Of a DNA stretch of 64,000 nucleotides, positions 1 to 64,000 are shown piece by piece (the stretch's first letter is position 1; every line of letters begins with the position of its first letter). The DNA is taken from contig NZ_FNQT01000002.1 in the NCBI RefSeq assembly GCF_900107665.1, forward strand, positions 312,286-376,285, written 5' to 3'. Made by a program: the position numbers and the translations under genes. The DNA is from Haloplanus vescus. Lineage in GTDB: Archaea > Halobacteriota > Halobacteria > Halobacteriales > Haloferacaceae. The notes under the pieces were generated by a model. That model saw only the letters and a program-made list of their open reading frames with translations. It did no database searches and was not told the origin of the DNA.

Positions 1-522
1 GCAGGCGCGGGCGACCCACTCGGGGTCGACGACCGGGTCGTCGACGTGTTGGCCGACCGCTGGCAGGAGGCCCGCTCCGACAGCGTGGAGATGTCCTGTG
101 ACACCTGCAAGTACAAGGTCGAACTCACGGGCTACGAGGACGACCAAGGTGGCGCGCGGGCCATGCTGCGCTCGCTCGTCCATCAGGCCGAGCACGCAGA
201 CCGGGAGTCGGTCGACGACGACCCGCACGTCCACGACGCGCCGGAGAAGCACGTCGCCGTCTGCACGAACCAGACCTGCGCCGAGAGCGGGGCCGCGGCG
301 GTCATCGAGGAGCTGCGACAGGGCGTCCGCAACACCGACGACTGCGACGCCCGCGTCACTCGAACCTCCTGTCTCGGGCAGTGTGGCGACGGCCCGATGG
401 TCGCCGTCTACCCCGATGGCGTCTGGTACGGCGGCGTCACCGCCGACGACACCGACCGCATCGTCTCGTCCCACCTCGACCGGGACCGAATCGTTTCTGA
501 CCTCGTACACCAAACCCTGTAA
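1..522 (+). CDS. cbiX: CbiX sirohydrochlorin cobaltochelatase with C-terminal ferredoxin-like domain (5' truncated)
   Basis: The frame is open from base 1, so the N-terminal chelatase part lies outside the window and only 173 codons are seen. The visible part begins in the end of the CbiX domain with a CDTCKYK cysteine pair, then a spacer rich in Asp/His. From about residue 75 there is a thioredoxin-like [2Fe-2S] domain with CTNQTC and CLGQCGDGP motifs. Such a CbiX-ferredoxin fusion is the form I know from haloarchaeal cobalamin loci; family function is insertion of Co2+ into sirohydrochlorin at the start of the anaerobic route. It sits two bases before a DUF3209 gene and heads a cobalamin locus. 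Which substrate the fused iron-sulfur domain serves cannot be read from sequence. Confidence 0.85.
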   Translation, partial: AGAGDPLGVDDRVVDVLADRWQEARSDSVEMSCDTCKYKVELTGYEDDQGGARAMLRSLVHQAEHADRESVDDDPHVHDAPEKHVAVCTNQTCAESGAAAVIEELRQGVRNTDDCDARVTRTSCLGQCGDGPMVAVYPDGVWYGGVTADDTDRIVSSHLDRDRIVSDLVHQTL

Positions 523-524
523 TC

Positions 525-902
525 ATGGCTTGCGCTGAACTCGAAGCACTCCGACTCGCACTGATGAACCTGACCGGCTCCGTCGACGAGAGCGTCCGAC
601 AGCACGCCGAAGCCGAAATCGGCGACGAACTCGAGGAGGACGGCCCGATTGCGGCGCTGGCGAACGCCTCGACGCTGGACGAAATCCAGCGCCACCTCGA
701 CGCCGCACTCGTCGACCTCGAAGAGGAGGCGATGCAGGCGGACACCGACGACCCCGACGGCGCGTACCTCCGGGGTCGCGTCGTCGCCGTCCGTGACGCC
801 GAGCGCACGGTCCGTCGCCTCCGCACCCAGACCGACGCCTTGCTCGACGACCTCGGCGAGGCACACCACACGCTCCACGAGACGTTCCCGACCGAGGAGT
901 GA
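525..902 (+). CDS. DUF3209 family protein of the cobalamin locus
   Basis: A 125-residue acidic, mostly helical soluble protein starting MACAELEALRLALMNLTG. I recognise it as the DUF3209 family, which in haloarchaea occurs next to cbiX in cobalamin clusters; its function is not known to me. It has no signal peptide, membrane segment or metal-binding cysteine cluster apart from Cys3. Two bases separate it from the end of cbiX and its stop overlaps the ATG of the next gene (ATGA), so it is almost certainly co-transcribed and translationally coupled. The strict neighbourhood suggests a chaperone or scaffold role in cobalt chelation or corrin handling, but that is inference. Confidence 0.8.
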   Translation: MACAELEALRLALMNLTGSVDESVRQHAEAEIGDELEEDGPIAALANASTLDEIQRHLDAALVDLEEEAMQADTDDPDGAYLRGRVVAVRDAERTVRRLRTQTDALLDDLGEAHHTLHETFPTEE

Positions 903-2143
903 TGGACGGACTCGTCGACTGGCGCCGGCACGCTCTCGGCGACCTCACCCCCGCCGGGAGCCGTCACAACTGGGCGCGCTCTGCGGCGGCCGTCGACGAC
1001 GGCACGGTCTTCGCCGGCGGCGCGGACGGCGCTGTGACTGCCGTCCGACCGACCGCGACCCCGTCCGAGGTGTGGGACGCCGACGGCGAAGCGGCGGCCG
1101 ACACCGAGCGCTACGCCGTCTCGATGGCCGCGCGGGGGGACACCCTCGCCGTCGGCGAACGCGGACCGGCTGGCCGCGTCGCGTCGCTCTCGGCCGCGAC
1201 GGGCGACCGACGGTGGACATACGAGACGGTCGACGACGTGGGGGAAGCGACCGACCCGTCGCTCCTGTTCCAACCCTACGTCGTCGACGTGGCCGTGGTC
1301 GGGGAGACGACCGTCGCCGCCGCGCGACGCTACGACCGCGACGGCGAGGAGCGGTCGTGGTCGAGCGTCGTCCTCGGATTCGACCCGGACGGCGACGTTC
1401 GCTGGCGCTACCACGCCCGCGCCTCCCCCATCGCACTCGACGCCGACGCCGGCCGCGTCGCCGTCGCGTACAACCGCTGTACCGAGGCGCACGTCCACGG
1501 CTTGGTCGTCCTCGATGCCGACACCGGCGAGCCCACGATGTTCTGGGACCCCGGGACGGCGGGCGACCGCCGCGTCGGTGACGTAGCGCTCGCTCCCGAC
1601 GGCATCGCCGTCGCCAGCCACGGCGACAAACACGGCTATCGCCTCGACGCCGACGGCGGCGAGCAGTGGCGGGTCGATTTGGCGAGCGAGCAGGTCGTCG
1701 ACGGCGAGACGGTCTACGCCTACCCGAATCACGTCTGTGACGCCGACGGCGTCACCGTCTTCGTCACGGGCAACACCTACGCCGAGTCGACGCGCGACCC
1801 CGACGCGCGCCACCCGCGAGAACACACGGTCGTCGCCGTCGCGGAGGGCGAAGTGGCGTGGACCCACGAAGTCGGCGGCTTCGCCCGCGGCGTGTCGACG
1901 GCCGGGTCGCTCGTCGCCGTCCCCGCGGCCCAGCACTTCCGCGACCGGGACGCCGAGACGCACGCGGTCCACCTCTTCGACGCCCGCGAGGGGCATCGCT
2001 GCTCGCGGTCGATTCCGGGTATCGCGTCGGCGGTGGCGCTCGGTGACGACACCCTCGCCGTCGTCGAAGAACCGGTGGAGTACCACGACGAGGGCGTCAC
2101 GCGCGGCGCCCACCGCTTGCATACGTGGCAGGTCGACGGCTGA
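902..2143 (+). CDS. PQQ-like beta-propeller repeat protein of the cobalamin locus
   Basis: A 413-residue protein (ATG chosen because it overlaps the previous stop as ATGA; a GTG one codon upstream is possible). It shows repeated blade-like units with DG..W or TG...W patterns, for example SAATGDRRWTYE, FDPDGDVRWRY, LDADGGEQWRVD and VAEGEVAWTHE, typical of a PQQ-type beta-propeller. No signal peptide or lipobox is visible, so it is probably cytoplasmic, unlike PQQ alcohol dehydrogenases, and it lacks their catalytic residues. It is coupled to the DUF3209 gene and converges on chlID with 16 bases between stops. A binding or scaffold role in the locus is likely; the ligand is unknown. Confidence 0.75.
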   Translation: MDGLVDWRRHALGDLTPAGSRHNWARSAAAVDDGTVFAGGADGAVTAVRPTATPSEVWDADGEAAADTERYAVSMAARGDTLAVGERGPAGRVASLSAATGDRRWTYETVDDVGEATDPSLLFQPYVVDVAVVGETTVAAARRYDRDGEERSWSSVVLGFDPDGDVRWRYHARASPIALDADAGRVAVAYNRCTEAHVHGLVVLDADTGEPTMFWDPGTAGDRRVGDVALAPDGIAVASHGDKHGYRLDADGGEQWRVDLASEQVVDGETVYAYPNHVCDADGVTVFVTGNTYAESTRDPDARHPREHTVVAVAEGEVAWTHEVGGFARGVSTAGSLVAVPAAQHFRDRDAETHAVHLFDAREGHRCSRSIPGIASAVALGDDTLAVVEEPVEYHDEGVTRGAHRLHTWQVDG

Positions 2144-2159
2144 CCGTCGCTTCGACACC

Positions 2160-4283
2160 TTACTCCTCTCGCGCCGCGCTCGCAGCGTCGGCCACGCGCT
2201 CGGCTGTCAGGTCGGCGAGCGGGATTCGCTGGCCGCCGGTTTCGTTCTGAATAATTCCCGTCAGTCCCGCGCCGTCGTCGCCGGCGTCGACGACGACCAC
2301 CGAGGCGTCGCTGGCTCCCAGTCGGCGCGCCGCCGCGCGCGTCGCACCCGTCGGACTGCCGTCGGCGACGTTCGCCCGCCCGTCGGTCACCACGCAGACG
2401 AGGGTGGCGTCCGCGTCGGCATTCGTCACGAGTCGGTGGGCGGCGGTCAACCCGTCCGGGAGCGGCGTCCGGTCGCCCGTCGGGAGGTCCTTCAGGTGGC
2501 GGGCGGCCAGCGTGACGCTGTTGGTCGGCGGCAGGAGCACCTCGGCCTCGTCGCCGGCGACGGCGACGAAGGCCACCCCGTCGCGCTGTTCGTAGGCGTC
2601 ACGGAGGAGCGACATCACCGTCCCCTTGGCCTCGCGCATCGCCGGGCGCATCGACGCGCTGGCGTCGACGACGAACACGACGAGCGTTCCGCCGCTCCCG
2701 CGCCGGACCGATGCCCGCAGGTCGCGTTCCTCGACGCGCGCCCGCCCCTCCGTCGCGGCGGCCCGGACCGACGCCGCGGCGTCGATGGCGTCGTCCGGTG
2801 TCGCGCGCTCGCTTCGCACGCGCGACCCGCGTCCCGATTTCGTGGCGTCGACCTGCGCCCGCGACCCGTCGCCGGGCGTGGCCGAATCGGTCGATACGTC
2901 GTCGACCGGCGGGCGCTCGGTGTCGCCCACGTCGGCGCGTTGCTGGCCCGGAACGAGCGGCGTCGCTTCGTCGGCGTCAGCGTCGTCGTCTTCGCCCTCC
3001 TCCGGCGTGTCGGCGTCTTCGCCCTCCGAATCGCCCCCCGCGGGCGACGGTGTCGGGCCGTCCGACTCGTCGCCATCGGACTCCTCGGTGTCGTTGCCGC
3101 CGTCGTTCGGGCCGTCGTCGCCCTCGCCGTGTTCCGCGTTGGGGTCGGTGCCTTCGTCGTCCCCGTCGCCGCCCTCGCTCTCGTCGCCTTCGTCGTCGCT
3201 GGTTCCCTCCTCACCGCCGTCGTCCGCTCCCTCGTCGGTACCCTCTCCTTCACCGTCCTCGCTCTCCCCGTCGCCGTCCTCGTCGAAGTGGTCGTCGAGT
3301 ACGTCGTCGGGGTCCGGCGCGTCCTCGAAGGGTTGGCTCTGCAACCGGTGGGGGAGCGTGAACTCGGCCGCTTCCCGGAGGTCGGACTGAATCACCTTCG
3401 TCCGGCCGTCGAGGGCCGCGAGCGTCACCGCGGTGCGGGCGGTGGCGATGTCCGCTCGGTGGCCGTCGACGCCCGCGTCCCGGCAGAGTTCGGCGATGTC
3501 GGCCTTGAACTCGTCCGGGAGCGCAACGTCGTCGAGGAGTCGGCGCGCCGTCTGGAGTCGCTCCCGGAGCGCATCGGTGTCGGACTCGTAGTCCGCCGCG
3601 AACGCCTCGGGGTCGTCGCGCCTGTCGAGTGCGCGGTCGATGACCGCCACGCGCTCGTCGATGTCCTCGCGGCCCGTGACCGTCGCTTGGAGGGCGAATC
3701 GGTCCCGGAGCTGCGGGCGGAGGTCACCCTCCTCGGGGTTCATCGTCCCGACGAGGGTGAACTCGGCGGGGTGGGAGACGCTCACGCCGTCGCGCTCGAC
3801 TCGGTTGATGCCGCTCGCCGCCGCGTCGAGGAGTACGTCCACGAGGTGGTCGTCGAGCAGGTTCACCTCGTCGACGTAGAGGATGCCGCGGTTCGCGCGG
3901 GCGAGCAGTCCGGGGTCGAACTCGGCGTCGCCGTCGAGGGCGTCGGCCACCGACAGCGTGCCGACCACCCGCTCTCGGGTCGCGCCGAGGGGGAGGGTCA
4001 CGAGCGGTACCGGGCGCGTCTCCCACTCGGCGTCGTCGCGCGCGCGACACGACTCGCACTGTCGCTCCGGGTCGTCCGGCGGACAGCCGTACGGACAGTC
4101 AGCGACGACGCGTTGCTCGGGCAGCAGGTCGGTCAGCGACCGGACGGCCGTCGACTTGGCCGTCCCCTTCTCGCCGCGAACGAGCAGACCGTCGAGCGCG
4201 TCGTTGGTCGCGACGGCCAGCAACGCCCGCTTCAGCTCCTCTTGCCCGACAATTGCCGGGAACGGTGTGGGGCGACGCTCCAT
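2160..4283 (-). CDS. chlID: ChlID-type chelatase AAA+/VWA subunit
   Basis: 707 residues combining a BchI-like AAA+ domain and a BchD-like von Willebrand A domain, as in haloarchaeal ChlID. The N-terminal half has a Walker A loop GEKGTAKST, a cysteine cluster (CPYGCPP..CESC) and Walker B ILYVDEVNLL, with sensor-like GTMNPEEGDLRPQLRDR. Residues about 325-460 are an extreme Asp/Glu/Gly-rich linker. The C-terminal third is the VWA domain with a MIDAS DASAS and a late VTDGRAN. By family it powers ATP-dependent metal insertion together with the CobN/BchH subunit, which is encoded divergently 49 bases away. No BchH or chlorophyll genes are nearby, so cobalt rather than magnesium is the expected metal. 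Confidence 0.85.
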   Translation of the reverse strand: MERRPTPFPAIVGQEELKRALLAVATNDALDGLLVRGEKGTAKSTAVRSLTDLLPEQRVVADCPYGCPPDDPERQCESCRARDDAEWETRPVPLVTLPLGATRERVVGTLSVADALDGDAEFDPGLLARANRGILYVDEVNLLDDHLVDVLLDAAASGINRVERDGVSVSHPAEFTLVGTMNPEEGDLRPQLRDRFALQATVTGREDIDERVAVIDRALDRRDDPEAFAADYESDTDALRERLQTARRLLDDVALPDEFKADIAELCRDAGVDGHRADIATARTAVTLAALDGRTKVIQSDLREAAEFTLPHRLQSQPFEDAPDPDDVLDDHFDEDGDGESEDGEGEGTDEGADDGGEEGTSDDEGDESEGGDGDDEGTDPNAEHGEGDDGPNDGGNDTEESDGDESDGPTPSPAGGDSEGEDADTPEEGEDDDADADEATPLVPGQQRADVGDTERPPVDDVSTDSATPGDGSRAQVDATKSGRGSRVRSERATPDDAIDAAASVRAAATEGRARVEERDLRASVRRGSGGTLVVFVVDASASMRPAMREAKGTVMSLLRDAYEQRDGVAFVAVAGDEAEVLLPPTNSVTLAARHLKDLPTGDRTPLPDGLTAAHRLVTNADADATLVCVVTDGRANVADGSPTGATRAAARRLGASDASVVVVDAGDDGAGLTGIIQNETGGQRIPLADLTAERVADAASAAREE

Positions 4284-4332
4284 GTGGATGCGAAAGTTTA
4301 CTTGTAGTACCCCAATAACGCTTTATCAAACT
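4284..4332. promoter_or_regulatory. Divergent promoter region between chlID and cobN
   Basis: The whole gap between the two start codons is 49 bases and much richer in A/T than its surroundings. It contains AAGTTTACTTG near 4292-4302 and GCTTTATC near 4319-4326. TTTAC lies about 35-40 bases before the cobN ATG; on the other strand the same segment reads CAAGTAAAC about 15-25 bases before the chlID start. Both genes must share this short region, so co-regulation by one bound factor is plausible. I see no cobalamin riboswitch (the gap is far too short). Confidence 0.5.
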
Positions 4333-7300
4333 ATGCCGACTATCGGGCTCTACACGGCGACGGAAAACGAGTTGGGCGCGGTACAGCAGGCCGCGGGCCG
4401 ACTCGACGGCATCGACCTCGTGGTTCGGTCGGAGAGCGACTTAGACGACGAGACCGACGTGGACGCCTTCGTCGACGAGGTCGAATCCGCGACGGCCGTG
4501 GTGTTCTGGCTTCACGGCGCGGAGGACAGCATGCCCGGCTACGACCACGCTGTCGACCGTCTGGCCGAGGCGGGCGTCCCCCTCGTCGTCAAGTCGACGG
4601 GCGACGCCTTCGCCTTCGAGGACACGAGCGTCGCGGACGCCGACCGCGACCGGGTGTACGACTACCTCGATTCCGGCGGCGTCGTCAACATCGCCAACTG
4701 CTGTCGCTACCTCGCGAGCGAGTACGGCGCCCTCAACGTCGAATACGACGACCCCGTCGACCTGCCGACCGAGGGCGTCTATCACCCCGACCACCCGAGC
4801 GTCGGCTACGAGGAGTTGCTGGCGACCCACGACCCCGACAAGCCCACCATCGGCGTCTGGTTCTACGAATCCCACTGGACCCACGCCAACACGCGGTACG
4901 TGGACGCACTCGTCCGCCGATTGGAGGCGGAGGGCGCGAACGTCCTCCCCGCGTTCTGTAACCCCGCAACCGACGAGGAGGGACAGGAGAACGCCGAGTG
5001 GGTGGCGCGCAACTGGTTCAGCGACGAGGACGGCCCCATCGTCGACGCCGTCGTGAGTTCGTTCATGTTCTCGCTGTCGATGAGCGAACGCGGCCGGTCG
5101 GCGAGCGACGAGGGCGACGACGCCGAGGAGGTGTTCCTCACGGAACTCGGCGTGCCCGTCCTGCAAGCCATCACGACGATGCGCTCGGAGTCGCGCTACG
5201 AGCGAAGCGACACGGGCGTGATGGGCTTCGAACTCGCCCTCTCGGTCGCGCTCCCGGAGTTCGACGGCAACGTCATCACCCATCCCATCAGCGGGAAAGA
5301 GCGCATGGACGACGAGGCGGGCATCGGGAGCGCGCCGAAACAGCACTTCCCCATCGACGACCGAATCGACCACGTCGCCCGCCTCGCGGTCAACTGGGCC
5401 CGACTCCGTCACCTGCCCAACGAGGAGAAAGACATCGCCGTCGTCCTGCACAACTACCCGCCGAGCGACGACGGCATCGGGACGGCGTTCGGCCTCGACA
5501 GCCCCGAGAGCACCGTCAACCTGCTGGACGAACTCGACGCGCGGGGCTACGCCGTCGACGACCCACCTGCGGACGGCGAAGCGCTCATCGACACGCTCAC
5601 CTCGCAGTTGACTCTCGACTCGCGCTGGGTCGCCCCCGAGGACGTGACGGACTTGAGCGTCGACGTGGTGTCACCGGAGCAGTACAGCGAGTGGTTCGCT
5701 GACGCCGACGAGCGATTCCGAGAGCACGTCGTCGAGGAGTGGGGCGACCCGCCGGACCGGCCCTTCGCCATCCCCGGCGTCGAGTGTGGGAACGTCCTCG
5801 TCACGGTCCAACCCCCGCGCGGGTTCGGGATGGACCCCTCGAAGGTCTACCACGACTCGGACCTCCAGCCACCCCACGACTACTACGCCTTCTACGCGTG
5901 GCTTCGCGAGGACTTCGACGCCGACGCCGTCGTCCACCTTGGCACCCACGGGAGTCTGGAGTGGCTTCCGGGCAAGACGGTCGGCCTGAACGGCGAGAGC
6001 GCCCCCGACCAACTCATCGACGACCTGCCGAACGTCTACCCCTACATCATCAACAACCCCGGCGAAGGAACGCAGGCCAAGCGTCGCTCCTACGCCGCCG
6101 TCGTCGACTACCTGACGCCGGTCATGCGCTCGGCCGGCACCTACGACGACCTCTCGAACCTCGAAGAACTCGTGCGCGAGTACCGCGAGGCCGGGATGGA
6201 GGACGCCCGCAGCGACAGCGGCGAGCAACTCAGAGCGCGCATCGAGGAAGTGGTCGCCGACCTCGACCTCGCGACCGACCTCGGCCTCGACGACGCGGAC
6301 GACGTGGCCTTCGAGACGCTCGTCGAGCGGATTCACGAATACCTCACGGACGTGAAGACCACCCAGATTCGGATGGGCCTGCACACGATGGGCGAACCGC
6401 CGGCTGACGACCGCCTCGTCGAGTATCTGGTCGCGCTCACGCGCCTCGAAAACCCCGGCGCACCGAGTCTCCGCGAGAGCGTCGCGGGCGTCCTCGGCGT
6501 CGATTACGACCGCATGCTCGACGACCCGGGCGCGTACGACGAGGACCTCGGGATGTACCTCTCCGAGGCGGCCGACCACGTCTACGAGCAGTCACTCGAA
6601 CTCGTCGAGACGCTCGCTCGCCACGACTTCGACATGCCGGAGTCGGAGGCCGACGCCGGGCCGGACGACGAGGTGAACATGAACCTCCTCGTCGTCGACA
6701 TCGACCCCCTCGGCGACGCCCGCGCCAAGCGCGGCGCACACGACGCGCTCCGCGAGGCACTCGCCTTCATCTGTGAGGAAGCAGCTCCACGGGTCGAAGG
6801 TGCCGAGGCGGAGATTCCGCAGACGGCGGACGCCCTGAACGGCGAGTACGTCCCGCCGGGCGGGAGCGGTGCGCCGACCCGCGGCGGGGTCGACCTCCTG
6901 CCGACGGGGCGCAACTTCTACACGCTCGACCCGCGGAAGGTCCCCGCCAAGACGGCGTGGGACGTGGGCCGGGAGGTGGCCGAGGGCGTCGCCGCCCGCC
7001 ACCACGACGAAGAGGGGTCCTACCCCGAGGAAATCGGCGTCGTCGCGTGGGGGACGCCGACGGTCCGGACCCGCGGCGAGACCATCGCACAGGTGCTCGC
7101 GCTCATGGGCGTCGAACCCGTCTGGACCGATGCGGGCCGGGTCGACGACGTGGAGCCGATTCCGCTGGACGAACTCGACCGCCCGCGCATCGACGTGACG
7201 ACGCGCGTTTCGGGCCTGTTCCGCGACGCCTTCCCGCAGGCCGCGAGCGTCGTTCACGACGCCGTCGACGCCGTCGTCGCCCTCGACGAACCCCACGAGA

Positions 7301-8139
7301 TGAACTACGTGAAAAAGCACGTCGAGGAAGAGGCAGACGAACTCGAAGCCGAGGGTGTCGACCCGGACGAGGCCGACACGATGGCCCGTCACCGCGTCTT
7401 CACGACGAAACCCGGCGGCTACGGCGCGGGGACGAACAAGGCTGTCGACGAGGGCAACTGGGACGACCGGAGCGACCTCGCCGACGTGTACGTCCAGTGG
7501 GGCGGCTACGCCCTCGGGTCCCGGGGCCGGGTCTCGGAGGCCCACGACAGCTTCGAGCGCCGACTCGGCTCCGTCGACGCGACGGTGAAAATCGAGGACA
7601 CGGCCGAACAGGACGAGTTCGACTCCTCGGACTGGTACGCCTTCCACGGCGGGTTCATCTCCGCCGTCGGCGAGATTGCCGGCTCGGACCCGGCCTCCTA
7701 CGTCGGCGACTCCAGCGACCCCGACAACGTGGACATCTACACCAACGAGGAGAAGGTGCGAAAGACGATGCGAGCGCGGGTGCTCAACCCGGATTGGCTG
7801 GACAGCATGGAGGAACACGGCTACAAGGGCGCGGGCGACCTCTCGACCACCGTCGACGTGGCCCTCGGCTGGGACGCCACCACGGGCGTCGTGAGCGACA
7901 CGCTTTGGTCTGACCTCGCCGAGGCCTACGCCTTCGACGAGGAGCGCCAGGAGTGGCTTCGGGACGTGAACCCGTGGGCCCTCGAAAGTATCACGGCGAC
8001 CTTCCTCGAAGCCATCGACCGCGGGCTATGGGACGCCGATTCCGACGTGGAGGACCGAATACGAGACATCAACCTCTCGGTCGAGGGCGACCTCGAAGCG
8101 CAGACGGCCGAATCCAGCGAGGCAATTTCCAATGACTGA
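4333..8139 (+). CDS. cobN: CobN cobaltochelatase large subunit
   Basis: 1268 residues, the usual size for CobN/BchH large subunits. The ATG at MPTIGLYT is chosen because it follows the divergent promoter; the frame is open far upstream only because it shadows chlID. Diagnostic CobN/BchH motifs are visible: FGLDSPEST, the HLGTHGSLEWLPGK block near residues 535-548, NNPGEGTQAKRR, and QWGGYALGSRGR near residue 1055. It is the porphyrinoid-binding and metal-binding subunit of ATP-dependent cobaltochelatase and works with the ChlID subunit encoded divergently. Its end overlaps cbiC by eight bases, starting the cobN-cbiC-cbiE-cbiA run. Confidence 0.93.
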   Translation: MPTIGLYTATENELGAVQQAAGRLDGIDLVVRSESDLDDETDVDAFVDEVESATAVVFWLHGAEDSMPGYDHAVDRLAEAGVPLVVKSTGDAFAFEDTSVADADRDRVYDYLDSGGVVNIANCCRYLASEYGALNVEYDDPVDLPTEGVYHPDHPSVGYEELLATHDPDKPTIGVWFYESHWTHANTRYVDALVRRLEAEGANVLPAFCNPATDEEGQENAEWVARNWFSDEDGPIVDAVVSSFMFSLSMSERGRSASDEGDDAEEVFLTELGVPVLQAITTMRSESRYERSDTGVMGFELALSVALPEFDGNVITHPISGKERMDDEAGIGSAPKQHFPIDDRIDHVARLAVNWARLRHLPNEEKDIAVVLHNYPPSDDGIGTAFGLDSPESTVNLLDELDARGYAVDDPPADGEALIDTLTSQLTLDSRWVAPEDVTDLSVDVVSPEQYSEWFADADERFREHVVEEWGDPPDRPFAIPGVECGNVLVTVQPPRGFGMDPSKVYHDSDLQPPHDYYAFYAWLREDFDADAVVHLGTHGSLEWLPGKTVGLNGESAPDQLIDDLPNVYPYIINNPGEGTQAKRRSYAAVVDYLTPVMRSAGTYDDLSNLEELVREYREAGMEDARSDSGEQLRARIEEVVADLDLATDLGLDDADDVAFETLVERIHEYLTDVKTTQIRMGLHTMGEPPADDRLVEYLVALTRLENPGAPSLRESVAGVLGVDYDRMLDDPGAYDEDLGMYLSEAADHVYEQSLELVETLARHDFDMPESEADAGPDDEVNMNLLVVDIDPLGDARAKRGAHDALREALAFICEEAAPRVEGAEAEIPQTADALNGEYVPPGGSGAPTRGGVDLLPTGRNFYTLDPRKVPAKTAWDVGREVAEGVAARHHDEEGSYPEEIGVVAWGTPTVRTRGETIAQVLALMGVEPVWTDAGRVDDVEPIPLDELDRPRIDVTTRVSGLFRDAFPQAASVVHDAVDAVVALDEPHEMNYVKKHVEEEADELEAEGVDPDEADTMARHRVFTTKPGGYGAGTNKAVDEGNWDDRSDLADVYVQWGGYALGSRGRVSEAHDSFERRLGSVDATVKIEDTAEQDEFDSSDWYAFHGGFISAVGEIAGSDPASYVGDSSDPDNVDIYTNEEKVRKTMRARVLNPDWLDSMEEHGYKGAGDLSTTVDVALGWDATTGVVSDTLWSDLAEAYAFDEERQEWLRDVNPWALESITATFLEAIDRGLWDADSDVEDRIRDINLSVEGDLEAQTAESSEAISND

Positions 8140-8797
8140 CGACGACTACGCCGACCTCGGTGCAACGACACAGGACGCGATGGACATCGCGGAGACGAGC
8201 ATGGACATCGTCCGCTCGTTCGTCCCAGACGAGACGCTCGAAGACCGCATCCGACAGAAGGCGGTCCACGCGACCGGCTCCCCCGACTTCCAGCACCTGA
8301 TGCGATTCCACAACGACCCCGTTCGGGCGGGTGCGCGGGCCGTCCTCGACGAACAGCCCATCGTGACGGACATCACGATGGCCAAGGCCGGTATCACGAG
8401 TCGCGGGCACGACTGCCCCGTTCGGAAGGCCATCGGGAACGGCGCGGAACTCGCCGCCGAGACGGGGATGACACGGACCGCCTCCTCCGTCCTCGAACTC
8501 GACCGCGAGGGCGCGTACGACGGCGCCATCGCCGTCGTCGGCAACGCCCCGACCGGCGCGATGGCGCTGTCCGACTGCATCGAAGACGGCACCCGGCCGG
8601 CCGTTGTCGTCGCGACGCCCGTCGGCTTCGTCAAGGCGGCGGACAGCCGAAAGCGGGTCCGCGAGGTGGCCGAGGAGTACGGCGTCCCCGCCATCACGAA
8701 CGTCGGGACGCGCGGCGGGAGCGGCCTCGGGGCGGCGCTGGCGAACGAACTCATCCACGTCGCCAGCGACGTGCGCGAGGGCGACGTCGAGCTATGA
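8132..8797 (+). CDS. cbiC: Precorrin-8X / cobalt-precorrin-8 methylmutase CbiC
   Basis: 221 residues with the CbiC core: RQKAVHATGSPDF, the ITDITMAKAGI stretch, VVGNAPTGAMAL and the late TNVGTRGGSGLGAAL. The family shifts the methyl group from C11 to C12 of the corrin ring, giving hydrogenobyrinic or cobyrinic acid. A conserved histidine in this type of enzyme is catalytic; His263-like numbering does not apply here, but RHxATGS-like HATGS is present early. It overlaps cobN upstream by eight bases and cbiE downstream by four (ATGA), so it is embedded in the operon. Confidence 0.93.
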   Translation: MTDDDYADLGATTQDAMDIAETSMDIVRSFVPDETLEDRIRQKAVHATGSPDFQHLMRFHNDPVRAGARAVLDEQPIVTDITMAKAGITSRGHDCPVRKAIGNGAELAAETGMTRTASSVLELDREGAYDGAIAVVGNAPTGAMALSDCIEDGTRPAVVVATPVGFVKAADSRKRVREVAEEYGVPAITNVGTRGGSGLGAALANELIHVASDVREGDVEL

Positions 8798-9561
8798 GCG
8801 ACGACTACGACCTCGACAGCGGCCCGGACCCGGCGACCGTCGCGGCCGCCGACCCCGAACCGTCTCGCGAAGACGGCACCGACTCGGTCGCCGCCGTCGG
8901 CATCGGCCCCGGGAATCCGGCGTACCTCACTCGGCGCGGTGCGCGCGCCATCCGCGAGGCGGACGTGGTCGTCGGCTTCGAGACTGTCGTCGACTTCGTC
9001 GCCGACGAGACGGACGCCGACTTGCTCACCTGTGGCTACGCCGACGAGGCGGCGACGCTCGATACCTTCGCGGAGCGCGTCCGTGACGGCGACCGAGGGA
9101 CGGCCGTCTTGATGGGCGACCCGAACCACTCGGGCTACCAGTTCGTCGGCAAGGTCGAACGCGCCGTCGACGCGCCCGTGACCGTCATCCCCGGCATCTC
9201 CTCGTTGCAGGTGGCGGCGAGTCGGGCGCGGACGCCGATGGAGGACAGCGAGTTCGTCACGCTCCACAAGAGCGGCGCGCTCGACTCGGATTTGGACCGA
9301 CTCGTCGGCGCGGTGGGCGACCGGCATCTGCTCGTCCTCCCGCGTCCCTTCGACTGGATGCCCGGCGACATCGCCGACCTCCTCCTTGACGCCGGCGCCG
9401 ACCCCGGCCTCGAATCGCTCGTCCTCGAACGACTGACGCACGCGGACGAGCGCGTGACGCGAACGACCCTCGGCGACCTACGCGAGTCGGCTGGCGGGTC
9501 GGACCGCGAATCGACCCCGTACTCAGACCTCTCCGTCCTCGTCGTGCGGGCAGACTCATGA
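8794..9561 (+). CDS. cbiE: Cobalt-precorrin-7 (C5)-methyltransferase CbiE
   Basis: 255 residues. After a poorly conserved acidic leader of about 30 residues comes the tetrapyrrole methylase fold: SVAAVGIGPGNPAYLT (SAM-binding start), VLMGDPNHSGYQF, and VTVIPGISSLQVAASR. The GDP and PGISS motifs assign it to the CbiE/CobL-N group that methylates C5 (C15 methylation and decarboxylation is done by CbiT, not present here). Overlap with cbiC and with cbiA is four bases on each side. The partner cbiT presumably lies upstream of the window with the other methyltransferases. Confidence 0.88.
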   Translation: MSDDYDLDSGPDPATVAAADPEPSREDGTDSVAAVGIGPGNPAYLTRRGARAIREADVVVGFETVVDFVADETDADLLTCGYADEAATLDTFAERVRDGDRGTAVLMGDPNHSGYQFVGKVERAVDAPVTVIPGISSLQVAASRARTPMEDSEFVTLHKSGALDSDLDRLVGAVGDRHLLVLPRPFDWMPGDIADLLLDAGADPGLESLVLERLTHADERVTRTTLGDLRESAGGSDRESTPYSDLSVLVVRADS

Positions 9562-10865
9562 AGGGAGTCGTCGTCGGCGGCACCCGGTCGAGCGTCGGGA
9601 AGACGGTGGCGACCCTCGCCATCCTTCGCGCGCTTCGGGAGCAGGGCCACGACGTCCAGCCAGCGAAGGCGGGCCCGGACTTCATCGACCCGAGCCACCA
9701 CGAGGCGGTGACGGGGACGCCCTCCCGAACGCTCGACCTGTGGCTCGAAGGCGAGGCGGGCCTGCGCCGCAACTACCACCGCGGCGAGGGCGATATCTGC
9801 ATCGTCGAGGGCGTGATGGGCCTGTACGACGGCGACTGTTCCAGCACCGCGATGGTCGCGGAAGCGCTCGACCTCCCGGTGGTGCTGGTCGTCGACGCGA
9901 AAGCCGGGATGGAGAGCGTCGCCGCGACGGCCCACGGCTTCCGCGAGTACGCGGCGCAGGCCGGCCGCGACGTGACCGTCGCCGGCGTCGTCGCGCAACG
10001 CGCCCACGGCGGCCGTCACGAACAGGGGATTCGCGACGCCCTCCCCGACGGCCTCGACTACTTCGGGCGGGTTCCGCCGCGCTCGTCGCTGGAGATTCCG
10101 GACCGCCACCTCGGCCTCCAGATGGGCGAGGAAGCGGCGCTCGACGAGGCGGCACTCGACGAGGCGGCCGAGTCGATTCGCGCAGGCCGCATCTTCGACG
10201 CCGCGGCGACGCCACCGCGCCCCGACCCGACGACGGTCGGTGAGCGAACGGACGCGAAAATCGCCGTCGCCCGCGACGCCGCCTTCTGTTTCACCTATCC
10301 CGCGACGCTCGAACGCTTGCGGGAGCGTGCCGACGTGAGCACGTTCTCGCCGCTCGCCGGCGACGCCCTCCCCGACTGCGACGGCGTCTACCTCCCCGGC
10401 GGCTACCCCGAACTCCACGCCGAGACGCTCGCGGACAGCCCGACGCTGGACGCCATCGCATCGCGGGCCGCCGACGGGGCGGCCGTCCTCGGCGAGTGCG
10501 GGGGACTGATGGCGCTCACCGAGTCGCTGACGACGACGGCGGGCGACACCCACGCGATGGCCGGCGTCCTGCCCGCCGACGTGCGGATGCACGACCGGTA
10601 TCAGGCGCTCGACCACGTCGAACTGCGGGCGACGGGGGAGACGCTGACCGCCGGGGCCGACGAGCGACGGCGCGGCCACGAGTTCCACTACTCAAGCGCC
10701 GACGTGGGCGACGACGCTCGGTTCGCGTTCGACGTGGTCCGCGGCGACGGCATCGACGACGGCCGCGACGGCCTGCAGGAGTACCGCACGCTCGGCACCT
10801 ACTGCCACCTCCACCCCGAGAGCGGCGCCTTCGACGCCTTCGTGGAGCGAGCGAACGGGAGCTGA
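9558..10865 (+). CDS. cbiA: Cobyrinate a,c-diamide synthase CbiA
   Basis: 435 residues with two domains. The N-terminal DTBS-like ATPase has the P-loop GGTRSSVGKT (residues 7-16) and KAGPDFIDP. The C-terminal glutamine amidotransferase domain has GVYLPGGYPELHAE and the nucleophile motif LGECGGLMAL (Cys314), with the closing TYCHLHPE. The enzyme amidates the a and c carboxylates of cobyrinic acid using glutamine and ATP. The short extra DEAALDEAA duplication around residues 194-203 is lineage detail. It follows cbiE with a four-base overlap and precedes cobA by 18 bases. Confidence 0.93.
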   Translation: MKGVVVGGTRSSVGKTVATLAILRALREQGHDVQPAKAGPDFIDPSHHEAVTGTPSRTLDLWLEGEAGLRRNYHRGEGDICIVEGVMGLYDGDCSSTAMVAEALDLPVVLVVDAKAGMESVAATAHGFREYAAQAGRDVTVAGVVAQRAHGGRHEQGIRDALPDGLDYFGRVPPRSSLEIPDRHLGLQMGEEAALDEAALDEAAESIRAGRIFDAAATPPRPDPTTVGERTDAKIAVARDAAFCFTYPATLERLRERADVSTFSPLAGDALPDCDGVYLPGGYPELHAETLADSPTLDAIASRAADGAAVLGECGGLMALTESLTTTAGDTHAMAGVLPADVRMHDRYQALDHVELRATGETLTAGADERRRGHEFHYSSADVGDDARFAFDVVRGDGIDDGRDGLQEYRTLGTYCHLHPESGAFDAFVERANGS

Positions 10866-10883
10866 CTCCTCACGAAACCACCC

Positions 10884-11570
10884 ATGACCGACGACACCGA
10901 CGACGAACGACAGACACGACCCCCCGGCAAGGGCGAGACGCCAGAAGCACGCCGAATCACGCCCTCGGCGCCCGACGAGTTCGGCCTCGCGCAGGTCTGG
11001 TGGGGCGACGGCAAGGGCAAGACCACCGCAGCCATGGGCATGGGCTTTCGCGCCGCTGGCCACGGCTACCGCGTCCACATGCTCCAGTTCATGAAAGGCG
11101 GGGCGTCGAGCGTCGAGGACGTCCGCGGCGAGTACAACGCCATCGCACAGACCCCGGGCTTCACCTACGAGAACACCGGCCACTACGGCTGGCACGGCCT
11201 CCTCGACGAGTCGGCGGAGGACGAACACGTCGCGAAGGCCCGGGGCGGCCTGCGGCGCGCCCGCGAACTCGTCGACGCGGCCGACGACGCTGACCTCGGC
11301 TCGCCGTTCCCACTCGACGCCCCCGCCGACGACGGCGTCCACATGCTGATCCTCGACGAACTCCTCTACGCCGCGAACCGGGGCCTCGTCGACGCCGCCG
11401 ACGTGGTCGACCTGATAGAGACGGCCCCCGACGGCCTCGAACTCGTGCTCACGGGCGGCCACGAGCGGTCGGACGAAATCTGTGACCACGCCGACCTCGT
11501 CACGAACGTCCGCAAGGAGCGCCACCCCATCGACGCGGGGCAGCGAGCGCGGAAGGGCACCGAATTCTGA
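10884..11570 (+). CDS. cobA: Corrinoid adenosyltransferase (CobA/CobO/BtuR type)
   Basis: 228 residues. A charged disordered leader of about 38 residues precedes the CobA core: [20 protein letters not shown] (P-loop of the CobA group), VHMLQFMKG, a central acidic stretch and [15 protein letters not shown] followed by [14 protein letters not shown]. The family transfers the 5'-deoxyadenosyl group of ATP to the cobalt of cob(I)yrinic acid diamide. It lies between the two amidases, which fits the pathway order CbiA, adenosylation, CbiP. Its last base is the first base of the cbiP start codon. Confidence 0.92.
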
Positions 11571-13057
11571 TGGCGCACACCGTGCTCGTCGCGGGGACGG
11601 CCAGCCACGTCGGCAAGAGCACGGTGGCCGCCGGCCTCTGTCGCTACCTCGCGGACCGCGGCGTCGACGTGACCCCGTTCAAGGGGCAGAACATGAGCAA
11701 CAACGCGCGGGCCGTCCTCGCCGCCGGCGATACCGACGCCGACTGGGGCGAAATCGGCGTCTCGCAGTACGTCCAAGCGCAGGCGGCGCGGACGACGCCG
11801 ACGACGGACGCGAACCCCGTCTTGCTCAAGCCCCGCGGCGACGGCGAGAGCCAAGTGGTGATTCGGGGCGAGGCGGTGGGGCACGTCCCCGCCGCGGAGT
11901 ACTACGACACCTACTGGGAGCGCGCCCGCGACGCCGCCGAGGCGTCCTACCGACGGCTCGCGGCCGACCACGACGTCGTCGTCGCGGAGGGCGCGGGGAG
12001 CATCGCGGAGCCGAACCTCCGCCACCGCGACTTGGCGAACGTCGAGACGGCGCGGTTCGCGGACGCGGAGGTCCTCCTCGTCGCCGACATCGAACGCGGC
12101 GGCGCGTTCGCCAGCATCGTCGGGACGCTCGAACTCGCGCCGGACGACATCGCGGAGCGAGTCGCGGGCGTCGTCATCACGAAGTTCCGCGGCGACCGGT
12201 CGATTCTCGACCCCGCCATCGAGGAAGTCGAGGAACGGACGGGCGTGCCCGTCGTCGGCGTCGTCCCCCACGACGACCCGGGACTCCCGGCGGAGGACAG
12301 CGTCTCGCTCCCGGACGACGGCGGCGTCCGCGGCGAGGACGACGTGCCCCCGGAGCAGACGGTCACTGTCGGCGTGCCGCGCTTGCCTCGGCTGTCGAAC
12401 TTCACGGACCTCGAACCGCTGGCGCGCGTGCCCGGCGTCAGCGTGGCGTACCTCCCGCTCTCGGCGTCGCTCGCGGACGCCGACGCCGTCGTCGTCCCCG
12501 GCACGAAGAACACGGTCGACGACTTGCTCGCCCTCCGCGAAGCCGGCTTCGACGCGGAACTCGCGGCCTTCGACGGCCCCGTCGTCGGCGTCTGCGGCGG
12601 CTACCAGTTGCTCGGTGAGCGCATCCGCGGCGCCCACGTGGAGGGGACCGGGGACCGGCAGGTGGTCGAGGGCGTCGGTCGCTTGCCCGTGGAGACGACG
12701 TTCTCGACGGACAAGCGCGTCGAGGCGGTGACGTGGGACGTGTCCGGTGCCGGACCGCTGGCCGGCGTCGACGGGTCGGTGTCCGGCTACGAGATTCACA
12801 TGGGTGACACCCGTGCGCTGACACCGGTCGACCGACCGCTCGGCCCCGACAGCGCCGCCGTCGAAACTGTCGCCGGGACGTACCTCCATGGCCTCTTCGA
12901 GAACCCCGGCGTCCGCGAGGCGTTCGTCGACGCCGCCTACGATTCGGCCGGCCGGGAACGCCCCGACTTCGACCCGGACGCGCGGACGCCCTTCGACGCG
13001 GCCGCCGCTCTCGTCCGGGACTACGTCGACGTGGACGCAGTTTTGCCGAACCTGTAG
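11570..13057 (+). CDS. cbiP: Cobyric acid synthase CbiP
   Basis: 495 residues, normal CbiP/CobQ size. N-terminal ATPase domain: [30 protein letters not shown] and [14 protein letters not shown]-terminal amidotransferase domain: [12 protein letters not shown], nucleophile motif [15 protein letters not shown], and [10 protein letters not shown]. The enzyme adds four amides (b, d, e, g) to adenosylcobyrinate a,c-diamide. Translation is coupled to cobA by a one-base overlap. It is the last gene of the operon; a hairpin follows its stop codon by six bases. Confidence 0.93.
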
Positions 13058-13063
13058 GTCGAC

Positions 13064-13083
13064 CCCACCCACCTCAGGGTGGG
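13064..13083 (+). terminator. Hairpin after cbiP, possible end of cobalamin operon
   Basis: Perfect 7-bp stem CCCACCC / GGGTGGG with loop ACCTCA, directly followed by AATAATTAA. The position between the cbiP stop and the next promoter suits a transcription terminator, although archaeal termination relies mainly on the T-rich tract and the tract here is short. The same AT-rich run at 13084-13093 is placed 25-34 bases before the next ATG and so may also be the TATA box of that gene. Confidence 0.35.
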
Positions 13084-13117
13084 AATAATTAACACCCGGC
13101 GGGCGTACGTAGCACGT

Positions 13118-13903
13118 ATGTCGTCGGACTCGACCGTCAGGCTGGACCCACTCGACTCGCGCCCACTCGACGACCGAATCTGTCTCGTCACCGGCGCCTC
13201 CCGGGGCATCGGCCGGGCTATCGCCCTCGAATTCGCGCGCTGCGGAGCGGCGGTGGTCGTGAACTACCGGAGCTCCGACGAGGAGGCCGAGGCGGTGCGC
13301 GAGATAATCGAATCCAACGGCGAGACGGCGCTGTGCGCGCAGGCCGACGTCTCGGACCCCGACGAGGTGGCGGCGATGGCCGACCGGATTCACGACGAAC
13401 TCGGCACCGTCGACGTACTGGTCAACAACGCCGGCATCACCATCGACCGCAAGTTCGAGAAGATGACTCACGACGAGTGGCAGACGGTCATCGACGTCAA
13501 CCTCGGCGGGACGTTCAACTGCACCAAGGCCTTCTTCGACGACATTCGGGACGCCGACCACGGCCGCCTCATCAACATCTCCAGCGTCGTGGGCCAACAG
13601 GGCAACTACGGACAGGCCAACTACGCCACCTCGAAGGGGGGGATGTTCGCGTTCACGCGGACGCTCGCGCTCGAACTCGCTTCGCACGGGTCGACGGCCA
13701 ACTGCGTCGCGCCCGGGTTCGTCCGCACCGACATGCTGGAGAAGGTGCCAGAGCGCGTCCAAGACAAGATTCGCGCCAAAATTCCGCTGGACCGCTTCGC
13801 CGACCCGGAGGACATCGTCGGCATCATCCGCTTTCTCGCCAGCGACCACGCCAGCTACATGACCGGCCAAGTGCTCGGCGTCAACGGTGGGCTAGAATGG
13901 TGA
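13118..13903 (+). CDS. phaB: PhaB-like 3-oxoacyl/acetoacetyl-CoA reductase (SDR)
   Basis: 261 residues. Classical SDR: cofactor loop VTGASRGIGRAIA, NNAG motif VLVNNAGITIDRKFEKM, catalytic Ser in NISSVVGQQGNYGQ, catalytic YATSK (Tyr-x3-Lys), and the VAPGFVRTDML segment. The GQQGNYGQANYATSK block and ITIDRKFEKM are typical of FabG/PhaB acetoacetyl-CoA reductases including haloarchaeal PhaB, which makes R-3-hydroxybutyryl-CoA for polyhydroxyalkanoate. No pha synthase gene is in the window, so the PHA role is inference; a general 3-oxoacyl reductase is the alternative. ATG at 13118 chosen for its position after an AT-rich box; the frame runs 13 codons further upstream. Confidence 0.8.
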   Translation: MSSDSTVRLDPLDSRPLDDRICLVTGASRGIGRAIALEFARCGAAVVVNYRSSDEEAEAVREIIESNGETALCAQADVSDPDEVAAMADRIHDELGTVDVLVNNAGITIDRKFEKMTHDEWQTVIDVNLGGTFNCTKAFFDDIRDADHGRLINISSVVGQQGNYGQANYATSKGGMFAFTRTLALELASHGSTANCVAPGFVRTDMLEKVPERVQDKIRAKIPLDRFADPEDIVGIIRFLASDHASYMTGQVLGVNGGLEW

Positions 13904-13928
13904 CGCCGACTGCCGCGTGGCCCGACGA

Positions 13929-14465
13929 ATGACCACCGTCGTCGCCGTCGCGGGGAGCCTGCGCGAACGGAGTCACACGCGAATCGCCCTTCGACACGCA
14001 CTCGACGCCGCGGCCGAGGCGGGCGCCGACACCGACTTCCTCGACCTTCGAGACTTCGACCTGCCGCCCCTGAATCCGGACGTGGAGGAGCAAGGCGACG
14101 GCGCGGCCTTCACCCGGCGGGTCCGCCGCGCCGACGCGATACTGCTCGGCACCCCCGTCTATCACGGCTCGTATTCCGGGGTGCTGAAGAACGCGCTTGA
14201 CTACTGCGGGCGCGACGAGTTTGACGGGGCGACAGTCGGCCTCCTCGCCGTCTCGGGCGGCGGGTTCCCCGTCTCGGCGCTCGACCACCTGCGAGTCGTG
14301 TGTCGGACGCTCGACGCGTGGGTGGTCCCCCACCACGCGGGCATCCCCCAAGCGTCGTCGGCCTTCGACGACGACGGCTTCGCCGACGAGCAACTCGCCG
14401 CCCGCGTCGAGACGCTGGGGCGTCGAGTCGTCGAATTCGCCCACATCGAGTCCCGAAGCGAGTGA
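13929..14465 (+). CDS. NAD(P)H-dependent FMN reductase family protein
   Basis: 178 residues from the ATG (a GTG four codons earlier is also possible). Flavodoxin-like fold of the NADPH-dependent FMN reductase family: VVAVAGSLRERSHTR (FMN phosphate loop), LRDFDLPPLNPD, ILLGTPVYHGSYSGVLKNALD and GLLAVSGGGFPVSAL. Such enzymes reduce free flavins or quinone/azo-type substrates; the true substrate is not evident. It starts 25 bases after the PhaB-like gene and may be co-transcribed with it. Confidence 0.8.
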   Translation: MTTVVAVAGSLRERSHTRIALRHALDAAAEAGADTDFLDLRDFDLPPLNPDVEEQGDGAAFTRRVRRADAILLGTPVYHGSYSGVLKNALDYCGRDEFDGATVGLLAVSGGGFPVSALDHLRVVCRTLDAWVVPHHAGIPQASSAFDDDGFADEQLAARVETLGRRVVEFAHIESRSE

Positions 14466-14505
14466 ATCACAACGCCCATTATCGACGGCCGAGACACGTC
14501 CACCC

Positions 14506-15099
14506 GTGACGACTTGGGTCGAGGACTCCCGCGGTGGTCGAGAGCGCGGCCCGCGCGGCATCGCTCGCGCGTGGGTCGAGGTGCTCGTTCGCCCTCGCCG
14601 CTTCTTCGAGAACGCCGTCGCTCCCGGCGACCAAGCGCCGGGACTGGTCTTCGCCGTCGTGATGGCCGTCGCGTACGCGCTCTGTCTGGCGCTTCTCGCG
14701 CCGGCGCAGTTCCCGGCGTCGAGCGCCCTCCGGGCGGCGGTGGTCGTGTTGCTGGTCGCACTCCTAATCGCGCCGGCCGCCCTCCACCTCCTCGCCGCGC
14801 TCCAGACGCTCTGTCTGCTCGCTGTCGTCCGCGACCGGGCGGGGGTCAGCGAGACGGTGCAGGTGCTCGCGTACGCGACGGCGCCCTGTCCGCTCGCGGC
14901 GGTGCCAGTCCCGAAAATCCGCGTTGCGGCCTGCCTGTACGGGGCCGCGCTACTCGTCGTCGGTCTGGCGACGGTGCACCGGACGACGACGGGGCGGGCC
15001 ACCCTCGCCGGGGCCCTCCCCGCGGCGCTGCTCTTCGGGTACGGGTTCCGCGGCTTCGACGCCCTCGCCACGCTACTCCGGGCGTGGTACATCATCTGA
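14506..15099 (+). CDS. Yip1-family integral membrane protein
   Basis: 197 residues from a GTG start. A basic amphipathic N-terminus with RAWVEVLVRPRRFFENAVAP, the usual opening of archaeal Yip1-domain proteins, then about five membrane segments (VFAVVMAVAYALCLALLA, AAVVVLLVALLIAPAALHLL, a short one around ALYGAALLVVGLA, and ALPAALLFGYGF). The function of archaeal Yip1 proteins is not known. It lies 40 bases after the FMN reductase gene. GTG at 14506 is the only start that gives the conserved N-terminus without a long disordered extension. Confidence 0.75.
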   Translation: MTTWVEDSRGGRERGPRGIARAWVEVLVRPRRFFENAVAPGDQAPGLVFAVVMAVAYALCLALLAPAQFPASSALRAAVVVLLVALLIAPAALHLLAALQTLCLLAVVRDRAGVSETVQVLAYATAPCPLAAVPVPKIRVAACLYGAALLVVGLATVHRTTTGRATLAGALPAALLFGYGFRGFDALATLLRAWYII

Positions 15100-15172
15100 G
15101 CGTGCGCCGAGACGCTGTGAGCGTCGCGTCGTTTCGACAATCGTTTTAGGATGGGCCTGTTCGATTCGCTCA

Positions 15173-17260
15173 ATGGATTGGATCACCCACGAAGAAGACG
15201 TTTGGTTTGATTTCCGCGGCTCCAGCCCAGACCAACTGGTCTCGGGCCGATACTACAAGGGAACGGTCGATGGCTTCGCCGACTTCGGCGTGTTCGTCGA
15301 CCTCTCTCCCGGCGTAACGGGACTGCTCCACCGGAGCGAACTCGACCGCCGACTGGAGAGCCTCGACTGGGAGTCCGGTGACACGGTGTTCGTTCAGGTC
15401 AAGAACGTCCGCGACAACGGCAACGTCGACCTCTCGTGGTCGATTCGACAGTCCGATAGCGAGTTCCGCGGCGCCCGGATTCACGACCCCGAGGGCGACG
15501 CCGACGGCGACCCCATCGAGACAGACGAGAGCGACGACGACGAGAGCGGCCCCGTCCGAACGACGCCGACGCCCGCCCCGAGCGAGAACGGCGAGGCAGA
15601 AGACGTCTCCGAGGAATCTACGTCCGAGTCTGCATCTGAATCGGAATCTACGCCCGACGCTGACACCGAATCTGACTCTGCGTCGACCGACGACGAGACT
15701 GCCGAGACCGAAGCGGAAGCGGAGACAGAGCCGCAATCAGGACCCGAAGCCACCGGCGACACCGACCGTGTCGACGTCGACGCTCTTGACGACCACGTCG
15801 GCGACACCGTGCGACTGGAGGGCGAAATCGTCAGCGTCCGCCAGACCAGCGGCCCGACCGTCTTCGAACTCCGCGACGCGTCCGGCGTCGTCGACTGCGC
15901 CGCCTTCGTCGAGGCCGGCGTGCGAGCCTACCCCGACGTGGAAGTCGGGAGCATCGTCCGCCTCGACGGCGAAGTCGAACTCCGCTACGACGAACTGCAG
16001 GTCGAAACCGAGGCGCTCTCGATTCTCTCCGATGACGAGGCGGCGACGGTCGAGCGCCGACTCGCCGACGCCCTGACCGACGAGGCCCGCCCCGACGCCG
16101 TGACGCCGCTTGTCGACCACGACGCCATCGACGCGGTGGCCGACGACCTGATCGACGCCGCGGAGACGGTCCGACGGGCCGTCCTCGAATCCCGACCCGT
16201 GGTCGTCCGCCACGCCGCGACGGCGGACGGCTACGTCGCCGGTGCGGCCATCGAGCGCGCCGTCCTGCCCCTGATTCGCGAGGAGTACGCGACGGCCGAC
16301 GCCGAGTATCACTACTTCACTCGGCGCCCGCTCGAGGGCTCCGTCTACGACATGGACGACGCGACCAACGACGTGACGCGGATGCTCCAGGACCGCGACC
16401 GACACGACGAGAAACTGCCGCTGGTCCTGCTGGTCGGCACGGGCAGCACCGTCGAATCCAGTGACGGCCTCGGTCTGCTCGGCATCTACGGCGCCCGACG
16501 CGTCGTCGTCGACGCCGAAGTCGCCGACGCCGCCGCCGCCGACGACTGTGACGCCATCGTCAACCCCGGCCTCGCCGGGGCCGACGCCAGCGACCTCTCG
16601 ACGGGGACGCTCGCCGCCACGCTCGCGGCGACGGTCAACGAGGACGTGGAGGGCGACCTCTCCCACCTCCCCGCCGTCTCCTACTGGGGCGACGCGCCCG
16701 AGGCGTACGTCGACCTCGCCAGCGAGGCGGGCTACGACGCCGACCGGACGCGCGAACTCCGCGAGGCCATCGCGCTGGAGGCGTACTACCAGTCCTACGA
16801 GGACAAGCGCGAACTCATCACGGACCTCCTGTTCGAGGACGCGGGCGGCCTCGCCGGCCACATCAGCGAGCAGTTCCGGCAGAAACTCGACGCGGAAGTC
16901 GACACCGCGACGGCCAACGTCGACACCCGCGAGGAGGGCGGTCTGACGGTGGAAGTGCTCGACACTGACGCCTACACCCACCGCTTCGACTTCCCGCCGA
17001 CGGGGCTGCTCCTCGACGAACTCCACCGCCGTCGCGCCGACGGTGCGCACCTCATCGTCGGCGTCGGCACCGACGAACTCTACCTGCGGACCGACGCCGA
17101 CCTCGACGTGCGTGGCGTGGCCGCCGACGCCGCGGAACTCGTTGACGACGCGGGTATCACCGCCGCGAGCATCCGCGACGGCCGCATCGAATTCCTCTCC
17201 GGGCGACGCGACGACGCCGTCGACGCCGTCGTCGACGCCGCGGTCGACCGCCTCGCCTGA
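15173..17260 (+). CDS. S1/OB-fold/DHH RecJ-like nuclease-family protein
   Basis: 695 residues. Residues about 20-85 form an S1 RNA-binding domain (GRYYKGTVDGFADFGVFVD, VQVKNVRDNGNVDLSW). Residues about 100-195 are an acidic Ser/Glu/Asp linker. Residues about 200-265 are an OB fold of the tRNA-anti type (DTVRLEGEIVSVRQTSGP). The rest is a DHH/RecJ-like phosphoesterase region with an HAATADGYVAGAAIERAV motif, a degenerate form of the DHHxxD motif. This architecture is the haloarchaeal relative of archaeal RecJ/GAN proteins associated with replication or repair. Because the DHH motif reads HAATADG it may be catalytically impaired and act structurally, as Cdc45 does. A TTTTAGG box is about 30 bases before the ATG. 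Confidence 0.8.
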   Translation: MDWITHEEDVWFDFRGSSPDQLVSGRYYKGTVDGFADFGVFVDLSPGVTGLLHRSELDRRLESLDWESGDTVFVQVKNVRDNGNVDLSWSIRQSDSEFRGARIHDPEGDADGDPIETDESDDDESGPVRTTPTPAPSENGEAEDVSEESTSESASESESTPDADTESDSASTDDETAETEAEAETEPQSGPEATGDTDRVDVDALDDHVGDTVRLEGEIVSVRQTSGPTVFELRDASGVVDCAAFVEAGVRAYPDVEVGSIVRLDGEVELRYDELQVETEALSILSDDEAATVERRLADALTDEARPDAVTPLVDHDAIDAVADDLIDAAETVRRAVLESRPVVVRHAATADGYVAGAAIERAVLPLIREEYATADAEYHYFTRRPLEGSVYDMDDATNDVTRMLQDRDRHDEKLPLVLLVGTGSTVESSDGLGLLGIYGARRVVVDAEVADAAAADDCDAIVNPGLAGADASDLSTGTLAATLAATVNEDVEGDLSHLPAVSYWGDAPEAYVDLASEAGYDADRTRELREAIALEAYYQSYEDKRELITDLLFEDAGGLAGHISEQFRQKLDAEVDTATANVDTREEGGLTVEVLDTDAYTHRFDFPPTGLLLDELHRRRADGAHLIVGVGTDELYLRTDADLDVRGVAADAAELVDDAGITAASIRDGRIEFLSGRRDDAVDAVVDAAVDRLA

Positions 17261-17331
17261 ATCGGCCCGTCCGACACCCTTAACCCCGCGACCCGCCGAC
17301 ACGAGGACGAGACGATGATTGGGACCGAACG

Positions 17332-18990
17332 ATGAGCACGGACGCCCCTGCCGAGGAGTCCGACGCCTTCCAGCGAACCTGCGAGGACCTCGTCCAGCGG
17401 ATTCTCGACGGCGAAATTGACCGCGACGACCTCGAATCCGCGAAACTCGACGCCTGTTCGACACACTCCTCGCCGAAGGTCCCGAAGAACGCCGAGATTC
17501 TGCAGTACGCGCCCGACGAGCGACGCGACGAGGTGGAGGACGTCGTCCGGCGCAAACCCGTCCGGACCGCGTCGGGCGTCTCGCCCGTCGCCATCATGAC
17601 CTCGCCGCACATGTGCCCGCACGGGAAGTGCCTCTACTGTCCCGGCGGGCCAGCCTCCGAGTTCGGGAGCGCCCAGAGTTACACGGGCCACGAACCCGCG
17701 GCGGCCCGCGGCGAACAGAACGACTACGACCCCTACGGACAGGTCACGCTCCGCCTCGAACAACTCCGCCACATCGGCCACCCGGTCGACAAGGTGGAAC
17801 TCATCCTGATGGGCGGGACGATGACTGCGCGGAGCCACGACTACCAGGAGTGGTTCGTCAAGCGAGCGTTGGAGGCGCTCAACGACTACGACCCCGACTC
17901 GACGCCCAACCCCGCCGAGGGGCGAAGCTTCGCGGAGGACGACCCCGACTTTCGCTACTTGGAGGACGTCATCGCCGAGAACGAGACGACGGACGTCCGC
18001 AACATCGGCACCACGTTCGAGACCAAGCCCGACTGGTGTGACCCGGAGCAGATAGACCGAATGTTGCGTCTCGGCGGCACCAAGGTCGAGGTGGGGGTCC
18101 AGACCACCTACGAGCGAATCAATCGGGAGATGCACCGCGGGCACGGCGTGCAGGCCTCCATCGACGCCAACCGTCGCCTCCGCGACGCGGCGTTCAAGGT
18201 GGGCTTTCACATGATGCCCGGTCAGCCGGGCATGACCTACGAGATGTGTCTGGAGGACTTCGAGCAACTGTTCTCCGACCCGCGCTGGCGCCCCGACTAC
18301 CTGAAAATCTACCCGACCCTCGTCGTCCGCGGCACCCGGACCTACGACATGTGGCGCCGCGACGACTTCGACCCCCTCGACAACGAGGAGGCCGCCGAAC
18401 TCGTCGCGGAGGTGATGGACCGGATTCCGAAGTACACCCGACTTCAGCGCGTCCAACGCGACATCCCCGCCGACCACATCGACGCCGGGGTCTGGAAGTC
18501 GAACCTGCGCCAACTCGCGGAACAGCGTGCGGAGGAGAAGGGCATCACGCCGCGTGACATCCGCGCTCGCGAGGTGGGGCATAACGACGCCGACCCGGAC
18601 CCCGAGCGAATCGAACTCGACGTGATGACCTACGAAGCCGGCGGCGGGACGGAACACTTCATCAGCTTCGAGGACCCCGTGGCCGACCTGCTCATCGGCT
18701 TCTGTCGGCTTCGCTTCCCGAACGACCCCGTGCGACGCGAACTCGAAGACGCCGCCCTCGTCCGCGAACTCCACGTCTACGGGAGCGAAGCAGGCTTCCA
18801 CGACACTGGTGACGCCGACTGGCAACACCGCGGTTACGGGAAACGGCTCCTCGAACGCGCCGAGCAGCTGGCGGCCGAAGCCGGCTACGGCAAGGTGAGC
18901 GTCATCAGCGGCATCGGCGCCCGCGAGTACTACCGGCAGAAACTCGGCTACCACCAAGACGGCCCGTACGTCTCGAAACGGCTGGACTGA
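17332..18990 (+). CDS. elp3: Elp3 tRNA uridine(34) acetyltransferase/radical SAM enzyme
   Basis: 552 residues. Radical SAM domain with the archaeal Elp3 cysteine motif CPHGKCLYCPGGP (C-x4-C-x2-C), SAQSYTGHEPAAARG, and VELILMGGTMTAR. KVEVGVQTTYERINREMHRGH and FHMMPGQPGM are further Elp3 signatures. The C-terminal GNAT acetyltransferase domain starts around residue 395 and has QHRGYGKRLLERAE, the acetyl-CoA loop. The protein makes the carboxymethyl group at C5 of wobble uridine in tRNA; in archaea it acts without the other Elongator subunits. It overlaps the next small gene by one base. Confidence 0.94.
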   Translation: MSTDAPAEESDAFQRTCEDLVQRILDGEIDRDDLESAKLDACSTHSSPKVPKNAEILQYAPDERRDEVEDVVRRKPVRTASGVSPVAIMTSPHMCPHGKCLYCPGGPASEFGSAQSYTGHEPAAARGEQNDYDPYGQVTLRLEQLRHIGHPVDKVELILMGGTMTARSHDYQEWFVKRALEALNDYDPDSTPNPAEGRSFAEDDPDFRYLEDVIAENETTDVRNIGTTFETKPDWCDPEQIDRMLRLGGTKVEVGVQTTYERINREMHRGHGVQASIDANRRLRDAAFKVGFHMMPGQPGMTYEMCLEDFEQLFSDPRWRPDYLKIYPTLVVRGTRTYDMWRRDDFDPLDNEEAAELVAEVMDRIPKYTRLQRVQRDIPADHIDAGVWKSNLRQLAEQRAEEKGITPRDIRAREVGHNDADPDPERIELDVMTYEAGGGTEHFISFEDPVADLLIGFCRLRFPNDPVRRELEDAALVRELHVYGSEAGFHDTGDADWQHRGYGKRLLERAEQLAAEAGYGKVSVISGIGAREYYRQKLGYHQDGPYVSKRLD

Positions 18991-19154
18991 TGGTCTCGAC
19001 CGAGCGATTCGTCGTGGCGTCTGCGCTCGCGGCCGTCCCCACCGCCATCGCTATCCTACTGAGCCCCGCGGACGTCTACGCGTGGTTCATCGTCGGCCTC
19101 GCCGTGTTCCTCGCGACGTTTCCCGCGGGGTATCTGCTCGCTGGGATTCAGTGA
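18990..19154 (+). CDS. 54-residue two-helix membrane protein
   Basis: A small ORF starting at the ATG that overlaps the elp3 stop (ATGA) and ending TGA. The protein begins MVSTERFVVASALAAVPTAI and has two hydrophobic segments, residues about 8-25 and 32-50, joined by a short polar turn (SPADVYA). It is too short for most gene callers, but translational coupling, haloarchaeal codon use and clean two-helix topology support it. I do not recognise a family; function unknown. Confidence 0.65.
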   Translation: MVSTERFVVASALAAVPTAIAILLSPADVYAWFIVGLAVFLATFPAGYLLAGIQ

Positions 19155-19222
19155 CCTAAGCGATTAGGTTCCAAACTTTTAGGGCGGTTCCTGTCTGGAG
19201 AGGAAACTAGTGATTCCAGTCG

Positions 19223-22200
19223 ATGTCGACGACACGAACTGATTTCATTGCCCTCCTCGTAGCAACGCTCGTCGTTCTCGGTACTCTCGGGTCGCCACTC
19301 GTTGGAACGTCAGCGGCCGTTCAAGACCAAGTCGCCATCTACGATTCGGTCGGTGGCTCGCAGGTCAGTACGGTGACCGACGGCGAGACGGTCTACATCC
19401 GCGCGGACGACTCTGGCACGACCAACGGGACGACGGTCGATGTCACCGTCGACAACGATAACGGCGGGTCGATTACCGTGACCCTGTACGACGACGGTAC
19501 CGCTCCCGACCCGACCGGTGGCGACGGCGAATACTGGGGGTCGTTCACCGTCTCGGCCACCACGACCGACGACGCTAACGACACGTTGCAGGTGGCGAAG
19601 GGGAACGCCGCGAACGTGACCGTCGACCTCGACGGTCAAGGCGACGGCGACTCGGCGTCCGTGACAGCCGATTACGGCCCAGTCCCGACCGGAGCAACCC
19701 CCACGACAACACCACCGACGGCACCGTCGACAACGTGTCCGTCTCCTTCGACGAACCGGTCAACGATTCGGTGTCGTACGCGACGGGTAACTTCACGGTC
19801 AGCAACGCGAACGTAGCGGCCATCGCCGACAACGACGGCGACGACACGCTCCGCCTCGAACTCGACTCGGTGACGCCCAACGACACGAGTCTCACGCCGG
19901 ACGTGACCGTCGCACAGAACGCGGTGCAGGATACGAATGGGAACGCGGGCCCGGCGGGGAGTTCGACGACGGTCACCGCGAGCGACGGCGCGGCGCCGGT
20001 GGCGCTGAACGCCACCTACCGAGACACGACCGACGACGGCCGGGTCGACCGAGTCGACGTGGTCTACTCCGAGGACGTGTCCGGGTCGTCGTACTCCGAC
20101 GGTGACTGGTCCATCACGTCGTCGGGGACCGTCGATATCGCGAAAGACGGCGACGGCACCGTCTCAGGGAGCGAGGTTCGACTTAACGTGACCGGGGCGG
20201 CCAACACCACGGGCGGGTCGACTGCGCCCACCCTCGACTACTCGGGATCGAGCGTCACCGACGGACCGAACGACGCGCCCGCCCAGACGCTGACGATGCA
20301 GGACGGCGCGGCGCCGACGTTCGCGGGCCTGACGACGGTCGACGCCGATTCTAACGGCACCGTGGACACCCTGAACGTGACGTTCACGGAGAGTGTCGCG
20401 TCGGGGTCGGTCGAGGCGGCTGACTTCTCCATCGACTCGGCGAACGGTCTGTCTGGCACCGTCTCGGGTGTCGCGGACGACGACGGCGACGCGGCGGTGA
20501 ACCTGACGCTGAACGAAGGGTCCTCGGCCGACACGGGCGCGACGCCGACGCTCGCCTACACGCAGTCCGGAGGGTCGAGTGCTGCAGTTCAGGACGCCGC
20601 CGGGAACCAGATGATCGATACCACGTCTGACGCCGCGACTGACAGTGCCGCTCCCGTCGTCCTGTCGAGTGCGTCGCTCGACCGCAACGGCGACGGCACC
20701 GTCGATTCCGTCGGCGTTCAGTACTCCGAGAACGTCTCCGCGAGTTCTCCCGAAATTGGGGACTACTCGCTCGGTGGTTCCGACAGCGGAGCCATCATGT
20801 TCGATTCGTCTCTCGTGTCCGACGATACGGTCTACCTCTCCACTATCGCCCCCCAGAACGACACGGGACTCGACCTGGCGCTCTCGTACGACGCGTCCGC
20901 GGGCACGCAGGGGAGCATCACCGACGGATCGAACCCGGCGGCCTCGTTCTCGGGAGAGACGGTCCTCGACAGGGCCGACCCGCGGATGGTATCGGTGACG
21001 ACGAACGACACGAATCGCAACGGCACTGTCGATGCGCTGACGGTGACGTTCACCGAACCCGTCAACGACAGTTCGGTGGACGCTGGTGACTTCTCGTCGC
21101 CTGCCGGCTCGGTCGACGGAGTGACGACCGGAACGGCGGACGACAATCGGACGACGCTCTCCGTCTCCGGGCTCTCGGCTGGCACGGCCGTCACACCAGA
21201 CGTGACGCTCGCTGGTGATTCGCTTCTCGACCTGTCGGGGAACGACAACCCGTCGCAGACGCTGACGGCGACGGACACCGCATCACCGGCCGTCACGGCA
21301 GCATCGACGGCAGACACGAACGGTGACGGGAGCGTCGACCGCATCGACCTGACGCTCTCGGAGGCCATCGACGACGATGCCTCGACGCTCGCCGCCTCGG
21401 CGTTCTCGCTCTCCGATGGCGCTGTCGACAGCGTGAGTACGGGCACGGCGAACGACGACGCCGTCAGCCTGTCGGTGTCCGGTCTCTCGGGGAGTGACGC
21501 GACGCCCGACGTGACCTACGCGGGCGGGACGTTCCTCGACTCGCTCGGCAACGCCCTCTCGGGGTCGGCGACGTTCACGAACACGACAAGCGGCGCGGCG
21601 CCCACCGTCGAGTCGGCGACGGTCCTTGACCGTGACGGCGACGGGAACGTCGACGCCGCGAACGTCACCTTCACCGGCGCTATCGACGACGCGACCGTCT
21701 CGCCCGGCGATTGGACGATTGGCGGGACGACTGTCGACTCGGTCGACACGCTGGGGACGACCGACGACGACCGACTCCAGCTCCGCATCACGACGGACGC
21801 CGCCGAAGTGAACGGGACTGGGACTGCCGACGTGACGTACACGCCCGGGTCGACCGCCGATCTCGCCGGCAACGAAATTGCGGCCGTCGATGCCGGCGAC
21901 GTGGACGAAGTCGACGGCTCGACGCCGGTGGTCACGGACGTCTCGGCGACCGGCGACGAACGTGTCCAGGTCGAAGTGACGGCCACGGAGTCACTCGACA
22001 GCGTCGAGGTCGACCTGAGCGGTCCGGAATCGACGACGCTCTCCAGTTTCGCCGTCTCCGGCGACGGGCCGTACGTCCACACGCTGACGTACGCGCCGGA
22101 CACCGAGGGCGAGTACACGGCGACGCTCCAGACGGCCGCTGACGCCGCCGGCAACGACGGCGCGGGCGGCGAGCAGGATTCGGTCTCCATCTCGTTCCCG

Positions 22201-22893
22201 GATAGCGGCGGGAGTTCCGCCCCGTCGGCCCCCGGGTCGTTCTCCAGTCGCGTCGCTTCCTCGACGGTGACCGTCTTCGGCGGCACCGGCTCCGTCACCT
22301 TCGACCTGGGGTCGGGTCCCGTCGACAGCGTCGAGGTCAGCAGCGACGCCTCGGGGAACGGCTTCGCCCGCGCGACGACGCTCTCGTCGCTTCCCGACGG
22401 CGTCTCGTCGCCCGACGACCCGACCGTCGGCGTCGTCTCGATTCAGATGCCCGACGACTGGGCAACGACGCCAGCCACGCTCCGCATGCGCGTCGACACG
22501 TCGGCGACGGACGTCGACCCCGAGCGACTGCGGGTCGCACACTACGACGAATCGACCGACTCGTGGGACACCTTCGAGACCGACGTCGAGAGTCAGCAGG
22601 GGTCGACCGCGGTGTTGACCGCTGAGACGCCCGGATTTTCGACGTTCGCCGTGGTCCAGAGTGACCCGGCGGCGACGGAGACTGTCGAGGTGACGACGGC
22701 GACGGCCACCCCGACGCCCGATTCGTCCGACGGGAGTTCGGCGGGGACGACCGCCGCTGCCGACGGTCCCGAGTCGACCACGGAGACGGGGACCGCTAGC
22801 TCGACGACCAGCGGTTCCGGTCCCGGATTCGGCGTGGTCGCTGTCGTGCTCGCGCTCGTTGCGGTGGTGGCGGTCGTGCGCCGCCGTCGGTGA
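19223..22893 (+). pseudogene. PGF-CTERM surface protein with tandem repeats, interrupted by a one-base frameshift
   Basis: Two overlapping frames together make one protein of about 1220 residues. The first (19223 to about 19680) gives a Sec signal peptide (FIALLVATLVVLGTLGSPLV, cut near TSAA) and an extracellular beta-rich region. The second (about 19681-22893) continues with SPDRSNPHDNTTDGTVDNVS. The switch lies at the C run 19678-19680 and is explained by one missing base. Then come about seven repeats of roughly 100 residues, each opening with D.N.DGTVD.V.V.FTE.V, then a PGF-pre-PGF-like domain (about 22200-22660), a Thr/Ser-rich stretch and the PGF-CTERM tail GPGFGVVAVVLALVAVVAVV-RRRR. 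Known role of the tail: cleavage and lipid anchoring by archaeosortase ArtA. The frameshift may be real, phase-variable or a sequencing error. Confidence 0.8.
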
Positions 22894-22930
22894 GTTACGG
22901 TTTCAAGTCGCCGGCGTGCGAACGCCGACC

Positions 22931-23437
22931 GTGAGCCGACACGACCGTCTCGACCGACACCCCACCGCTGGCCCGCGAAACTCGCTGTGGCACTGGCCGA
23001 CCGCGAAGCATCCGCTCCGGGTCGTCGTGAACTATCTCGCCGTCTGGCTGATTCGTCTCTCGCCGAGTCTGCGCCTGAAAAACTGGCTTCTCCGACGACT
23101 CGGGGCGACGGTCGGCCCCGGCGTCGCGTTCGGCCTAGAGGCGACGCCGGACGTGTTCTGGCCCGAGCATCTGACGATTCGAGCGGACGCCATCGTCGGC
23201 TACGACGCGACGCTGCTCTGTCACGAGTTCCTGACCGAGGAGTACCGAACGGGGGAGGTTATCGTCGGGGAACGCGCGCTCATAGGCGCGAGCGCCGTCG
23301 TCCTGCCGGGCGTCGAAATCGGCGCCGACGCGAAGGTGGCGGCCAACTCGCTGGTCACCGAGGACGTACCGCCGGGGACGACGGTGGCCGGCGTCCCGGC
23401 CCGTCCCGTCGAGGGCGGCGTCGGACGCGACGAGTGA
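22931..23437 (+). CDS. Hexapeptide-repeat acyltransferase
   Basis: 168 residues from a GTG start, chosen because it begins right after the upstream gene and gives no unusual extension. An N-terminal amphipathic region with PLRVVVNYLAVWLIRLSPSL, then a left-handed beta-helix of hexapeptide repeats: GATVGPGVAFGLEAT, IVGYDATLLCHEFL, VIVGERALIGASAVVLPGVE and IGADAKVAANSLVTEDVPPG. The last block with VAGVPARPV is typical of maltose/galactoside O-acetyltransferase relatives. The acyl acceptor is unknown; a sugar or cell-surface glycan is plausible. Confidence 0.8.
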   Translation: MSRHDRLDRHPTAGPRNSLWHWPTAKHPLRVVVNYLAVWLIRLSPSLRLKNWLLRRLGATVGPGVAFGLEATPDVFWPEHLTIRADAIVGYDATLLCHEFLTEEYRTGEVIVGERALIGASAVVLPGVEIGADAKVAANSLVTEDVPPGTTVAGVPARPVEGGVGRDE

Positions 23438-23440
23438 TAC

Positions 23441-23506
23441 GGGTTATTGTGATTTCCGGTGGGTCACCGGGACGGACCGGCAAATAGTTACGAGAAACCG
23501 TATGGG
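23441..23506. repeat. Divergent copy of an intergenic palindromic repeat
   Basis: The 71-base gap between two convergent genes holds GTTATTGTGATTTCCGGTG followed by a GC-rich inverted segment and AATAGTTACGAGAAACCGTATG. It shares the layout TATTGT - GC palindrome - AGTTAC - CCGTATG with two better-conserved copies at 26541 and 41852, but the stem is degenerate here, so membership is tentative. Confidence 0.45.
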
Positions 23507-23508
23507 CG

Positions 23509-24291
23509 TCAGCCGCGGATTCGGACGAAGCCCTCGGCGAACACCTTGCTGTTCGGGAAGACGTACTCCTCGCCGTCGATTTCGACGTGGGTGACGAACA
23601 GGTCCATCTCTTGGACGATACCCTGCACGTCGCCGACGCGAATCTCGTCGCCGATAGTGTAGGGTTGATTGAGGAGGAGGTAGGTGCCGACTGCACCGGC
23701 CGAGAGCAGGTGGCGGAAGGCGAGGCCGCCGAGGAAGACGAGTGCGAAGACGTACGCGCCGAGGAGGACGATGAGCGCCGCGGTGGCGACGCCCACCTGG
23801 CCGAGTGCGATGAGCGCGGCCAGATAGAAGATGCTGTACTTCGCTATCAGCGGCAGGACGTCTATCTGCGGAATCTTCACGCCGCGGAAGCGCTCCGAGA
23901 CGAGCAGTTCCACCTTGTCGCCGAGGAGGATGCCGGCGATGAGGACGACGATGGCGACGAACAGCTGCGGGAGGAAGCCGGCGACGGCGTTCCAGAACTG
24001 CGCCACATACTCGATTTCCGCGACGGCGACGGCGGCGAACACTGCGATGCCGAAGACGAAGTAGCCCGCGATGGCCGCGAGGATGTCGACGGTCGACGTG
24101 CCGACACTCCGGGCGGTGCGCTCGAAGGCCGTCCCCTCAACGGCGGCTGGAATGCCGATTCGCTGGAGGAATCGCCGCGCAGTCACGCGCGTCACCCAGC
24201 CGAACAGCAGGCCGAGAAAGAGCGTCCCGAAGGCGAACCAGAGGCGGAGCGGCACCGCCTCGACGATTTCGGCGAGCATCCCGCCCTGCAT
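23509..24291 (-). CDS. mscS: MscS-family mechanosensitive ion channel
   Basis: 260 residues. Four to five membrane helices: LWFAFGTLFLGLLFGWV, VDILAAIAGYFVFGIAVFAA, QLFVAIVVLIAGILLGD, IFYLAALIALGQVGVATAAL and IVLLGAYVFALVFLGGLAF. The last is the pore-helix region, followed by an MscS beta domain with QPYTIGDEIRVGDVQGIVQE and the VTHVEIDGEEYVFPNSKVF core. The stop is close behind, so the C-terminal alpha-beta cage of E. coli MscS is missing; this short form is common in archaea. It follows dacZ by a single base, so both are made from one transcript, consistent with osmotic-stress control by c-di-AMP. Confidence 0.85.
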   Translation of the reverse strand: MQGGMLAEIVEAVPLRLWFAFGTLFLGLLFGWVTRVTARRFLQRIGIPAAVEGTAFERTARSVGTSTVDILAAIAGYFVFGIAVFAAVAVAEIEYVAQFWNAVAGFLPQLFVAIVVLIAGILLGDKVELLVSERFRGVKIPQIDVLPLIAKYSIFYLAALIALGQVGVATAALIVLLGAYVFALVFLGGLAFRHLLSAGAVGTYLLLNQPYTIGDEIRVGDVQGIVQEMDLFVTHVEIDGEEYVFPNSKVFAEGFVRIRG

Positions 24292-24292
24292 C

Positions 24293-25108
24293 TCAGTACT
24301 CCTCCGGGTCTATCTCCAGAATCAGGTCGCCACCCTTGAACGCCCGCACCATCCCGTCGGATTCCGAGAGGACGATGGCGATGGCGTTCGTATCGCGCGT
24401 GATGGCGCCACCGGCCATGTGACGCGCCCCGAGGCCTTTCGGGATGTCGACGCCCTCCGCCGAGGGTTCGAGATAGCGGTAGGCGGAGACGATTTTGCCC
24501 GCGTCGGAGACGATGAAGGCGCCGTCAAGTCGCGAGAACTCCTTGAGCATCACGTTCACGATGGGGTCGCCGACGTGGACGTGGCTCTTCTCGAAGGGGT
24601 TGTAGCTCAGCGGGCGGGACTTGTTCATCACCTTGCCCGCGTCGCCGACGACGAAGAGCGCGCCGACGGGTTTCCCTTTCTGTCCTTTCTTCCCGAGGTC
24701 GATGGCCACCTCGAACACGTCGCGAATGACGCCGGGTTCGGCCCGCGAGTCGGTGAACAGGTCGTAGATGCCGGAGCGAATCGACTCGTCAACGCGCACC
24801 CGAACCACCGAGTCCGCGTCCACGTCGTCGCCGAACATCGAAACGGTGCAGGCGACGGAGTCACCCTCCGTCACGAACTCGTGTTCCATCGCGCCCTCGA
24901 TGCCGAACCGGATTCGGTCACGGACGTTGTCGAAGTCGAGCGGGAGTTCGACGAAGGCGTCGGCGTCCACGCTGTTCTCGGCGGCGATGACCACTCGGTC
25001 CACGTCCGCGTCCGCGAACTGGTCGTAGTACGCCGCCGACGGTGTGAACAGAAACAGTCCGTCGATGTCGTCGACCAGGCCACCGAGGGAGTCCCGTAGC
25101 GTCGCCAT
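24293..25108 (-). CDS. dacZ: DacZ diadenylate cyclase
   Basis: 271 residues, matching haloarchaeal DacZ in length. It has the DAC-domain DGA motif (SRLDGAFIVSDAGKIVSA) and the RHR-type motif as GARHMAGGAITR, both required for ATP binding and condensation of two ATP to c-di-AMP. Upstream are a regulatory-type N-terminal domain (VRVRVDESIRSGIYDLFT) and a central KKGQKGKPVGALFVVGD segment. In Haloferax volcanii the homologue is essential and c-di-AMP levels are linked to osmotic state. Here the downstream partner is mscS. Start ATG at 25108 gives the expected MATLRDSLGGLVDD opening. Confidence 0.93.
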   Translation of the reverse strand: MATLRDSLGGLVDDIDGLFLFTPSAAYYDQFADADVDRVVIAAENSVDADAFVELPLDFDNVRDRIRFGIEGAMEHEFVTEGDSVACTVSMFGDDVDADSVVRVRVDESIRSGIYDLFTDSRAEPGVIRDVFEVAIDLGKKGQKGKPVGALFVVGDAGKVMNKSRPLSYNPFEKSHVHVGDPIVNVMLKEFSRLDGAFIVSDAGKIVSAYRYLEPSAEGVDIPKGLGARHMAGGAITRDTNAIAIVLSESDGMVRAFKGGDLILEIDPEEY

Positions 25109-25187
25109 TAACGGAGAGACGCGTCGTGGCGAAATAAAGGTTCGTGACCCGTCACACGCCCGTCCGACGCAGTTCTGTCGGTGCCGA

Positions 25188-26492
25188 TTACTCGCGCAGG
25201 TCGCGCATGTGGTCGACGCGGCGCTGGACCAGCGACGCCGTGCCGATGTCGTGGCGGACGCGCAGGCCGTCGCCCGCCGCCGAGAGCGCGTCCTCCGCGA
25301 TGCACTCGGCGTCGGCGATGGTGTCGTCGATGCCCACGACGGCGAAGGCCCGCGAGGTAGTGGTGTAGAGGCCGTCCTCACGCGCGTCGACACTCGCGTA
25401 GAAGAGGAGTGCGTCGCCCGACTCCGTCTCCGCGGCGGCGACGCTCTCCTCGTCCACCGCGATGCGCGCGCCCGATTCGGGGTCGGTCGGGTAGCCCGCC
25501 GGGACGGCGTACTTACACACCGTCGCGCGGTCGTCGAACGCGAGGGTGGGGAGGTCGTCGCCGTCTCGTGCGGCCGTCAGCACGTCGAGGAACGGCGTCT
25601 CGAGGACCGGCAGCGTGTTCATCGCTTCGGGGTCGCCGAAGCGGGCGTTGAACTCCACGACGCGAACCCCCTCTGCGGTGAGCATGAACTGCCCGTAGAG
25701 GACGCCCTTGTAGTCGGGGAGGGCGTCGACCGTCGCTTCAAGCACGTCGACGGCCGCCGCGTAGTCGCTCTCGTCCATGAACGGTAGCGTGGGGGCGGCG
25801 TCGCTGTAGCTCCCCATGCCGCCCGTGTTCGGCCCCTCGTCACCCTCGTAGGCGCGCTTGTGGTCTTGGACCGCGGGCGTCGGTCGCACGTCGCCGTTCG
25901 CGACGAACGCCTGCACGGTGAACTCCTCGCCGACGAGTCGCTCTTCGAGGACGACACGGTCGTAGTCGGCGTCGCGGAGGTACGCCTTCGCTTCGTCTTT
26001 GGTCACTTGGTCACCCGTGACGCGGACGCCCTTGCCGCCGGTGAGGCCGGCGGGCTTGACCGCCAAGTCGCCGTCGTAGCTGTCGATGTACTCGCAGGCG
26101 GCCGCCATGTCGTCGAACGTCTCGAAGTCGGGACAGCCGGGAATCCCCTCCTCCTGCATGAACCGCCGTTGGTAGGCCTTGTCCGTCTCGATGCGGGCGG
26201 CGTCGGCCGACGGGCCGAAGGTGTAGACACCGGCGTCGTCGAGGGCGTCGGCGACGCCCGCGGCGAGCGCCGACTCCGGGCCGATGATGGCTAGCGTGGC
26301 GTCCACGTCGTCCGCGAAGGCGACGATGGCGTCGGCATCGCGTTCCTCGATGGTCCGAGTGTCCTCGGCCAGCGCCGCGATTCCGGGGTTTCGATTGCTC
26401 GCGCAGGCGTAGAGGTCCGCGTCCGGGGCGATGGCTCGGGCGATAGCGTGTTCCCGGCCACCCCCACCGACGAGGAGTACCGTCTCTGACAT
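25188..26492 (-). CDS. purD: Phosphoribosylamine-glycine ligase PurD
   Basis: 434 residues, the normal PurD length. N-terminal VLLVGGGGREHAIARAI, then the ATP-grasp domain with KPAGLTGGKGVRVT, VLEERLVGEEFTVQAF, PNTGGMGSYSDAAP and EFNARFGDPEAMNTLPVLE. It catalyses the second step of purine synthesis: phosphoribosylamine + glycine + ATP to GAR. It is transcribed alone: dacZ starts 79 bases beyond its stop, and a palindromic repeat lies between aglJ and its start. A CGTTTAGG box about 30 bases before the ATG is a likely TATA element. Confidence 0.95.
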   Translation of the reverse strand: MSETVLLVGGGGREHAIARAIAPDADLYACASNRNPGIAALAEDTRTIEERDADAIVAFADDVDATLAIIGPESALAAGVADALDDAGVYTFGPSADAARIETDKAYQRRFMQEEGIPGCPDFETFDDMAAACEYIDSYDGDLAVKPAGLTGGKGVRVTGDQVTKDEAKAYLRDADYDRVVLEERLVGEEFTVQAFVANGDVRPTPAVQDHKRAYEGDEGPNTGGMGSYSDAAPTLPFMDESDYAAAVDVLEATVDALPDYKGVLYGQFMLTAEGVRVVEFNARFGDPEAMNTLPVLETPFLDVLTAARDGDDLPTLAFDDRATVCKYAVPAGYPTDPESGARIAVDEESVAAAETESGDALLFYASVDAREDGLYTTTSRAFAVVGIDDTIADAECIAEDALSAAGDGLRVRHDIGTASLVQRRVDHMRDLRE

Positions 26493-26538
26493 GGTGGTAC
26501 GACCCCGCGGAATCGGCCTAAACGTTGCCTTTTGAGAC

Positions 26539-26614
26539 GGGTTATTCTACGTCGCCACGGGTGGTTCGCCGGCCCGTCTCGGCGAACCGTCGGAAAACAG
26601 TTACAATACTGCGT
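26539..26614. repeat. Intergenic palindromic repeat, copy B
   Basis: Occupies the gap between the aglJ stop and the purD promoter. The core GGTTCGCC (26563-26570) pairs with GGCGAACC (26581-26588), and the right arm ends AAAACAGTTACAATACT. By eye 56 of 69 positions match the copy at 41854-41922, including the loop. The left outer arm (TATTCTAC) is degraded relative to that copy. No ORF is present. Confidence 0.7.
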
Positions 26615-26615
26615 C

Positions 26616-27521
26616 TCACTTCCGGTCGTGTCGGTCCTCGCGGTGCAGGGTGAGAATCAGGTCGGCGAGCAACCCGAACATGAGCAGTTGGACGCCGACC
26701 AGAATGGCGAAGGCGGCGACGATGGCCAGCACTTCGTGTGACACTTGGCGCGTAATCCACTCGACGGCGACGTAGGCGGCGACGAGGACGCCCGCGGCCG
26801 TCGACACCGTCCCGATACTCCCGAAGTAAAACAGGGGGTTGTTGGTCTTCGCTCGGCGGTAGAGTTCGAGGAAGATGATGCCACCATCCCGAACGGGATG
26901 GAGGTTGGTGTTCGACCCCTCGGGGCGCGGGAAGTAGGTCACCGGCACCACCGTCGTCGGAATCGAGCGCTTGGCACATTCGACGGCCATCTCCGTCTCG
27001 ATGCCGAACCCGTCCGAAGTCAGGTGCATCTGCTCGAACGACTCGTGCGTGAACGCCCGGTATCCGGAAAGGATGTCACGGAACGACTCGCCGTGGATGA
27101 AACCGAACGCTCGGTTGATGAGGCGGTTGCCGATTCGGTTGAGTGGCGTCATCGCGCCGGCGCGCATGTCCGCGAAGCGGTCGCCGATGACGTGGTCGGC
27201 GTCGCCGGTCATTAGTGGCTCAAGCATCGTCTCGGCGTCGTCGGCGCTGTAGGTGCCGTCGCCGTCGAGCATCAGAACGTACGGGGCGTCGACGTGTTCG
27301 GTCACGGCCTCGCGGACCGCCTGCCCCTTGCCCGTCCCCGTCTGTTCGACGACGCGCGCGCCGGCCGAACGCGCCACGGACTGCGTGTCGTCTCTCGACC
27401 CGCCGTCGACGACGAGGACGTTCTCGTACCCCGCGTCCCGGAAATCACGAACCACGTCGCCGATGGTCGCGGCCTCGTCGAGTGTGGGGACGAGGACACA
27501 GACGGCGTCGGAGTCGGCCAT
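26616..27521 (-). CDS. aglJ: AglJ dolichyl-phosphate hexosyltransferase
   Basis: 301 residues from the ATG before ADSDAVCVLVPTL. GT2 fold: VPTLDEAATIGDVV, VVDGGSRDDTQSVA, and the DXD-type LMLDGDGTYSADDA. RISHGESFRDILSGYRA-like positions read FIHGESFRDILSGYRAFT. Two C-terminal membrane helices: VSTAAGVLVAAYVAVEWI and VLAIVAAFAILVGVQLLMF. In Haloferax AglJ transfers the first sugar to dolichol phosphate for S-layer N-glycosylation. It is divergent from aglB (226-base gap), the usual haloarchaeal partner. Longer frame upstream of the ATG has no conserved sequence. Confidence 0.9.
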   Translation of the reverse strand: MADSDAVCVLVPTLDEAATIGDVVRDFRDAGYENVLVVDGGSRDDTQSVARSAGARVVEQTGTGKGQAVREAVTEHVDAPYVLMLDGDGTYSADDAETMLEPLMTGDADHVIGDRFADMRAGAMTPLNRIGNRLINRAFGFIHGESFRDILSGYRAFTHESFEQMHLTSDGFGIETEMAVECAKRSIPTTVVPVTYFPRPEGSNTNLHPVRDGGIIFLELYRRAKTNNPLFYFGSIGTVSTAAGVLVAAYVAVEWITRQVSHEVLAIVAAFAILVGVQLLMFGLLADLILTLHREDRHDRK

Positions 27522-27716
27522 GACTGCGGATTCGTCGGGGCGACTCCAAAAGCGTGTTTCTTTCTCGATGCCGAACCGCCAATCTCGGCCGCTCTCGACG
27601 GCTCCGTTCTTGGCTCGTCCGGGAGTGGTGTTAGCGGCGTGTGAGTCGCTCTTCGGCCGGTAGACGGCCCGTGAGTACACTGCCAATCCACCGCGCAGGC
27701 CTCCTATATGACAAGG

Positions 27717-27722
27717 TTTATG
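27717..27722 (+). promoter_or_regulatory. TATA box of aglB
   Basis: TTTATG lies 26-31 bases before the aglB ATG, the spacing of a leaderless haloarchaeal transcript. The remaining part of the 226-base gap to aglJ (27522-27747) contains no ORF of note; the start of aglJ must be served by a promoter in its other end, where the sequence is less clear. Confidence 0.5.
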
Positions 27723-27747
27723 CCGATTATCCCAGTCCGTTCGGCCA

Positions 27748-30700
27748 ATGAGTGACGATCAGAGTCAGGGGTCTACATCGGTCGCAGACCTCTTTTTCGA
27801 CTGGTATCACGTCCCCGCACTCGTCCTCGTTATCGCGGGGATGCTCGCCATCCGTCTCCAGGCGTACGACGCCTTCGTCCAGAACGGAACGGTGTACTTC
27901 TCCGGGAACGACGCCTGGTATCACCTCCGCCAGGTCGAGTACACGGTCGCGCACTGGCCGTTCACGATGCCGTTCGACCCGTGGACGAACTTCCCGTACG
28001 GGACGAACGAGGGGCAGTTCGGTACCCTCTACGACCAGATAATCGCCACGGTAGCGCTGCTCGTCGGCCTCGGGAATCCCTCCGAGACGCTCGTCTCCAA
28101 GGTCCTCCTCGTCGCGCCGGCGGTGTTCGGTGCCCTCATCGCCCTCCCGGTGTACGGCGTCGGCAAGCGTCTCTCCGGACGCCTCGCCGGCCTGTTCGGC
28201 GCCGTCGTCTTGCTTCTCCTCCCTGGACAGTTCCTCCAGCGCGGCGTGGTCGGCTTCGCGGACCACAACATCGTCGAACCGCTCTTCCAGACGCTCGCGG
28301 TCCTCGCGCTGATGGTGGCCATCGCCGTCGCCACCCGAGAGAAACCCGTCTGGGAGCTCGTCCTCGACCGCGACATCGACGCGCTCCGTGAGCCGATTCT
28401 CTGGAGCGCCCTCGCCGGCGCCGCCATCGCCGCCTACATGTGGGTGTGGCCGCCCGGCGTCTTGCTCATCGGCGTCTTCGGCGTCTATCTCACCTACCAG
28501 CTCACCTCCGACTACGTCGCCGGCGACTCGCCCGAACCGATTGCGTTCGTCGCTGTCGTCTCCATGGTCGTCAGCGCAGTCCTGATGCTCCTCCGATTCC
28601 AAGAGGCTTCGTTCTCAGCGACGGAGTTCGGGCTGCTTCAACCCGTCCTCGCCCTCGGGGTCGCCGCCGGCGCAGCGTTCCTCGCCGGTTTGGCTCGCCT
28701 GTTCGACGACCGCGGGGTCGACCAGCAGTACTACCCGGTCGCCGTGGTCGGGCTCCTCGTCGTCGGCGCTGGCGTCGTCGCCGTCGCGCTCCCCTCGCTG
28801 TTCGGGACGCTCCAGACGAATGCGCTTCGCTTCATCGGCTTCAGCGCCGGTGCTGCCACCCGGACTATCTCGGAGGCCCAGCCCTACCTCTCCCCGAACG
28901 TCCTGCAGCAGAACTACATGACCGCGACGGGGCGAATCCTCTCCGATTACGGGTTCACCCTCTTCACGGGTGTGGCCGCCGTCATCTGGCTGCTCGCGAA
29001 ACCGCTCGTGCGCGATGGCGAAACCGAACGCGTCGGCTACGTCGGTGGCAGCCTCGCCATCATTGCCCTCCTCTTCCTCGTCCCCGGCCCGTTCCGGGCC
29101 ATCGGCGACGCCCTCGGTATCGTCTCGGAACTCGTCGGCGTCGGGTTGGTCGCGGCCATCCTCTTCGGTGCCGTCCTCCAGCACAACTACGACGGCGAGA
29201 AACTCCTCTTCGTCGTGTGGGCCGCCTTCATCACCTCGGCGGCGTTCACGCAGGTTCGATTCAACTACTACCTCGCCCCCATCGTCGCCATCGCAAACGC
29301 CTACCTCCTCGGACAGGTGCTCGGCTACCTCGACCTCGATACCGCGTCGCTCGACACCGTCCGCAACATCCAGGGGTATCAGGTGTTCGCCGTGTTCGCG
29401 GCCGCGATGCTCATCGTGACGCCCGTGTTGCTCGTTCCGATGAGCGTCCGCGACACGGGCAACCCGTCGTTCGACCAGAGTAACACGGCGTGGGAATCCG
29501 TCCAGTCGTCCAACCCCGACGCAATCACCGAGTGGCAGGGGTCGCTCGACTGGATGCAGTCGAACACGCCCGAACCCGGCACGTTCGGCGGTGCCTCCAA
29601 CGAGATGGAATACTACGGTACCTACGAGCGGACACAAGACTTCGACTATCCGGCGGGCGCCTACGGCGTCCAGTCGTGGTGGGACTACGGGCACTGGATA
29701 ACCGTCCGCGGCGAACGCATCCCCAACGCCAACCCGTTCCAGCAGGGGGCAACTGACGCGGCGAACTTCCTGCTCGCGTCCAACGAGACGGCCGCTCAGG
29801 AGACCCTCGGTGAGCGTGACCAAGAGGCCGCGGGCACGCGCTACGTCATGGTCGACTGGCAGATGGTCCACCCGCAGTCGAAGTTCAGCGCCCCGGTCGT
29901 CTTCTACGACGAGTCGAACGTCTCGTCGTCGGACTTCTACAACCCGGTGTACACCAACAACTTCCGGGGGCAGTTCATGCTCCGCGACCAGCGGTACTAC
30001 GAGAGCCTGATGGTGCGGCTCTACGAGTACCACGGGAGTTCGATGTCGCCACAGCCGATCGTCGTCGACTGGGAAGAGCGACGCGCCCAAACCCAGAGTG
30101 GTGAGACGGTCACCGTCCGCGCGACGGCACAGAACGGGACGCCGCTCCAGCAGTTCGACAATATGTCCGCCGCACAGAACTACGTCGAGAACGATAGCAC
30201 ATCACAGGTCGGTGGTATCGGGCCGTTCCCATCCGAAAAGGTGCCTGCGCTCGAACACTACCGCCTCGTGAAGGTGAGTAACTCGTCGGCGACGTCCTCG
30301 GCGCAGTATCAGTCGCTATCCCGCCGGACCTTCTCGTCGACCGGCGTGCCGCCGTCGAGTCAGCGACTCTACGAGCCGTCGTGGGTCAAGACCTTCGAGA
30401 AGGTGCCCGGTGCGACGGTCACCGCCGACGACTTGCCGCCGAACACGTCCGTCCGCGCCAGCGTCGAGATGCGGGTCCCCACGACCAACGAGACGTTCAC
30501 CTACACGCAGGAGACGATGACGACCGAGGACGGCGAGCTGGAGATGACGCTCCCGTACGCCACGACCGGCTACGACGAGTACGGCCCGTCCAACGGCTAC
30601 ACGAACGTGAGCGTCCGCGCCACGGGCCCGTACACGCTCGAATCGGCACTCGCCACGCAGAACCAGTCGCTCGTGCAGTACCGCGGACAGGTCCAGATTC

Positions 30701-30942
30701 AGGAGGGTCGTGTCAACGGCGACATCGAGGGCGCTCGACAGGTGTCACTGAACCAGACGAATCCGCTCCAGAACCTGAGCCTCGGCGGCGGCAACGAGTC
30801 CGAATCTGCCGAGTCGCTCCAGCCGGTGGAGACGGAGTCGCCCGCGGACGCGGACGACACGGGCGAGCCGGCCCCCGACTCCACGTCGACCGCCGCTGAC
30901 CGCGCTGAGATCACGCGAATCGCGGCCCCCACTCGGGACTGA
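27748..30942 (+). CDS. aglB: AglB oligosaccharyltransferase
   Basis: 1064 residues. About 13 membrane helices in the first 580 residues, then a large extracellular domain. Catalytic features: acidic site GNDAWYHLR (Asp55) in the first external loop, DHN in GFADHNIVEPLF near residue 172, and the sequon-binding motif WWDYG near residues 645-650, with the following GHWITVRGERIPNANPF. It transfers lipid-linked glycan onto Asn of N-x-S/T in S-layer and other surface proteins. The C-terminus carries an unusual Glu/Ser/Asp-rich tail. It overlaps the DUF368 gene by one base. Confidence 0.96.
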   Translation: MSDDQSQGSTSVADLFFDWYHVPALVLVIAGMLAIRLQAYDAFVQNGTVYFSGNDAWYHLRQVEYTVAHWPFTMPFDPWTNFPYGTNEGQFGTLYDQIIATVALLVGLGNPSETLVSKVLLVAPAVFGALIALPVYGVGKRLSGRLAGLFGAVVLLLLPGQFLQRGVVGFADHNIVEPLFQTLAVLALMVAIAVATREKPVWELVLDRDIDALREPILWSALAGAAIAAYMWVWPPGVLLIGVFGVYLTYQLTSDYVAGDSPEPIAFVAVVSMVVSAVLMLLRFQEASFSATEFGLLQPVLALGVAAGAAFLAGLARLFDDRGVDQQYYPVAVVGLLVVGAGVVAVALPSLFGTLQTNALRFIGFSAGAATRTISEAQPYLSPNVLQQNYMTATGRILSDYGFTLFTGVAAVIWLLAKPLVRDGETERVGYVGGSLAIIALLFLVPGPFRAIGDALGIVSELVGVGLVAAILFGAVLQHNYDGEKLLFVVWAAFITSAAFTQVRFNYYLAPIVAIANAYLLGQVLGYLDLDTASLDTVRNIQGYQVFAVFAAAMLIVTPVLLVPMSVRDTGNPSFDQSNTAWESVQSSNPDAITEWQGSLDWMQSNTPEPGTFGGASNEMEYYGTYERTQDFDYPAGAYGVQSWWDYGHWITVRGERIPNANPFQQGATDAANFLLASNETAAQETLGERDQEAAGTRYVMVDWQMVHPQSKFSAPVVFYDESNVSSSDFYNPVYTNNFRGQFMLRDQRYYESLMVRLYEYHGSSMSPQPIVVDWEERRAQTQSGETVTVRATAQNGTPLQQFDNMSAAQNYVENDSTSQVGGIGPFPSEKVPALEHYRLVKVSNSSATSSAQYQSLSRRTFSSTGVPPSSQRLYEPSWVKTFEKVPGATVTADDLPPNTSVRASVEMRVPTTNETFTYTQETMTTEDGELEMTLPYATTGYDEYGPSNGYTNVSVRATGPYTLESALATQNQSLVQYRGQVQIQEGRVNGDIEGARQVSLNQTNPLQNLSLGGGNESESAESLQPVETESPADADDTGEPAPDSTSTAADRAEITRIAAPTRD

Positions 30943-31886
30943 TGCGTCCGCTTCGCTCCCTGCTGGTCGTCTACTGTAAGGGCGCCTGCATGGGAGCGGC
31001 CGACGCCGTCCCCGGCGTCTCGGGCGGCACCATCGCGCTCATCGTCGGCATCTACGAGCGCCTCATCGGCGCGCTCACGGACGTCACACCCGGTCGCGTG
31101 CTCGACGTTCTCGCCGCCCCCATCCCGGGACGGCGCGCCGACGCCCGCGCGGCCTTTCTCGCTATCGACGGTCCGTTCCTCCTCGCACTCGGATGTGGCG
31201 TCCTCACCGCCGTCGTCGTCGCGACGCGCGGCCTCCACCGCGCGCTCGAAGCCGCGCCCGTCCCGACGTTCGGGTTCTTCTTCGGCCTCATCGCTGTATC
31301 GGCGCTCGTCCTCGCCGAACAGGTGTCGCTCGACACGCCCGGACGGGTCGGCGCCGGCCTCGTCGGCTTCCTCCTCGCCTTCCTCTCGGCCGGGCAGGCG
31401 GGTGCCGCACTCCCCTCCTCGCCGCTGGTGATATTCTTCGTCGGCGCCGTGGCCATCAGCGCGATGGTCCTGCCCGGCGTTTCCGGGTCGCTCATCCTCG
31501 TCATCCTCGGGCAGTACGCCTTCCTCGTCGAACGGCTGACAGCATTTATCGACGCCCTCATCGGCCTCCTGTTCGGCGGCTCTATCGAGGCCGTCCTCGA
31601 CCCTGCCTCGACCGTCGGCGCCTTCGTCGTCGGTGCCGTCATCGGCCTGTTCACCGTGGCCCACGCCGTCCGGTGGGCGTTCGTCCACTACCGCTACGCG
31701 ACGCTCACCTTCCTCGTCAGCCTCGTCTTCGGCGGGTTGCGCGCACCCCTCGTGGAGGCCGCCAAGGCCACGCCCGCGGGGTGGACCACCGACGCCATCG
31801 CGGCGTTCGGTCTCGCCGCCCTCGTCGGCGCCGTCCTCGTCGGCGTCCTCGAATACTACACGGACAGCGTCGAAATCTCGGCATAA
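30942..31886 (+). CDS. DUF368 family membrane protein, candidate polyprenyl-phosphate transporter
   Basis: 314 residues, ATG overlapping the aglB stop (ATGA). About eight membrane segments with the two hallmark repeats of DUF368: GAADAVPGVSGGTIALIVG near residue 20 and MVLPGVSGSLILVILGQY near residue 180, suggesting an inverted-repeat transporter. DUF368 proteins of bacteria (PopT) recycle undecaprenyl phosphate across the membrane. Coupled translation with the oligosaccharyltransferase suggests it returns dolichyl phosphate after glycan transfer; that part is inference. Confidence 0.88.
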   Translation: MRPLRSLLVVYCKGACMGAADAVPGVSGGTIALIVGIYERLIGALTDVTPGRVLDVLAAPIPGRRADARAAFLAIDGPFLLALGCGVLTAVVVATRGLHRALEAAPVPTFGFFFGLIAVSALVLAEQVSLDTPGRVGAGLVGFLLAFLSAGQAGAALPSSPLVIFFVGAVAISAMVLPGVSGSLILVILGQYAFLVERLTAFIDALIGLLFGGSIEAVLDPASTVGAFVVGAVIGLFTVAHAVRWAFVHYRYATLTFLVSLVFGGLRAPLVEAAKATPAGWTTDAIAAFGLAALVGAVLVGVLEYYTDSVEISA

Positions 31887-31891
31887 CCGTC

Positions 31892-32449
31892 TTACAGCCG
31901 ACTCGCCGTCACGAACGTCTCCGGGCGCTGGTCGGCGCGTTCGACGGTGAAGCCCGCCTCGGTCTGGAGCGAGACGGCGTCCGCGAGGCTGTACGTCTCG
32001 TCCCGGGGCGGGCCGGCCTCGCCGTCGCCCGCCCGGTCCCAGTCGACGGTGAGTAGGCGCCCGCCGGGACGGAGCACCCGAGCGACTTCGTCGAGTGCGT
32101 CGGCGTCTGCGAACTCGTGAAACGTCATCGTCGAGACGGCGGCGTCGAGTTCGTCCGCGGCGAACGGCAGGTCTGCGGCGTCGGCTTCGACCAACTCGAC
32201 GTTCGACGGGACGCCCTTCTCGCGGTAGTGGTCGTGCATCGCGGTCTGGACGTCGACGGCGTACACCGTCTCGACGTGGGGCGCCAGCGCGTCGGTGAAA
32301 AAGCCCGTCCCGCTCCCCAGGTCGGCGAGGCGCATGTCCGTGTGCGGCGCGACGAGGGCGTGGAGTTCCTCGCGCGAGCAGTAGCGATACCGCTCGGCGG
32401 CGTCTTCGAGGGCGGCCGCCCGGTCGCTGTCGAACGTGTGAAAGCCCAT
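31892..32449 (-). CDS. Class I SAM-dependent methyltransferase
   Basis: 185 residues from ATG 32449 (MGFHTFDSD). Rossmann methyltransferase: motif I LADLGSGTGFFTDALAP, motif II VYAVDVQ, an acidic post-II EADAADLPF, and STMTFHEFADADALDEVARVLRPGGRLLTVDW, close to the UbiE/Methyltransf_11 pattern. The substrate cannot be assigned. It converges on the DUF368 gene with five bases between stops and has a 79-base gap to the divergent HEWD gene. Confidence 0.8.
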   Translation of the reverse strand: MGFHTFDSDRAAALEDAAERYRYCSREELHALVAPHTDMRLADLGSGTGFFTDALAPHVETVYAVDVQTAMHDHYREKGVPSNVELVEADAADLPFAADELDAAVSTMTFHEFADADALDEVARVLRPGGRLLTVDWDRAGDGEAGPPRDETYSLADAVSLQTEAGFTVERADQRPETFVTASRL

Positions 32450-32528
32450 ACGGGTGGCTGTCGCCGAATCCTGATAAGCGTCGTGCGCTTGAGATAGCAT
32501 TAAATCCCCGCCCGGCACTATTCGACCC

Positions 32529-32735
32529 ATGAGCGTCACCATCAGGAAACCGACTGCCCGGGAGTGTGAGGACTGCGGCCGGCGGGAGGTCTGGAACGAC
32601 GCGACCAGTACGTGGCGAGTCGCGCGCGACGACGACGGCGAGCGAATCACCGGGCGAGTGTACTGCATCCACGAGTGGGACATCAACGGCACGTTCGTCC
32701 CCATCGAATCGACCACCGACGCCGCCGACGCGTAG
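32529..32735 (+). CDS. HEWD family small zinc-finger-like protein
   Basis: 68 residues with CEDCGRRE (a CxxC knuckle), a later single cysteine and the eponymous IHEWDINGTFVPI. I recognise it as the haloarchaeal HEWD family; function unknown. Only two Cys plus nearby Cys/His could ligate a metal, so zinc binding is possible but not proven. It is two bases upstream of cutA and likely in one transcript with it. Confidence 0.75.
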   Translation: MSVTIRKPTARECEDCGRREVWNDATSTWRVARDDDGERITGRVYCIHEWDINGTFVPIESTTDAADA

Positions 32736-32737
32736 GC

Positions 32738-33055
32738 ATGGCAGACGACGCGCCGGTGACGGCGTACGTCACCGCACCCCGCGACGCCGCCACCGACCTG
32801 GCGCGTCGCCTCGTCGACGAACGACTGGCCGCCTGCGTCAACGTCGTCGACTGCACCTCCACGTACCGCTGGGACGACGTGGTTCGCGAGGACGAGGAAG
32901 CCGTCCTACTGGCGAAGACGACTCCCGACCGCTACCCCGAGCTGGCCGACCGACTCGTCGAGTGGCACCCCCACGACGTTCCCTGCGTCGAACGCATAGA
33001 TGCCGACGACGCCCACGACGAGTTCACCGCGTGGTGTGCCGACGCCGTCGAGTGA
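32738..33055 (+). CDS. cutA: CutA divalent-ion tolerance protein
   Basis: 105 residues, typical CutA length. It shows VTAPRDAATDLARRLVDERL, the AACVNVVDCTSTYRWDD signature, EDEEAVLLAKTT and HPHDVPCVERIDA. CutA forms a ferredoxin-like trimer linked to metal tolerance, though its molecular role is unclear. It is convergent with the HPP gene; their stop codons abut with no base between. Confidence 0.92.
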   Translation: MADDAPVTAYVTAPRDAATDLARRLVDERLAACVNVVDCTSTYRWDDVVREDEEAVLLAKTTPDRYPELADRLVEWHPHDVPCVERIDADDAHDEFTAWCADAVE

Positions 33056-33574
33056 TCACTCGTACCGTGGGTGCGTGTCGCCGACGAGGCGTTCGAACCC
33101 CGCAACGACGACGGCGTGAACGACGACGAGAACGACGACACTCACGACGATTATCGCCACTTGCTCGGGCGTCGACAGCAGGCCGAGCGAGACGATGAGC
33201 GTCGTCGCACACGCCGGGGCGTGTGTCGTATCCGTCGCGATGAGTCCCCAACTCGTGAGGACGATAGAACAGATACCGCTCGCGACGAGGTGCAGTCCCG
33301 CCGCCGAGTGCGGCGGTGGCGTCGCCGTGAGCGCCGCGCCCGCCCCGAACAGCGTGTACGCGACGAGGCCGGCGACGCCCCCGATGCTGTGGCTGGCGAC
33401 GATGCGCGCCAGTCGCCCGCGGTCACCCGTCCGCTCGAACGCGAGGAGGAACGCCGAGGGGCCGAGACTCGGGAACACGAACGGCTGGCCGCTGAGCCAC
33501 GCGACGGCGCCGAGGACGGTGAAGAGAACGCCCGCGTAGAGACTCGTCCCGAGGCGATACCGGTCCACCGTCAT
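33056..33574 (-). CDS. HPP family integral membrane protein
   Basis: 172 residues, four membrane helices in the HPP arrangement: a first pair with SLYAGVLFTVLGAVAWL and FVFPSLGPSAFLLAFE, and a later GLHLVASGICSIVLTSWGLIA, APACATTLIVSLGL. The SLGPSA and THAPACATTLI motifs are diagnostic. HPP proteins of some bacteria and plants transport nitrite; the function in archaea is not established. Its ATG overlaps the phosphatase stop by four bases (33571-33574). Confidence 0.85.
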   Translation of the reverse strand: MTVDRYRLGTSLYAGVLFTVLGAVAWLSGQPFVFPSLGPSAFLLAFERTGDRGRLARIVASHSIGGVAGLVAYTLFGAGAALTATPPPHSAAGLHLVASGICSIVLTSWGLIATDTTHAPACATTLIVSLGLLSTPEQVAIIVVSVVVLVVVHAVVVAGFERLVGDTHPRYE

Positions 33575-34236
33575 CGCAGGGCTGCGAGGACTTCGAGCGT
33601 GCCGTCCATGTGCGCTCCCTCGGTGACGTGGTCGGCGGCGGCCCGCGCTCGCTCGTCGGCGTTCGCCACCGCGAACGATTCGCCCACTGCCTCGAACGTC
33701 GACACGTCGTTTTCGCTGTCGCCGACGGCGACGAACTCTGCGGGGTCGACCCCCAGCACCGACGCCACCGACCGCAGGCCGTCGCCTTTCTCGACGCCCG
33801 GCGTCTTGAGGTGGTAGGCGTAGCCGGTGTCGACGAGGTCGAGGTCGAACTCCGCGGCCACGTCGCGCAGGAGTCGTTCGTCGGCGTCGAGGTTGATAGC
33901 CACCTCCGTCTCCCGCCATCGGTTGACCGTGTCCGCCCCGCCCCAGCCGAGGTCACCGCCTCGCTCGACGAACGCGCGCGCTGCCGCCTTCGGGCGCTCG
34001 GAGTCGACGGTCACGCGGACTTCGTCGTCGGCGTAGACGACCCCGCCGTGTTCGGCCACGACGAGTTCGGGTATCGCGAGGAAGTGACAGAGCGCGACGG
34101 GGTAGGGGAAGGCCTTGCCCGTCGCGAGGACGATGGGGGCGTCCCACGCGGGCAGCGCCTCGAACGCCCGCGGGTCCAGTCCCCCCGCTGGCTTCGTGAG
34201 CGTCCCGTCGATATCGAGTACGAGCGGCGGCGCCAT
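33571..34236 (-). CDS. Phosphoglycolate phosphatase, archaeal type (HAD superfamily)
   Basis: 221 residues. HAD motif I LVLDIDGTLTKPAGG, motif II VLATGKAFPY, a Cof-type cap domain, then KGDGLRSVASVLGV and motif IV VAVGDSENDVSTFEAV. The length and SPP/Cof-type cap match the archaeal phosphoglycolate phosphatase family (TIGR01487 type). It dephosphorylates 2-phosphoglycolate; other sugar phosphates are possible substrates. It is followed by the HPP membrane gene with a four-base overlap. Confidence 0.8.
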   Translation of the reverse strand: MAPPLVLDIDGTLTKPAGGLDPRAFEALPAWDAPIVLATGKAFPYPVALCHFLAIPELVVAEHGGVVYADDEVRVTVDSERPKAAARAFVERGGDLGWGGADTVNRWRETEVAINLDADERLLRDVAAEFDLDLVDTGYAYHLKTPGVEKGDGLRSVASVLGVDPAEFVAVGDSENDVSTFEAVGESFAVANADERARAAADHVTEGAHMDGTLEVLAALR

Positions 34237-34322
34237 ACCTGACCCTGCACCGCGGCCGTGATAAACGACGCGTCACGGCGCGAGGCGACGCCGTGAAGTG
34301 GCCCGCTCGCGCAGACCACCCC

Positions 34323-35516
34323 ATGCACACGACTGTCCTCGTCGTCGGCGGGGGCGCGACGGGCGTCGGCGTCGCCCGTGACCTCGCTCTGCGCGGCGTC
34401 GACACGACGCTCGTTGAGCGCGGCGCCCTCGCCGCGGGCACGACCGGTCGCTCGCACGGCGTCCTCCACAGCGGCGCTCGGTACGCCGAGGCCGACCCCG
34501 ACGACGCGGCGGCCTGTCTCGCCGAAAACCGCGTCCTCCGCGACATCGCGCCCGACTGTATCGACGAGACAGGCGGGTACTTCCTCCAGCTCGACGGCGA
34601 CGACCCGTCCTACTTCGAGCGAAAGCGCGAGGCGTGTGACTCGCTCGGCATGGCCGTCGAGACGCTGTCTGGCGACGCCCTGCGGGACCGCGTGCCGGAA
34701 GCGAATCCCCGTGTCGAACGTGCGCTCGCGGTGCCGGACGGCGTCGTCTCGCCCGCGAGCCTCGTCCTCGCAACCGCGGCCGCCGCTCGCGAGGCCGGCG
34801 CCGAACTTTACACCCACTCGCCCGTCGAAGACGTACACGTCGCAGATGGAGTAGTCACCGGCGCCACCGTCGGCGGGCGCTTGGACGCCCGAATCGAGGC
34901 CGACGTGGTGGTCAACGCCACCGGCCCGTGGGCCGAGCGGTGTGCGGCGCTCGCCGGCGTCGACGTGCCGATGGCGCCCACGCGCGGCGTGATGGTCGCC
35001 GTCGACAACCCCGGTGTCGACGCCGTGTTGAACCGGTGTCGCCCGCCGGACGACGGCGACATCGTCGTCCCCCGCGACGGAACGGCCGTCCTCGGGACGA
35101 CGAGCGTCGCCGTCGACGACCCCGACGACTTCGAGCGGACGGAACACGAAATCGAGCGGACGGTCGCCGAATGCGCCGCGATGTGTCCGGGAGTCGACGC
35201 CGAGGTGCGGGACACGTACTGGGGCGTCCGCCCCCTCTACGCGCCGGACGAGGCGGCGCGCGACGACGCCCGCAAGATTTCGCGCGGGTTCGCCCTCCTC
35301 GACCACGCCGCCGACGGCGCCGCGGGACTGGTCACCGTCGTCGGTGGCAAACTCACCACCTACCGCCGGATGGCCGAGGCGACGGCCGACCGAGTGTGCG
35401 AGCGACTGGGCGTGGACGCCGAGTGTCGCACCGCCAAACGGGCCCTCCCCGCGAGCGACGACCCCGCCGTTGCCGACCTCCGGGCGACGCTCGGCGTCGA
35501 TGCCCCGGCGAACTGA
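34323..35516 (+). CDS. FAD-dependent glycerol-3-phosphate dehydrogenase-like oxidoreductase (short GlpA-like)
   Basis: 397 residues. FAD-binding start [49 protein letters not shown], and late [27 protein letters not shown], all typical of GlpA/GlpD. Compared with anaerobic GlpA (about 540-580 residues) it lacks the C-terminal [2Fe-2S]/BFD-like domain, and there is no glpB or glpC beside it. So it is a paralogue of GlpA with a probably different electron acceptor; function uncertain. ATG at 34323 preferred over a GTG ten codons upstream. Confidence 0.7.
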
Positions 35517-35586
35517 GCGGTCGGGAGTCCGCAGCGACGAGGACGCATCCGAATCCTCTTTGCCTCGGCTTCACCACCCACACACG

Positions 35587-36888
35587 ATGCAGATCGGTAT
35601 CGTCGGTAGCGGCTACGTGGGAACGACCGTCGCGGCCTGTCTCGCTGACTTCGGCCACGACGTGATGAACGTCGACATCGACGAGTCCATCGTCAGAGCG
35701 CTGAACGACGGCGAGGCACCCGTCTCCGAACCGGGCCTCGACGCCTTGCTCGAACGGTACGCTGGCGAGTCGCTCTTCGCGACGAGCGACTACGAGGACC
35801 TCGTCGACTTCGCTCCCGACGTGGTCTTCCTCGCGCTGCCGACGCCGACGAATGACGACGGCAGCATCGACACCAGCATCGTCGAGGCCGGCGCGGAAGC
35901 CCTCGGGACCGTCCTCGCCGATATCGAGGGCCACCCGATAGTCGTCGTCAAGAGCACCGTCGTCCCCGGCACGACACAGGACGTGGTCGGCCCGGCGCTC
36001 GAACGCGAATCCGGCAAGCGGGTCGGCGTCGACTTCGGCCTCGCGGTCAACCCCGAGTTCCTGAAGGAGGGAAGCGCCGTCGAGGACTTCAACGACCCCG
36101 ACAAACTCGTCTTCGGGACCGACGACGACCGGGCGCTCGAGGCCCTGGAAGCCGTCTACGCCCCCCTCATCGAGGAGGGGACACCCGTCGTCGACACCGA
36201 CCTCCGCGCCGCCGAGATGATTAAATACGCCAACAACGCCTTCCTCGCCGCGAAGGTGAGTCTCATCAACGACATCGGGAACATCTGCAAGGAGTTCGGC
36301 ATCGACGCCTACGAGGTGGCCGACGCCATCGGCCTCGACGACCGAATCGGCGAGCAGTTCCTCCGTAGCGGCGCTGGCTGGGGCGGCAGTTGCTTCCCGA
36401 AGGACACGAAAGCCATCGTCGCCGCCGCCCGCGAGCAGGGGTACGACCCCCAGCTCCTGCAGGCAGCCATCGACGTGAACGACCGCCAACCTCAGCGGAT
36501 GCTTGACCTCCTCGACAGCCACGTCGACGTCGAGGGTGAACGCGTCGCCGTCCTCGGCCTCGCGTTCAAGCCCGGTACCGACGACGTGCGCAACTCGCGT
36601 GCCATCCCCATCATCGAGGGGTTGCAGGAACGGGGCGCCGAGGTCATCGCCTACGACCCCAACGTCGGCGCGCGCGACAACATGGCCGAACGCTTCCCGG
36701 ACGTGGAGTTTCTCGCCTCCGCGTCGCCGACGCTCTCGGGGGCGGCGGCGGCGCTCGTCGTCACCGACTGGCCGGAGTTCGCTGACCTCGACCGGGAGTT
36801 CGACCTCATGTCCGGCAACGTCGTCGTCGACGGCCGCCGAATCGTCGAGCGCCGCGACGGACTGGTCTACGAAGGCCTGACGTGGTGA
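35587..36888 (+). CDS. aglM: UDP-glucose 6-dehydrogenase AglM
   Basis: 433 residues. N-terminal NAD-binding [74 protein letters not shown], the catalytic-cysteine motif [15 protein letters not shown] (active-site Cys in GGSCFPKD), and C-terminal [16 protein letters not shown]. It oxidises UDP-glucose to UDP-glucuronate. In Haloferax AglM supplies uronic acid for the N-linked glycan and lies beside aglB; here it is 4.6 kb from aglB. Single gene with its own promoter region. Confidence 0.88.
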
Positions 36889-36981
36889 GCGGCGCCGTCG
36901 CTCGTCGGCCTCTGTCTCGCGCGGTCGAAGAAACGTAACCCGGACACGACGCGTACGGGCAAGCCCGCACCGCGTGCCGAC

Positions 36982-39900
36982 CTATTCTACTCGTTCCAGA
37001 CCGATGGTGACCGTCACGTCCTCGACCGACCACTCCTCGGTCAGGTCGTCGGCCTCGGCGTCGAACGCCTCCGTTCGCGTCTCCTCCGCGATGAGGTCAC
37101 GGTGTTCGTCGACGAAGCCGGCGACTCGGTCGTCGTCGACGTCGATGCGCGTTCGGATGGGTGCGTCCACGTCGAGTTCGAGGCGCTTGCGCATCTCCTG
37201 AATCCGGCGCACCACGTCGCGGGCGTACCCCTCGGACTCGATGTCCTCCGTCAGCGACGTGTCGACGTAGACAGTGCCACCGATGCCGTCCTCGACGTCG
37301 AAGTCCGTCCCCGTGACGTTCTCGGGGGGTTCCGCTCGGAACGACAGCATCTCCTCGGTGAGTTCGTAGCGCTCGCCGTCGACGGAGACGGCGTAGCCGT
37401 CTTCAGTCTCTAAGTCGGCGCGACGGCTTCCCTCAACGGCGTTCATCACGCGTTGGGCGTCGCCGCCGAAGGCCGGGCCGATGGCCCCCATCTCTGGGTC
37501 GGCGTACTCGACCAGTTCGTCGAAGGTGTCGACCACCTCGATTCGCCGGGCGTTCACTCGCTCGGCGAGGAGGTCCGAGAGGGACTCGACCGCGTCGGCG
37601 ACGGCGTCGTCTTCGGTTTCGACGATGACGCGCGGGACGGGCCAGCGGAGTTTGCGGCCGCCCTGCTGGCGGGCGTTCGCGGCCGCCTCCTCGACTGCTC
37701 GGAGCACGGCCACGTCCGTCTCGAGGTCGGGGTCGTGCCACTCGTCGTCGACGGTGGGGTAGGCGAGTTCGTGGACCGTCGTCGCCTCCCCGTCGAGGGT
37801 CTGGTACATCTCCTCGGCGAGGTAGGGCATGACGGGAGCGAGCAGGCGAATCACCTCGTCGAGCACCGTCGCGAGCGTCGCGTAGGCGCCACGTTTCGAC
37901 GCGGAGTCGGCGTCCTCCCACATCCGCTCGCGGGTCGCCTTCACGTAGAACCGCGACACGTCCTCCGTGACGAACTCGAGGACGGTGTTGAGTGCGTCGT
38001 GGACGGCGTAGTCGTCCCACGCCTCGCTCGCCTCCTGTTTGACCGACTGGAGACGCGACAGCACCCACTCGTCGACGACGGTCAACTCGCCGTCGGACAG
38101 GTCGGCCCCGGCGGGGTCGTAGTCGTCGAGACGCATGTACTGCAGCGGGAAGCGGAAGACGTTCCAGAAGATGTTGAGCGTCGACTGAATCTCGCCGAGG
38201 CCGTCCCACTCGAAGGAGAGGTCGGCGCCGTGTTGGTCGTGGCTCATCAGGTAGGCTCGGAGCGGGTCGCGCCCGAAGCGGTCGATGGCTTCCTCGGGCG
38301 TGACGATGTTGCCGAGCGACTTGGACATCTTCCGGCCGTCGCTGTCGTTGGCGAAGCCGTGCATCACGACTTCGTCGTACGGAACCTCGCCGAGGGCGGC
38401 GGTGCCCATCCCAAGCTGCGACCAGAACCAGCCGCGGGTCTGGTCGTGCGCCTCGACGATGAGGTCCGCGGGCCAGAGGTCGTCGAACCGGGAGTCGTCG
38501 CTGGGGTAGTCGAGCGTTCCCCACGTCGCCACCGAGGAGTCGATCCACACGTCGAAGACGTCCGGAATCCGCTCGTAGGTGGTGCCGTCCTCCGTGATGG
38601 TGAGGGGGTCGACGCTCGGGCGGTGCAGGTCGACGTCGTCGGGGTCGACCTCTTGGTCCGCACGCTTTGCGAGTTCCTCGCGCGTGCCGACGACGAGGAT
38701 GTCCTCCGCGCTCGGGTCGGGGTCGTCCTCCGGCACCCAGACGGGAAGCGGGATGCCCCAGTAGCGCTGTCGGGAGACGTTCCAGTCCGGGGCGTCCTCG
38801 ACGAAGTTGCGGAACCGGTTGTCACGCGCCCACTGCGGGTGCCACTCGCTGTCGTCGATGTTGTCGAGTAGGTCCTGCTTGACGTCGGTGACGGTGATGA
38901 ACCACTGGTCGGTCGCGAGATAGATAATGTCGGTGTCACACCGCCAGCACTGCCCGTAGCGGTGGGAGTGGGTACCCGACACGAGCAGTCGGCCGTTCGC
39001 CTCCAAGTCGGCGATGATGTCGTCGTTGGCGTCGCGGACGAACTCGCCCTCGTACTTGCCGGCCTCGGCGGTGAACGTGCCGTCGCCGGCGACGGGCGAG
39101 AAGATGGGCAGGCCAAGTTCCTGACCGCGGGCGAAGTCCTCCTGCCCGTGTCCGGGCGCGGAGTGGACGAGGCCCGTGCGGTCGGCCTCGACGTACTCGG
39201 CGCTGTACACCTCGCCGACGCCCTCGCCGTCGGCGTGGTCCGGCACTTCCTCGGCGAGGGGGTGGTCGTACGCCCAGCCCACCAGTTCCTCGCCGGTGAG
39301 TTCCTCGCGCACCTCGTAGTCGTCGTAGCGACCCTTCTTCAGGACGTCCTCGACGCAGGGTTCGGCGACGTAGAGCACCTCGCTCTCGCCGTCGTTCGTC
39401 GCTTCGACGGCCTGATAGGTCATGTCGGCGTCGACGGCGACGAACTCGTTGGCGGGGATGGTCCACGGCGTCGTCGTCCAGATGACGAGCGACCCCTCGC
39501 GGTCCTGCAGGGGGAACTTCACGTAGATGGAGGGGGATTCGATTTCGTGGTACTCCACCTCGTTGTCGGCGATGGCCGTCTCACACCGCGGGCACTGGTT
39601 GATGGCGCGCTTGCCGCGTTCGACGAGGCCGTTCTCGTGGACCTGCTTGAACGCCCACCACGTCGCCTCCATGTACTCCGGTGAGATGGTGCGGTACGGG
39701 TTGTCCCAGTCCATCCACGCGCCGATGGACTGGAAGTCCTCGTCCATCTTCGCGCGGTTCTCCTCCGCGAAGGACTTGCACTCCTCGATGAAGGCCTCCA
39801 TCCCGTACTCCTCGATGTCCTTCTTAGAGTTGAAGCCGAGTTCCTCCTCGACTTTCACCTCGATGGGGAGGCCGTGCATGTCGTAGCCGGGCCGGTCGGT

Positions 39901-40143
39901 CACGTCGTAGCCCGACATCCGTTTATAGCGGATAATGGCGTCTTTGAGCGTCTTGTTCCACGCCGTGCCGAGGTGCATCTGGCCGCTCGTGTACGGCGGG
40001 CCGTCGACGAAGAAGAAGGGCGGGTCGTCTGCGTGGGCTTCCTTCGCCGCCTCGTAGGCGTCGTGTTCGTCCCAGTACGCGTTCACCGAGGATTCGACAT
40101 CCTCGGGGGTGTACTGGTCGCTGACGTCGTCGGCGTCGTCCAT
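36982..40143 (-). CDS. ileS: Isoleucine-tRNA ligase IleS
   Basis: 1053 residues, normal for archaeal IleRS. HIGH-like GPPYTSGQMHLGTAWNK near residue 50, editing domain (LVIWTTTPWTIPANEFV), VWIDSSVATWGTLDYPS, and the KMSKS loop GRKMSKSLGN, then an anticodon-binding C-terminal region. It charges tRNA-Ile and hydrolyses mischarged valine. Start: the ATG at 40143 is preceded by GATATACG (40164-40171) 21-28 bases upstream, consistent with a leaderless transcript, so any RNA regulation from the structured repeat further upstream is unlikely. Confidence 0.96.
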   Translation of the reverse strand: MDDADDVSDQYTPEDVESSVNAYWDEHDAYEAAKEAHADDPPFFFVDGPPYTSGQMHLGTAWNKTLKDAIIRYKRMSGYDVTDRPGYDMHGLPIEVKVEEELGFNSKKDIEEYGMEAFIEECKSFAEENRAKMDEDFQSIGAWMDWDNPYRTISPEYMEATWWAFKQVHENGLVERGKRAINQCPRCETAIADNEVEYHEIESPSIYVKFPLQDREGSLVIWTTTPWTIPANEFVAVDADMTYQAVEATNDGESEVLYVAEPCVEDVLKKGRYDDYEVREELTGEELVGWAYDHPLAEEVPDHADGEGVGEVYSAEYVEADRTGLVHSAPGHGQEDFARGQELGLPIFSPVAGDGTFTAEAGKYEGEFVRDANDDIIADLEANGRLLVSGTHSHRYGQCWRCDTDIIYLATDQWFITVTDVKQDLLDNIDDSEWHPQWARDNRFRNFVEDAPDWNVSRQRYWGIPLPVWVPEDDPDPSAEDILVVGTREELAKRADQEVDPDDVDLHRPSVDPLTITEDGTTYERIPDVFDVWIDSSVATWGTLDYPSDDSRFDDLWPADLIVEAHDQTRGWFWSQLGMGTAALGEVPYDEVVMHGFANDSDGRKMSKSLGNIVTPEEAIDRFGRDPLRAYLMSHDQHGADLSFEWDGLGEIQSTLNIFWNVFRFPLQYMRLDDYDPAGADLSDGELTVVDEWVLSRLQSVKQEASEAWDDYAVHDALNTVLEFVTEDVSRFYVKATRERMWEDADSASKRGAYATLATVLDEVIRLLAPVMPYLAEEMYQTLDGEATTVHELAYPTVDDEWHDPDLETDVAVLRAVEEAAANARQQGGRKLRWPVPRVIVETEDDAVADAVESLSDLLAERVNARRIEVVDTFDELVEYADPEMGAIGPAFGGDAQRVMNAVEGSRRADLETEDGYAVSVDGERYELTEEMLSFRAEPPENVTGTDFDVEDGIGGTVYVDTSLTEDIESEGYARDVVRRIQEMRKRLELDVDAPIRTRIDVDDDRVAGFVDEHRDLIAEETRTEAFDAEADDLTEEWSVEDVTVTIGLERVE

Positions 40144-40163
40144 ATCCGACCCAATTCACCCGC

Positions 40164-40171
40164 GTATATCA
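40164..40171 (-). promoter_or_regulatory. TATA box of ileS
   Basis: On the minus strand TGATATAC lies 21-28 bases before the ileS ATG. It is the only AT-rich box in the vicinity and places the structured repeat 40225-40474 upstream of the promoter, outside the transcript. Confidence 0.5.
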
Positions 40172-40224
40172 AAACGGTGGTCGCGAGATGTAGTGGTCAG
40201 ATATGTCGATGAGACTGTGACCAT

Positions 40225-40474
40225 CTCGAAAGCCCCCGGTGGTTCGGCTCCCGGGACTCGCTGTGCTCCTCACTGCGTTGCGGTGCTTGCATCGTCCGGG
40301 TTCGCCGAACCACCGGCCCCTTTCAGTCCCACCCGCATCGGCTGACCGGCTGGCCACCGCTGGGTGGAACTGAAAGGGGCGCCGCGCTGGAGGAAGGTGG
40401 GAGACGTAAGCACCGCAGGCCGACGGCCAAGGAGCGCAACGAGCCCCCGACTCCAGCGCGGCGGGGCTTTCGAG
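40225..40474. repeat. 250-bp cloverleaf-type inverted-repeat element (MITE-like)
   Basis: Terminal inverted repeats CTCGAAAGCCCC (40225-40236) and GGGGCTTTCGAG (40463-40474) are perfect. Inside, three more stems abut without spacers: CCGGTGGTTCGG (40236-40247) with CCGAACCACCGG (40305-40316); GCCCCTTTCAGT (40316-40327) with ACTGAAAGGGGC (40369-40380), extended after one mismatch by CCACCC/GGGTGG; GCCGCGCTGGAG (40381-40392) with CTCCAGCGCGGC (40451-40462). The first and third arm loops are themselves related in inverse orientation (both contain AAGCACCGCA). No ORF is credible in it. It fills most of the 378-base gap between ileS and the SDR gene. The remainder of the gap is the ileS promoter and 47 bases without visible features. 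Confidence 0.75.
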
Positions 40475-40521
40475 GTGTCTCTAATGAAATCGCGATAAGC
40501 TGAACAGTACCGCGCGACGGC

Positions 40522-41280
40522 TTACATCTCCTGCTGGGTCGGTCGAATCAGCATCTCGTTGATGCTGACGTGCTGGGGCTGGCTGACGGCGAAGCGAATC
40601 GAGCGCGCGATGTCCTCGCCCGTCAGCGGTTCGATGGAGTCGACCCACTCCTCGGTTTCGGCCTGAATGTCCTCGTCGGGGATGTGGTCCGCGAGCTCCG
40701 TGTCGACCAGTCCGGGCTCGATAATCGTCGTTCGAATCCCGTCGTCGGTCACTTCCTTTCGGAACGCCTCGGTGAAGCCGTTGACGCCGAACTTGGTCGC
40801 GTTGTACCCGCTCCCCGTCGCCATCGACATCCGGCCCGCGATGGAGGAGACGTTCACGACGTGGCCGCCGCCGTTCTCTTTCATCACCGGCAGCGCCGTC
40901 TTCGTCGCGCTCATCAGGCCGAGGAGGTTGACCTCGACCATCTGCCGCCAGTTGTCGGTGTCGGCGTCCGCGACGGCTTCGAGGAGCATCACGCCCGCGT
41001 TGTTGACGAGGATGTCGAGGCCGCCCAGTTCCGAGGCGGTCGTGTCTATCATCGATTCGACCTGCGATTCCTCGGTCACGTCTGTCGGCACCACGAGCGC
41101 CTCGCCGCCGGCCGATTCGATGTCGTCGGCGACCGCCTGCAGTTCGGATTCGCGTCGGGCCGCGAGGCCGACGCTCGCGCCAGCGTCGGCGAGTGCTTTG
41201 GCCGTCGCTTCACCGATACCGGAGGACGCGCCAGTCACGAGTGCAACCTGTCCGTCGAGTGGATTCGCGTCGAGAACCAT
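40522..41280 (-). CDS. Short-chain dehydrogenase/reductase
   Basis: 252 residues from ATG 41280. Classical SDR: VALVTGASSGIGEATAKAL, DVTEESQVESMI, ILVNNAGVMLLEA, catalytic VNVSSIAGRMSMATGSGYNATKFGVNGF (Ser then Tyr-x3-Lys), and IEPGLVDTELADHI. The end of the protein QHVSINEMLIRPTQQEM is typical of the YdfG/serine dehydrogenase-like SDRs that act on 3-hydroxy acids or aldehydes; substrate not assignable. Basic and neutral regions apart, nothing unusual. Monocistronic, following a structured repeat. Confidence 0.85.
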   Translation of the reverse strand: MVLDANPLDGQVALVTGASSGIGEATAKALADAGASVGLAARRESELQAVADDIESAGGEALVVPTDVTEESQVESMIDTTASELGGLDILVNNAGVMLLEAVADADTDNWRQMVEVNLLGLMSATKTALPVMKENGGGHVVNVSSIAGRMSMATGSGYNATKFGVNGFTEAFRKEVTDDGIRTTIIEPGLVDTELADHIPDEDIQAETEEWVDSIEPLTGEDIARSIRFAVSQPQHVSINEMLIRPTQQEM

Positions 41281-41387
41281 CGATTTGGAGAAGGGTGTCG
41301 ACGCCGAAAAGACTGTTCGAACCGGAACCTCCGTCGTACGGTCACACGCACCGAACGCCTTTAGCGCCTCGTCGCCCACGCACGGGT

Positions 41388-41846
41388 ATGACTCTCGACG
41401 TCGAGGTGCCGCCGCCGCCCGAACTGAATCAGGTCGACCCGAACGAGTACGAGGACGCCGAAGTGGTGGGGGAGACGGACTATCGCCGCGACGAACTGGA
41501 GGCGTTCCTCCGCGACGGCGCGTGGGAAACGGCATTCACTGACTGGGCCGACGAGACGGACCTCGACGAGCGAGAGTTCGATATCGTCACCGACCTCGAG
41601 ATGCTCCGCCAGTTCGACTTCTTCTGGGACGCGTTCGCGGAACGCGTCGGCTACCACGCGCCCGGCATCCCCGAGGACTGGAAAGAGCGTGACTACCATC
41701 CGGACCTCGATTCGTGGGGCACCGTCTCGGGTATCAACGCGTCGTTGACCGAACTCGGCCAGCAGGTCTGTGACGTACTCCTCGACGAGTACATCGACTG
41801 GGAGGGCGACTACGAGGCGCCCGACGACCTGCCCGACTTCGAGTGA
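41388..41846 (+). CDS. Conserved haloarchaeal hypothetical protein
   Basis: 152 residues, very acidic, no signal peptide, membrane segment, cysteine cluster or recognised motif. It begins MTLDVEVPPPPELNQVDPNE and is rich in Trp/Asp/Glu (DWADETDLDEREFDIVTDL, HAPGIPEDWKER). ATG at 41388 is preceded by CCTTTAGCG about 30 bases upstream, a fitting TATA box. I do not recognise the family. Codon use is the same as that of neighbours, so it is likely a real resident gene. Confidence 0.7.
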   Translation: MTLDVEVPPPPELNQVDPNEYEDAEVVGETDYRRDELEAFLRDGAWETAFTDWADETDLDEREFDIVTDLEMLRQFDFFWDAFAERVGYHAPGIPEDWKERDYHPDLDSWGTVSGINASLTELGQQVCDVLLDEYIDWEGDYEAPDDLPDFE

Positions 41847-41851
41847 CTACG

Positions 41852-41929
41852 GTCTATTGTAAGTCAGCCTCGGTGGTTCGCCGGCTCGTCTTGGCGAACC
41901 ACCGAAAAACAGTTACAATACTCCGTATG
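41852..41929. repeat. Intergenic palindromic repeat, copy C (best preserved)
   Basis: Lies between two convergent genes. Outer arms TATTGTAA (41855-41862) and TTACAATA (41913-41920) are perfect complements; inner arms TCGGTGGTTCGCC (41870-41882) and GGCGAACCACCGA (41893-41905) form a perfect 13-bp stem with a 10-base loop. The right flank ends CTCCGTATGAG. A second copy is at 26541 (about 81 percent identical by eye) and a divergent one at 23441. No coding capacity; a small non-autonomous mobile or REP-like sequence is the likely nature. Confidence 0.75.
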
Positions 41930-41949
41930 AGCCCGGCGACGCCCGCCGA

Positions 41950-43434
41950 TTACGACCCGACTTCACGGCCCGGGACGGAGATTTCGACGACGCTCCCCGA
42001 CGACTCGTCGGTCGAGATAGAGAAGCGCCCCCCCGCCTTGGTGATGACCCAGTAAATCATCCAGAGGCCGAGCCGTTCGGCGTGTTCGAGGGGCGTCTCC
42101 CCGCCTTTCAGCACCGTGATTTCGTGTTCGGGGATGCCCGGACCGTTGTCCTCGATTTCGATGTCTATCCACCCGTCGTCGCGTTTCTCCATCCAGACGC
42201 TCACCCGCGGAGTCGGCGCATCGTTGTGCTTGATGCCGTTCTCGATGGCCTCTTCGAGTGCGGCCACGATGCCCGGCGCCTGCACCAGACACGCCTCGTC
42301 GGGTAGCGTCGTCGTGATTTCCGCGTCGGGATAGTGGTCGCCGAGCATGTCGACGATGCGGAGGATGTCCTCGGTCAGGTCGATGCCCGTCGGCGACGAC
42401 CCGTCGAGCGAGATGATGCGCTCGATTTCCTGAACCGACTCCGCCAGCCCCATCAGGTTGATAGCCGCCTCCGTGACGATGTCGAGTGACTCCGGTTCGT
42501 CGCCGTCGGCGAACTCGTCGCGGAGTAATTCCACATGGCCCTCGATGACGTTCATCTTGTTTTTCAGGTTGTGACTGAGGACGCGATTCAACACGTCCAG
42601 TCGTCGTTCCTTGAGTTTCCGGTCGGTAATCTCCGTCTGGAAGCCGACGAAATTCGTCACGTCGCCGCCCTCGTCGTGGACCGGAGAAACGTCGATGTTC
42701 TGCCAGATTCGCTCGCCGGTCTTGCGGTAGTTCACGATGTCGACGGACACTGGCTCTGCGGCGTCGATGTGCTCTCTGAGGACCCGCCGCGTCTCGGGGT
42801 CGGTGTCTTCGCCCTGCAGGAAGCGACAGTTGCGGCCGAACGCCTCCGTGCGGTCGTAGCCGGTGATATCTTCGAAGCGTTCGTTCGCGTAGACGATGGG
42901 GTTGTCATCCTGACTGGGGTCCGTGATGACGATGCCTATCGTCGCTTCCTCCATCGCTCGCTCTTTCAAGCGGAGGTCCGCCACGACGCGTTCGAGTTCG
43001 CGTGACTGCGCGGCGAGTTCGGCGGCCGTCTGTCGGCGCTCGATCTGATTGTCGAGTCGCGACCTGAGCGCCGCTTTCGCCGTCGGGATTTCGATGACGT
43101 CGTCGACGTACTCCCACACGGACGTGCCGATGGTGTGGGCGTCGTTCGACGGGACCAAGAGGACGAACGGCAGGAAATGCTCCGCGCTCTCGCGCTCCGA
43201 TTCGATGGTGGTCGAAACCCGCGAAAATTCGGTGTGGCCGACCAGACAGCAGTCGAAGTCGGTCTCGAGGTCGGCGACGTCCGTCGTCGTCTCGACGCGG
43301 TACTCGTCCGCCAGCGTCTCGCTCAACAGATCGCGGTTCCGCCCCGACTGCATGAACAGGAGGACGCGGGGCTCCGCGTCGCCCGGCGTGTCGCTGTCGC
43401 CAGCACTCGCCGTCTCGTCGGAGTGATGTGACAT
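41950..43434 (-). CDS. LOV-domain sensor histidine kinase
   Basis: 494 residues. Residues about 22-120 form a receiver-like N-terminal domain without a clear phospho-acceptor aspartate. Residues about 160-275 are a PAS domain of the LOV class: GRNCRFLQG with the adduct cysteine Cys203, and the flavin contacts Asn235 (VNYRK), Asn246 (WQNID) and Gln266 (GFQTEIT). The kinase core has the phosphoacceptor HNLKNKMNVIEGH (His288), N box ENGIKHND, G1 box DNGPGIP (429-435) and a G2-like ERLGLWMIYWVI. All photocycle residues of a blue-light receptor are present. No membrane segment. It is divergent from a KaiC-like gene, with a 130-base control region, and no response regulator lies beside it. Confidence 0.88.
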   Translation of the reverse strand: MSHHSDETASAGDSDTPGDAEPRVLLFMQSGRNRDLLSETLADEYRVETTTDVADLETDFDCCLVGHTEFSRVSTTIESERESAEHFLPFVLLVPSNDAHTIGTSVWEYVDDVIEIPTAKAALRSRLDNQIERRQTAAELAAQSRELERVVADLRLKERAMEEATIGIVITDPSQDDNPIVYANERFEDITGYDRTEAFGRNCRFLQGEDTDPETRRVLREHIDAAEPVSVDIVNYRKTGERIWQNIDVSPVHDEGGDVTNFVGFQTEITDRKLKERRLDVLNRVLSHNLKNKMNVIEGHVELLRDEFADGDEPESLDIVTEAAINLMGLAESVQEIERIISLDGSSPTGIDLTEDILRIVDMLGDHYPDAEITTTLPDEACLVQAPGIVAALEEAIENGIKHNDAPTPRVSVWMEKRDDGWIDIEIEDNGPGIPEHEITVLKGGETPLEHAERLGLWMIYWVITKAGGRFSISTDESSGSVVEISVPGREVGS

Positions 43435-43490
43435 CTGTGGGGGGAAGTGACGGCTTCGTTTCTACCTCCAAGTGGTCCGCATACCTAACT

Positions 43491-43541
43491 GTTATTACCA
43501 AAATAGTAACACGAGTGCGAACGCGGACTGCCCTTTATTAT
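43491..43541 (+). promoter_or_regulatory. Promoter and palindrome between LOV kinase and KaiC-like gene
   Basis: CTTTATTATC at about 43532-43541 is 24-33 bases before the KaiC-like ATG, a strong TATA box for a leaderless transcript. Upstream, 43491-43510 reads GTTATTACC-AAAATAGTAAC, an imperfect palindrome with seven-base arms (GTTAtTA / TAgTAAC), in a stretch much AT-richer than its surroundings; it looks like an operator. The region between it and the kinase start (43435-43490) is GC-rich and shows no clear TATA for the kinase. Confidence 0.5.
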
Positions 43542-43564
43542 CACGGGCGGCCTACGACGAGCTC

Positions 43565-45022
43565 ATGCCCGCATCGTCGACCGAACGCCTCGCGACTGGT
43601 ATTGATGGGTTAGATGACATTCTCCACGGCGGCTACCTCTCCGGCCGGAACTACATGCTCCGTGGGCCGCCGGGGTCCGGAAAGACGATGCTCGGCCTCC
43701 ACTTCTTGCAGGCGGGACTCGATGCGGGCGAGACGGGTCTGTTCATCAACTTCGAGGAGCACCTGTCTGACCTGATAGCCAACGTCGACTCGCTGGGCTT
43801 CGACACCGACCGCATCGACTTCCTCGACCTGAGTCCGACGGCGGACGTCTTCGTCGAGGGTGGGGCCTACGACGTCTTCGAGGCCTCGGAGGTGGAACAG
43901 GAACCGTTCCGCGAGGCAATCGTCGAAGCGGTGACGGATGTCGAACCCGACCGGGTGGTCGTCGACCCGCTGACCCAACTCCGATACCTCTCGTCCGACG
44001 ACTACCAGTTTCGCAAACAGGTGGTCGGCTTCATGCGCTATCTCCGCTCGGCGGGCGCGACCGTCCTCTTCACCGTCCAAGACGCCCAAGCGGACCCGAC
44101 GCGTGACCTCGAATTCATCGCCGACGGGACGATTCGCCTGTCGACGGACGGCAACGCCCGCTCCGTCGCCGTCCCCAAGTTCCGCGGGTCGGGTACGCGA
44201 AGCGGCGACCACGCGTACCGCATCGACGACGACGGCGTCCACGTCTATCCCGAACTCGCGCCGGGCGACCACAGTCGGTCGTTTACGCCGAAGCAGGTGT
44301 CTTCCGGCGTCGACGAAATCGACTCGCTGCTCAACGGAGGCATCGAACAGGGAACCGTCACCGTCATCAGCGGTCCGACTGGCGCGGGCAAGACGACGCT
44401 CGGCACGCAGTTCATGAACGAGGGGGCCGAACGCGGCGAGCGCTCCGTCGTCTACCTGTTCGAGGAGGGTCGCGGGACGTATCTCCGCCGCGCCGAAGCC
44501 ATCGGCATCCCGGTCCGACAGATGCTCGACCGCGGCACGCTGGAAGTCCGAGAGGTCGACGCCCTCGAACGCTCGCCACAGGAGTTCGCGCAGATGGTGC
44601 GGACCGACATCGAGGACAACGACACGCAAATCGTCATGCTCGACGGCATCGCGGGCTACCGACTGACGCTACAGGGCGACTCGGAGACGGTGCTCACCCG
44701 CCTCCACGCCCTCGGCCGCTATCTCAAGAACGTCGGCGTGACCACCATCTTCATCGACGAGACGAAGAACATCACCGGCGAGTTCAACGCGACTCAGGAG
44801 AACATCAGCTACCTCGCCGACAACATCGTCTTCCTGCGCCATCTCGAACTCCACGGCGAGCTACAGAAGGCAATCGGCGTCCTGAAGAAGCGAACCAGCG
44901 ACTTCGAGCGTACGCTCCGACGGTTCGAAATCACCGACGAGGGCATCGTCGTCGGCGACCCCCTCAGGGGGATGCACGGCATCCTCCGCGGGACGCCGGA
45001 ACTGATAGACGACGGGGACTGA
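43565..45022 (+). CDS. Two-domain KaiC-like RecA-superfamily ATPase
   Basis: 485 residues with two KaiC domains. Domain 1: Walker A GPPGSGKT (34-41), FEE (Glu64/65), VVVDPLTQLR. Domain 2: Walker A GPTGAGKT (270-277), FEE (Glu300/301), IVMLDGIAG, then an R-rich tail ending GILRGTPE. The second domain keeps the cyanobacterial phosphosite region: at the place of Thr426-Ser431-Thr432 it has Thr410, Ser415 and Tyr416. The E-E pairs needed for ATP hydrolysis are present in both halves. No KaiA or KaiB gene is nearby. Such KaiC homologues (cirA-D) exist in Haloferax. Divergent pairing with a LOV kinase suggests signalling; it is inference. Confidence 0.88.
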   Translation: MPASSTERLATGIDGLDDILHGGYLSGRNYMLRGPPGSGKTMLGLHFLQAGLDAGETGLFINFEEHLSDLIANVDSLGFDTDRIDFLDLSPTADVFVEGGAYDVFEASEVEQEPFREAIVEAVTDVEPDRVVVDPLTQLRYLSSDDYQFRKQVVGFMRYLRSAGATVLFTVQDAQADPTRDLEFIADGTIRLSTDGNARSVAVPKFRGSGTRSGDHAYRIDDDGVHVYPELAPGDHSRSFTPKQVSSGVDEIDSLLNGGIEQGTVTVISGPTGAGKTTLGTQFMNEGAERGERSVVYLFEEGRGTYLRRAEAIGIPVRQMLDRGTLEVREVDALERSPQEFAQMVRTDIEDNDTQIVMLDGIAGYRLTLQGDSETVLTRLHALGRYLKNVGVTTIFIDETKNITGEFNATQENISYLADNIVFLRHLELHGELQKAIGVLKKRTSDFERTLRRFEITDEGIVVGDPLRGMHGILRGTPELIDDGD

Positions 45023-45025
45023 CCG

Positions 45026-45523
45026 TCAGCGGTCGCGGTAGGACTCCATCTCCTCCACGAGGCGTTCGAGCTGGGCGGCCCGGTCGTCGAGGGCCGCCTC
45101 GCGCAGGCGACGCTCTCCCTCGGTCGGGCATTCGAGGTCCGGAACCGGCGTCGGCGTGCCCTCGTCGTCGACGGCGACGAAGGTGAAAAACGAGGTGGTG
45201 GCGGTGTGTTCGGTGTCGGTCCGCGGGTTCTCGGCGCGCACCTCGACGGCGATATCGAGGCTCGTTCGCCCCACGTCGTAGACGTAGGCTTCGACGACGA
45301 CGACTTCCCCGAGGTCGATGGGGCGCTTGAAGTCGACGTGTTCCATCGACGCCGTGACGACGCCCTCGTTGGCGAAGCGCATCGCCGAAATCGCGCCGCA
45401 GACATCCATCCAGTGGAGGACGACGCCACCGAGCGCTCGCCCGTGCGTGTTCGTGTCGTTGGGGAGGACCATCTCCGTCATCTCGGTGTGTGACTCCGCG
45501 AGGGTCGCGGTTTCGTCTGTCAT
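45026..45523 (-). CDS. Acyl-CoA thioesterase (hotdog fold)
   Basis: 165 residues from ATG 45523. HotDog ACOT-type motifs: LPNDTNTHGRALGGVVLHWMD (catalytic N.HG region), MRFANEGVVTASMEHVDFKRPI and DVGRTSLDIAVEV. The family hydrolyses acyl-CoA to free acid and CoA. C-terminal tail of about 40 residues, EGERRLREAALDDRAAQLER, is a helix likely used for oligomer packing. Convergent with the KaiC gene, three bases between stops. Confidence 0.85.
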   Translation of the reverse strand: MTDETATLAESHTEMTEMVLPNDTNTHGRALGGVVLHWMDVCGAISAMRFANEGVVTASMEHVDFKRPIDLGEVVVVEAYVYDVGRTSLDIAVEVRAENPRTDTEHTATTSFFTFVAVDDEGTPTPVPDLECPTEGERRLREAALDDRAAQLERLVEEMESYRDR

Positions 45524-45565
45524 GGCCGACCGGTCGCTCTCGGGGGGCAAAAGTTCCGCCGATAG

Positions 45566-46030
45566 CTACCGCGGGTCGTCGTCGAAGTCCTCGACGCGGT
45601 CGGGTTCGAACTCGTCTTCCGGGCGCCCGGCGTGGTCGAGCACTTCGTCGGAGACGGTGATTGGGCAGTCGACGCGGACCGCGAGGGCGATGGCGTCGCT
45701 CGGCCGGGCGTCGAAGACGAACTTCTGGGGTTCGCCCCGGTCGTATCGCTCGATGTCCACCTTGGCGTAGAACGTCCCGTCCGCGAGGTCATCGATGCGG
45801 ACCCCGTCGACGGCGCCGCCGAACTCCGTGAGCATCTCGACCAACAGGTCGTGTGTGAGTGGCCGGTCGAACGGCTCGTCGGACCGAGCGAGTTCGATGG
45901 CTCGCGCCTGGTCGGCGGTGATGACGATGGGAAGATATTCGGACCGAGCGGTCAGTAGAACGGCAGGGACGTTCGCCCCGTCCTCGCTCGTGCCCACCCC
46001 GATGCCGGTCACCTCGGCGGTGTGCTCCAT
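45566..46030 (-). CDS. DUF151 / bifunctional nuclease family protein
   Basis: 154 residues. DUF151 core: LPIVITADQARAIELARS, RPLTHDLLVEMLTEFGG, DGTFYAKVDIERY and FDARPSDAIALAVRVDCPI. The PSDAIALA motif is diagnostic. Plant members are nucleases with RNase/DNase activity; archaeal function is not known. Very acidic tail EDEFEPDRVEDFDDDPR. A TTATTCATACTT box 25-35 bases before the ATG is a clear promoter, so it is transcribed separately from the HTH gene upstream. Confidence 0.85.
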   Translation of the reverse strand: MEHTAEVTGIGVGTSEDGANVPAVLLTARSEYLPIVITADQARAIELARSDEPFDRPLTHDLLVEMLTEFGGAVDGVRIDDLADGTFYAKVDIERYDRGEPQKFVFDARPSDAIALAVRVDCPITVSDEVLDHAGRPEDEFEPDRVEDFDDDPR

Positions 46031-46084
46031 GCGCCTCCGGTTGGCGCGGGAAGTATGAATAACACGGGGGTGGGAGCCATGTCG

Positions 46085-46161
46085 GTTCCGGTAGCCGTCG
46101 CCTACCGCTCGTTCCGGTAGCCGTCGCCTACCGCTCGTTCCGGTAGCCGTCGCCTACCGCT
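46085..46161. repeat. Three tandem 26-bp repeats with hairpin units
   Basis: The unit GTTCCGGTAGCCGTCGCCTA-CCGCTC is repeated three times without change at 46085, 46111 and 46137. Each unit has the inverted pair CGGTAG / CTACCG around CCGTCGC, so the transcript could form three hairpins in a row. On the minus strand the last copy contains the stop codon of the HTH gene (46160-46162) and the array is immediately downstream of it, so it may act as a terminator for that gene before the DUF151 promoter. Not a CRISPR: there are no spacers. Confidence 0.7.
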
Positions 46162-46786
46162 ACCGTCGCACGTACCACACGGCGCCCACGACGGCGAGAG
46201 CGAGGAGGCCGCCGAGGAAGAAGAGCAGTCCCGGCGGCAGGCCAGAGGCGGCGCTGGCCGTGGTCTGTGCCGTTTCCGTTCTCATGGTCGAGACGCCGCC
46301 ACCGCTCCCGCCCGCGTCGGCGCCGCCGGTCTGTCCGACGAACGGGGGCCCCTCGGCGTACCACTGGACGAGGAGGCTCCCGATACCGAGGAGTCCGAGT
46401 GCGCCGAGGAGGTTCGTGAGCGCGCTCTGGAGGCCCTCACTCTCCTCTTCGGAGCCGGCGAAGACGACGAGCGGACGGTCGGCCGGCGCGTAGCGTTTCA
46501 TCTCGCGGCCTTTCTCGGAGTAGACGGTGTCGGCCACCTCTATCAGCCCAGCGTCCTCGAGGTTGCCGAGGTGGTACTGGGCGTTCTGGAGGGAGGTGTC
46601 GACACTGTCGGCCACGTTCGCGGGCGTGTCCGGTTCGTCGTGGAGGGTCGCGAGCACCTCGCGGGCGGTGTCGGAGGAGAGCGCCGACAACAGGTCGTCG
46701 GCGTCCTCGCTGTCGAGGCCGATGACGCGGGGGTCGGCCTCCTCCGCCGCGGCGGCGTCGGGACGCGAGGGCAGCAAGTCTGCCAT
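46160..46786 (-). CDS. Membrane-anchored ArsR-type winged HTH regulator
   Basis: 208 residues from ATG 46786, chosen because a GATTTGTAC box lies about 30 bases upstream; a longer N-terminus (up to 46897) is open. Residues about 25-100 form a winged HTH: DDLLSALSSDTAREVLATLH, TPANVADSVDTSLQNAQYHL, LIEVADTVYSEKGREMKRYAPA. Two membrane segments follow, ALTNLLGALGLLGIGSLLVQ and LPPGLLFFLGGLLALAVVGA, separated by a Gly/Thr-rich external loop. Such haloarchaeal regulators are presumed to bind DNA from the membrane; the target is unknown. Its stop lies inside a triple repeat. Confidence 0.8.
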   Translation of the reverse strand: MADLLPSRPDAAAAEEADPRVIGLDSEDADDLLSALSSDTAREVLATLHDEPDTPANVADSVDTSLQNAQYHLGNLEDAGLIEVADTVYSEKGREMKRYAPADRPLVVFAGSEEESEGLQSALTNLLGALGLLGIGSLLVQWYAEGPPFVGQTGGADAGGSGGGVSTMRTETAQTTASAASGLPPGLLFFLGGLLALAVVGAVWYVRR

Positions 46787-46958
46787 GAGGCCGGCTACGC
46801 TCTCCCCGGGTACAAATCTTCCTCTCTCATCTCGGACACAACCGGCGTGAGAGACGGCCGGTAGCGACCCCAAATGTGCCGAATATCGGCGTTTCAAAGC
46901 GTGTTAACTGGTCACAGCGAAAAGTGGTAAGTGGGTGGAGACCCAACAATAGATTGCA

Positions 46959-47507
46959 ATGAGTACGCAAGAGTCCGTCCGACAGCAGGCCGGTACCGTC
47001 GAAGCCAGCGAAGCCCTTCGACTCGACCAGGAGAAGACCGAACAGCTCGTCGAGGCGCTCAACACCGACCTCGCCGCGACGTACGTCCTCTACCACCAGC
47101 TGAAAAAGCACCACTGGAACGTCGAGGGTGCGGAGTTCCGTGACCTCCACCTCTTCCTCGGCGACGCCGCCGGAGACGCCGAGGAGGCAGCGGACGAACT
47201 CGCAGAGCGTGCACAGGCGCTCGGCGGCGTCCCCCTCGCCGGCGGCAAAAACCTCGAAGAGAACGCGCCCGTCTCCCCCGAGGGCGACGATGTCTACGAC
47301 ATCCGGACCTCGCTCCGCAACGACATGGAGATGTACGGCGACATCATCGAGACGGTCCGCGACCACGTCGACCTCGCCGAGGGGCTGGGCGACCACGCCA
47401 CCGCGGAGATGCTCCGTGAACAGCTCGTCGAACTCGAAGCGCACGCCCACCACCTCGAGCACTACCTCGAAGACGACACGCTGGTCACCGACGCGTCGAC
47501 GCAGTAA
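46959..47507 (+). CDS. dpsA: DpsA ferritin-like DNA protection protein
   Basis: 182 residues. Dps ferroxidase site residues in the DLAATYVLYHQLKKHHWNVEG stretch and in LHLFLGDAAGDAEEAADELA, and a C-terminal pair of helices ending TLVTDASTQ. It is the halobacterial DpsA, which stores iron and protects DNA under oxidative stress. Upstream, 46787-46958 has no ORF; AT-rich blocks CGTTTCAAAGCG and GTGTTAACTGG are possible promoter or metalloregulator sites, but no consensus operator is certain. Confidence 0.94.
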   Translation: MSTQESVRQQAGTVEASEALRLDQEKTEQLVEALNTDLAATYVLYHQLKKHHWNVEGAEFRDLHLFLGDAAGDAEEAADELAERAQALGGVPLAGGKNLEENAPVSPEGDDVYDIRTSLRNDMEMYGDIIETVRDHVDLAEGLGDHATAEMLREQLVELEAHAHHLEHYLEDDTLVTDASTQ

Positions 47508-47568
47508 CCTCTCGACGGCTTGCTGACGGGGCGCTCTTTGCCCTCGCTTTTCGATTTCCGCCCAGTCC

Positions 47569-48891
47569 CTACTCCACGACCAGCACCCGCAGGTCGTTGA
47601 CGTTCGTCCCCGTCGCACCCGTGCTGATGATGCTGTGACCGTCGAGGTAGCCGTAGGCGTCGCTCGAGTCGAGTGCCGCCCGCGCCGCCTTCGCGTCCTC
47701 GACGGTGTCGCTGTCGACGACGGCGCCCGCGAAGTCGCTACTCCCGTCGCGGCCGTCCGTGTCGACGCAGGCCAGCGTCGCGTCTTCGGGGAGTTCGATG
47801 GCGGCGGCCAGTGCGAATTCGGCGTTCGGACCGCCCTCGCCGTCGCCGCGCACCGTCACCGTGGCTTCGCCGCCGGAGAGGACGACTGCGGGCCCCGATA
47901 TCGGGTTCCCCGTCGCGCCGACTTCCTCCGCCACGGCGACGTGGGTGAGGGCGGCCTCGCGGGCCTCGCCCCGGACCGACGAGGAGAGGACGCAGGTGTC
48001 GTAGCCGCGGTCGGCGGCCACCTCCCGCGCCGCCTCGATGGCCGTGAAGCCGTCGGCGAGGACGTGGTTCGTCACGCGGTCGAAGACGGGGTCGTCTGGA
48101 CCGGGCGTCTCCGGCAGGTCGCCCGCCGCGCCGGCCTCAAGTCGCTCTCGGACCGCCGCCGGCGGGTCCACGCCGTAGCGCTCCAGTACCTCCAGCGCCT
48201 CGGCGTAGGTCGACTCGTCGGGCGCGGTCGGCCCGCTCGCGATGACGCTCAGGTCGTTGCCGACCACGTCGCTGAAGGCGAGGCTGACGACCGTCGCCGG
48301 GGAAGCGAGATCGGCCAGTCCGCCACCTTTCAGCGTCGAGAGGTGCTTGCGGACGGCGTTGAGCGCGCCGATTTCCGCGCCGGCGTCGAGGAGTGCGTCG
48401 GTCGTCGTCTGCAGGTCGTCGAGCGAGATACCGTCGGCCGGCGCGGGGAGCAACGCGCTCCCCCCACCGGTGATGATGGCGATGACGAGCGTTCGCTCGT
48501 CGGCGTCGGCGACGAGGTCATGAATCCGCTCGGTGCCGTCGACGCCCGCCTGACTGGGGACGGGATGGTCGCCCTGCAGGCGTTCGATGCGTTTGCCCTC
48601 GCTCGGTTCGGGCGTGACGACGGCGCCGGCGCTGAGACGGTCGCCGAGGACGGTCTCTAGCGCGTCCGCGACGCCGTCGGCCGCCTTCCCGCCGCCGACG
48701 GCGACGATTCGGTCGACGCCCGTCAGGTCGTACGTTGCGTCCGCGACGTGGAGTCGGTCGCCGTCGAGGCGGACCGACTCGGTGACGACGTGTCCCGGCC
48801 GCGCGGCGTCGATGCCCGCGCGAACGCAGGCCAGCGCCGTCTCCCGGCCGCGGGTCGATGCCAGCGTGTCTTCGTTCTCGATGGAGACCAT
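47569..48891 (-). CDS. Glycerate 2-kinase, MOFRL/DUF4147 type
   Basis: 440 residues. DUF4147 N-terminal part (IVAVGGGKAADGVADALE, HPVPSQAGVDGTERIHDLV, IAIITGGGSALLPAPADGI, LNAVRKHLSTLKGGGLA) and a C-terminal MOFRL domain (VLSGGEATVTVRGDGEGG, CVDTDGRDGSSDFAGA, DGHSIISTGATGTNVNDLR). The family phosphorylates glycerate to 2-phosphoglycerate and appears in haloarchaeal sugar degradation by a branched Entner-Doudoroff route. The gene stands alone, convergent with dpsA (61 bases) and divergent from the TraB gene (52 bases). Confidence 0.88.
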   Translation of the reverse strand: MVSIENEDTLASTRGRETALACVRAGIDAARPGHVVTESVRLDGDRLHVADATYDLTGVDRIVAVGGGKAADGVADALETVLGDRLSAGAVVTPEPSEGKRIERLQGDHPVPSQAGVDGTERIHDLVADADERTLVIAIITGGGSALLPAPADGISLDDLQTTTDALLDAGAEIGALNAVRKHLSTLKGGGLADLASPATVVSLAFSDVVGNDLSVIASGPTAPDESTYAEALEVLERYGVDPPAAVRERLEAGAAGDLPETPGPDDPVFDRVTNHVLADGFTAIEAAREVAADRGYDTCVLSSSVRGEAREAALTHVAVAEEVGATGNPISGPAVVLSGGEATVTVRGDGEGGPNAEFALAAAIELPEDATLACVDTDGRDGSSDFAGAVVDSDTVEDAKAARAALDSSDAYGYLDGHSIISTGATGTNVNDLRVLVVE

Positions 48892-48943
48892 ACCCCGCCT
48901 CTCTCCGACAAGGGTAAAAAGCGTGCCCCAGTAGCGAGCGCCA

Positions 48944-50632
48944 ATGAGCGACCCCGCTACGTCGACCGGTCGCGAGGGAAGTGTCAGGGTCGTTGGCACG
49001 GCCCACGTCTCCGCGGACAGCGTCCGAGAGGTCGAAGAGGTCATCGACGCCGAACGACCGGACGTGGTCGCCGTCGAACTCGACGAGGGTCGCTACCGGC
49101 AGATGCAGGGCGAGACGCCCGACGACATCGAACCCGGCGATCTGCTCCGGGGCAACACCGTCTTTCAGTTTCTCGCCTACTGGATGCTCTCGTACGTCCA
49201 ATCGCGGCTGGGCGACCGGTTCGACATCGAACCCGGCGCCGACATGCTCGCGGCCGTCGAGACGGCCGAGGAGTTGGGCATCGACGTCGCACTCGTCGAC
49301 CGCGACATCCAGACGACAATCCAGCGGTTCTGGTCGCGGATGGGGCTACTGGAGAAACTCAAACTCGTCGGCGGCCTCGCGTTCGGCCTCACCGACGCCC
49401 GCGGCATCGGCATCGCACTCGGCGTCTTCGTCGGCATCATCGCCGGCCCGCTCTTGGGCCTGTTCGGCTCCTCCGTGGGCCTCTCGACGTTCGTCCTGAC
49501 GCGTGTCACCGGCGGTGTCGCCGTCGCCTTCGGCGTCGGCCTCTTCGTCCACACCGTCGCTGACGCCTTCGGCGTTCGCGACCCGGACCGACGCATCGTC
49601 GTCGCGGTGGGCGCCGCCCTCGCCGCCGGACTCGTCGGCGGCGTCGGCCTCGGCCTCGCCGACGGCTTCGTCGCATCGCTCGGGACGTTCGTCGTGCGCG
49701 TCGTCGGCAGTCTCACCCTCGGCATCGTCGGCGGCGTGACCGTCGGCCTCCTCGCCGGCACCGTCGCCGCCGCACTCGGCTACGGCACCGCCAGCGAGGA
49801 CGAGTTCGAAGAACTGGACGTCGACGAACTCACCGACGCCGACGTGGTGAGCGTCATGATGGAGGAGTTCCGCGCCTTCAGCCCGGAGGGCGCCCGCGCG
49901 CTCATCGACGAACGCGACGCCTACATCGCCCACGAACTCGTCCGCCTCCGCTCGTCGGGTGCGGACGTAGTCGCCATCGTCGGCGCCGGTCACCGCGAGG
50001 GCATCGAAGCCTACCTCGAAGCCCCCGAGACACTCCCGCCGTGGGAGTCGCTCGTCGGCACCGACTCCGGCGGCGGCGGGATTCCGTGGCTGAAACTCGT
50101 CGGCGTCCTCCTTTCCGTCGGCTTCGTCGTCTTCTTCGTCCTTCTCGCGATGGCCGGCGTTCGGGATACGTTCCTCCTCCGTCTCTTCGCGGCGTGGTTC
50201 GTCGTCAACGGCGTCTTCGCCGCCGGCCTCGCCCGCCTCGCCGGCGCCCGCTGGGACTCGACGCTCGTCGGCGGCCTCGTCGCGTGGATGACGTCGGTCA
50301 ACCCCCTGCTCGCGCCCGGGTGGTTCACCGGCTACGTCGAACTCCGCCACACCGCCGTCAACGTCGCGGATATCGGCCGGCTGAACGAACTGCTGAGCGA
50401 CGAGGAGACGCCGATTCGAACTCTCGTCGGGCAGATGTTCGACGTGCCGCTCTTCCGACTCATCATGATCGTCGCGCTGACGAACGTCGGGAGCATGATT
50501 GCCAGCCTGCTCTTCGCGGCGTACATCCTCCCCCAGTTCGCGACGGAAGTCGGCGGCATCGACGGGGTCTCTCGACTCATGATAGAGGGGGCGCGCAACA
50601 GCGCCGAACTCCTCTGGAGGACGCTCGCGTGA
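48944..50632 (+). CDS. TraB/PrgY-family membrane protein with inserted helices
   Basis: 562 residues. TraB core at the N-terminus: RVVGTAHVSADSVREVEEVI, VVAVELDEGRYRQMQ, IDVALVDRDIQTTIQRFW and EKLKLVGGLAF. It resumes near residue 285 with LTDADVVSVMMEEFRAFSP, ALIDERDAYIAHELV and VVAIVGAGHREGIEAYLE. Between these parts lies an insertion of about 130 residues with 5-6 hydrophobic helices; four more helices follow the core. Known relatives (Tiki, PrgY, TraB) are metal-dependent proteases or bind peptide pheromones. Stop overlaps the S2P gene start (GTGA). The membrane insertion distinguishes it from the common archaeal TraB. Confidence 0.85.
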   Translation: MSDPATSTGREGSVRVVGTAHVSADSVREVEEVIDAERPDVVAVELDEGRYRQMQGETPDDIEPGDLLRGNTVFQFLAYWMLSYVQSRLGDRFDIEPGADMLAAVETAEELGIDVALVDRDIQTTIQRFWSRMGLLEKLKLVGGLAFGLTDARGIGIALGVFVGIIAGPLLGLFGSSVGLSTFVLTRVTGGVAVAFGVGLFVHTVADAFGVRDPDRRIVVAVGAALAAGLVGGVGLGLADGFVASLGTFVVRVVGSLTLGIVGGVTVGLLAGTVAAALGYGTASEDEFEELDVDELTDADVVSVMMEEFRAFSPEGARALIDERDAYIAHELVRLRSSGADVVAIVGAGHREGIEAYLEAPETLPPWESLVGTDSGGGGIPWLKLVGVLLSVGFVVFFVLLAMAGVRDTFLLRLFAAWFVVNGVFAAGLARLAGARWDSTLVGGLVAWMTSVNPLLAPGWFTGYVELRHTAVNVADIGRLNELLSDEETPIRTLVGQMFDVPLFRLIMIVALTNVGSMIASLLFAAYILPQFATEVGGIDGVSRLMIEGARNSAELLWRTLA

Positions 50633-51258
50633 ACCTCACCTTCAGCTCCCGGGAACTCCGGGACCTCGCCGTGGCGTGGGTCGTCCTCGGCGTCGCCTTC
50701 GCCATCTTCTTCGCCGGCGGCGGGAGTCGCGCGCTCTCGATGCTCGCCAGCGAGGGACTGGTTCGGCCGCTCCTCGTATCCCTGCTCACCGCCGGCCTCG
50801 GCTTCCTCCTGCACGAACTCGCGCACAAGGTGGTCGCGGTGCGCTTCGACCAGGTCGCCGAGTTCCGCGCCGACTACAACATGCTCTTTCTCGCGGTCAT
50901 GAGCGCGCTCATCGGCTTCCTCTTTGCCGCGCCCGGCGCCGTCCACCACCGGGGGCGACTCACCAAACGCCAACACGGCCTCATCGCACTCGCCGGTCCC
51001 GTCACGAACGGCCTGCTCGCGCTGGTGTTCGCGCCGATATTCGTCGCGGGGCTTCTCGTCGGCTCTCCCCTGCTGTCGCTCGTCGGCTCTCGCGGGGTGG
51101 CTATCAACCTCTTTCTCGCGGCGTTCAACCTCGTCCCCATCGGCTCGCTCGACGGGCGGACGGTGCTGGACTGGAGCAAGGGCGTCTTCGCGCTCACGTT
51201 CCTCCCCGCCGCCGCACTCGCGATATACGTGGTGTTCGTGCTCGGCGTCGGGTTCTGA
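50629..51258 (+). CDS. Site-2 protease-like M50 metallopeptidase
   Basis: 209 residues from a GTG that overlaps the TraB stop. Zinc motif in helix: LGFLLHELAHKVVAVRF (HExxH). Later AGPVTNGLLALVFAPIF and NLVPIGSLDGRTVLDW, the LDG motif carrying the third ligand. Six predicted membrane segments. It cleaves transmembrane substrates in the membrane; substrate unknown. Its overlap with a TraB gene, another putative membrane protease, suggests a joint system. It lacks a PDZ domain, so it is a minimal archaeal S2P. Confidence 0.85.
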   Translation: MNLTFSSRELRDLAVAWVVLGVAFAIFFAGGGSRALSMLASEGLVRPLLVSLLTAGLGFLLHELAHKVVAVRFDQVAEFRADYNMLFLAVMSALIGFLFAAPGAVHHRGRLTKRQHGLIALAGPVTNGLLALVFAPIFVAGLLVGSPLLSLVGSRGVAINLFLAAFNLVPIGSLDGRTVLDWSKGVFALTFLPAAALAIYVVFVLGVGF

Positions 51259-51282
51259 CGGCGCGTTGCGGCGACGCGCTCG

Positions 51283-52449
51283 TCAGTGGTGCGCTTCCGA
51301 CTGCGCGAAGCCGAACTCGCTGAACCGACCGAGGAGGACGAAGAGGCCGACGAGGACGGTGGCCGTTGCGAGGGCGTAGGGCACCGTCGCGCCGTAGTGC
51401 TGGCCGATGTAGCCGGCGGTGATGGGCGCGAACGCGCCGCCGACGAACCGGAAGCTGTTGAACGCGCCGGAGGCCATCGAGCGACTGTGGCCGGAGACGC
51501 CCATCGCGAGCGTCGTCAGGTTCGCGTTCAGGAGGCCACAGACGAGGCCGGCGACGACGACGAGAGCGACGAGGAGATTGGTAGCACCACCGGAGAGCCA
51601 CATCACGCACAGAATCAGGGCGAAGGTGGTGAGGCCGCCGGCGGTGGTCTTGCGCGTCCCGAACACTTGGTTCAGGCGCGGTGAGAGGATAGCAGAGCCG
51701 ACGATGACGAGCGTCCCCCAGCCGAAGAACACGAGGCCGAGTTGGAACGAGCCGAGGCCCAGAACGAGTGGCGTGTACGCGAGGAGCGTGAAGAAACCGA
51801 ACGTGTACAGCAGGCCGACGACGGCGTTCGTCCGGATGCCGCTGTGACGGAACGCGCCGAGCACGTCGCGGACGGTCTGTCGGCGCTCGGATTCGGGTTC
51901 GCTGATGGTCAGGGCGACGAACACGAACGCGACGACCATCAGGATGCTCGTACCGGCGAACGGGAATCGCCAGCTCTGCTCGCCGAGGACCCCGCCGATG
52001 AGCGGGCCACAGGCGATGCCGAAGCCGAGCGACGCCTCGTACAGCGAGATGGCGGCTTCACTGTTCCCGGCGGAGACGCCGACGATGATGGCGAGTGCCG
52101 TCGTGGTGAACAGCGCGTTGCCCATCCCCCAGATCCCGCGGAGAATCGCGAGGGTTTCGACCGACGAGGCGAGCGCGCACGCCCCCGCGAACACGGCGAC
52201 GATGCCGAGGCCGAGGAGGAGCGTCTTCTTGCTCCCGATGCGGGTGGCGAGTGCCCCGGCGAACAGCATCGCCCCGCCCATCACGAGGAGATAGCTCGTA
52301 AACAGGAGTTCGACCATGAAATGACTCGCACCCATCGTCTGGGCGATGCTCGGGAGAATCGGGTCGACGATGCCGATGCCGAGAAAGCAGACGAACGTCG
52401 CGAGCGCCGTCGCGAGAACCGCTGGATGATATTTCGAACGGAGACCCAT
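51283..52449 (-). CDS. MFS drug/metabolite efflux transporter
   Basis: 388 residues, twelve helices, from ATG 52449. Typical DHA1-type pattern: ATFVCFLGIGIVDPILPSIA (motif D1 region), GGAMLFAGALATRIGSKKTLLLG (motif A), LYEASLGFGIACGPLIGGVLG (motif C, antiport). It resembles efflux proteins of the Bmr/EmrD class; substrate unknown. It is convergent with the S2P gene, 24 bases between stops, and divergent from the TetR gene 176 bases away, so it might share that regulator, but the TetR operator is close only to tetR. Confidence 0.85.
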   Translation of the reverse strand: MGLRSKYHPAVLATALATFVCFLGIGIVDPILPSIAQTMGASHFMVELLFTSYLLVMGGAMLFAGALATRIGSKKTLLLGLGIVAVFAGACALASSVETLAILRGIWGMGNALFTTTALAIIVGVSAGNSEAAISLYEASLGFGIACGPLIGGVLGEQSWRFPFAGTSILMVVAFVFVALTISEPESERRQTVRDVLGAFRHSGIRTNAVVGLLYTFGFFTLLAYTPLVLGLGSFQLGLVFFGWGTLVIVGSAILSPRLNQVFGTRKTTAGGLTTFALILCVMWLSGGATNLLVALVVVAGLVCGLLNANLTTLAMGVSGHSRSMASGAFNSFRFVGGAFAPITAGYIGQHYGATVPYALATATVLVGLFVLLGRFSEFGFAQSEAHH

Positions 52450-52605
52450 ACCTCCTCTCGATTCCTCGGCGTTCAATACCCTGTCGCTCGCCGATGTGTC
52501 TCCGTCACACGGTCGCATAGCCGTCTCTCTCGCGTGTCTCCGGTCTCTCGGTCGCACGCGCGGATGGCGGCGTCGCCTCGTTCGCTTCCGAATCGCTTTT
52601 TGCTG

Positions 52606-52619
52606 ACTGACCGGTCAGT
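52606..52619. promoter_or_regulatory. TetR operator: perfect 14-bp palindrome
   Basis: ACTGACCGGTCAGT is its own reverse complement. It starts 20 bases and ends 7 bases before the GTG of the TetR gene and directly follows a T-rich box (CTTTTTGC at 52596-52603), so it would cover the transcription start of a leaderless mRNA. That position and symmetry are what a TetR dimer needs for autorepression of the tetR-MATE operon. Confidence 0.65.
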
Positions 52620-52625
52620 TACACC

Positions 52626-53213
52626 GTGACCGGCGACGACACCCCTACCGACGACATCATGTGCGCGACGTATCGCGCGCTCTGTCGGCACGGGTACGCC
52701 AACCTGACGATGCAGGACATCGCGGACGAGTGGTCGAAGAGCAAGGCCGCCCTCCACTACCACTACGACACCAAGCGCGGCCTCCTTCTCGCCTTCCTCG
52801 ACCACCTCTTCGACGCTTACACGGACCGGGTCGCCGACGACGGCGACGGGCCACCCCGAGAGCGACTGCAGACGCTCCTCGCCGACGCACTCGACCCGCC
52901 GCGGACGGACGCCTCCCAAGAGCTTCGCACCGCGCTGTTCGAGGTCAAGGCCCAGGCCCCCCACGACGACGGCTTCCGCGAGCGTCTGGCGCGATTCGAC
53001 CGCTACCTCCACGACGAGGTTCGCGGCATCGTCACCGAGGGCGTCGAGACGGGCGCCTTCCGCGCCGATATCGACCCCGAGACGACGGCGACGCTCCTCG
53101 TGACACTCGTCAACGGCGCCCGCTCCCGACGCGTCGCCCTCGACGACGAGGCGGGCGTCCCCGACGCGGTTCGCGCGTTCGTCGACGACCACCTCGTGGA
53201 GGCCGACGAATGA
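52626..53213 (+). CDS. TetR family transcriptional regulator
   Basis: 195 residues from a GTG start located after the palindrome. HTH: MCATYRALCRHGYANLTMQDIADEWSKSKAALHYHYDTKRGLL, the TetR N-terminal domain, then a ligand-binding helical domain (LLADALDPPRTDASQELRTALFEVKAQAP). It likely represses its own operon with the coupled MATE gene (overlap ATGA) and is released by the drug it senses. Confidence 0.9.
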   Translation: MTGDDTPTDDIMCATYRALCRHGYANLTMQDIADEWSKSKAALHYHYDTKRGLLLAFLDHLFDAYTDRVADDGDGPPRERLQTLLADALDPPRTDASQELRTALFEVKAQAPHDDGFRERLARFDRYLHDEVRGIVTEGVETGAFRADIDPETTATLLVTLVNGARSRRVALDDEAGVPDAVRAFVDDHLVEADE

Positions 53214-54619
53214 ACGTCCCCGACCTGTTCAAATCCCGCGACGAGTTCGACCTGACCAGCGGCGACGTTGGCAAGCCACTCTTCTATCTCTCCTTACCCA
53301 TCGTCGTCACGAACCTGTTGCAGACGGCGTACAACCTCGCGGACACCTTCTGGATCGGCCAGTACAGTACGGACGCCCTCGCAGCCATCAGTTTCGCCTT
53401 CCCGATGGTCTTTCTCATCATCTCGCTGGGGATGGGGCTGGCGGTGGCGGGGAGCATTCTCGTCGCGCAGTACACGGGGGCGGACGACCCCTCGGCGGCG
53501 GAGTACGCCGCCTCCCAGACCGTCGGCTTCGCCGCCGTCGCGTCCGTCCTCCTCGGCGCCCTTGCCTACACGTTCGTCGGCGACGTCCTCGACCTCTTGG
53601 GCGCCGCCCCCGACGTGTTGCCCCTCGCGACGGCGTACATGGAGATCATCTCGCTGGGCATCTTCTTCATGTTCGGCTTCTTCGTGTTCATCTCGCTCAT
53701 GCGGGGGTACGGCGACACCATCACGCCGATGCTCGTCATGCTCGGCTCCGTCGCCCTCAACGTCGCGCTCGACCCGTTTCTCATCTTCGGCTGGTGGATA
53801 TTCCCCCAGTGGGGAATCGAGGGCGCGGCCATCGCCACCGTCTTCTCCCGGGGACTGGCGCTCGTCGTCGGCCTCTGGATCATGGTCTCGGGGCGACGCG
53901 GCGTGCGGATTCGCCCCAGTGACGTGATTCCCGACCTCGGATACGGGTGGCGACTCGTTCGCATCGGCGTGCCCGCCTCTATCGAGGGCACCGGCCAAGC
54001 CATCGCCATCAACCTACTCATGTTCATCGTCGGCACCTTCTCGACGCCCGTCGTGGCCGCCTTCGGCATCGGCGTGCGGGTGTTCTCGGTTATCTTCCTC
54101 CCCGCCATCGCCGTGTCTCGGGGCGTCGAAACCATGTCCGGGCAGAACATCGGCGCCGGCAAACCCGACCGGGCGGCCCTCGCCGCGGGCGTCGCCGCCC
54201 GCACCACGTTCGTCGTCCTCGCCGCTGCGGGCGTGGTTACGTTCGTCTTCGCCGACCCCATCGTCGGCCTGTTCACGACCGACCAGTCCGTCGTCGACGT
54301 GGGCGCGAACTTCCTCCGCTACGTCGCGCCCTCCTTCGGCTTCATCGGCATCATGCGCTCGTACAACGGCGGCTTCCGGGGCGCGGGCAAGACGCTGACC
54401 GCCGCGGCCATCGCCGTCTCGATGCTCGGCCTCGTCCGCCTCCCGATTGCGTGGGTCGCGTCGCGGTTCATGGGCCCGCCCGGCATCTGGGTCTCCTTTT
54501 TCATCTCCAATATCGTCGGCGCCGTCCTCGCCTACGCCTGGTTCCAGCGCGGCACGTGGCGCTCCGCCACTCCGGAAACGCCGACCACCGCCACCGCAGA
54601 CGACGTGGCCGACGACTGA
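53210..54619 (+). CDS. MATE family multidrug efflux transporter
   Basis: 469 residues, twelve helices with the MATE duplication: LPIVVTNLLQTAYNLADTFWIGQY in the first half and VRIGVPASIEGTGQAIAINLLMFIVG in the second. Other typical parts: GMGLAVAGSILVAQYTGADD, RGYGDTITPMLVMLGSVALNV, VETMSGQNIGAGKPDRA and MRSYNGGFRGAGKT. It exports cationic drugs with Na+ or H+. Its ATG overlaps the tetR stop, so it belongs to the tetR operon. Confidence 0.92.
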   Translation: MNVPDLFKSRDEFDLTSGDVGKPLFYLSLPIVVTNLLQTAYNLADTFWIGQYSTDALAAISFAFPMVFLIISLGMGLAVAGSILVAQYTGADDPSAAEYAASQTVGFAAVASVLLGALAYTFVGDVLDLLGAAPDVLPLATAYMEIISLGIFFMFGFFVFISLMRGYGDTITPMLVMLGSVALNVALDPFLIFGWWIFPQWGIEGAAIATVFSRGLALVVGLWIMVSGRRGVRIRPSDVIPDLGYGWRLVRIGVPASIEGTGQAIAINLLMFIVGTFSTPVVAAFGIGVRVFSVIFLPAIAVSRGVETMSGQNIGAGKPDRAALAAGVAARTTFVVLAAAGVVTFVFADPIVGLFTTDQSVVDVGANFLRYVAPSFGFIGIMRSYNGGFRGAGKTLTAAAIAVSMLGLVRLPIAWVASRFMGPPGIWVSFFISNIVGAVLAYAWFQRGTWRSATPETPTTATADDVADD

Positions 54620-54661
54620 TCGCCGGCAACGCCTAAGTCGGTTCCCGCCCTCTCTTGACCC

Positions 54662-55402
54662 ATGCCAACGACTCCCCCGAACGCCGGGTTTCGAATCTCC
54701 AACGACACCGAGCCATCGACGACTGTCGTCGCCGGCTTCTCCGCGTTCGGGCTAGCCGGTCTCACCGCCGCCGACTACCTCGTCGACCACCTCGACCTGA
54801 CCGAGACGGGTCACGTCTCCACCGACTCGCTCCCCCCGATTACGCCGTTCGAGGAAGGGCGTCCGCGCCACCACTCGCGACTGTTCTCACGGCCCGACCT
54901 CGACCTGACCGTCCTCGTCAACGAACTGTTCGTCCCCGGGCAGGCGGCGGACGACTTCGCCGACGCCCTCCTCTCGTGGACCCGCGACAACGGTGTCTCC
55001 GAAATCGTCGTCCTCTCCGGCGTCCCGTACGCGCACGGCCCGGACGACCACGCGACGTTCTACGTCGCCTCCGACGACTACCGGACGCACCGCCTCGCCG
55101 ACACCGACGTATCCCCGATGGCGAAGGGCTTTCTCGACGGCGTCGACGGTGCCCTGATGCAGCGCGGTATCGAGTCACCGCTTCGGACGGCCGTGTTCAT
55201 CACTCCCGTCCACGAACAGGTGCCCGACGTCACCGCCGCGATTCGACTCATCGAGACGTTCGACCGGGTGTACGACCTCGGTATCGACGCCGGACCGCTC
55301 GAGGCCTTCGCCCAGAGCGTCGAGCAGTACTATCAGGACCTCGCCGAGCGTCTCGAAGCGGTCGACGACCAACAGGTGCCCGAAGACCGGATGTACATGT
55401 GA
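54662..55402 (+). CDS. PAC2 family proteasome-assembly-chaperone-like protein
   Basis: 246 residues. PAC2 family pattern: TVVAGFSAFGLAGLTAADYLVDHLDL (the first strand and glycine-rich helix), LTVLVNELFVPGQAADDFADALLSW, GVSEIVVLSGVPYAHGPD, and a C-terminal helix YYQDLAERLEAVDDQQVPEDRMYM. Archaeal PAC2 proteins are related to eukaryotic proteasome assembly chaperones; they do not prove such a role. Convergent with corA; one base between the stops. Confidence 0.85.
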   Translation: MPTTPPNAGFRISNDTEPSTTVVAGFSAFGLAGLTAADYLVDHLDLTETGHVSTDSLPPITPFEEGRPRHHSRLFSRPDLDLTVLVNELFVPGQAADDFADALLSWTRDNGVSEIVVLSGVPYAHGPDDHATFYVASDDYRTHRLADTDVSPMAKGFLDGVDGALMQRGIESPLRTAVFITPVHEQVPDVTAAIRLIETFDRVYDLGIDAGPLEAFAQSVEQYYQDLAERLEAVDDQQVPEDRMYM

Positions 55403-55403
55403 C

Positions 55404-56399
55404 TCACAGCCAGTCTTCCGACCGGAAATACCAGAGCATGATGGACGCGGTGAGCGCCATCCCCACGAGGACGGCTGGGTAGCCGAACTGCCATCCGAGT
55501 TCGGGCATGTTGTACGGCCCGCCGTCGAAGTTCATGCCGTAGACGCCGACGACGAACGTGAGTGGCAGGATGATGGTCGCCACGACGGTCAGGCGCTTCA
55601 TCACTTCGTTGGTCGACTGCGAGAGCGTGTTGAGGTAGATGTCGCGTGCGCCACTCGCCAGGTCACGATACGTCTCCACGAGGTCCACGTGTTGGACGAG
55701 GTGGTCGTACACGTCGCGGTAGTACTTCTCGGTCGACTCCTGGACGTGTTCGGCGTCGCCGCGAGCGAGGACGCTCAGCGCGTCCCGTGTCGGCCACACG
55801 ATTCGCCGTATCGAAAGGAGTTCCCGCCGCAGGCTATTGAGAATCTCCAGTGTCTCCGTGTCCGGGTCGTCGATGATGCGGTCTTCGACGGCCTCGATGT
55901 CGCGACCGATTTCGTCGAGGACGGCGAAGTACTCGTCGACGACGGCGTCGAGGACGCGATACGCGGTGAAGTCAGCGTCGTGATGGAGCAATCGTGGCTC
56001 TTCCCGACGCACCCGCTCCCACACCGTCTCGACGGCGCCCGTCTCCTCGATTGCGATGGTGACGATCCAGTCGTGGCCGAAGAACAGCCCCACCGGCTGG
56101 TCGCGAATCTCCTCCTCGAAGGTCGTCTCGCCACCGCGGAGACTGGCCGTCTTGACGAGGACGAACGTGTGCTCCGGGAACAGTTCGACCTTCGGGCTGA
56201 CGTTGCTCTGGACGTCCTCTATCTCCAGTGCGTGCAGGTCGAAAGCGGCGCTCAGTCGCGCGAGTTCGTCCTCGGTCACGTCGGAGGCGCGAATCCACGT
56301 GGTGCCGGCCTCGACGCGGGCCGCGCGGAGCGACTCGGCGTCCGTTCCTGTTTTCGTCTCGACGGTGTCGCCGTCGTAGACGAGCGTCCGAATCGTCAC
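55404..56399 (-). CDS. corA: CorA Mg2+/Co2+ transporter
   Basis: 331 residues from GTG 56399. A large acidic cytosolic N-terminal domain, the long stalk helix (STEKYYRDVYDHLVQHVDLVETYRDLAS), and two C-terminal membrane helices around the selectivity motif VVGVYGMNFDGG (GMN). The C-terminus MLWYFRSEDWL is short. CorA forms a pentameric Mg2+ channel gated by Mg2+. The start overlaps the stop of the small gene upstream by 4 bases (GTGA), so both are translated from one message. Confidence 0.92.
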   Translation of the reverse strand: MTIRTLVYDGDTVETKTGTDAESLRAARVEAGTTWIRASDVTEDELARLSAAFDLHALEIEDVQSNVSPKVELFPEHTFVLVKTASLRGGETTFEEEIRDQPVGLFFGHDWIVTIAIEETGAVETVWERVRREEPRLLHHDADFTAYRVLDAVVDEYFAVLDEIGRDIEAVEDRIIDDPDTETLEILNSLRRELLSIRRIVWPTRDALSVLARGDAEHVQESTEKYYRDVYDHLVQHVDLVETYRDLASGARDIYLNTLSQSTNEVMKRLTVVATIILPLTFVVGVYGMNFDGGPYNMPELGWQFGYPAVLVGMALTASIMLWYFRSEDWL

Positions 56400-56560
56400 G
56401 CGCCGACCCTCCGGTGGTCACCGATGGCCGCGAGCGTGATGCCGACCATGACTGCCGTTATCGAGAACCCGCGTCCCGGATAGGCGACGACGAGGCCGCC
56501 GACGTAGCCGCCGACGCCGAGTGCGGTCAGGCCGGCGCCGAGGATGAACGTCCGGTCCAT
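56396..56560 (-). CDS. 54-residue membrane protein upstream of corA
   Basis: ATG at 56560, stop overlapping the corA GTG. MDRTFILGAGLTALGVGGYVG-like start; two hydrophobic segments, about residues 5-28 (glycine-rich) and 33-48, with RRVGA at the end. No family recognised. Translational coupling to corA suggests a small partner of the channel, which is inference. Intergenic 56561-56655 is the divergent promoter to purM. Confidence 0.65.
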   Translation of the reverse strand: MDRTFILGAGLTALGVGGYVGGLVVAYPGRGFSITAVMVGITLAAIGDHRRVGA

Positions 56561-56655
56561 GCACCAGCCACGCACGGCGCTCACCAAAGAGTACCGGCTG
56601 TCGAGCCATCTCGGCAAACGGTGTGCTTTTGCGTCCGGCCGATGGGATGTAGCGC

Positions 56656-57639
56656 ATGGACGACGCGGGCGAGGACACTGACGACGAACTGACCTACGCG
56701 GCGACCGGCGTCGACATCGAAGAGAGCGAGGCGGCGACGGCGGCACTCGTCGGCGCCGTCGGCGAGAGCGCCGGCGACTACGCGGGCCTACTCGACATCG
56801 GCGACCGCTATCTCGGCTTGGCGACCGACGGCGTGGGGACGAAACTCCTCGTCGCCGAGGCGCTCGGCGACTACTCCACGGTCGGCATCGACTGCATCGC
56901 CATGAACGCCAACGACCTGGTGGCGGCGGGCGTCCGCCCCATCGCCTTCGTCGACTACCTCGCCGTCGACGAACCGGACGAGACGTTCGCCGAGCAGATC
57001 GGCGAGGGACTGGCCGAGGGCGCCGAGCGCGCCGATATCGACCTCGTCGGCGGCGAGACGGCGGTGATGCCCGAGGTGGTCAAGGGACTGGACCTCGCCG
57101 GCACCTGCGCGGGACTCGCGGCGAAAGACGGCATCTTCCCCGGGAGCGCCGAGACGGGCGACGCCCTCGTCGGCGTGCCGTCATCGGGTATCCACTCCAA
57201 CGGGCTGACGCTGGCGCGGACGGCCGTCACGCGACAGGGCGCGTACACCGACCCCTGTCCGTTCGGCGACTACGACACGCTCGGCGAGGCGTTGCTCGAA
57301 CCGACGCGCATCTACACGGACCTGCTCGACCCGATGCGCGCGCACGGCGTTCACGCCGCGGCCCACGTCACCGGCGGCGGGTGGACCAACCTCGAACGCC
57401 TCGGCGACTTCCGGTACGTGGTCGACGACCCCTTCGACCCCCAGCCGGTGTTCGATTTCGTCCAAGAGACCGGCAACGTCTCCGACGAAGAGATGCACCG
57501 CACGTTCAACATGGGCACGGGCTTCGTCGCGGCGCTCGACCCCGACGACGCCGAGTCGTTGGCCGACGCCGTCGACGGGCGCGTGATTGGCCGGGTCGAA
57601 GACGGCGAGGGCGTCGCCATCCGCGGACTCGACCTGTAG
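56656..57639 (+). CDS. purM: PurM phosphoribosylformylglycinamidine cyclo-ligase
   Basis: 327 residues. AIRS motifs: ATDGVGTKLLVAEALG, IDCIAMNANDLVAAGVRPIAFVDY, VGGETAVMPEVVKGLDLAGT, LVGVPSSGIHSNGLTLAR, HVTGGGWTNLERL and FNMGTGFVAALD. It cyclises FGAM to AIR with ATP in purine synthesis. The N-terminal MDDAGEDTDDE is an acidic extension before the usual LTYAATGVDIE start. Monocistronic; convergent with the HTH-CBS gene across 111 bases containing no feature. Confidence 0.95.
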   Translation: MDDAGEDTDDELTYAATGVDIEESEAATAALVGAVGESAGDYAGLLDIGDRYLGLATDGVGTKLLVAEALGDYSTVGIDCIAMNANDLVAAGVRPIAFVDYLAVDEPDETFAEQIGEGLAEGAERADIDLVGGETAVMPEVVKGLDLAGTCAGLAAKDGIFPGSAETGDALVGVPSSGIHSNGLTLARTAVTRQGAYTDPCPFGDYDTLGEALLEPTRIYTDLLDPMRAHGVHAAAHVTGGGWTNLERLGDFRYVVDDPFDPQPVFDFVQETGNVSDEEMHRTFNMGTGFVAALDPDDAESLADAVDGRVIGRVEDGEGVAIRGLDL

Positions 57640-57750
57640 CGAACAGGTGTCCGCTCGGGAGACGGAACGGGCTGGACACACACGCGCGAACCCGTAGCCG
57701 CGTCACTCGTTAGCGCACGTTCCGGGTGGCCGCGCTCTCGGACAAAAACG

Positions 57751-58290
57751 TCAGGAGAGTTCGGCGGCGATGTCAGCCTCGGTGATGATGCCGACCGCTT
57801 CGCCGCTGTCGGTCACGATGACGGCCTTGTAGTAGTCGAGGAGGTTGCTTATCTTGTCGACGGAGTCCTCGCGGGAGACGGTCGGGAACTGCTCGCTCAT
57901 GATTTCAGCGACGGCCTTCTGGCCGACGTTCTCGCCCGCTCGGCGGATGTCGCTGTAACTGATGGACCCGACGGGGAGGCCGCTCTGTAACACCGGCAAC
58001 TGCGAGAAGGCGGCCTCCTCCATCCGGCGTTCGGCATCGGCCACGGAGTCGTCCGGTGCGACACTGACCAGCGTCTCGTTCATCAGGTCCTCGGCGCGCA
58101 CGACGCTACCTTCGGCCTCGTCGAGGGCATCGACGATTCGCCGCAGCGTCGACAGTCGCGGGTCGACGTCACCGCCTTCGATTCGGGCGATTAGTGGCTG
58201 TGACACACCCGCCATCTCGGCGAGCGCGCTCTGTGTCAGGTCCAGCGAGTTCCGTCGCTCCCGTAGGTCCTGCGACGTTGGTAGCTCCAT
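57751..58290 (-). CDS. XRE-type HTH regulator with CBS domain pair
   Basis: 179 residues. N-terminal HTH of XRE/Cro type: LTQSALAEMAGVSQPLIARIEGGDVDPRLSTLRRIVDALDE. Then two CBS domains: LMNETLVSVAPDDSVADAERRMEEAAFSQLPVL and IMSEQFPTVSREDSVDKISNLLDYYKAVIVTDSGEAVGIITEADI. The CBS pair is expected to bind an adenine nucleotide (ATP, AMP, SAM or c-di-AMP), so the protein probably switches DNA binding according to a nucleotide level. It is monocistronic with a TTAATAACCATTAGT-type AT-rich promoter directly upstream (58291-58325). Regulated genes are unknown. Confidence 0.87.
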   Translation of the reverse strand: MELPTSQDLRERRNSLDLTQSALAEMAGVSQPLIARIEGGDVDPRLSTLRRIVDALDEAEGSVVRAEDLMNETLVSVAPDDSVADAERRMEEAAFSQLPVLQSGLPVGSISYSDIRRAGENVGQKAVAEIMSEQFPTVSREDSVDKISNLLDYYKAVIVTDSGEAVGIITEADIAAELS

Positions 58291-58382
58291 ACCGGGTGAT
58301 AACTAATGGTTATTAAAATTACTTTCGGCTATCGTCGTCGGTGGCCCAAATACTTATGATGTATCTGACGTGAATTCGACTC

Positions 58383-58541
58383 ATGCCAGAGTGTCAGAAC
58401 TGTAACTCGTTCGTCACTCCCGCGTACGCTAGGGTGTTCACGCCGAACGGCGTCGACGAACCCCGAGTCTGCCCTCGTTGTGAGGACGTGGTTCGGGACG
58501 GGACGGAGGTTCGTGACGCTCGCTCCCCACGTAATCCTTGA
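58383..58541 (+). CDS. 52-residue zinc-ribbon protein (DUF7563-like)
   Basis: Starts ATG in MPECQNCNSFVTPAY and continues with RVFTPNGVDEP, RVCPRCEDVVRDG, ending ARSPRNP before TGA. Two CxxC pairs (C4/C7 and C30/C33) form a zinc ribbon. I take it for the haloarchaeal small zinc-finger family DUF7563. The AT-rich promoter (TACTTATGATG about 25-30 bases before the ATG) supports it. Function unknown; it may bind nucleic acid or a partner protein. Confidence 0.75.
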   Translation: MPECQNCNSFVTPAYARVFTPNGVDEPRVCPRCEDVVRDGTEVRDARSPRNP

Positions 58542-58559
58542 GAACAGCGGTCCGCGAGT

Positions 58560-58666
58560 GGAAGGGGCGGGATTCGAACCACGCGAAGCCATTTACCGGC
58601 CGCAGAGCGGCCGTTTCCCGCCGACTCGGGGCCGGCGGAGACGCTCTACCACTGAGCCACCCTTCC
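58560..58666 (-). tRNA. Atypical tRNA-like gene, isotype not assignable
   Basis: On the minus strand the ends GGAAGGG (58660-58666) and CCCTTCC (58560-58566) form a perfect 7-bp acceptor stem. A canonical D arm GCTCAGTGGTAGAGC and a T loop GGTTCGAATCC follow at the right places. But the T stem has a bulged T, the anticodon region is an extended GC-rich hairpin whose 7-base loop CCCCGAG lacks U33 (a CCG triplet would read Arg), and an extra perfect hairpin CGGCCGC-TCT-GCGGCCG stands in the variable position. No CCA is encoded. At 107 bases it may be an intron-containing tRNA with an unusual junction, a class II variant, or a decayed copy. TATTAGTG about 30 bases upstream may be its promoter. 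Confidence 0.5.
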
Positions 58667-58844
58667 ACCTAAAAGTAGGCCGACGAGTCACTAATACGCG
58701 TTGGTGGGGTCGTCGTGACCGCGTGAAGCTCCACCTCATCATCCGTTGCGGTGGAATCCCGCGGCTCAGACCGAGACGCTACCGTGTTCGAGTGGTGGTG
58801 TGTCGAAGCACGCAAACGCCCCGCGAGAAAGGGACTTCAGCGGG

Positions 58845-61076
58845 TTACTGGAAGCCGATGCGGCCGCCGCTGCCGCGACCGGCGAGACCCTCGCCGCCGC
58901 CACCGCCCTTGAACTGCTCTTGGACCTGGTCGTAGTAGTCCATGATGTCCTCGGTGATGGTGGGCCGGACGTTCTCCATCGCCTGCCGGAAGTGACGCAT
59001 CTCGATGGACTCGGCGTCGTCGTCCTCGCGGAGGGCGACCATCCCCGCCTCGCGGGCGATGCTCTCGAGGTCGGAGCCGACGTAGCCGTCGGTTATCTCC
59101 GCGATTTCGCGCAGGCTCACGTCGGGGGAGAGCGGCGAGTCCTCCGTGTGAATCTTCAGAATCTGCTCGCGACCCTCCTGTTCGGGTTCGCCGATGAACA
59201 CGAGGCGGTCGAACCGACCCGAGCGCAGGAGCGCGGGGTCGATCATGTCCGGGCGGTTGGTCGCGCCGATGACCATCACCTCGCCCATCTCCTCTAGCCC
59301 GTCGAGCTCCGTGAGGAGTTGGTTGACGACTCGTTCGGAGACGTTGTTACCGGCCTCGTTGCCGCGGGACGGCGCGAGCGAGTCGAGTTCGTCGAAGAAG
59401 ATGACTGTCGGGGCCACCTGTCGGGCCTTTCGGAACGTCTGCCGAATGGCCTTCTCGCTCTCGCCGACCCACTTCGACAGCAACTGCGGGCCGCGCACGC
59501 TGATGAAGTTGGCGTTGGTCTCGTTGGCCACCGCCTTCGCCATCAGCGTCTTCCCCGTCCCCGGCGGGCCGTACAGCAACACGCCCTTCGGGGGTTCGAT
59601 GCCCATGCGGTCGAACTTCTGTGGCGAGGAGAGCGGCCACTCGACGGCCTCCTTGACGTTCTGTTTGGGTTCTTCCAACCCGCCCACGTCGTCCCACGTA
59701 ATCTTCGGGAGTTCGACCAACACCTCCCGCATGGCGGAGGGTTCGACCTCGTTGAGCGCACCCCCGAAGTCGTTGTCTTTGACGATCATGCGGTCGATGA
59801 GACTCGGCGGAATGTCCTCCTCGTCAAGGTCGATTTCGGGGAGGTAGCGCCGGAGCGCTTTCATCGCCGCTTCCTTCGTCAGGCTCTCGATGTCGGCGCC
59901 GACGAAGCCGTGGGTTTCGTCCGCGAGGTGGTCGAGACTCACGTCGTCCGAGAGCGGCATGCCCCGGGTGTGAATCTGGAGAATCTCCTTGCGGCCCTCC
60001 TCGTCGGGGACGCCGATTTCGATTTCGCGGTCGAACCGGCCGGGACGACGGAGCGCGGGGTCGACGGAGTCGACGCGGTTGGTCGCCGCGATGACGATGA
60101 CCTGTCCTCGCGTTTCGAGGCCGTCCATCATCGTCAGCAGTTGGGCGACGACTCGGCGTTCGACTTCGCCGGTCACGTCCTCGCGCTTGGGCGCAATGGA
60201 GTCGAGTTCGTCGATGAAGATGATAGAGGGCGACTCGTCTTTGGCGTCCTCGAAGATTTCGCGCAGCTGCTGTTCGGACTCGCCGTAGTACTTCGAGATA
60301 ATCTCCGGGCCGGCGATAGAGAAGAAACTCGCGGAGGTTTCGTTGGCGACGGCCTTGGCAAGCAGGGTTTTCCCCGTCCCCGGCGGGCCGTGGAGGAGAA
60401 CACCCTGCGGGGGCTCGATGCCCAGCTTCTTGAATATCTGCGGGTGCTTCATCGGGAGTTCGACCATCTCCCGGACGCGCTGAATCTCGCTTTGCAGGCC
60501 GCCGATGTCTTCGTACGTGATGCCGCCGCCGGTCTTCTCGAAGCCCGAAATCGGCTCCTCACGGAGTTCGACGTCGGTGTCCTCGGTGACCAGACAGACG
60601 CCCTCTGGCTCTGTCTCGACGGCGATGAGCGGGATGGCCTGCCCCGGCGAGCGCATGAACGGGTGGTTCGTGCTCGACATGACGGGCACGATGTCGCGCT
60701 CGACGACCGGTCGCTTGAGAATCTGGCGTTTCACCATCCCAGCGGCGTCGGAACCGAACTGGACGCTCGCCTCCTCCGGCGGCGCGAGGACGAGTTTGTC
60801 GGCTTTCGTCGCTTCCGCCTTCCGGATGGTGACACGTTCGCCGATGCCCACGTCCGCGTTCTGGCGCGTGAACCCGTCGATTCGGACCGTGTCGGTGTTC
60901 CAGTCCTGCCGGTCGGCACGCCACACCTTCGCAGCAGTCGTGTCGGCCCCCTCGATTTCGATGATGTCACCTGGCGACAGCTTCAGGTGAAGCAGCGTAT
61001 CGGGGTCGAGCCGGGCGATACCACGTCCCGAGTCGTTCGGGTACGCCTTCGCCACTTCGAGTTGCACTTCGTTCAT
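58845..61076 (-). CDS. cdcH: CdcH, Cdc48/p97-type AAA+ ATPase
   Basis: 743 residues. N-terminal double-psi barrel (residues about 1-185; [24 protein letters not shown]), then two AAA+ rings: D1 with [18 protein letters not shown] and [17 protein letters not shown]2 with [18 protein letters not shown] and [15 protein letters not shown]. Both carry intact Walker A, Walker B and arginine-finger regions ([22 protein letters not shown]). The C-terminus is Gly-rich ([17 protein letters not shown]). It unfolds proteins for the proteasome. Upstream, 61077-61261 separates it from larC; AAACTTATC about 45-50 bases before the ATG is a likely promoter. Confidence 0.95.
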
Positions 61077-61261
61077 GATGATTCCGCGAGGATGGTGGGG
61101 TTTCCGCCGTGATGCGGGATAAGTTTGTTGCTACCCCCGACCGAGTTCCGGGACGGCACCGCTACCTGTGTCATACAATAACATACGAACGGGGCGTACA
61201 AACCCCTACCGATTCCGGAACCGGTCGCAAGCCGTTTGGCCGTCGGGTGCGACGAGCGCGT

Positions 61262-62587
61262 ATGAAGACGCTCGCGTTCGACGGCCGCATGGGAGCGAGC
61301 GGCGACATGCTCTGTGGGGCGCTTATCGCCGCCGGTGCCGACCCGTCCGTCCTCGACGACGCCGCCGACGCCCTCGACGTGCGCTACGCCGTCGGGTCCA
61401 CGACGAAAGCGGGAATCGAAGCCACCACCGTCGACGTGATTTTGGACGGTGAGGCGGGCGACGACGACTCGCACGACCATTCTCATTCACACGACCACAG
61501 CCACGACGACTCCCACGACCACTCTCATTCACACGACCACAGCCACGACGACTCCCACGACCACTCTCATTCACACGACCACACTCACGCCGAGGGTCAC
61601 GGCCCCAACCGCACCTACGCCGAAGTCGTCGCCATCGTGGAATCGCTCGACCTCCCCGCCGCCGTCGAAGCCGACGCTCTCGGTGCCTTCCGGCGACTCG
61701 GCGAGGCGGAGGCGACGGTCCACGGCACCGACCTCGACGACACTCACTTCCACGAAGTCGGTGCCGACGACGCCATCGCCGACGTGGTGGGTGCCTGTCT
61801 CCTCCTCGCCGACCTCGACGTCGAGCGAGTGGTGACGACACCCGTCGCGGCCGGCGGCGGCACCGTCGAGATGAGCCACGGCACCTACCCGGTCCCGGCA
61901 CCCGCCGTCGCCGAAATCGCCGCCGGCGCCGACTGGTCGCTCCGTGGCGGCCCGGTCGACCGGGAACTCCTCACGCCGACGGGGGCGGCCCTGCTCGCCG
62001 AACTCGCAGACGGCGTCGAGCGCGTACCGACGCTCGATATCGACGCCGCCGGGTACGGCGCCGGCGACGCCGACGTGCCGAACCGGCCGAACGTGCTCCG
62101 TGGCCTCGTCGGCGACGGCGAGGGCGGCCTGCGCCGCGAGGAAATCAGCGTGCTGGAGACGGCCGTTGACGACGTGACGCCGGAGGTACTCGGCGGGCTT
62201 CAGGAGACACTCGCCGAGGTGGGGGCACGCGACGTGTCCGTCGTCCCGACGACGATGAAGAAATCCCGGCCCGGCCACCTCGTGAAGGTGGTCGTCCACC
62301 CCGCAGACGCCGAACGCGTGGCGCGCCGCCTCGCCGAGGAGACGGGGACGCTCGGCGTGCGCGAGGGCGGCGCCGGCCACCGCTGGGTCGCGGACCGAAC
62401 CGTCGAGACGGTGACGCTCGACATCGACGGCGTGACTCACGAGGTAGATGTGAAAGTCGCTACCGACGCCGACGGCGTCGTCTACGACGTGAGCGGGGAG
62501 TACGACGACGCCCTCGCGGTGGCGGGCGAGACTGACCTGTCCGTGCGCGACGTGTTGCGGCGGGCCGAAGCGGCCGCCGAGACCTAG
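61262..62587 (+). CDS. larC: LarC nickel-pincer cofactor synthesis protein
   Basis: 441 residues. Opening MKTLAFDGRMGASGDMLCGAL (phosphate-binding FDG..GASGDM), EATVHG...DDTHFHEVGADDAIADVVG, LLTPTGAALLAEL, TAVDDVTPEVLGGL and MKKSRPGHLVKVVVHP. It inserts nickel into the pincer cofactor of lactate racemase. Between residues about 67 and 110 is a His/Asp-rich insertion made of the 14-residue repeat DDSHDHSHSHDHSH, likely a nickel store. larA, larB and larE are not in the window. It is convergent with the next gene; the stops overlap by three bases. Confidence 0.9.
   Translation: MKTLAFDGRMGASGDMLCGALIAAGADPSVLDDAADALDVRYAVGSTTKAGIEATTVDVILDGEAGDDDSHDHSHSHDHSHDDSHDHSHSHDHSHDDSHDHSHSHDHTHAEGHGPNRTYAEVVAIVESLDLPAAVEADALGAFRRLGEAEATVHGTDLDDTHFHEVGADDAIADVVGACLLLADLDVERVVTTPVAAGGGTVEMSHGTYPVPAPAVAEIAAGADWSLRGGPVDRELLTPTGAALLAELADGVERVPTLDIDAAGYGAGDADVPNRPNVLRGLVGDGEGGLRREEISVLETAVDDVTPEVLGGLQETLAEVGARDVSVVPTTMKKSRPGHLVKVVVHPADAERVARRLAEETGTLGVREGGAGHRWVADRTVETVTLDIDGVTHEVDVKVATDADGVVYDVSGEYDDALAVAGETDLSVRDVLRRAEAAAET
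61464..61589 (+). repeat. 42-bp tandem repeat encoding the LarC His-rich insert
   Basis: Three consecutive 42-base units (third slightly diverged) encode DDSHDHSHSHDHSH. In-frame copy-number change would alter the number of metal-binding histidines without breaking the protein. The units begin near 61464, 61506 and 61548. Confidence 0.75.
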
Positions 62588-63312
62588 CGCTCGCGGTGTT
62601 CGGTCAGCGCCTCTTCGATTGACAGGTCGCCGGTGGCGACGCGGCGGGCGAGGGCGTCGTCGATGGTCCGGTCGTCGGCCGACACCTGGCGGGAGCGGTC
62701 CTTGATTCGCTGGAGTTCGCCGGCGGTGGGGTCGACCTCTCGCGAGGTCACGCGCTCGCCCGACAGTCGGGCGATGTTGACCGCGGCGAGGACGTCGTCC
62801 ATCCCCCGCGCGCCGCTCCCGAGGTAGGGCGTCGTCCCCGTCTCGTCGACGAGTTCGACCGTCACGTCTTCGAGATCGTTGACGAGGCGGGCGCTCTGAA
62901 TCCGTGCCCCGTCGCCGATGCGAACGAGTGGGTCGGGCGCGTCGGCCACCTCGTCTCGAATCGTCTCGACGGCGTCGCCGAGTGGCACCTGGAACGCGGC
63001 GACGACCGTCTCGCCGGAGAGGACGGCGATGCCCGGCCGCGGACCGGGGTCGACGCCGACGACCGTCCGTCCATCGCCCCCGCGCAGGTGAGCGAGTGCT
63101 TCGTCGACGGCGCGGCGTGCCTCGTCTGCCGTCGCGGTCACGTGGTCGACCTCGCCCGTCGGAACTGGGTCATCGGGGGCGGTGACGACGACCGACGCGC
63201 CGTCGGGGAGGTCGTCGCCGGGTTCGACGGTGGTGAACGTCACGCCGCGCTCTCGGAGGCGGTCGACGACCTCGTGGTACAGTTCGAAATCCGCGGTGGC
63301 GACGACGATCAC
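62584..63312 (-). CDS. Haloarchaeal hypothetical with RuvC/RNase H-like segment
   Basis: 242 residues from GTG 63312 (VIVVATADFELYHEV). The N-terminal 75 residues resemble a Rossmann-like nucleotide-binding half. The middle has TVVGVDPGPRPGIAVLSGETVVAAFQVP, the pattern GVDPG.R.GIA that opens RuvC/YqgF-type RNase H folds. C-terminal stretch has DDVLAAVNIARLSGERV and an arginine/lysine-rich tail ELQRIKDRSRQVSADDRT. I do not recognise a named family. It is divergent from radB, 86 bases apart, so a link to recombination is possible but unproven. Confidence 0.65.
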   Translation of the reverse strand: MIVVATADFELYHEVVDRLRERGVTFTTVEPGDDLPDGASVVVTAPDDPVPTGEVDHVTATADEARRAVDEALAHLRGGDGRTVVGVDPGPRPGIAVLSGETVVAAFQVPLGDAVETIRDEVADAPDPLVRIGDGARIQSARLVNDLEDVTVELVDETGTTPYLGSGARGMDDVLAAVNIARLSGERVTSREVDPTAGELQRIKDRSRQVSADDRTIDDALARRVATGDLSIEEALTEHRER

Positions 63313-63369
63313 GCCACTGCTTCGGTCCCGTCGCTGTAAAGCGTGTCGTGCCGGCCGCGGTGTCGAGGG

Positions 63370-63376
63370 TTTATGA
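63370..63376 (+). promoter_or_regulatory. TATA box of radB
   Basis: GTTTATGACC has its TTTATGA at 63370-63376, 23-29 bases before the GTG at 63399, the normal distance for a leaderless haloarchaeal message. It supports the GTG as the true start. Confidence 0.55.
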
Positions 63377-63398
63377 CCCACAGCGACCCAGTGCGTGT

Positions 63399-64000
63399 GT
63401 GTCCGAGCCAGTCCCCATCGGCTGTCCACCGCTCGACGACCTGCTCGGCGGCGGGTTCGAGCGCGGCACCGTCACGCAGGTGTACGGCCCGCCGGCCGCC
63501 GGCAAGACGAATCTCGTGCTCTCGGCGGCAGTCCAGGTCGCCGCCGCCGACGGGACGGCCGTCTTCATCGACACCGAGGGACTCTCTATCGACCGCTTCC
63601 GCCAACTCGCCGAGGCGACCGCCGACGGCGACGACGTGGAGGAACTCACCTCCCGCATCGTCGTCTCGGAGGCTCACGACTTCGAGGAACAGGAGGAGGC
63701 GGTCCGGGACGCCGCGGACCTCGCCCCGCGTGCCGACCTGATCGTCCTCGACAGCGCGACGGGCTTCTACCGACTCGAACGCCACGACGACGACGCGGGC
63801 GAGACGCTCCGGCGCGTGGGCCGGCAGGTGACGCATCTGCTCTCGCTCGCTCGCAAACACGACCTCGCGGCGGTCGTCACGAATCAGGTGTTCACCGACC
63901 CTGACGGCGAGCGGTCGAAGGGCCTCGGCGGCCACACGCTCGACCACTGGACGGGGACGGTGCTCAGACTCGACCGGTTCCGCGGCGGCAACCGTCGAGC
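63399..64000 (+). CDS. radB: RadB recombinase paralogue (3' truncated by window end)
   Basis: Starts at GTG 63399 as VSEPVPIGCPPLDDLLGGGF and is open to the last base (200 codons; full RadB is about 235). Walker A GPPAAGKTNL, TAVFIDTEGLSIDRFRQLAE, Walker B ADLIVLDSATGFYRL, and AVVTNQVFTDPDGE, SKGLGGHTLDHWTGTVLRLDR, the RecA-superfamily L2-like region. It lacks the N-terminal HhH domain of RadA, as RadB does. RadB is an accessory recombination factor, in Haloferax needed for RadA loading. Unlike RadA, its ATPase is weak. Confidence 0.9.
   Translation, partial: MSEPVPIGCPPLDDLLGGGFERGTVTQVYGPPAAGKTNLVLSAAVQVAAADGTAVFIDTEGLSIDRFRQLAEATADGDDVEELTSRIVVSEAHDFEEQEEAVRDAADLAPRADLIVLDSATGFYRLERHDDDAGETLRRVGRQVTHLLSLARKHDLAAVVTNQVFTDPDGERSKGLGGHTLDHWTGTVLRLDRFRGGNRR

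Follow-up and report, generated by a model that had tools for sequence, protein, structure and literature searches.

MITEs known from haloarchaea include those of Haloquadratum (PMC3119063) and ISH2 and MITEHsal1/2 of Halobacterium (PMC10264941). The element described here resembles them in being short, in lacking a transposase, in having inverted ends of the kind found in an autonomous insertion sequence, in its target duplications (TSDs) and in its presumed mobilisation in trans. Compared by description, it differs from the MITEs of both reports in its compensatory stem changes, its strand-biased fold and its divergent pair of hairpin units, which are unreported for them. It is provisionally treated as a new MITE family, set apart from the haloarchaeal MITEs by their published descriptions. 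The hairpin unit of the element also resembles SMR-A of Haloquadratum in its size (about 110 bp), prominent inverted repeats and many copies. However, SMR-A produces no TSD and inserts in palindromes close to the ends of IS605-type elements and PATEs (PMC3119063), whereas the present element makes duplications of 8-9 bp and sits between ordinary genes. These duplications and the insertion between a short-chain dehydrogenase (SDR)-like gene and ileS rule out identity with SMR-A. PATEs, which are IS605-related and possess neither terminal inverted repeats (TIRs) nor a TSD (PMC3119063), are ruled out because the element has both. Insertion of the unit in an IS605-like palindrome (GAAAGCCCCTTTCAGTCCCACC), an idea prompted by the SMR-A paper, was likewise rejected, as a search of 60 genomes gave the unit's own stem junctions and no empty sites.

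In bacteria, MITEs with stem-loop transcripts (ERIC, BOX, RUP, Correia) are well known and can affect mRNA (PMC10969869). They share with this element the character of MITE-like intergenic repeats with stable stem-loops, but belong to another domain and have other sequences; the 5'-to-5' pairing and the covariation across haloarchaea distinguish the present family. The RAYT-associated REP/BIME repeats are hairpins of 20-40 bp with a conserved tetranucleotide, while the unit here is about 110 nt long. No Rfam family scored above its gathering cut-off in positions 39900-40900 of the window and at seven further loci, except for one tRNA. Phage records contained no match to the element. In the open-licence literature there was no occurrence of the conserved sequences as letters and no description of this family or its strand-specific covariation.

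The window, a 64,000-nucleotide stretch of the Haloplanus vescus genome, contains the element between ileS (minus strand, start 40143) and the SDR-like gene (minus strand, from 40522). It is probably a worn non-autonomous IS6-family element (MITE) carrying a structured RNA-like core, the folded strand of which would be functional. Its parts are listed in Table 1.

Table 1. Parts of the element and stems of its cloverleaf fold, in window coordinates
Feature	Position	Strand	Basis
Left target-duplication remnant TCGCGAGA	40181..40188		5/8 identical to right copy; compared with G003 empty site
Whole non-autonomous IS6-type element, ~323 bp	40189..40511		TIR match; sharply bounded homologues with TSDs
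Left IS6-type terminal inverted repeat TGTAGTGGTCAGATATGT	40189..40206	+	Sequence, homologue ends
Terminal stem pair CTCGAAAGCCCC / GGGGCTTTCGAG	40225-40236 / 40463-40474
Left hairpin unit GGGTGGGACTGAAAGGGGC...GGGCTTTC	40228..40334	- (conserved strand)	Covariance model match, alignment A1
Covarying variable stem of left unit CCGGTGGTTCGGC / GCCGAACCACCGG and loop	40236..40316 (left arm stem 40236-40248 / 40304-40316)	-	Folding, stem comparison
Central stem GCCCCTTTCAG / CTGAAAGGGGC, plus inner CCCACC/GGGTGG	~40317-40380
Spacer between the two 5' ends	40335..40361		Near-fixed junction of the divergent pairs
Right hairpin unit GGGTGGAACTGAAAGGGGC...GGGGCTTTC, opposite orientation	40362..40471	+	Covariance model match
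Covarying variable stem of right unit GCCGCGCTGGAG / CTCCAGCGCGGC and loop	40381..40462 (right arm stem 40381-40392 / 40451-40462)	+	Folding
Right IS6-type terminal inverted repeat, plus strand GATAAGCTGAACAGTACC	40494..40511	-	Sequence, TIR match
Right target-duplication remnant GCGCGACG	40512..40519		Sequence, flank comparison

The ends of the element are terminal repeats of the IS6 type (GGTASTGTTCAGATWAGC), from which the window copy deviates at 4 and 2 of 18 positions. Similarity among copies stops at TAnTGTTCAGATnAGC on the left and at its reverse complement on the right (alignment by eye). Both ends could be recognised in 24 elements; exact 8-bp direct repeats flank six of these, and in one more the flanking repeats match at 7 of 8 positions. 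When flanks of different elements were cross-paired as a chance control, none of 2000 pairs matched at 7 or more. Further exact repeats of 9-10 bp, with the end shifted by 1-2 bases, were read by eye in the flanks of L028, L030, L032, L109 and L111. The duplication of the window copy itself is worn (5/8). Shared TIRs, 8-bp TSDs in relatives, short length with no transposase, several copies and an empty site together place the element among IS6-family MITEs.

Probable partners, intact IS6-family insertion sequences with matching ends, are present in the same genus. The clearest of those from Haloplanus (L263) ends in GGTGCTGTTCAGATTAGC / CCTTATCTGAACACTACC, is flanked on both sides by the TSD CGTTCACG and encodes a 211-aa transposase scoring 207.8 bits (IS6 model NCBIfam NF033587, cut-off 125). 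Haloarchaeal IS6 insertion sequences (NF033587) and the element have in common terminal repeats of about 18 bp, a T/A asymmetry between the ends and TSDs of 8 bp; unlike them, the element has no transposase gene, and its interior of hairpin units is unrelated to the IS6 gene. Because the ends are shared, the IS6 transposase would be expected to move the element in trans. IS6 transposases were found in all 12 Haloplanus genomes searched. In the window genome one IS6 copy was found (L252, G000:C1:1416869 onward); it covers model positions 2-177 of 202, its C-terminal end is altered relative to intact proteins, and it may be broken. It is followed by an ORF of PIN-domain-like toxin type (PIN reading by eye). 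The window copy looks inactive, given its 5/8 duplication and the altered C-terminal end of the sole IS6 copy found in its genome.

The window genome holds three full copies, including the window copy, and one partial; the two other full copies are 86% identical to it and the partial one 80%. More copies occur in sister Haloplanus species, and a match is also present on plasmid NZ_CP098517 of Haloplanus sp. GDY1. In one sister Haloplanus (G003, locus L274) the ileS promoter region joins the same dehydrogenase gene directly, the site reading GGTCGCGCGCCGGCCG, and the window copy is therefore an insertion. The ileS regions of all other Haloplanus examined also lack the element upstream of ileS. 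This bears on whether the sequence could be a fixed, immobile host regulatory element such as an ileS terminator, attenuator or 5' structure. It lies immediately 5' of the ileS promoter region, as the initial annotation had seen, and follows the SDR gene, a position that would suit such a role, but the empty gap in G003, the other empty ileS loci and the copies at unrelated places with target duplications and mixed orientation to genes make this reading extremely improbable. Immobility is refuted; a regulatory side effect on ileS is possible.

The initial annotation had described four perfect stems joined without linkers at 40225-40474 and had suggested a non-autonomous transposable element or, alternatively, a DNA structure that a nuclease or recombinase recognises. 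The four abutting stems are present at these coordinates, and the transposable element is borne out by the multiple copies, the empty site in a sister species, the TSDs of relatives and the ends in common with IS6-family insertion sequences. The ends given were too short, since the conserved element reaches about 36 bp further on each side. Folded alone as DNA, the 250-mer has an energy of -88.6 kcal/mol (z -8.25); as RNA it reaches -162.6 kcal/mol (z -8.94), and the opposite strand as RNA -167.6 (z -8.74). None of 200 dinucleotide shuffles matched the native energy in any of the three foldings, so the fold does exceed random expectation on both strands. The two arm loops, said to be related in inverse orientation, are 83% complementary over 18 nt and 86% over 14 nt. 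The stems are real, but the cloverleaf does not represent a design of its own: one hairpin unit, present in two inverted copies that share their ends, inevitably produces four linker-free stems. The element is not single-copy, its relatives did not prove non-palindromic and it did not fall into a known ncRNA family, the findings that the annotation had named as counting against it.

The core of the element thus consists of two divergently oriented copies of a hairpin unit of about 110 nt. On the conserved strand this unit reads GGGTGGGACTGAAAGGGGC, a variable 11-bp stem, a second stem, GACGnAAGCACC, a variable hairpin, GAGGAGCGCAGCGAG and GGGGCTTTC. The left unit matches the covariance model at G000:C2:352505-352630:- with an E-value of 2.9e-26, this copy having belonged to the training set of the model, and the right unit at G000:C2:352636-352764:+ (E 7.8e-21). 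The near-invariance of the unit ends is partly built in by the search patterns, but units fetched with BLAST keep them at roughly 80-100%, and the G-tracts are retained at roughly 80-95% in units fetched with no G-tract pattern.

Outside Haloplanus, matches mostly cover one arm of the cloverleaf, about 110 nt. An exact 19-base match was sought in 84,980 prokaryote genomes; at least 120 stretches contained it, and among the matches listed 80 of 80 were haloarchaeal. When 294 genomes of the phylum were searched with the covariance model, the unit was detected in 43, all of them among the 53 haloarchaeal genomes of the window's own order. No unit was found in the approximately 241 other genomes of the phylum sampled, 231 of which were taken as non-haloarchaeal from their sort order. 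At most 11 candidates per genome were scored, and copy counts per genome are lower bounds. Recognisable IS6 ends flank both sides of only 16/174 units, and because most units outside Haloplanus are found without them, the unit is not tied to any single transposon.

Where units are paired, they stand head to head (5' to 5'). There are 36 distinct pairs of this kind in several genera, with a junction of 52-63 nt, and the window cloverleaf is one of them; among the unit pairs, direct arrangements were absent and no tail-to-tail one was convincing. Most units are intergenic (68 of the 76 tested, in sequence predicted to be 77% coding by a crude gene finder). The gene that follows a unit runs in the same direction in 44/67 cases, a weak bias, and orientation to genes is mixed.

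Many units contain an additional module of about 50-56 nt, made of two perfect triloop hairpins with the tip often GCGAAGC or GCTTCGC and the linker TGAGC. The same few joints within the unit serve repeatedly as insertion points for the module, whose stems vary between copies. Carriers include L095, L102, L103, L097, L104, L034, L031-L033 and L111 in Haloplanus and L116, L130, L140 and L177 in other genera. By appearance the module is a second repeat that targets hairpins.

As a rule, sequence conservation is what gives transposable elements away. In the present family, which extends across haloarchaea and is absent from Rfam, one strand keeps its fold although the stem sequences change between copies. 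Among 173 distinct units there are 127 different stem sequences, and in 86 units every one of the first 12 pairs is Watson-Crick. RNAalifold applied to 91 non-redundant units (alignment A1) gave 24 pairs, of which 18 have changes on both sides; five invariant pairs (GAAAG/CTTTC) were required by the search patterns and are uninformative. The covariation score is 0.507, compared with 0.141 +/- 0.009 in shuffled alignments and at most 0.126 when the partner was slid. The covariation by which functional structured RNA is judged was found in the proposed stems.

Mismatches in the outer stem are asymmetric. Neutral change in double-stranded DNA yields G-T and A-C equally, while G-T pairs are tolerated in RNA and in DNA hairpins. 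On the conserved strand 58 G-T mismatches were counted vs 14 A-C; when loci are counted instead, G-T prevails in 45 and A-C in 8 (p=2.4e-7, an optimistic value, related loci being partly dependent). Since G-T exceeds A-C and the units have no consistent orientation to neighbouring genes, the fold of one single strand appears to be under selection, as RNA or ssDNA alike.

Could the covariation be a by-product? Template switching or palindrome correction, by copying changes between stem arms as DNA is replicated, would account for the long perfect stems and for the unrelated stem sequences of different copies, leaving plain selfish DNA with a functionless fold. Such correction works on duplex DNA whichever way it is oriented and, orientations of the units being mixed, predicts no one-strand excess of G-T. 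In addition, GACGNAAGCAC, GAGCGCAGCGAG and CTGAAAGGGG, which lie outside the stems, are conserved as well. A by-product is on this evidence improbable.

Selection on one strand also agrees with a ssDNA structure: the unit would fold while DNA is replicated or passed on by conjugation-like transfer, a DNA-processing enzyme, for instance a Y1/HUH transposase or a recombinase, would recognise it, and the IS6 ends would be a later carrier. For the second suggestion of the initial annotation, such selection suits recognition of ssDNA as well as it suits RNA. Examples of such structures are REP, the ends of IS200/IS605 and attC sites. Both RNA and ssDNA accept G-T, so the asymmetry cannot tell one from the other. 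The unit occurs both with and without IS6 ends, and its structure is kept while the sequence drifts, as is common at DNA sites recognised by structure and established for attC and REP. Against this, the duplications and inverted ends of window-type elements are not made by such enzymes, and the conserved purine-rich internal loops would be unusual for a plain ssDNA hairpin. We consider a ssDNA structure unlikely.

In the reading preferred here the unit would work as a single strand in folded form, for which RNA from read-through transcription is a more likely candidate than ssDNA; the preference for RNA is made on purely general grounds, by analogy with the transcripts of bacterial MITEs. With 5'-to-5' pairing, a transcript entering from either side would hold a single unit in conserved orientation, the last of the two, and the element would thereby present the same fold in either insertion orientation. 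By analogy with ERIC, BOX and Correia, the fold would serve to mark the transcript, to process it or to bind a host protein. No oligo-T tract or conserved promoter was seen at the ends, which makes a terminator or a dedicated RNA gene unlikely, and the terminator role was set aside for want of the oligo-T tract. A kink-turn in the GA-rich internal loop was also considered, but as judged by eye the pairing was not supportive.

In the K+-rich haloarchaeal cytoplasm the conserved G-tracts (GGGNGGG-ACTGAAA-GGGG-hairpin-GGGG) might assemble into a G-quadruplex that the hairpin closes. A broader and more tentative proposal is that the unit may be a haloarchaea-wide, mobile, structured RNA-like module, selected for its fold, travelling on IS6-type ends and at least one other architecture, with G-tracts that possibly form a G-quadruplex. 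If the fold is a functional RNA, mobile elements would have seeded many copies of one structured RNA into intergenic regions. The covariance model can now be used for annotating such elements.

In some genera the unit is part of a larger arrangement, without IS6 ends, that reads GCGCGAGGGAGG, a hairpin, CGAGGCTGGGGAGG, a GCGGTGCGG-rich spacer, the unit and GGTGTTGCTGTCC. It was seen at L059-L084 (G025), L143 and L114 (Haloparvum sedimenti); in some cases its 3' end is repeated in tandem behind it. Short tandem repeats (for example GGTGACGCTTTC.. and GTGTCCGGCAC..) stand directly upstream of the unit at L178 (Halorussus amylolyticus), L176, L184 and L158, and differ from genome to genome.

Follow-up and report, generated by a model that had tools for sequence, protein, structure and literature searches.

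A CirC-type KaiC and a LOV histidine kinase in Haloplanus vescus: a putative signalling module with a pseudo-receiver as its coupling part

In Haloplanus vescus the gene for a double-domain KaiC ATPase stands head-to-head with that for a LOV histidine kinase, and the kinase begins with a pseudo-receiver domain whose subtype accompanies the double KaiC throughout the family. That KaiC and the kinase are functional partners in some form is, in our judgement, very probable. With moderate confidence, and from sequence comparison, we favour a more specific reading, namely that a CirC-type KaiC switch working without KaiA and KaiB and the LOV kinase form one signalling module coupled through the pseudo-receiver. 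As KaiC always lies beside a matching signalling protein, here one with a LOV domain, light or redox signals probably feed a KaiC switch distinct from the cyanobacterial clock in these haloarchaea. Behind this stands the question of what archaeal KaiC is for: do archaea keep time, or do they merely respond to light? If a partner adjoins essentially every double KaiC in the family, this role becomes testable in genetically tractable haloarchaea, and the module, if true, would show KaiC ring signalling without KaiA and KaiB.

The window analysed here is the whole stretch of 64,000 nucleotides (GCF_900107665.1, NZ_FNQT01000002.1:312286-376285). A preliminary description made from its sequence had placed two head-to-head genes in it, with 130 bases between them, and both placements hold. 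What we observe concerns the gene pair, its conservation, its domain make-up and its catalytic residues, for which the relevant features are:

41950..43434, minus strand: histidine kinase gene with pseudo-receiver, LOV and HisKA-like/HATPase parts (494 aa, read from 43434 to 41950)
42571..42573, minus strand: phospho-acceptor His288, invariant in the alignment
42610..42966, minus strand: LOV domain, residues 157-275 (PDB and NCBIfam matches, alignment)
42826..42828, minus strand: LOV photo-adduct Cys203 in GRNCRFLQG, by alignment
43045..43371, minus strand: N-terminal pseudo-receiver, residues 22-130 (AF2, Foldseek, profile match, alignment)
43435..43564, no strand: divergent intergenic region, 130 bp
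43534..43541, plus strand: TATA-like TTTATTAT, 31 nt upstream of the kaiC start
43565..45022, plus strand: double-domain KaiC (CirC-like) ATPase gene (485 aa)
43664..43687, plus strand: Walker A of CI (GPPGSGKT), conserved
44372..44395, plus strand: Walker A of CII (GPTGAGKT), conserved
44792..44812, plus strand: T410...S415-Y416 phosphosite stretch, by alignment to cyanobacterial KaiC

The extent of the intergenic region depends on the start of kaiC. The best start is the ATG at 43565, where homology to relatives begins; a GTG at 43472 was rejected, as it is only the earliest possible start in that long frame. A palindrome that had been noted in the shared region, TGTTATTACC-AAAATAGTAACA (43490-43511), does not hold up as an operator: an equal or better one occurs in 237 of 300 Markov shuffles, and relatives do not conserve it.

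How constant is the pairing? We examined what surrounds some 180 double-KaiC loci. All 89 double-KaiC genes in the 99 family genomes have this pseudo-receiver subtype encoded no more than 1.5 kb away, in a search whose receiver profile was built from KaiC-adjacent kinases and thus favours finding such neighbours. This is the opposite of the rare adjacency in relatives that the preliminary description had named as its test. At the level of whole genomes the subtype is present in 68/68 with a double KaiC versus 3/31 without one (68 with both, 0 with KaiC only, 3 with the receiver only, 28 with neither; n = 99; Fisher 1.2e-21, a value that treats related genomes as independent), and 20 of the 114 matches to the subtype lie more than 1.5 kb from any double KaiC. 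A kinase match falls within 600 bp of the double KaiC at 97/110 family loci and at 45/60 loci of other haloarchaeal families; at most loci without a near kinase the receiver subtype recurs in a Bat/HTH_10 factor, in a short receiver protein or in a kinase farther away. Across the 148 genomes compared in the family, the KaiC orthologues nearest to the window's stand head-to-head with the LOV kinase in the window's genus, in Halorubrum (g14) and in single other genera. A scan of genome contigs gave 17 loci, few of them haloarchaeal. Against a strict partnership speak three species of the window's genus, L153 (G062), L154 (G090) and L155 (G111), in which the kinase is intact and kaiC is deleted or reduced to C-terminal remnants.

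The shared domain itself, which the preliminary description did not mention, was not recognised by a Pfam search of kinase residues 22-130. AF2 nevertheless models these residues as a receiver fold with a mean pLDDT of 92.6, Foldseek relates them to receivers at a TM of about 0.7-0.8, and a profile search matches them to residues 155-272 of PleD. The full-length kinase model is weak (mean pLDDT 66), its LOV and kinase parts being unusable and only the pseudo-receiver good. Pseudo-receivers are defined as receiver folds missing one or more of five conserved residues (PMC12632262). The domain is without the acidic pair and without the Lys closing strand 5, and Gly66 takes the place of the phospho-Asp, which is Asp in 24/30 sequences of an alignment of the window's kinase with 29 orthologues; it is therefore a pseudo-receiver. 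A profile of the subtype gives the window's kinase 158 bits versus 17.7 for the next match, which leaves it as the sole strong copy in the genome.

The divergent gene encodes a full-length double KaiC with two RecA-like domains, and the earlier reading of both Walker A sites and both Glu-Glu pairs (E64/E65 and E300/E301) is upheld. In a comparison of 175 sequences from archaea, the two Walker Lys never vary, nor do D134 and E301, and E65 is kept in 174/175. Alignment likewise bears out the placement of Thr410 and Ser415 at the clock phosphosites with Tyr416 as the third. The three residues align without gaps to T426, S431 and T432, the phosphosites of cyanobacterial KaiC. Position 410 is T or S in 174/175 archaeal sequences, S415 is found in 170/175 and Y416 in 163/175, so that Tyr at the T432 position is a family trait; in cyanobacteria the Thr at this position is phosphorylated first. 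With 187.9 bits the protein remains far below the 546.25 cut-off of the NCBIfam model for circadian clock KaiC (TIGR02655). KaiB has no match in the window's genome and exceeds the cut-off in 0/99 family genomes, and the short gaps after KaiC, considered as a place for it, contain at bacterial loci a small gene that is a receiver. At two loci, L172 (G100) and L181 / G136 (Halorubrum rubrum), kaiC is present as two overlapping pieces in different frames, which may be due to a frameshift, a pseudogene or an assembly error.

The PAS domain of the kinase (approximately residues 157-275) had been called a LOV domain, and this is what it is: by sequence it matches the Brucella LOV histidine kinase and YtvA best among PDB entries, NCBIfam assigns it to blue-light LOV families, and Cys203 is in place. 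This position is Cys in 28/30 aligned sequences and Phe or Trp in two of the window's genus. Among the flavin contacts named earlier, Asn235 and Gln266 stand and Asn246 falls, as it is the neighbouring Gln245 that aligns with N104 of YtvA, the second flavin Asn; of the 30 sequences 21 have N at this position, 8 have Q and 1 has E. Given that Cys203, Gln207, Asn235 and Gln266 are all present, with Gln245 for the second flavin Asn, the window's LOV domain is likely to be photoactive. In the catalytic core the phospho-acceptor His288 and the N-box Asn399 of the HATPase are invariant (30/30), and HATPase_c exceeds the Pfam cut-off.

When the loci are compared, the constant element is KaiC plus the pseudo-receiver, while sensor and output are exchangeable. 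The outputs seen beside KaiC are a histidine kinase, a Bat-type transcription factor and a stand-alone receiver; the sensor states are LOV, LOV lacking its Cys, PAS and none. A Bat/HTH_10 factor with the pseudo-receiver follows the double KaiC at 12 loci (L085, L086, L087, L091, L101, L103, L104, L106, L205, L207, L208 and L210), assigned by Pfam (GAF and BAT domains) for L101 and L205 and by C-terminal sequence for the other ten. On a KaiC tree built with FastTree, in which many forks are weak, at least 11 changes fall on the LOV state of the partner and only 4 on the gene arrangement. LOV was considered as the reason for the pairing and rejected, because its state changes while the receiver partner stays, and loci without the LOV Cys, or without any LOV domain, still have the pair. 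LOV with its Cys is found in 60/97 KaiC-adjacent kinases of the family versus 6/45 in other families. Across 148 whole genomes there are 321 LOV-Cys codon patterns, or roughly two in each, counted with a strict pattern for which the control gave zero matches (a looser one did match the control). LOV is thus much commoner in KaiC-linked kinases than its rarity predicts, which is an estimate rather than a formal statistic.

Several KaiC-adjacent kinases have Pro, Phe, Trp, His, Leu or Met instead of the LOV Cys. The flavin Asn/Gln residues are kept at L163 (Phe), L155 (Trp) and L173 (His), and also with Pro at L083, L089, L090, L093, L095, L099, L100, L108, L110 and L115. These Cys-less LOV-like partners, mostly with Pro, resemble the natural Cys-to-Pro LOV domain of Halorubrum Bat, a flavin-binding domain that responds to photo-reduction as well as to chemical reduction (PMC4682037).

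Bacterial KaiC relatives with 51-55% identity occur in the cyanobacteria Hyella, Lyngbya and Phormidesmis and in one Anaerolineae MAG (L176, L177, L178, L179), on draft or metagenome contigs for which contamination is possible. There kaiC precedes a gene for a stand-alone receiver (119-124 aa), which in Lyngbya is above the Pfam cut-off for Response_reg, and then one for a receiver-kinase. Lateral transfer of the module is possible.

The scheme that we infer extends to hexamer formation, pseudo-receiver contact, photochemistry, the direction of the signal and its target. The CirC-type double KaiC, presumably a hexameric ATPase, would act, in the absence of KaiA and KaiB, as a switch driven by nucleotides or by phosphorylation and would be coupled to its dedicated histidine kinase via the N-terminal pseudo-receiver. 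The LOV domain ahead of the kinase core would sense blue light or the flavin redox state; together with the state of KaiC it would set the activity of the kinase, which would pass phosphate to unlinked response regulators. The pseudo-receiver is the candidate contact part because it is constant while sensors and outputs vary, and because there is a precedent in the cyanobacterial clock, where the pseudo-receiver of CikA binds KaiB and that of KaiA affects KaiC stimulation (PMC12632262). The light- or redox-gated KaiC switch of the preliminary description had been put forward as inference and keeps that standing. A wider reading, possible but held tentatively, would see here a class of KaiC switches in haloarchaea, and apparently in a few bacteria, that is independent of KaiA and KaiB, with the pseudo-receiver as universal docking part for plug-in sensors and outputs and with blue light led directly to KaiC in this branch. 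Such a docking part would make the sensor (LOV, redox LOV, PAS or none) and the output (histidine kinase or Bat-type factor) interchangeable.

Do the two proteins have to meet at all? The LOV kinase could instead act through an unlinked response regulator on transcription of kaiC, and of its own gene, from the shared region, the proteins never touching. This genetic coupling, which we consider unlikely, would suit head-to-head genes with a compact divergent promoter. A TATA-like box is kept 27-33 nt before kaiC in most head-to-head orthologues, and the Halorubrum intergenic regions (L024-L043) combine one at 31-33 nt upstream of kaiC with a CTAAG element at 26-27 nt from the start of the kinase gene, fixed element-to-start distances that would fit a back-to-back pair of leaderless promoters, which may exclude each other. 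Genetic coupling would also suit the light/dark response of the cir transcripts in Haloferax volcanii (PMC3941300). However, the kinase lies on the same strand downstream of kaiC at 108 loci versus 36 with divergent genes, so the divergent promoter is not a conserved feature, and the receiver subtype is conserved even at loci without a kinase. The retention of the pair despite repeated loss of the LOV Cys counts against our preferred module; together with the behaviour of the Halorubrum Bat LOV (PMC4682037) and with the annotation of the cirC neighbour as the oxygen sensor fixL (PMC3941300), these replacements would fit a LOV domain that is mainly a sensor of flavin redox or oxygen and not of light. 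For the window this is distinctly unlikely, as the Cys is found here and in 28/30 sequences, along with the full GxNCRFLQG motif, Asn235 and Gln266.

A KaiC oscillator of the cyanobacterial circadian type could draw on the double KaiC with conserved T410/S415 and on a kinase partner comparable to the SasA/CikA output; it is very improbable in view of the KaiB count (0/99 family genomes, none found in the window's genome), the Tyr at the T432 position in 163/175 sequences, a kinase without a KaiB-like domain, and KaiA being reported from cyanobacteria only (PMC5520375). That the genes are neighbours by chance or passively through general synteny has a negligible probability. Within the window's genus conservation does extend to the flanking genes, at 75-90% identity, but Halorubrum, G033 and G165 have 0/7 tested flanking genes near and still retain the pair, which thus outlives the loss of all other synteny; with the 89/89 association this explanation is refuted as far as genome comparison reaches.

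Some of these elements are already known: KaiC beside a sensor kinase in H. volcanii, archaeal LOV kinases with receivers, and one photocycling archaeal LOV domain. Of the described cases H. volcanii cirC comes closest; it encodes a double-domain KaiC of 52.7 kDa and adjoins fixL (PMC3941300). Likened by description, the window also has a double KaiC adjoining a PAS sensor kinase; LOV, a pseudo-receiver and conservation of the pair go unmentioned in the accessible portion of that account. Archaeal LOV histidine kinases often carry receiver, GAF or PAS domains (Losi et al. 2014, PMC4844311), and ALovD-1, a slow-cycling LOV domain from a halophilic archaeon, keeps its photocycle up to 3 M salt (PMC12202551). 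The window's kinase shares with them the combination of LOV and histidine kinase and differs in its link to KaiC, its special pseudo-receiver and Gln245 for the usual Asn; KaiC is mentioned in neither of the two papers.

With cyanobacterial KaiC and its partners SasA, CikA and KaiA the window has in common the KaiC architecture, the catalytic residues, a kinase partner and pseudo-receivers (CikA, KaiA); it differs in that no KaiB was found, in a kinase with no KaiB-like domain, in Tyr for T432 and in a LOV sensor. The kinase is not a SasA orthologue, since its N-terminus is a receiver fold and a KaiB-like (thioredoxin) domain is missing. The analogy with SasA-like kinases is loose, given no KaiB-like domain, no KaiB above the cut-off in the family and Tyr for Thr. 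KaiC-like ATPases are said, by Makarova, Galperin and Koonin in 2017 (mBio 8:e01959-17, cited through PMC5847659), to be archaeal signalling hubs with many input and output domains, and the module in the window fits this general proposal. Neither a LOV-KaiC link nor a rule joining KaiC to a pseudo-receiver was found in the literature compared, which did not include that hub paper.

Two other genes of the window deserve mention. A haloarchaeal DpsA (NCBIfam equivalog) lies at 46959-47507 on the plus strand, a few genes from the kinase-kaiC pair, in a neighbourhood conserved almost solely within the window's genus. At 63405-63794, also on the plus strand, a distant KaiC/RadB-like stretch with 34% identity to the second KaiC domain is probably a recombinase relative.
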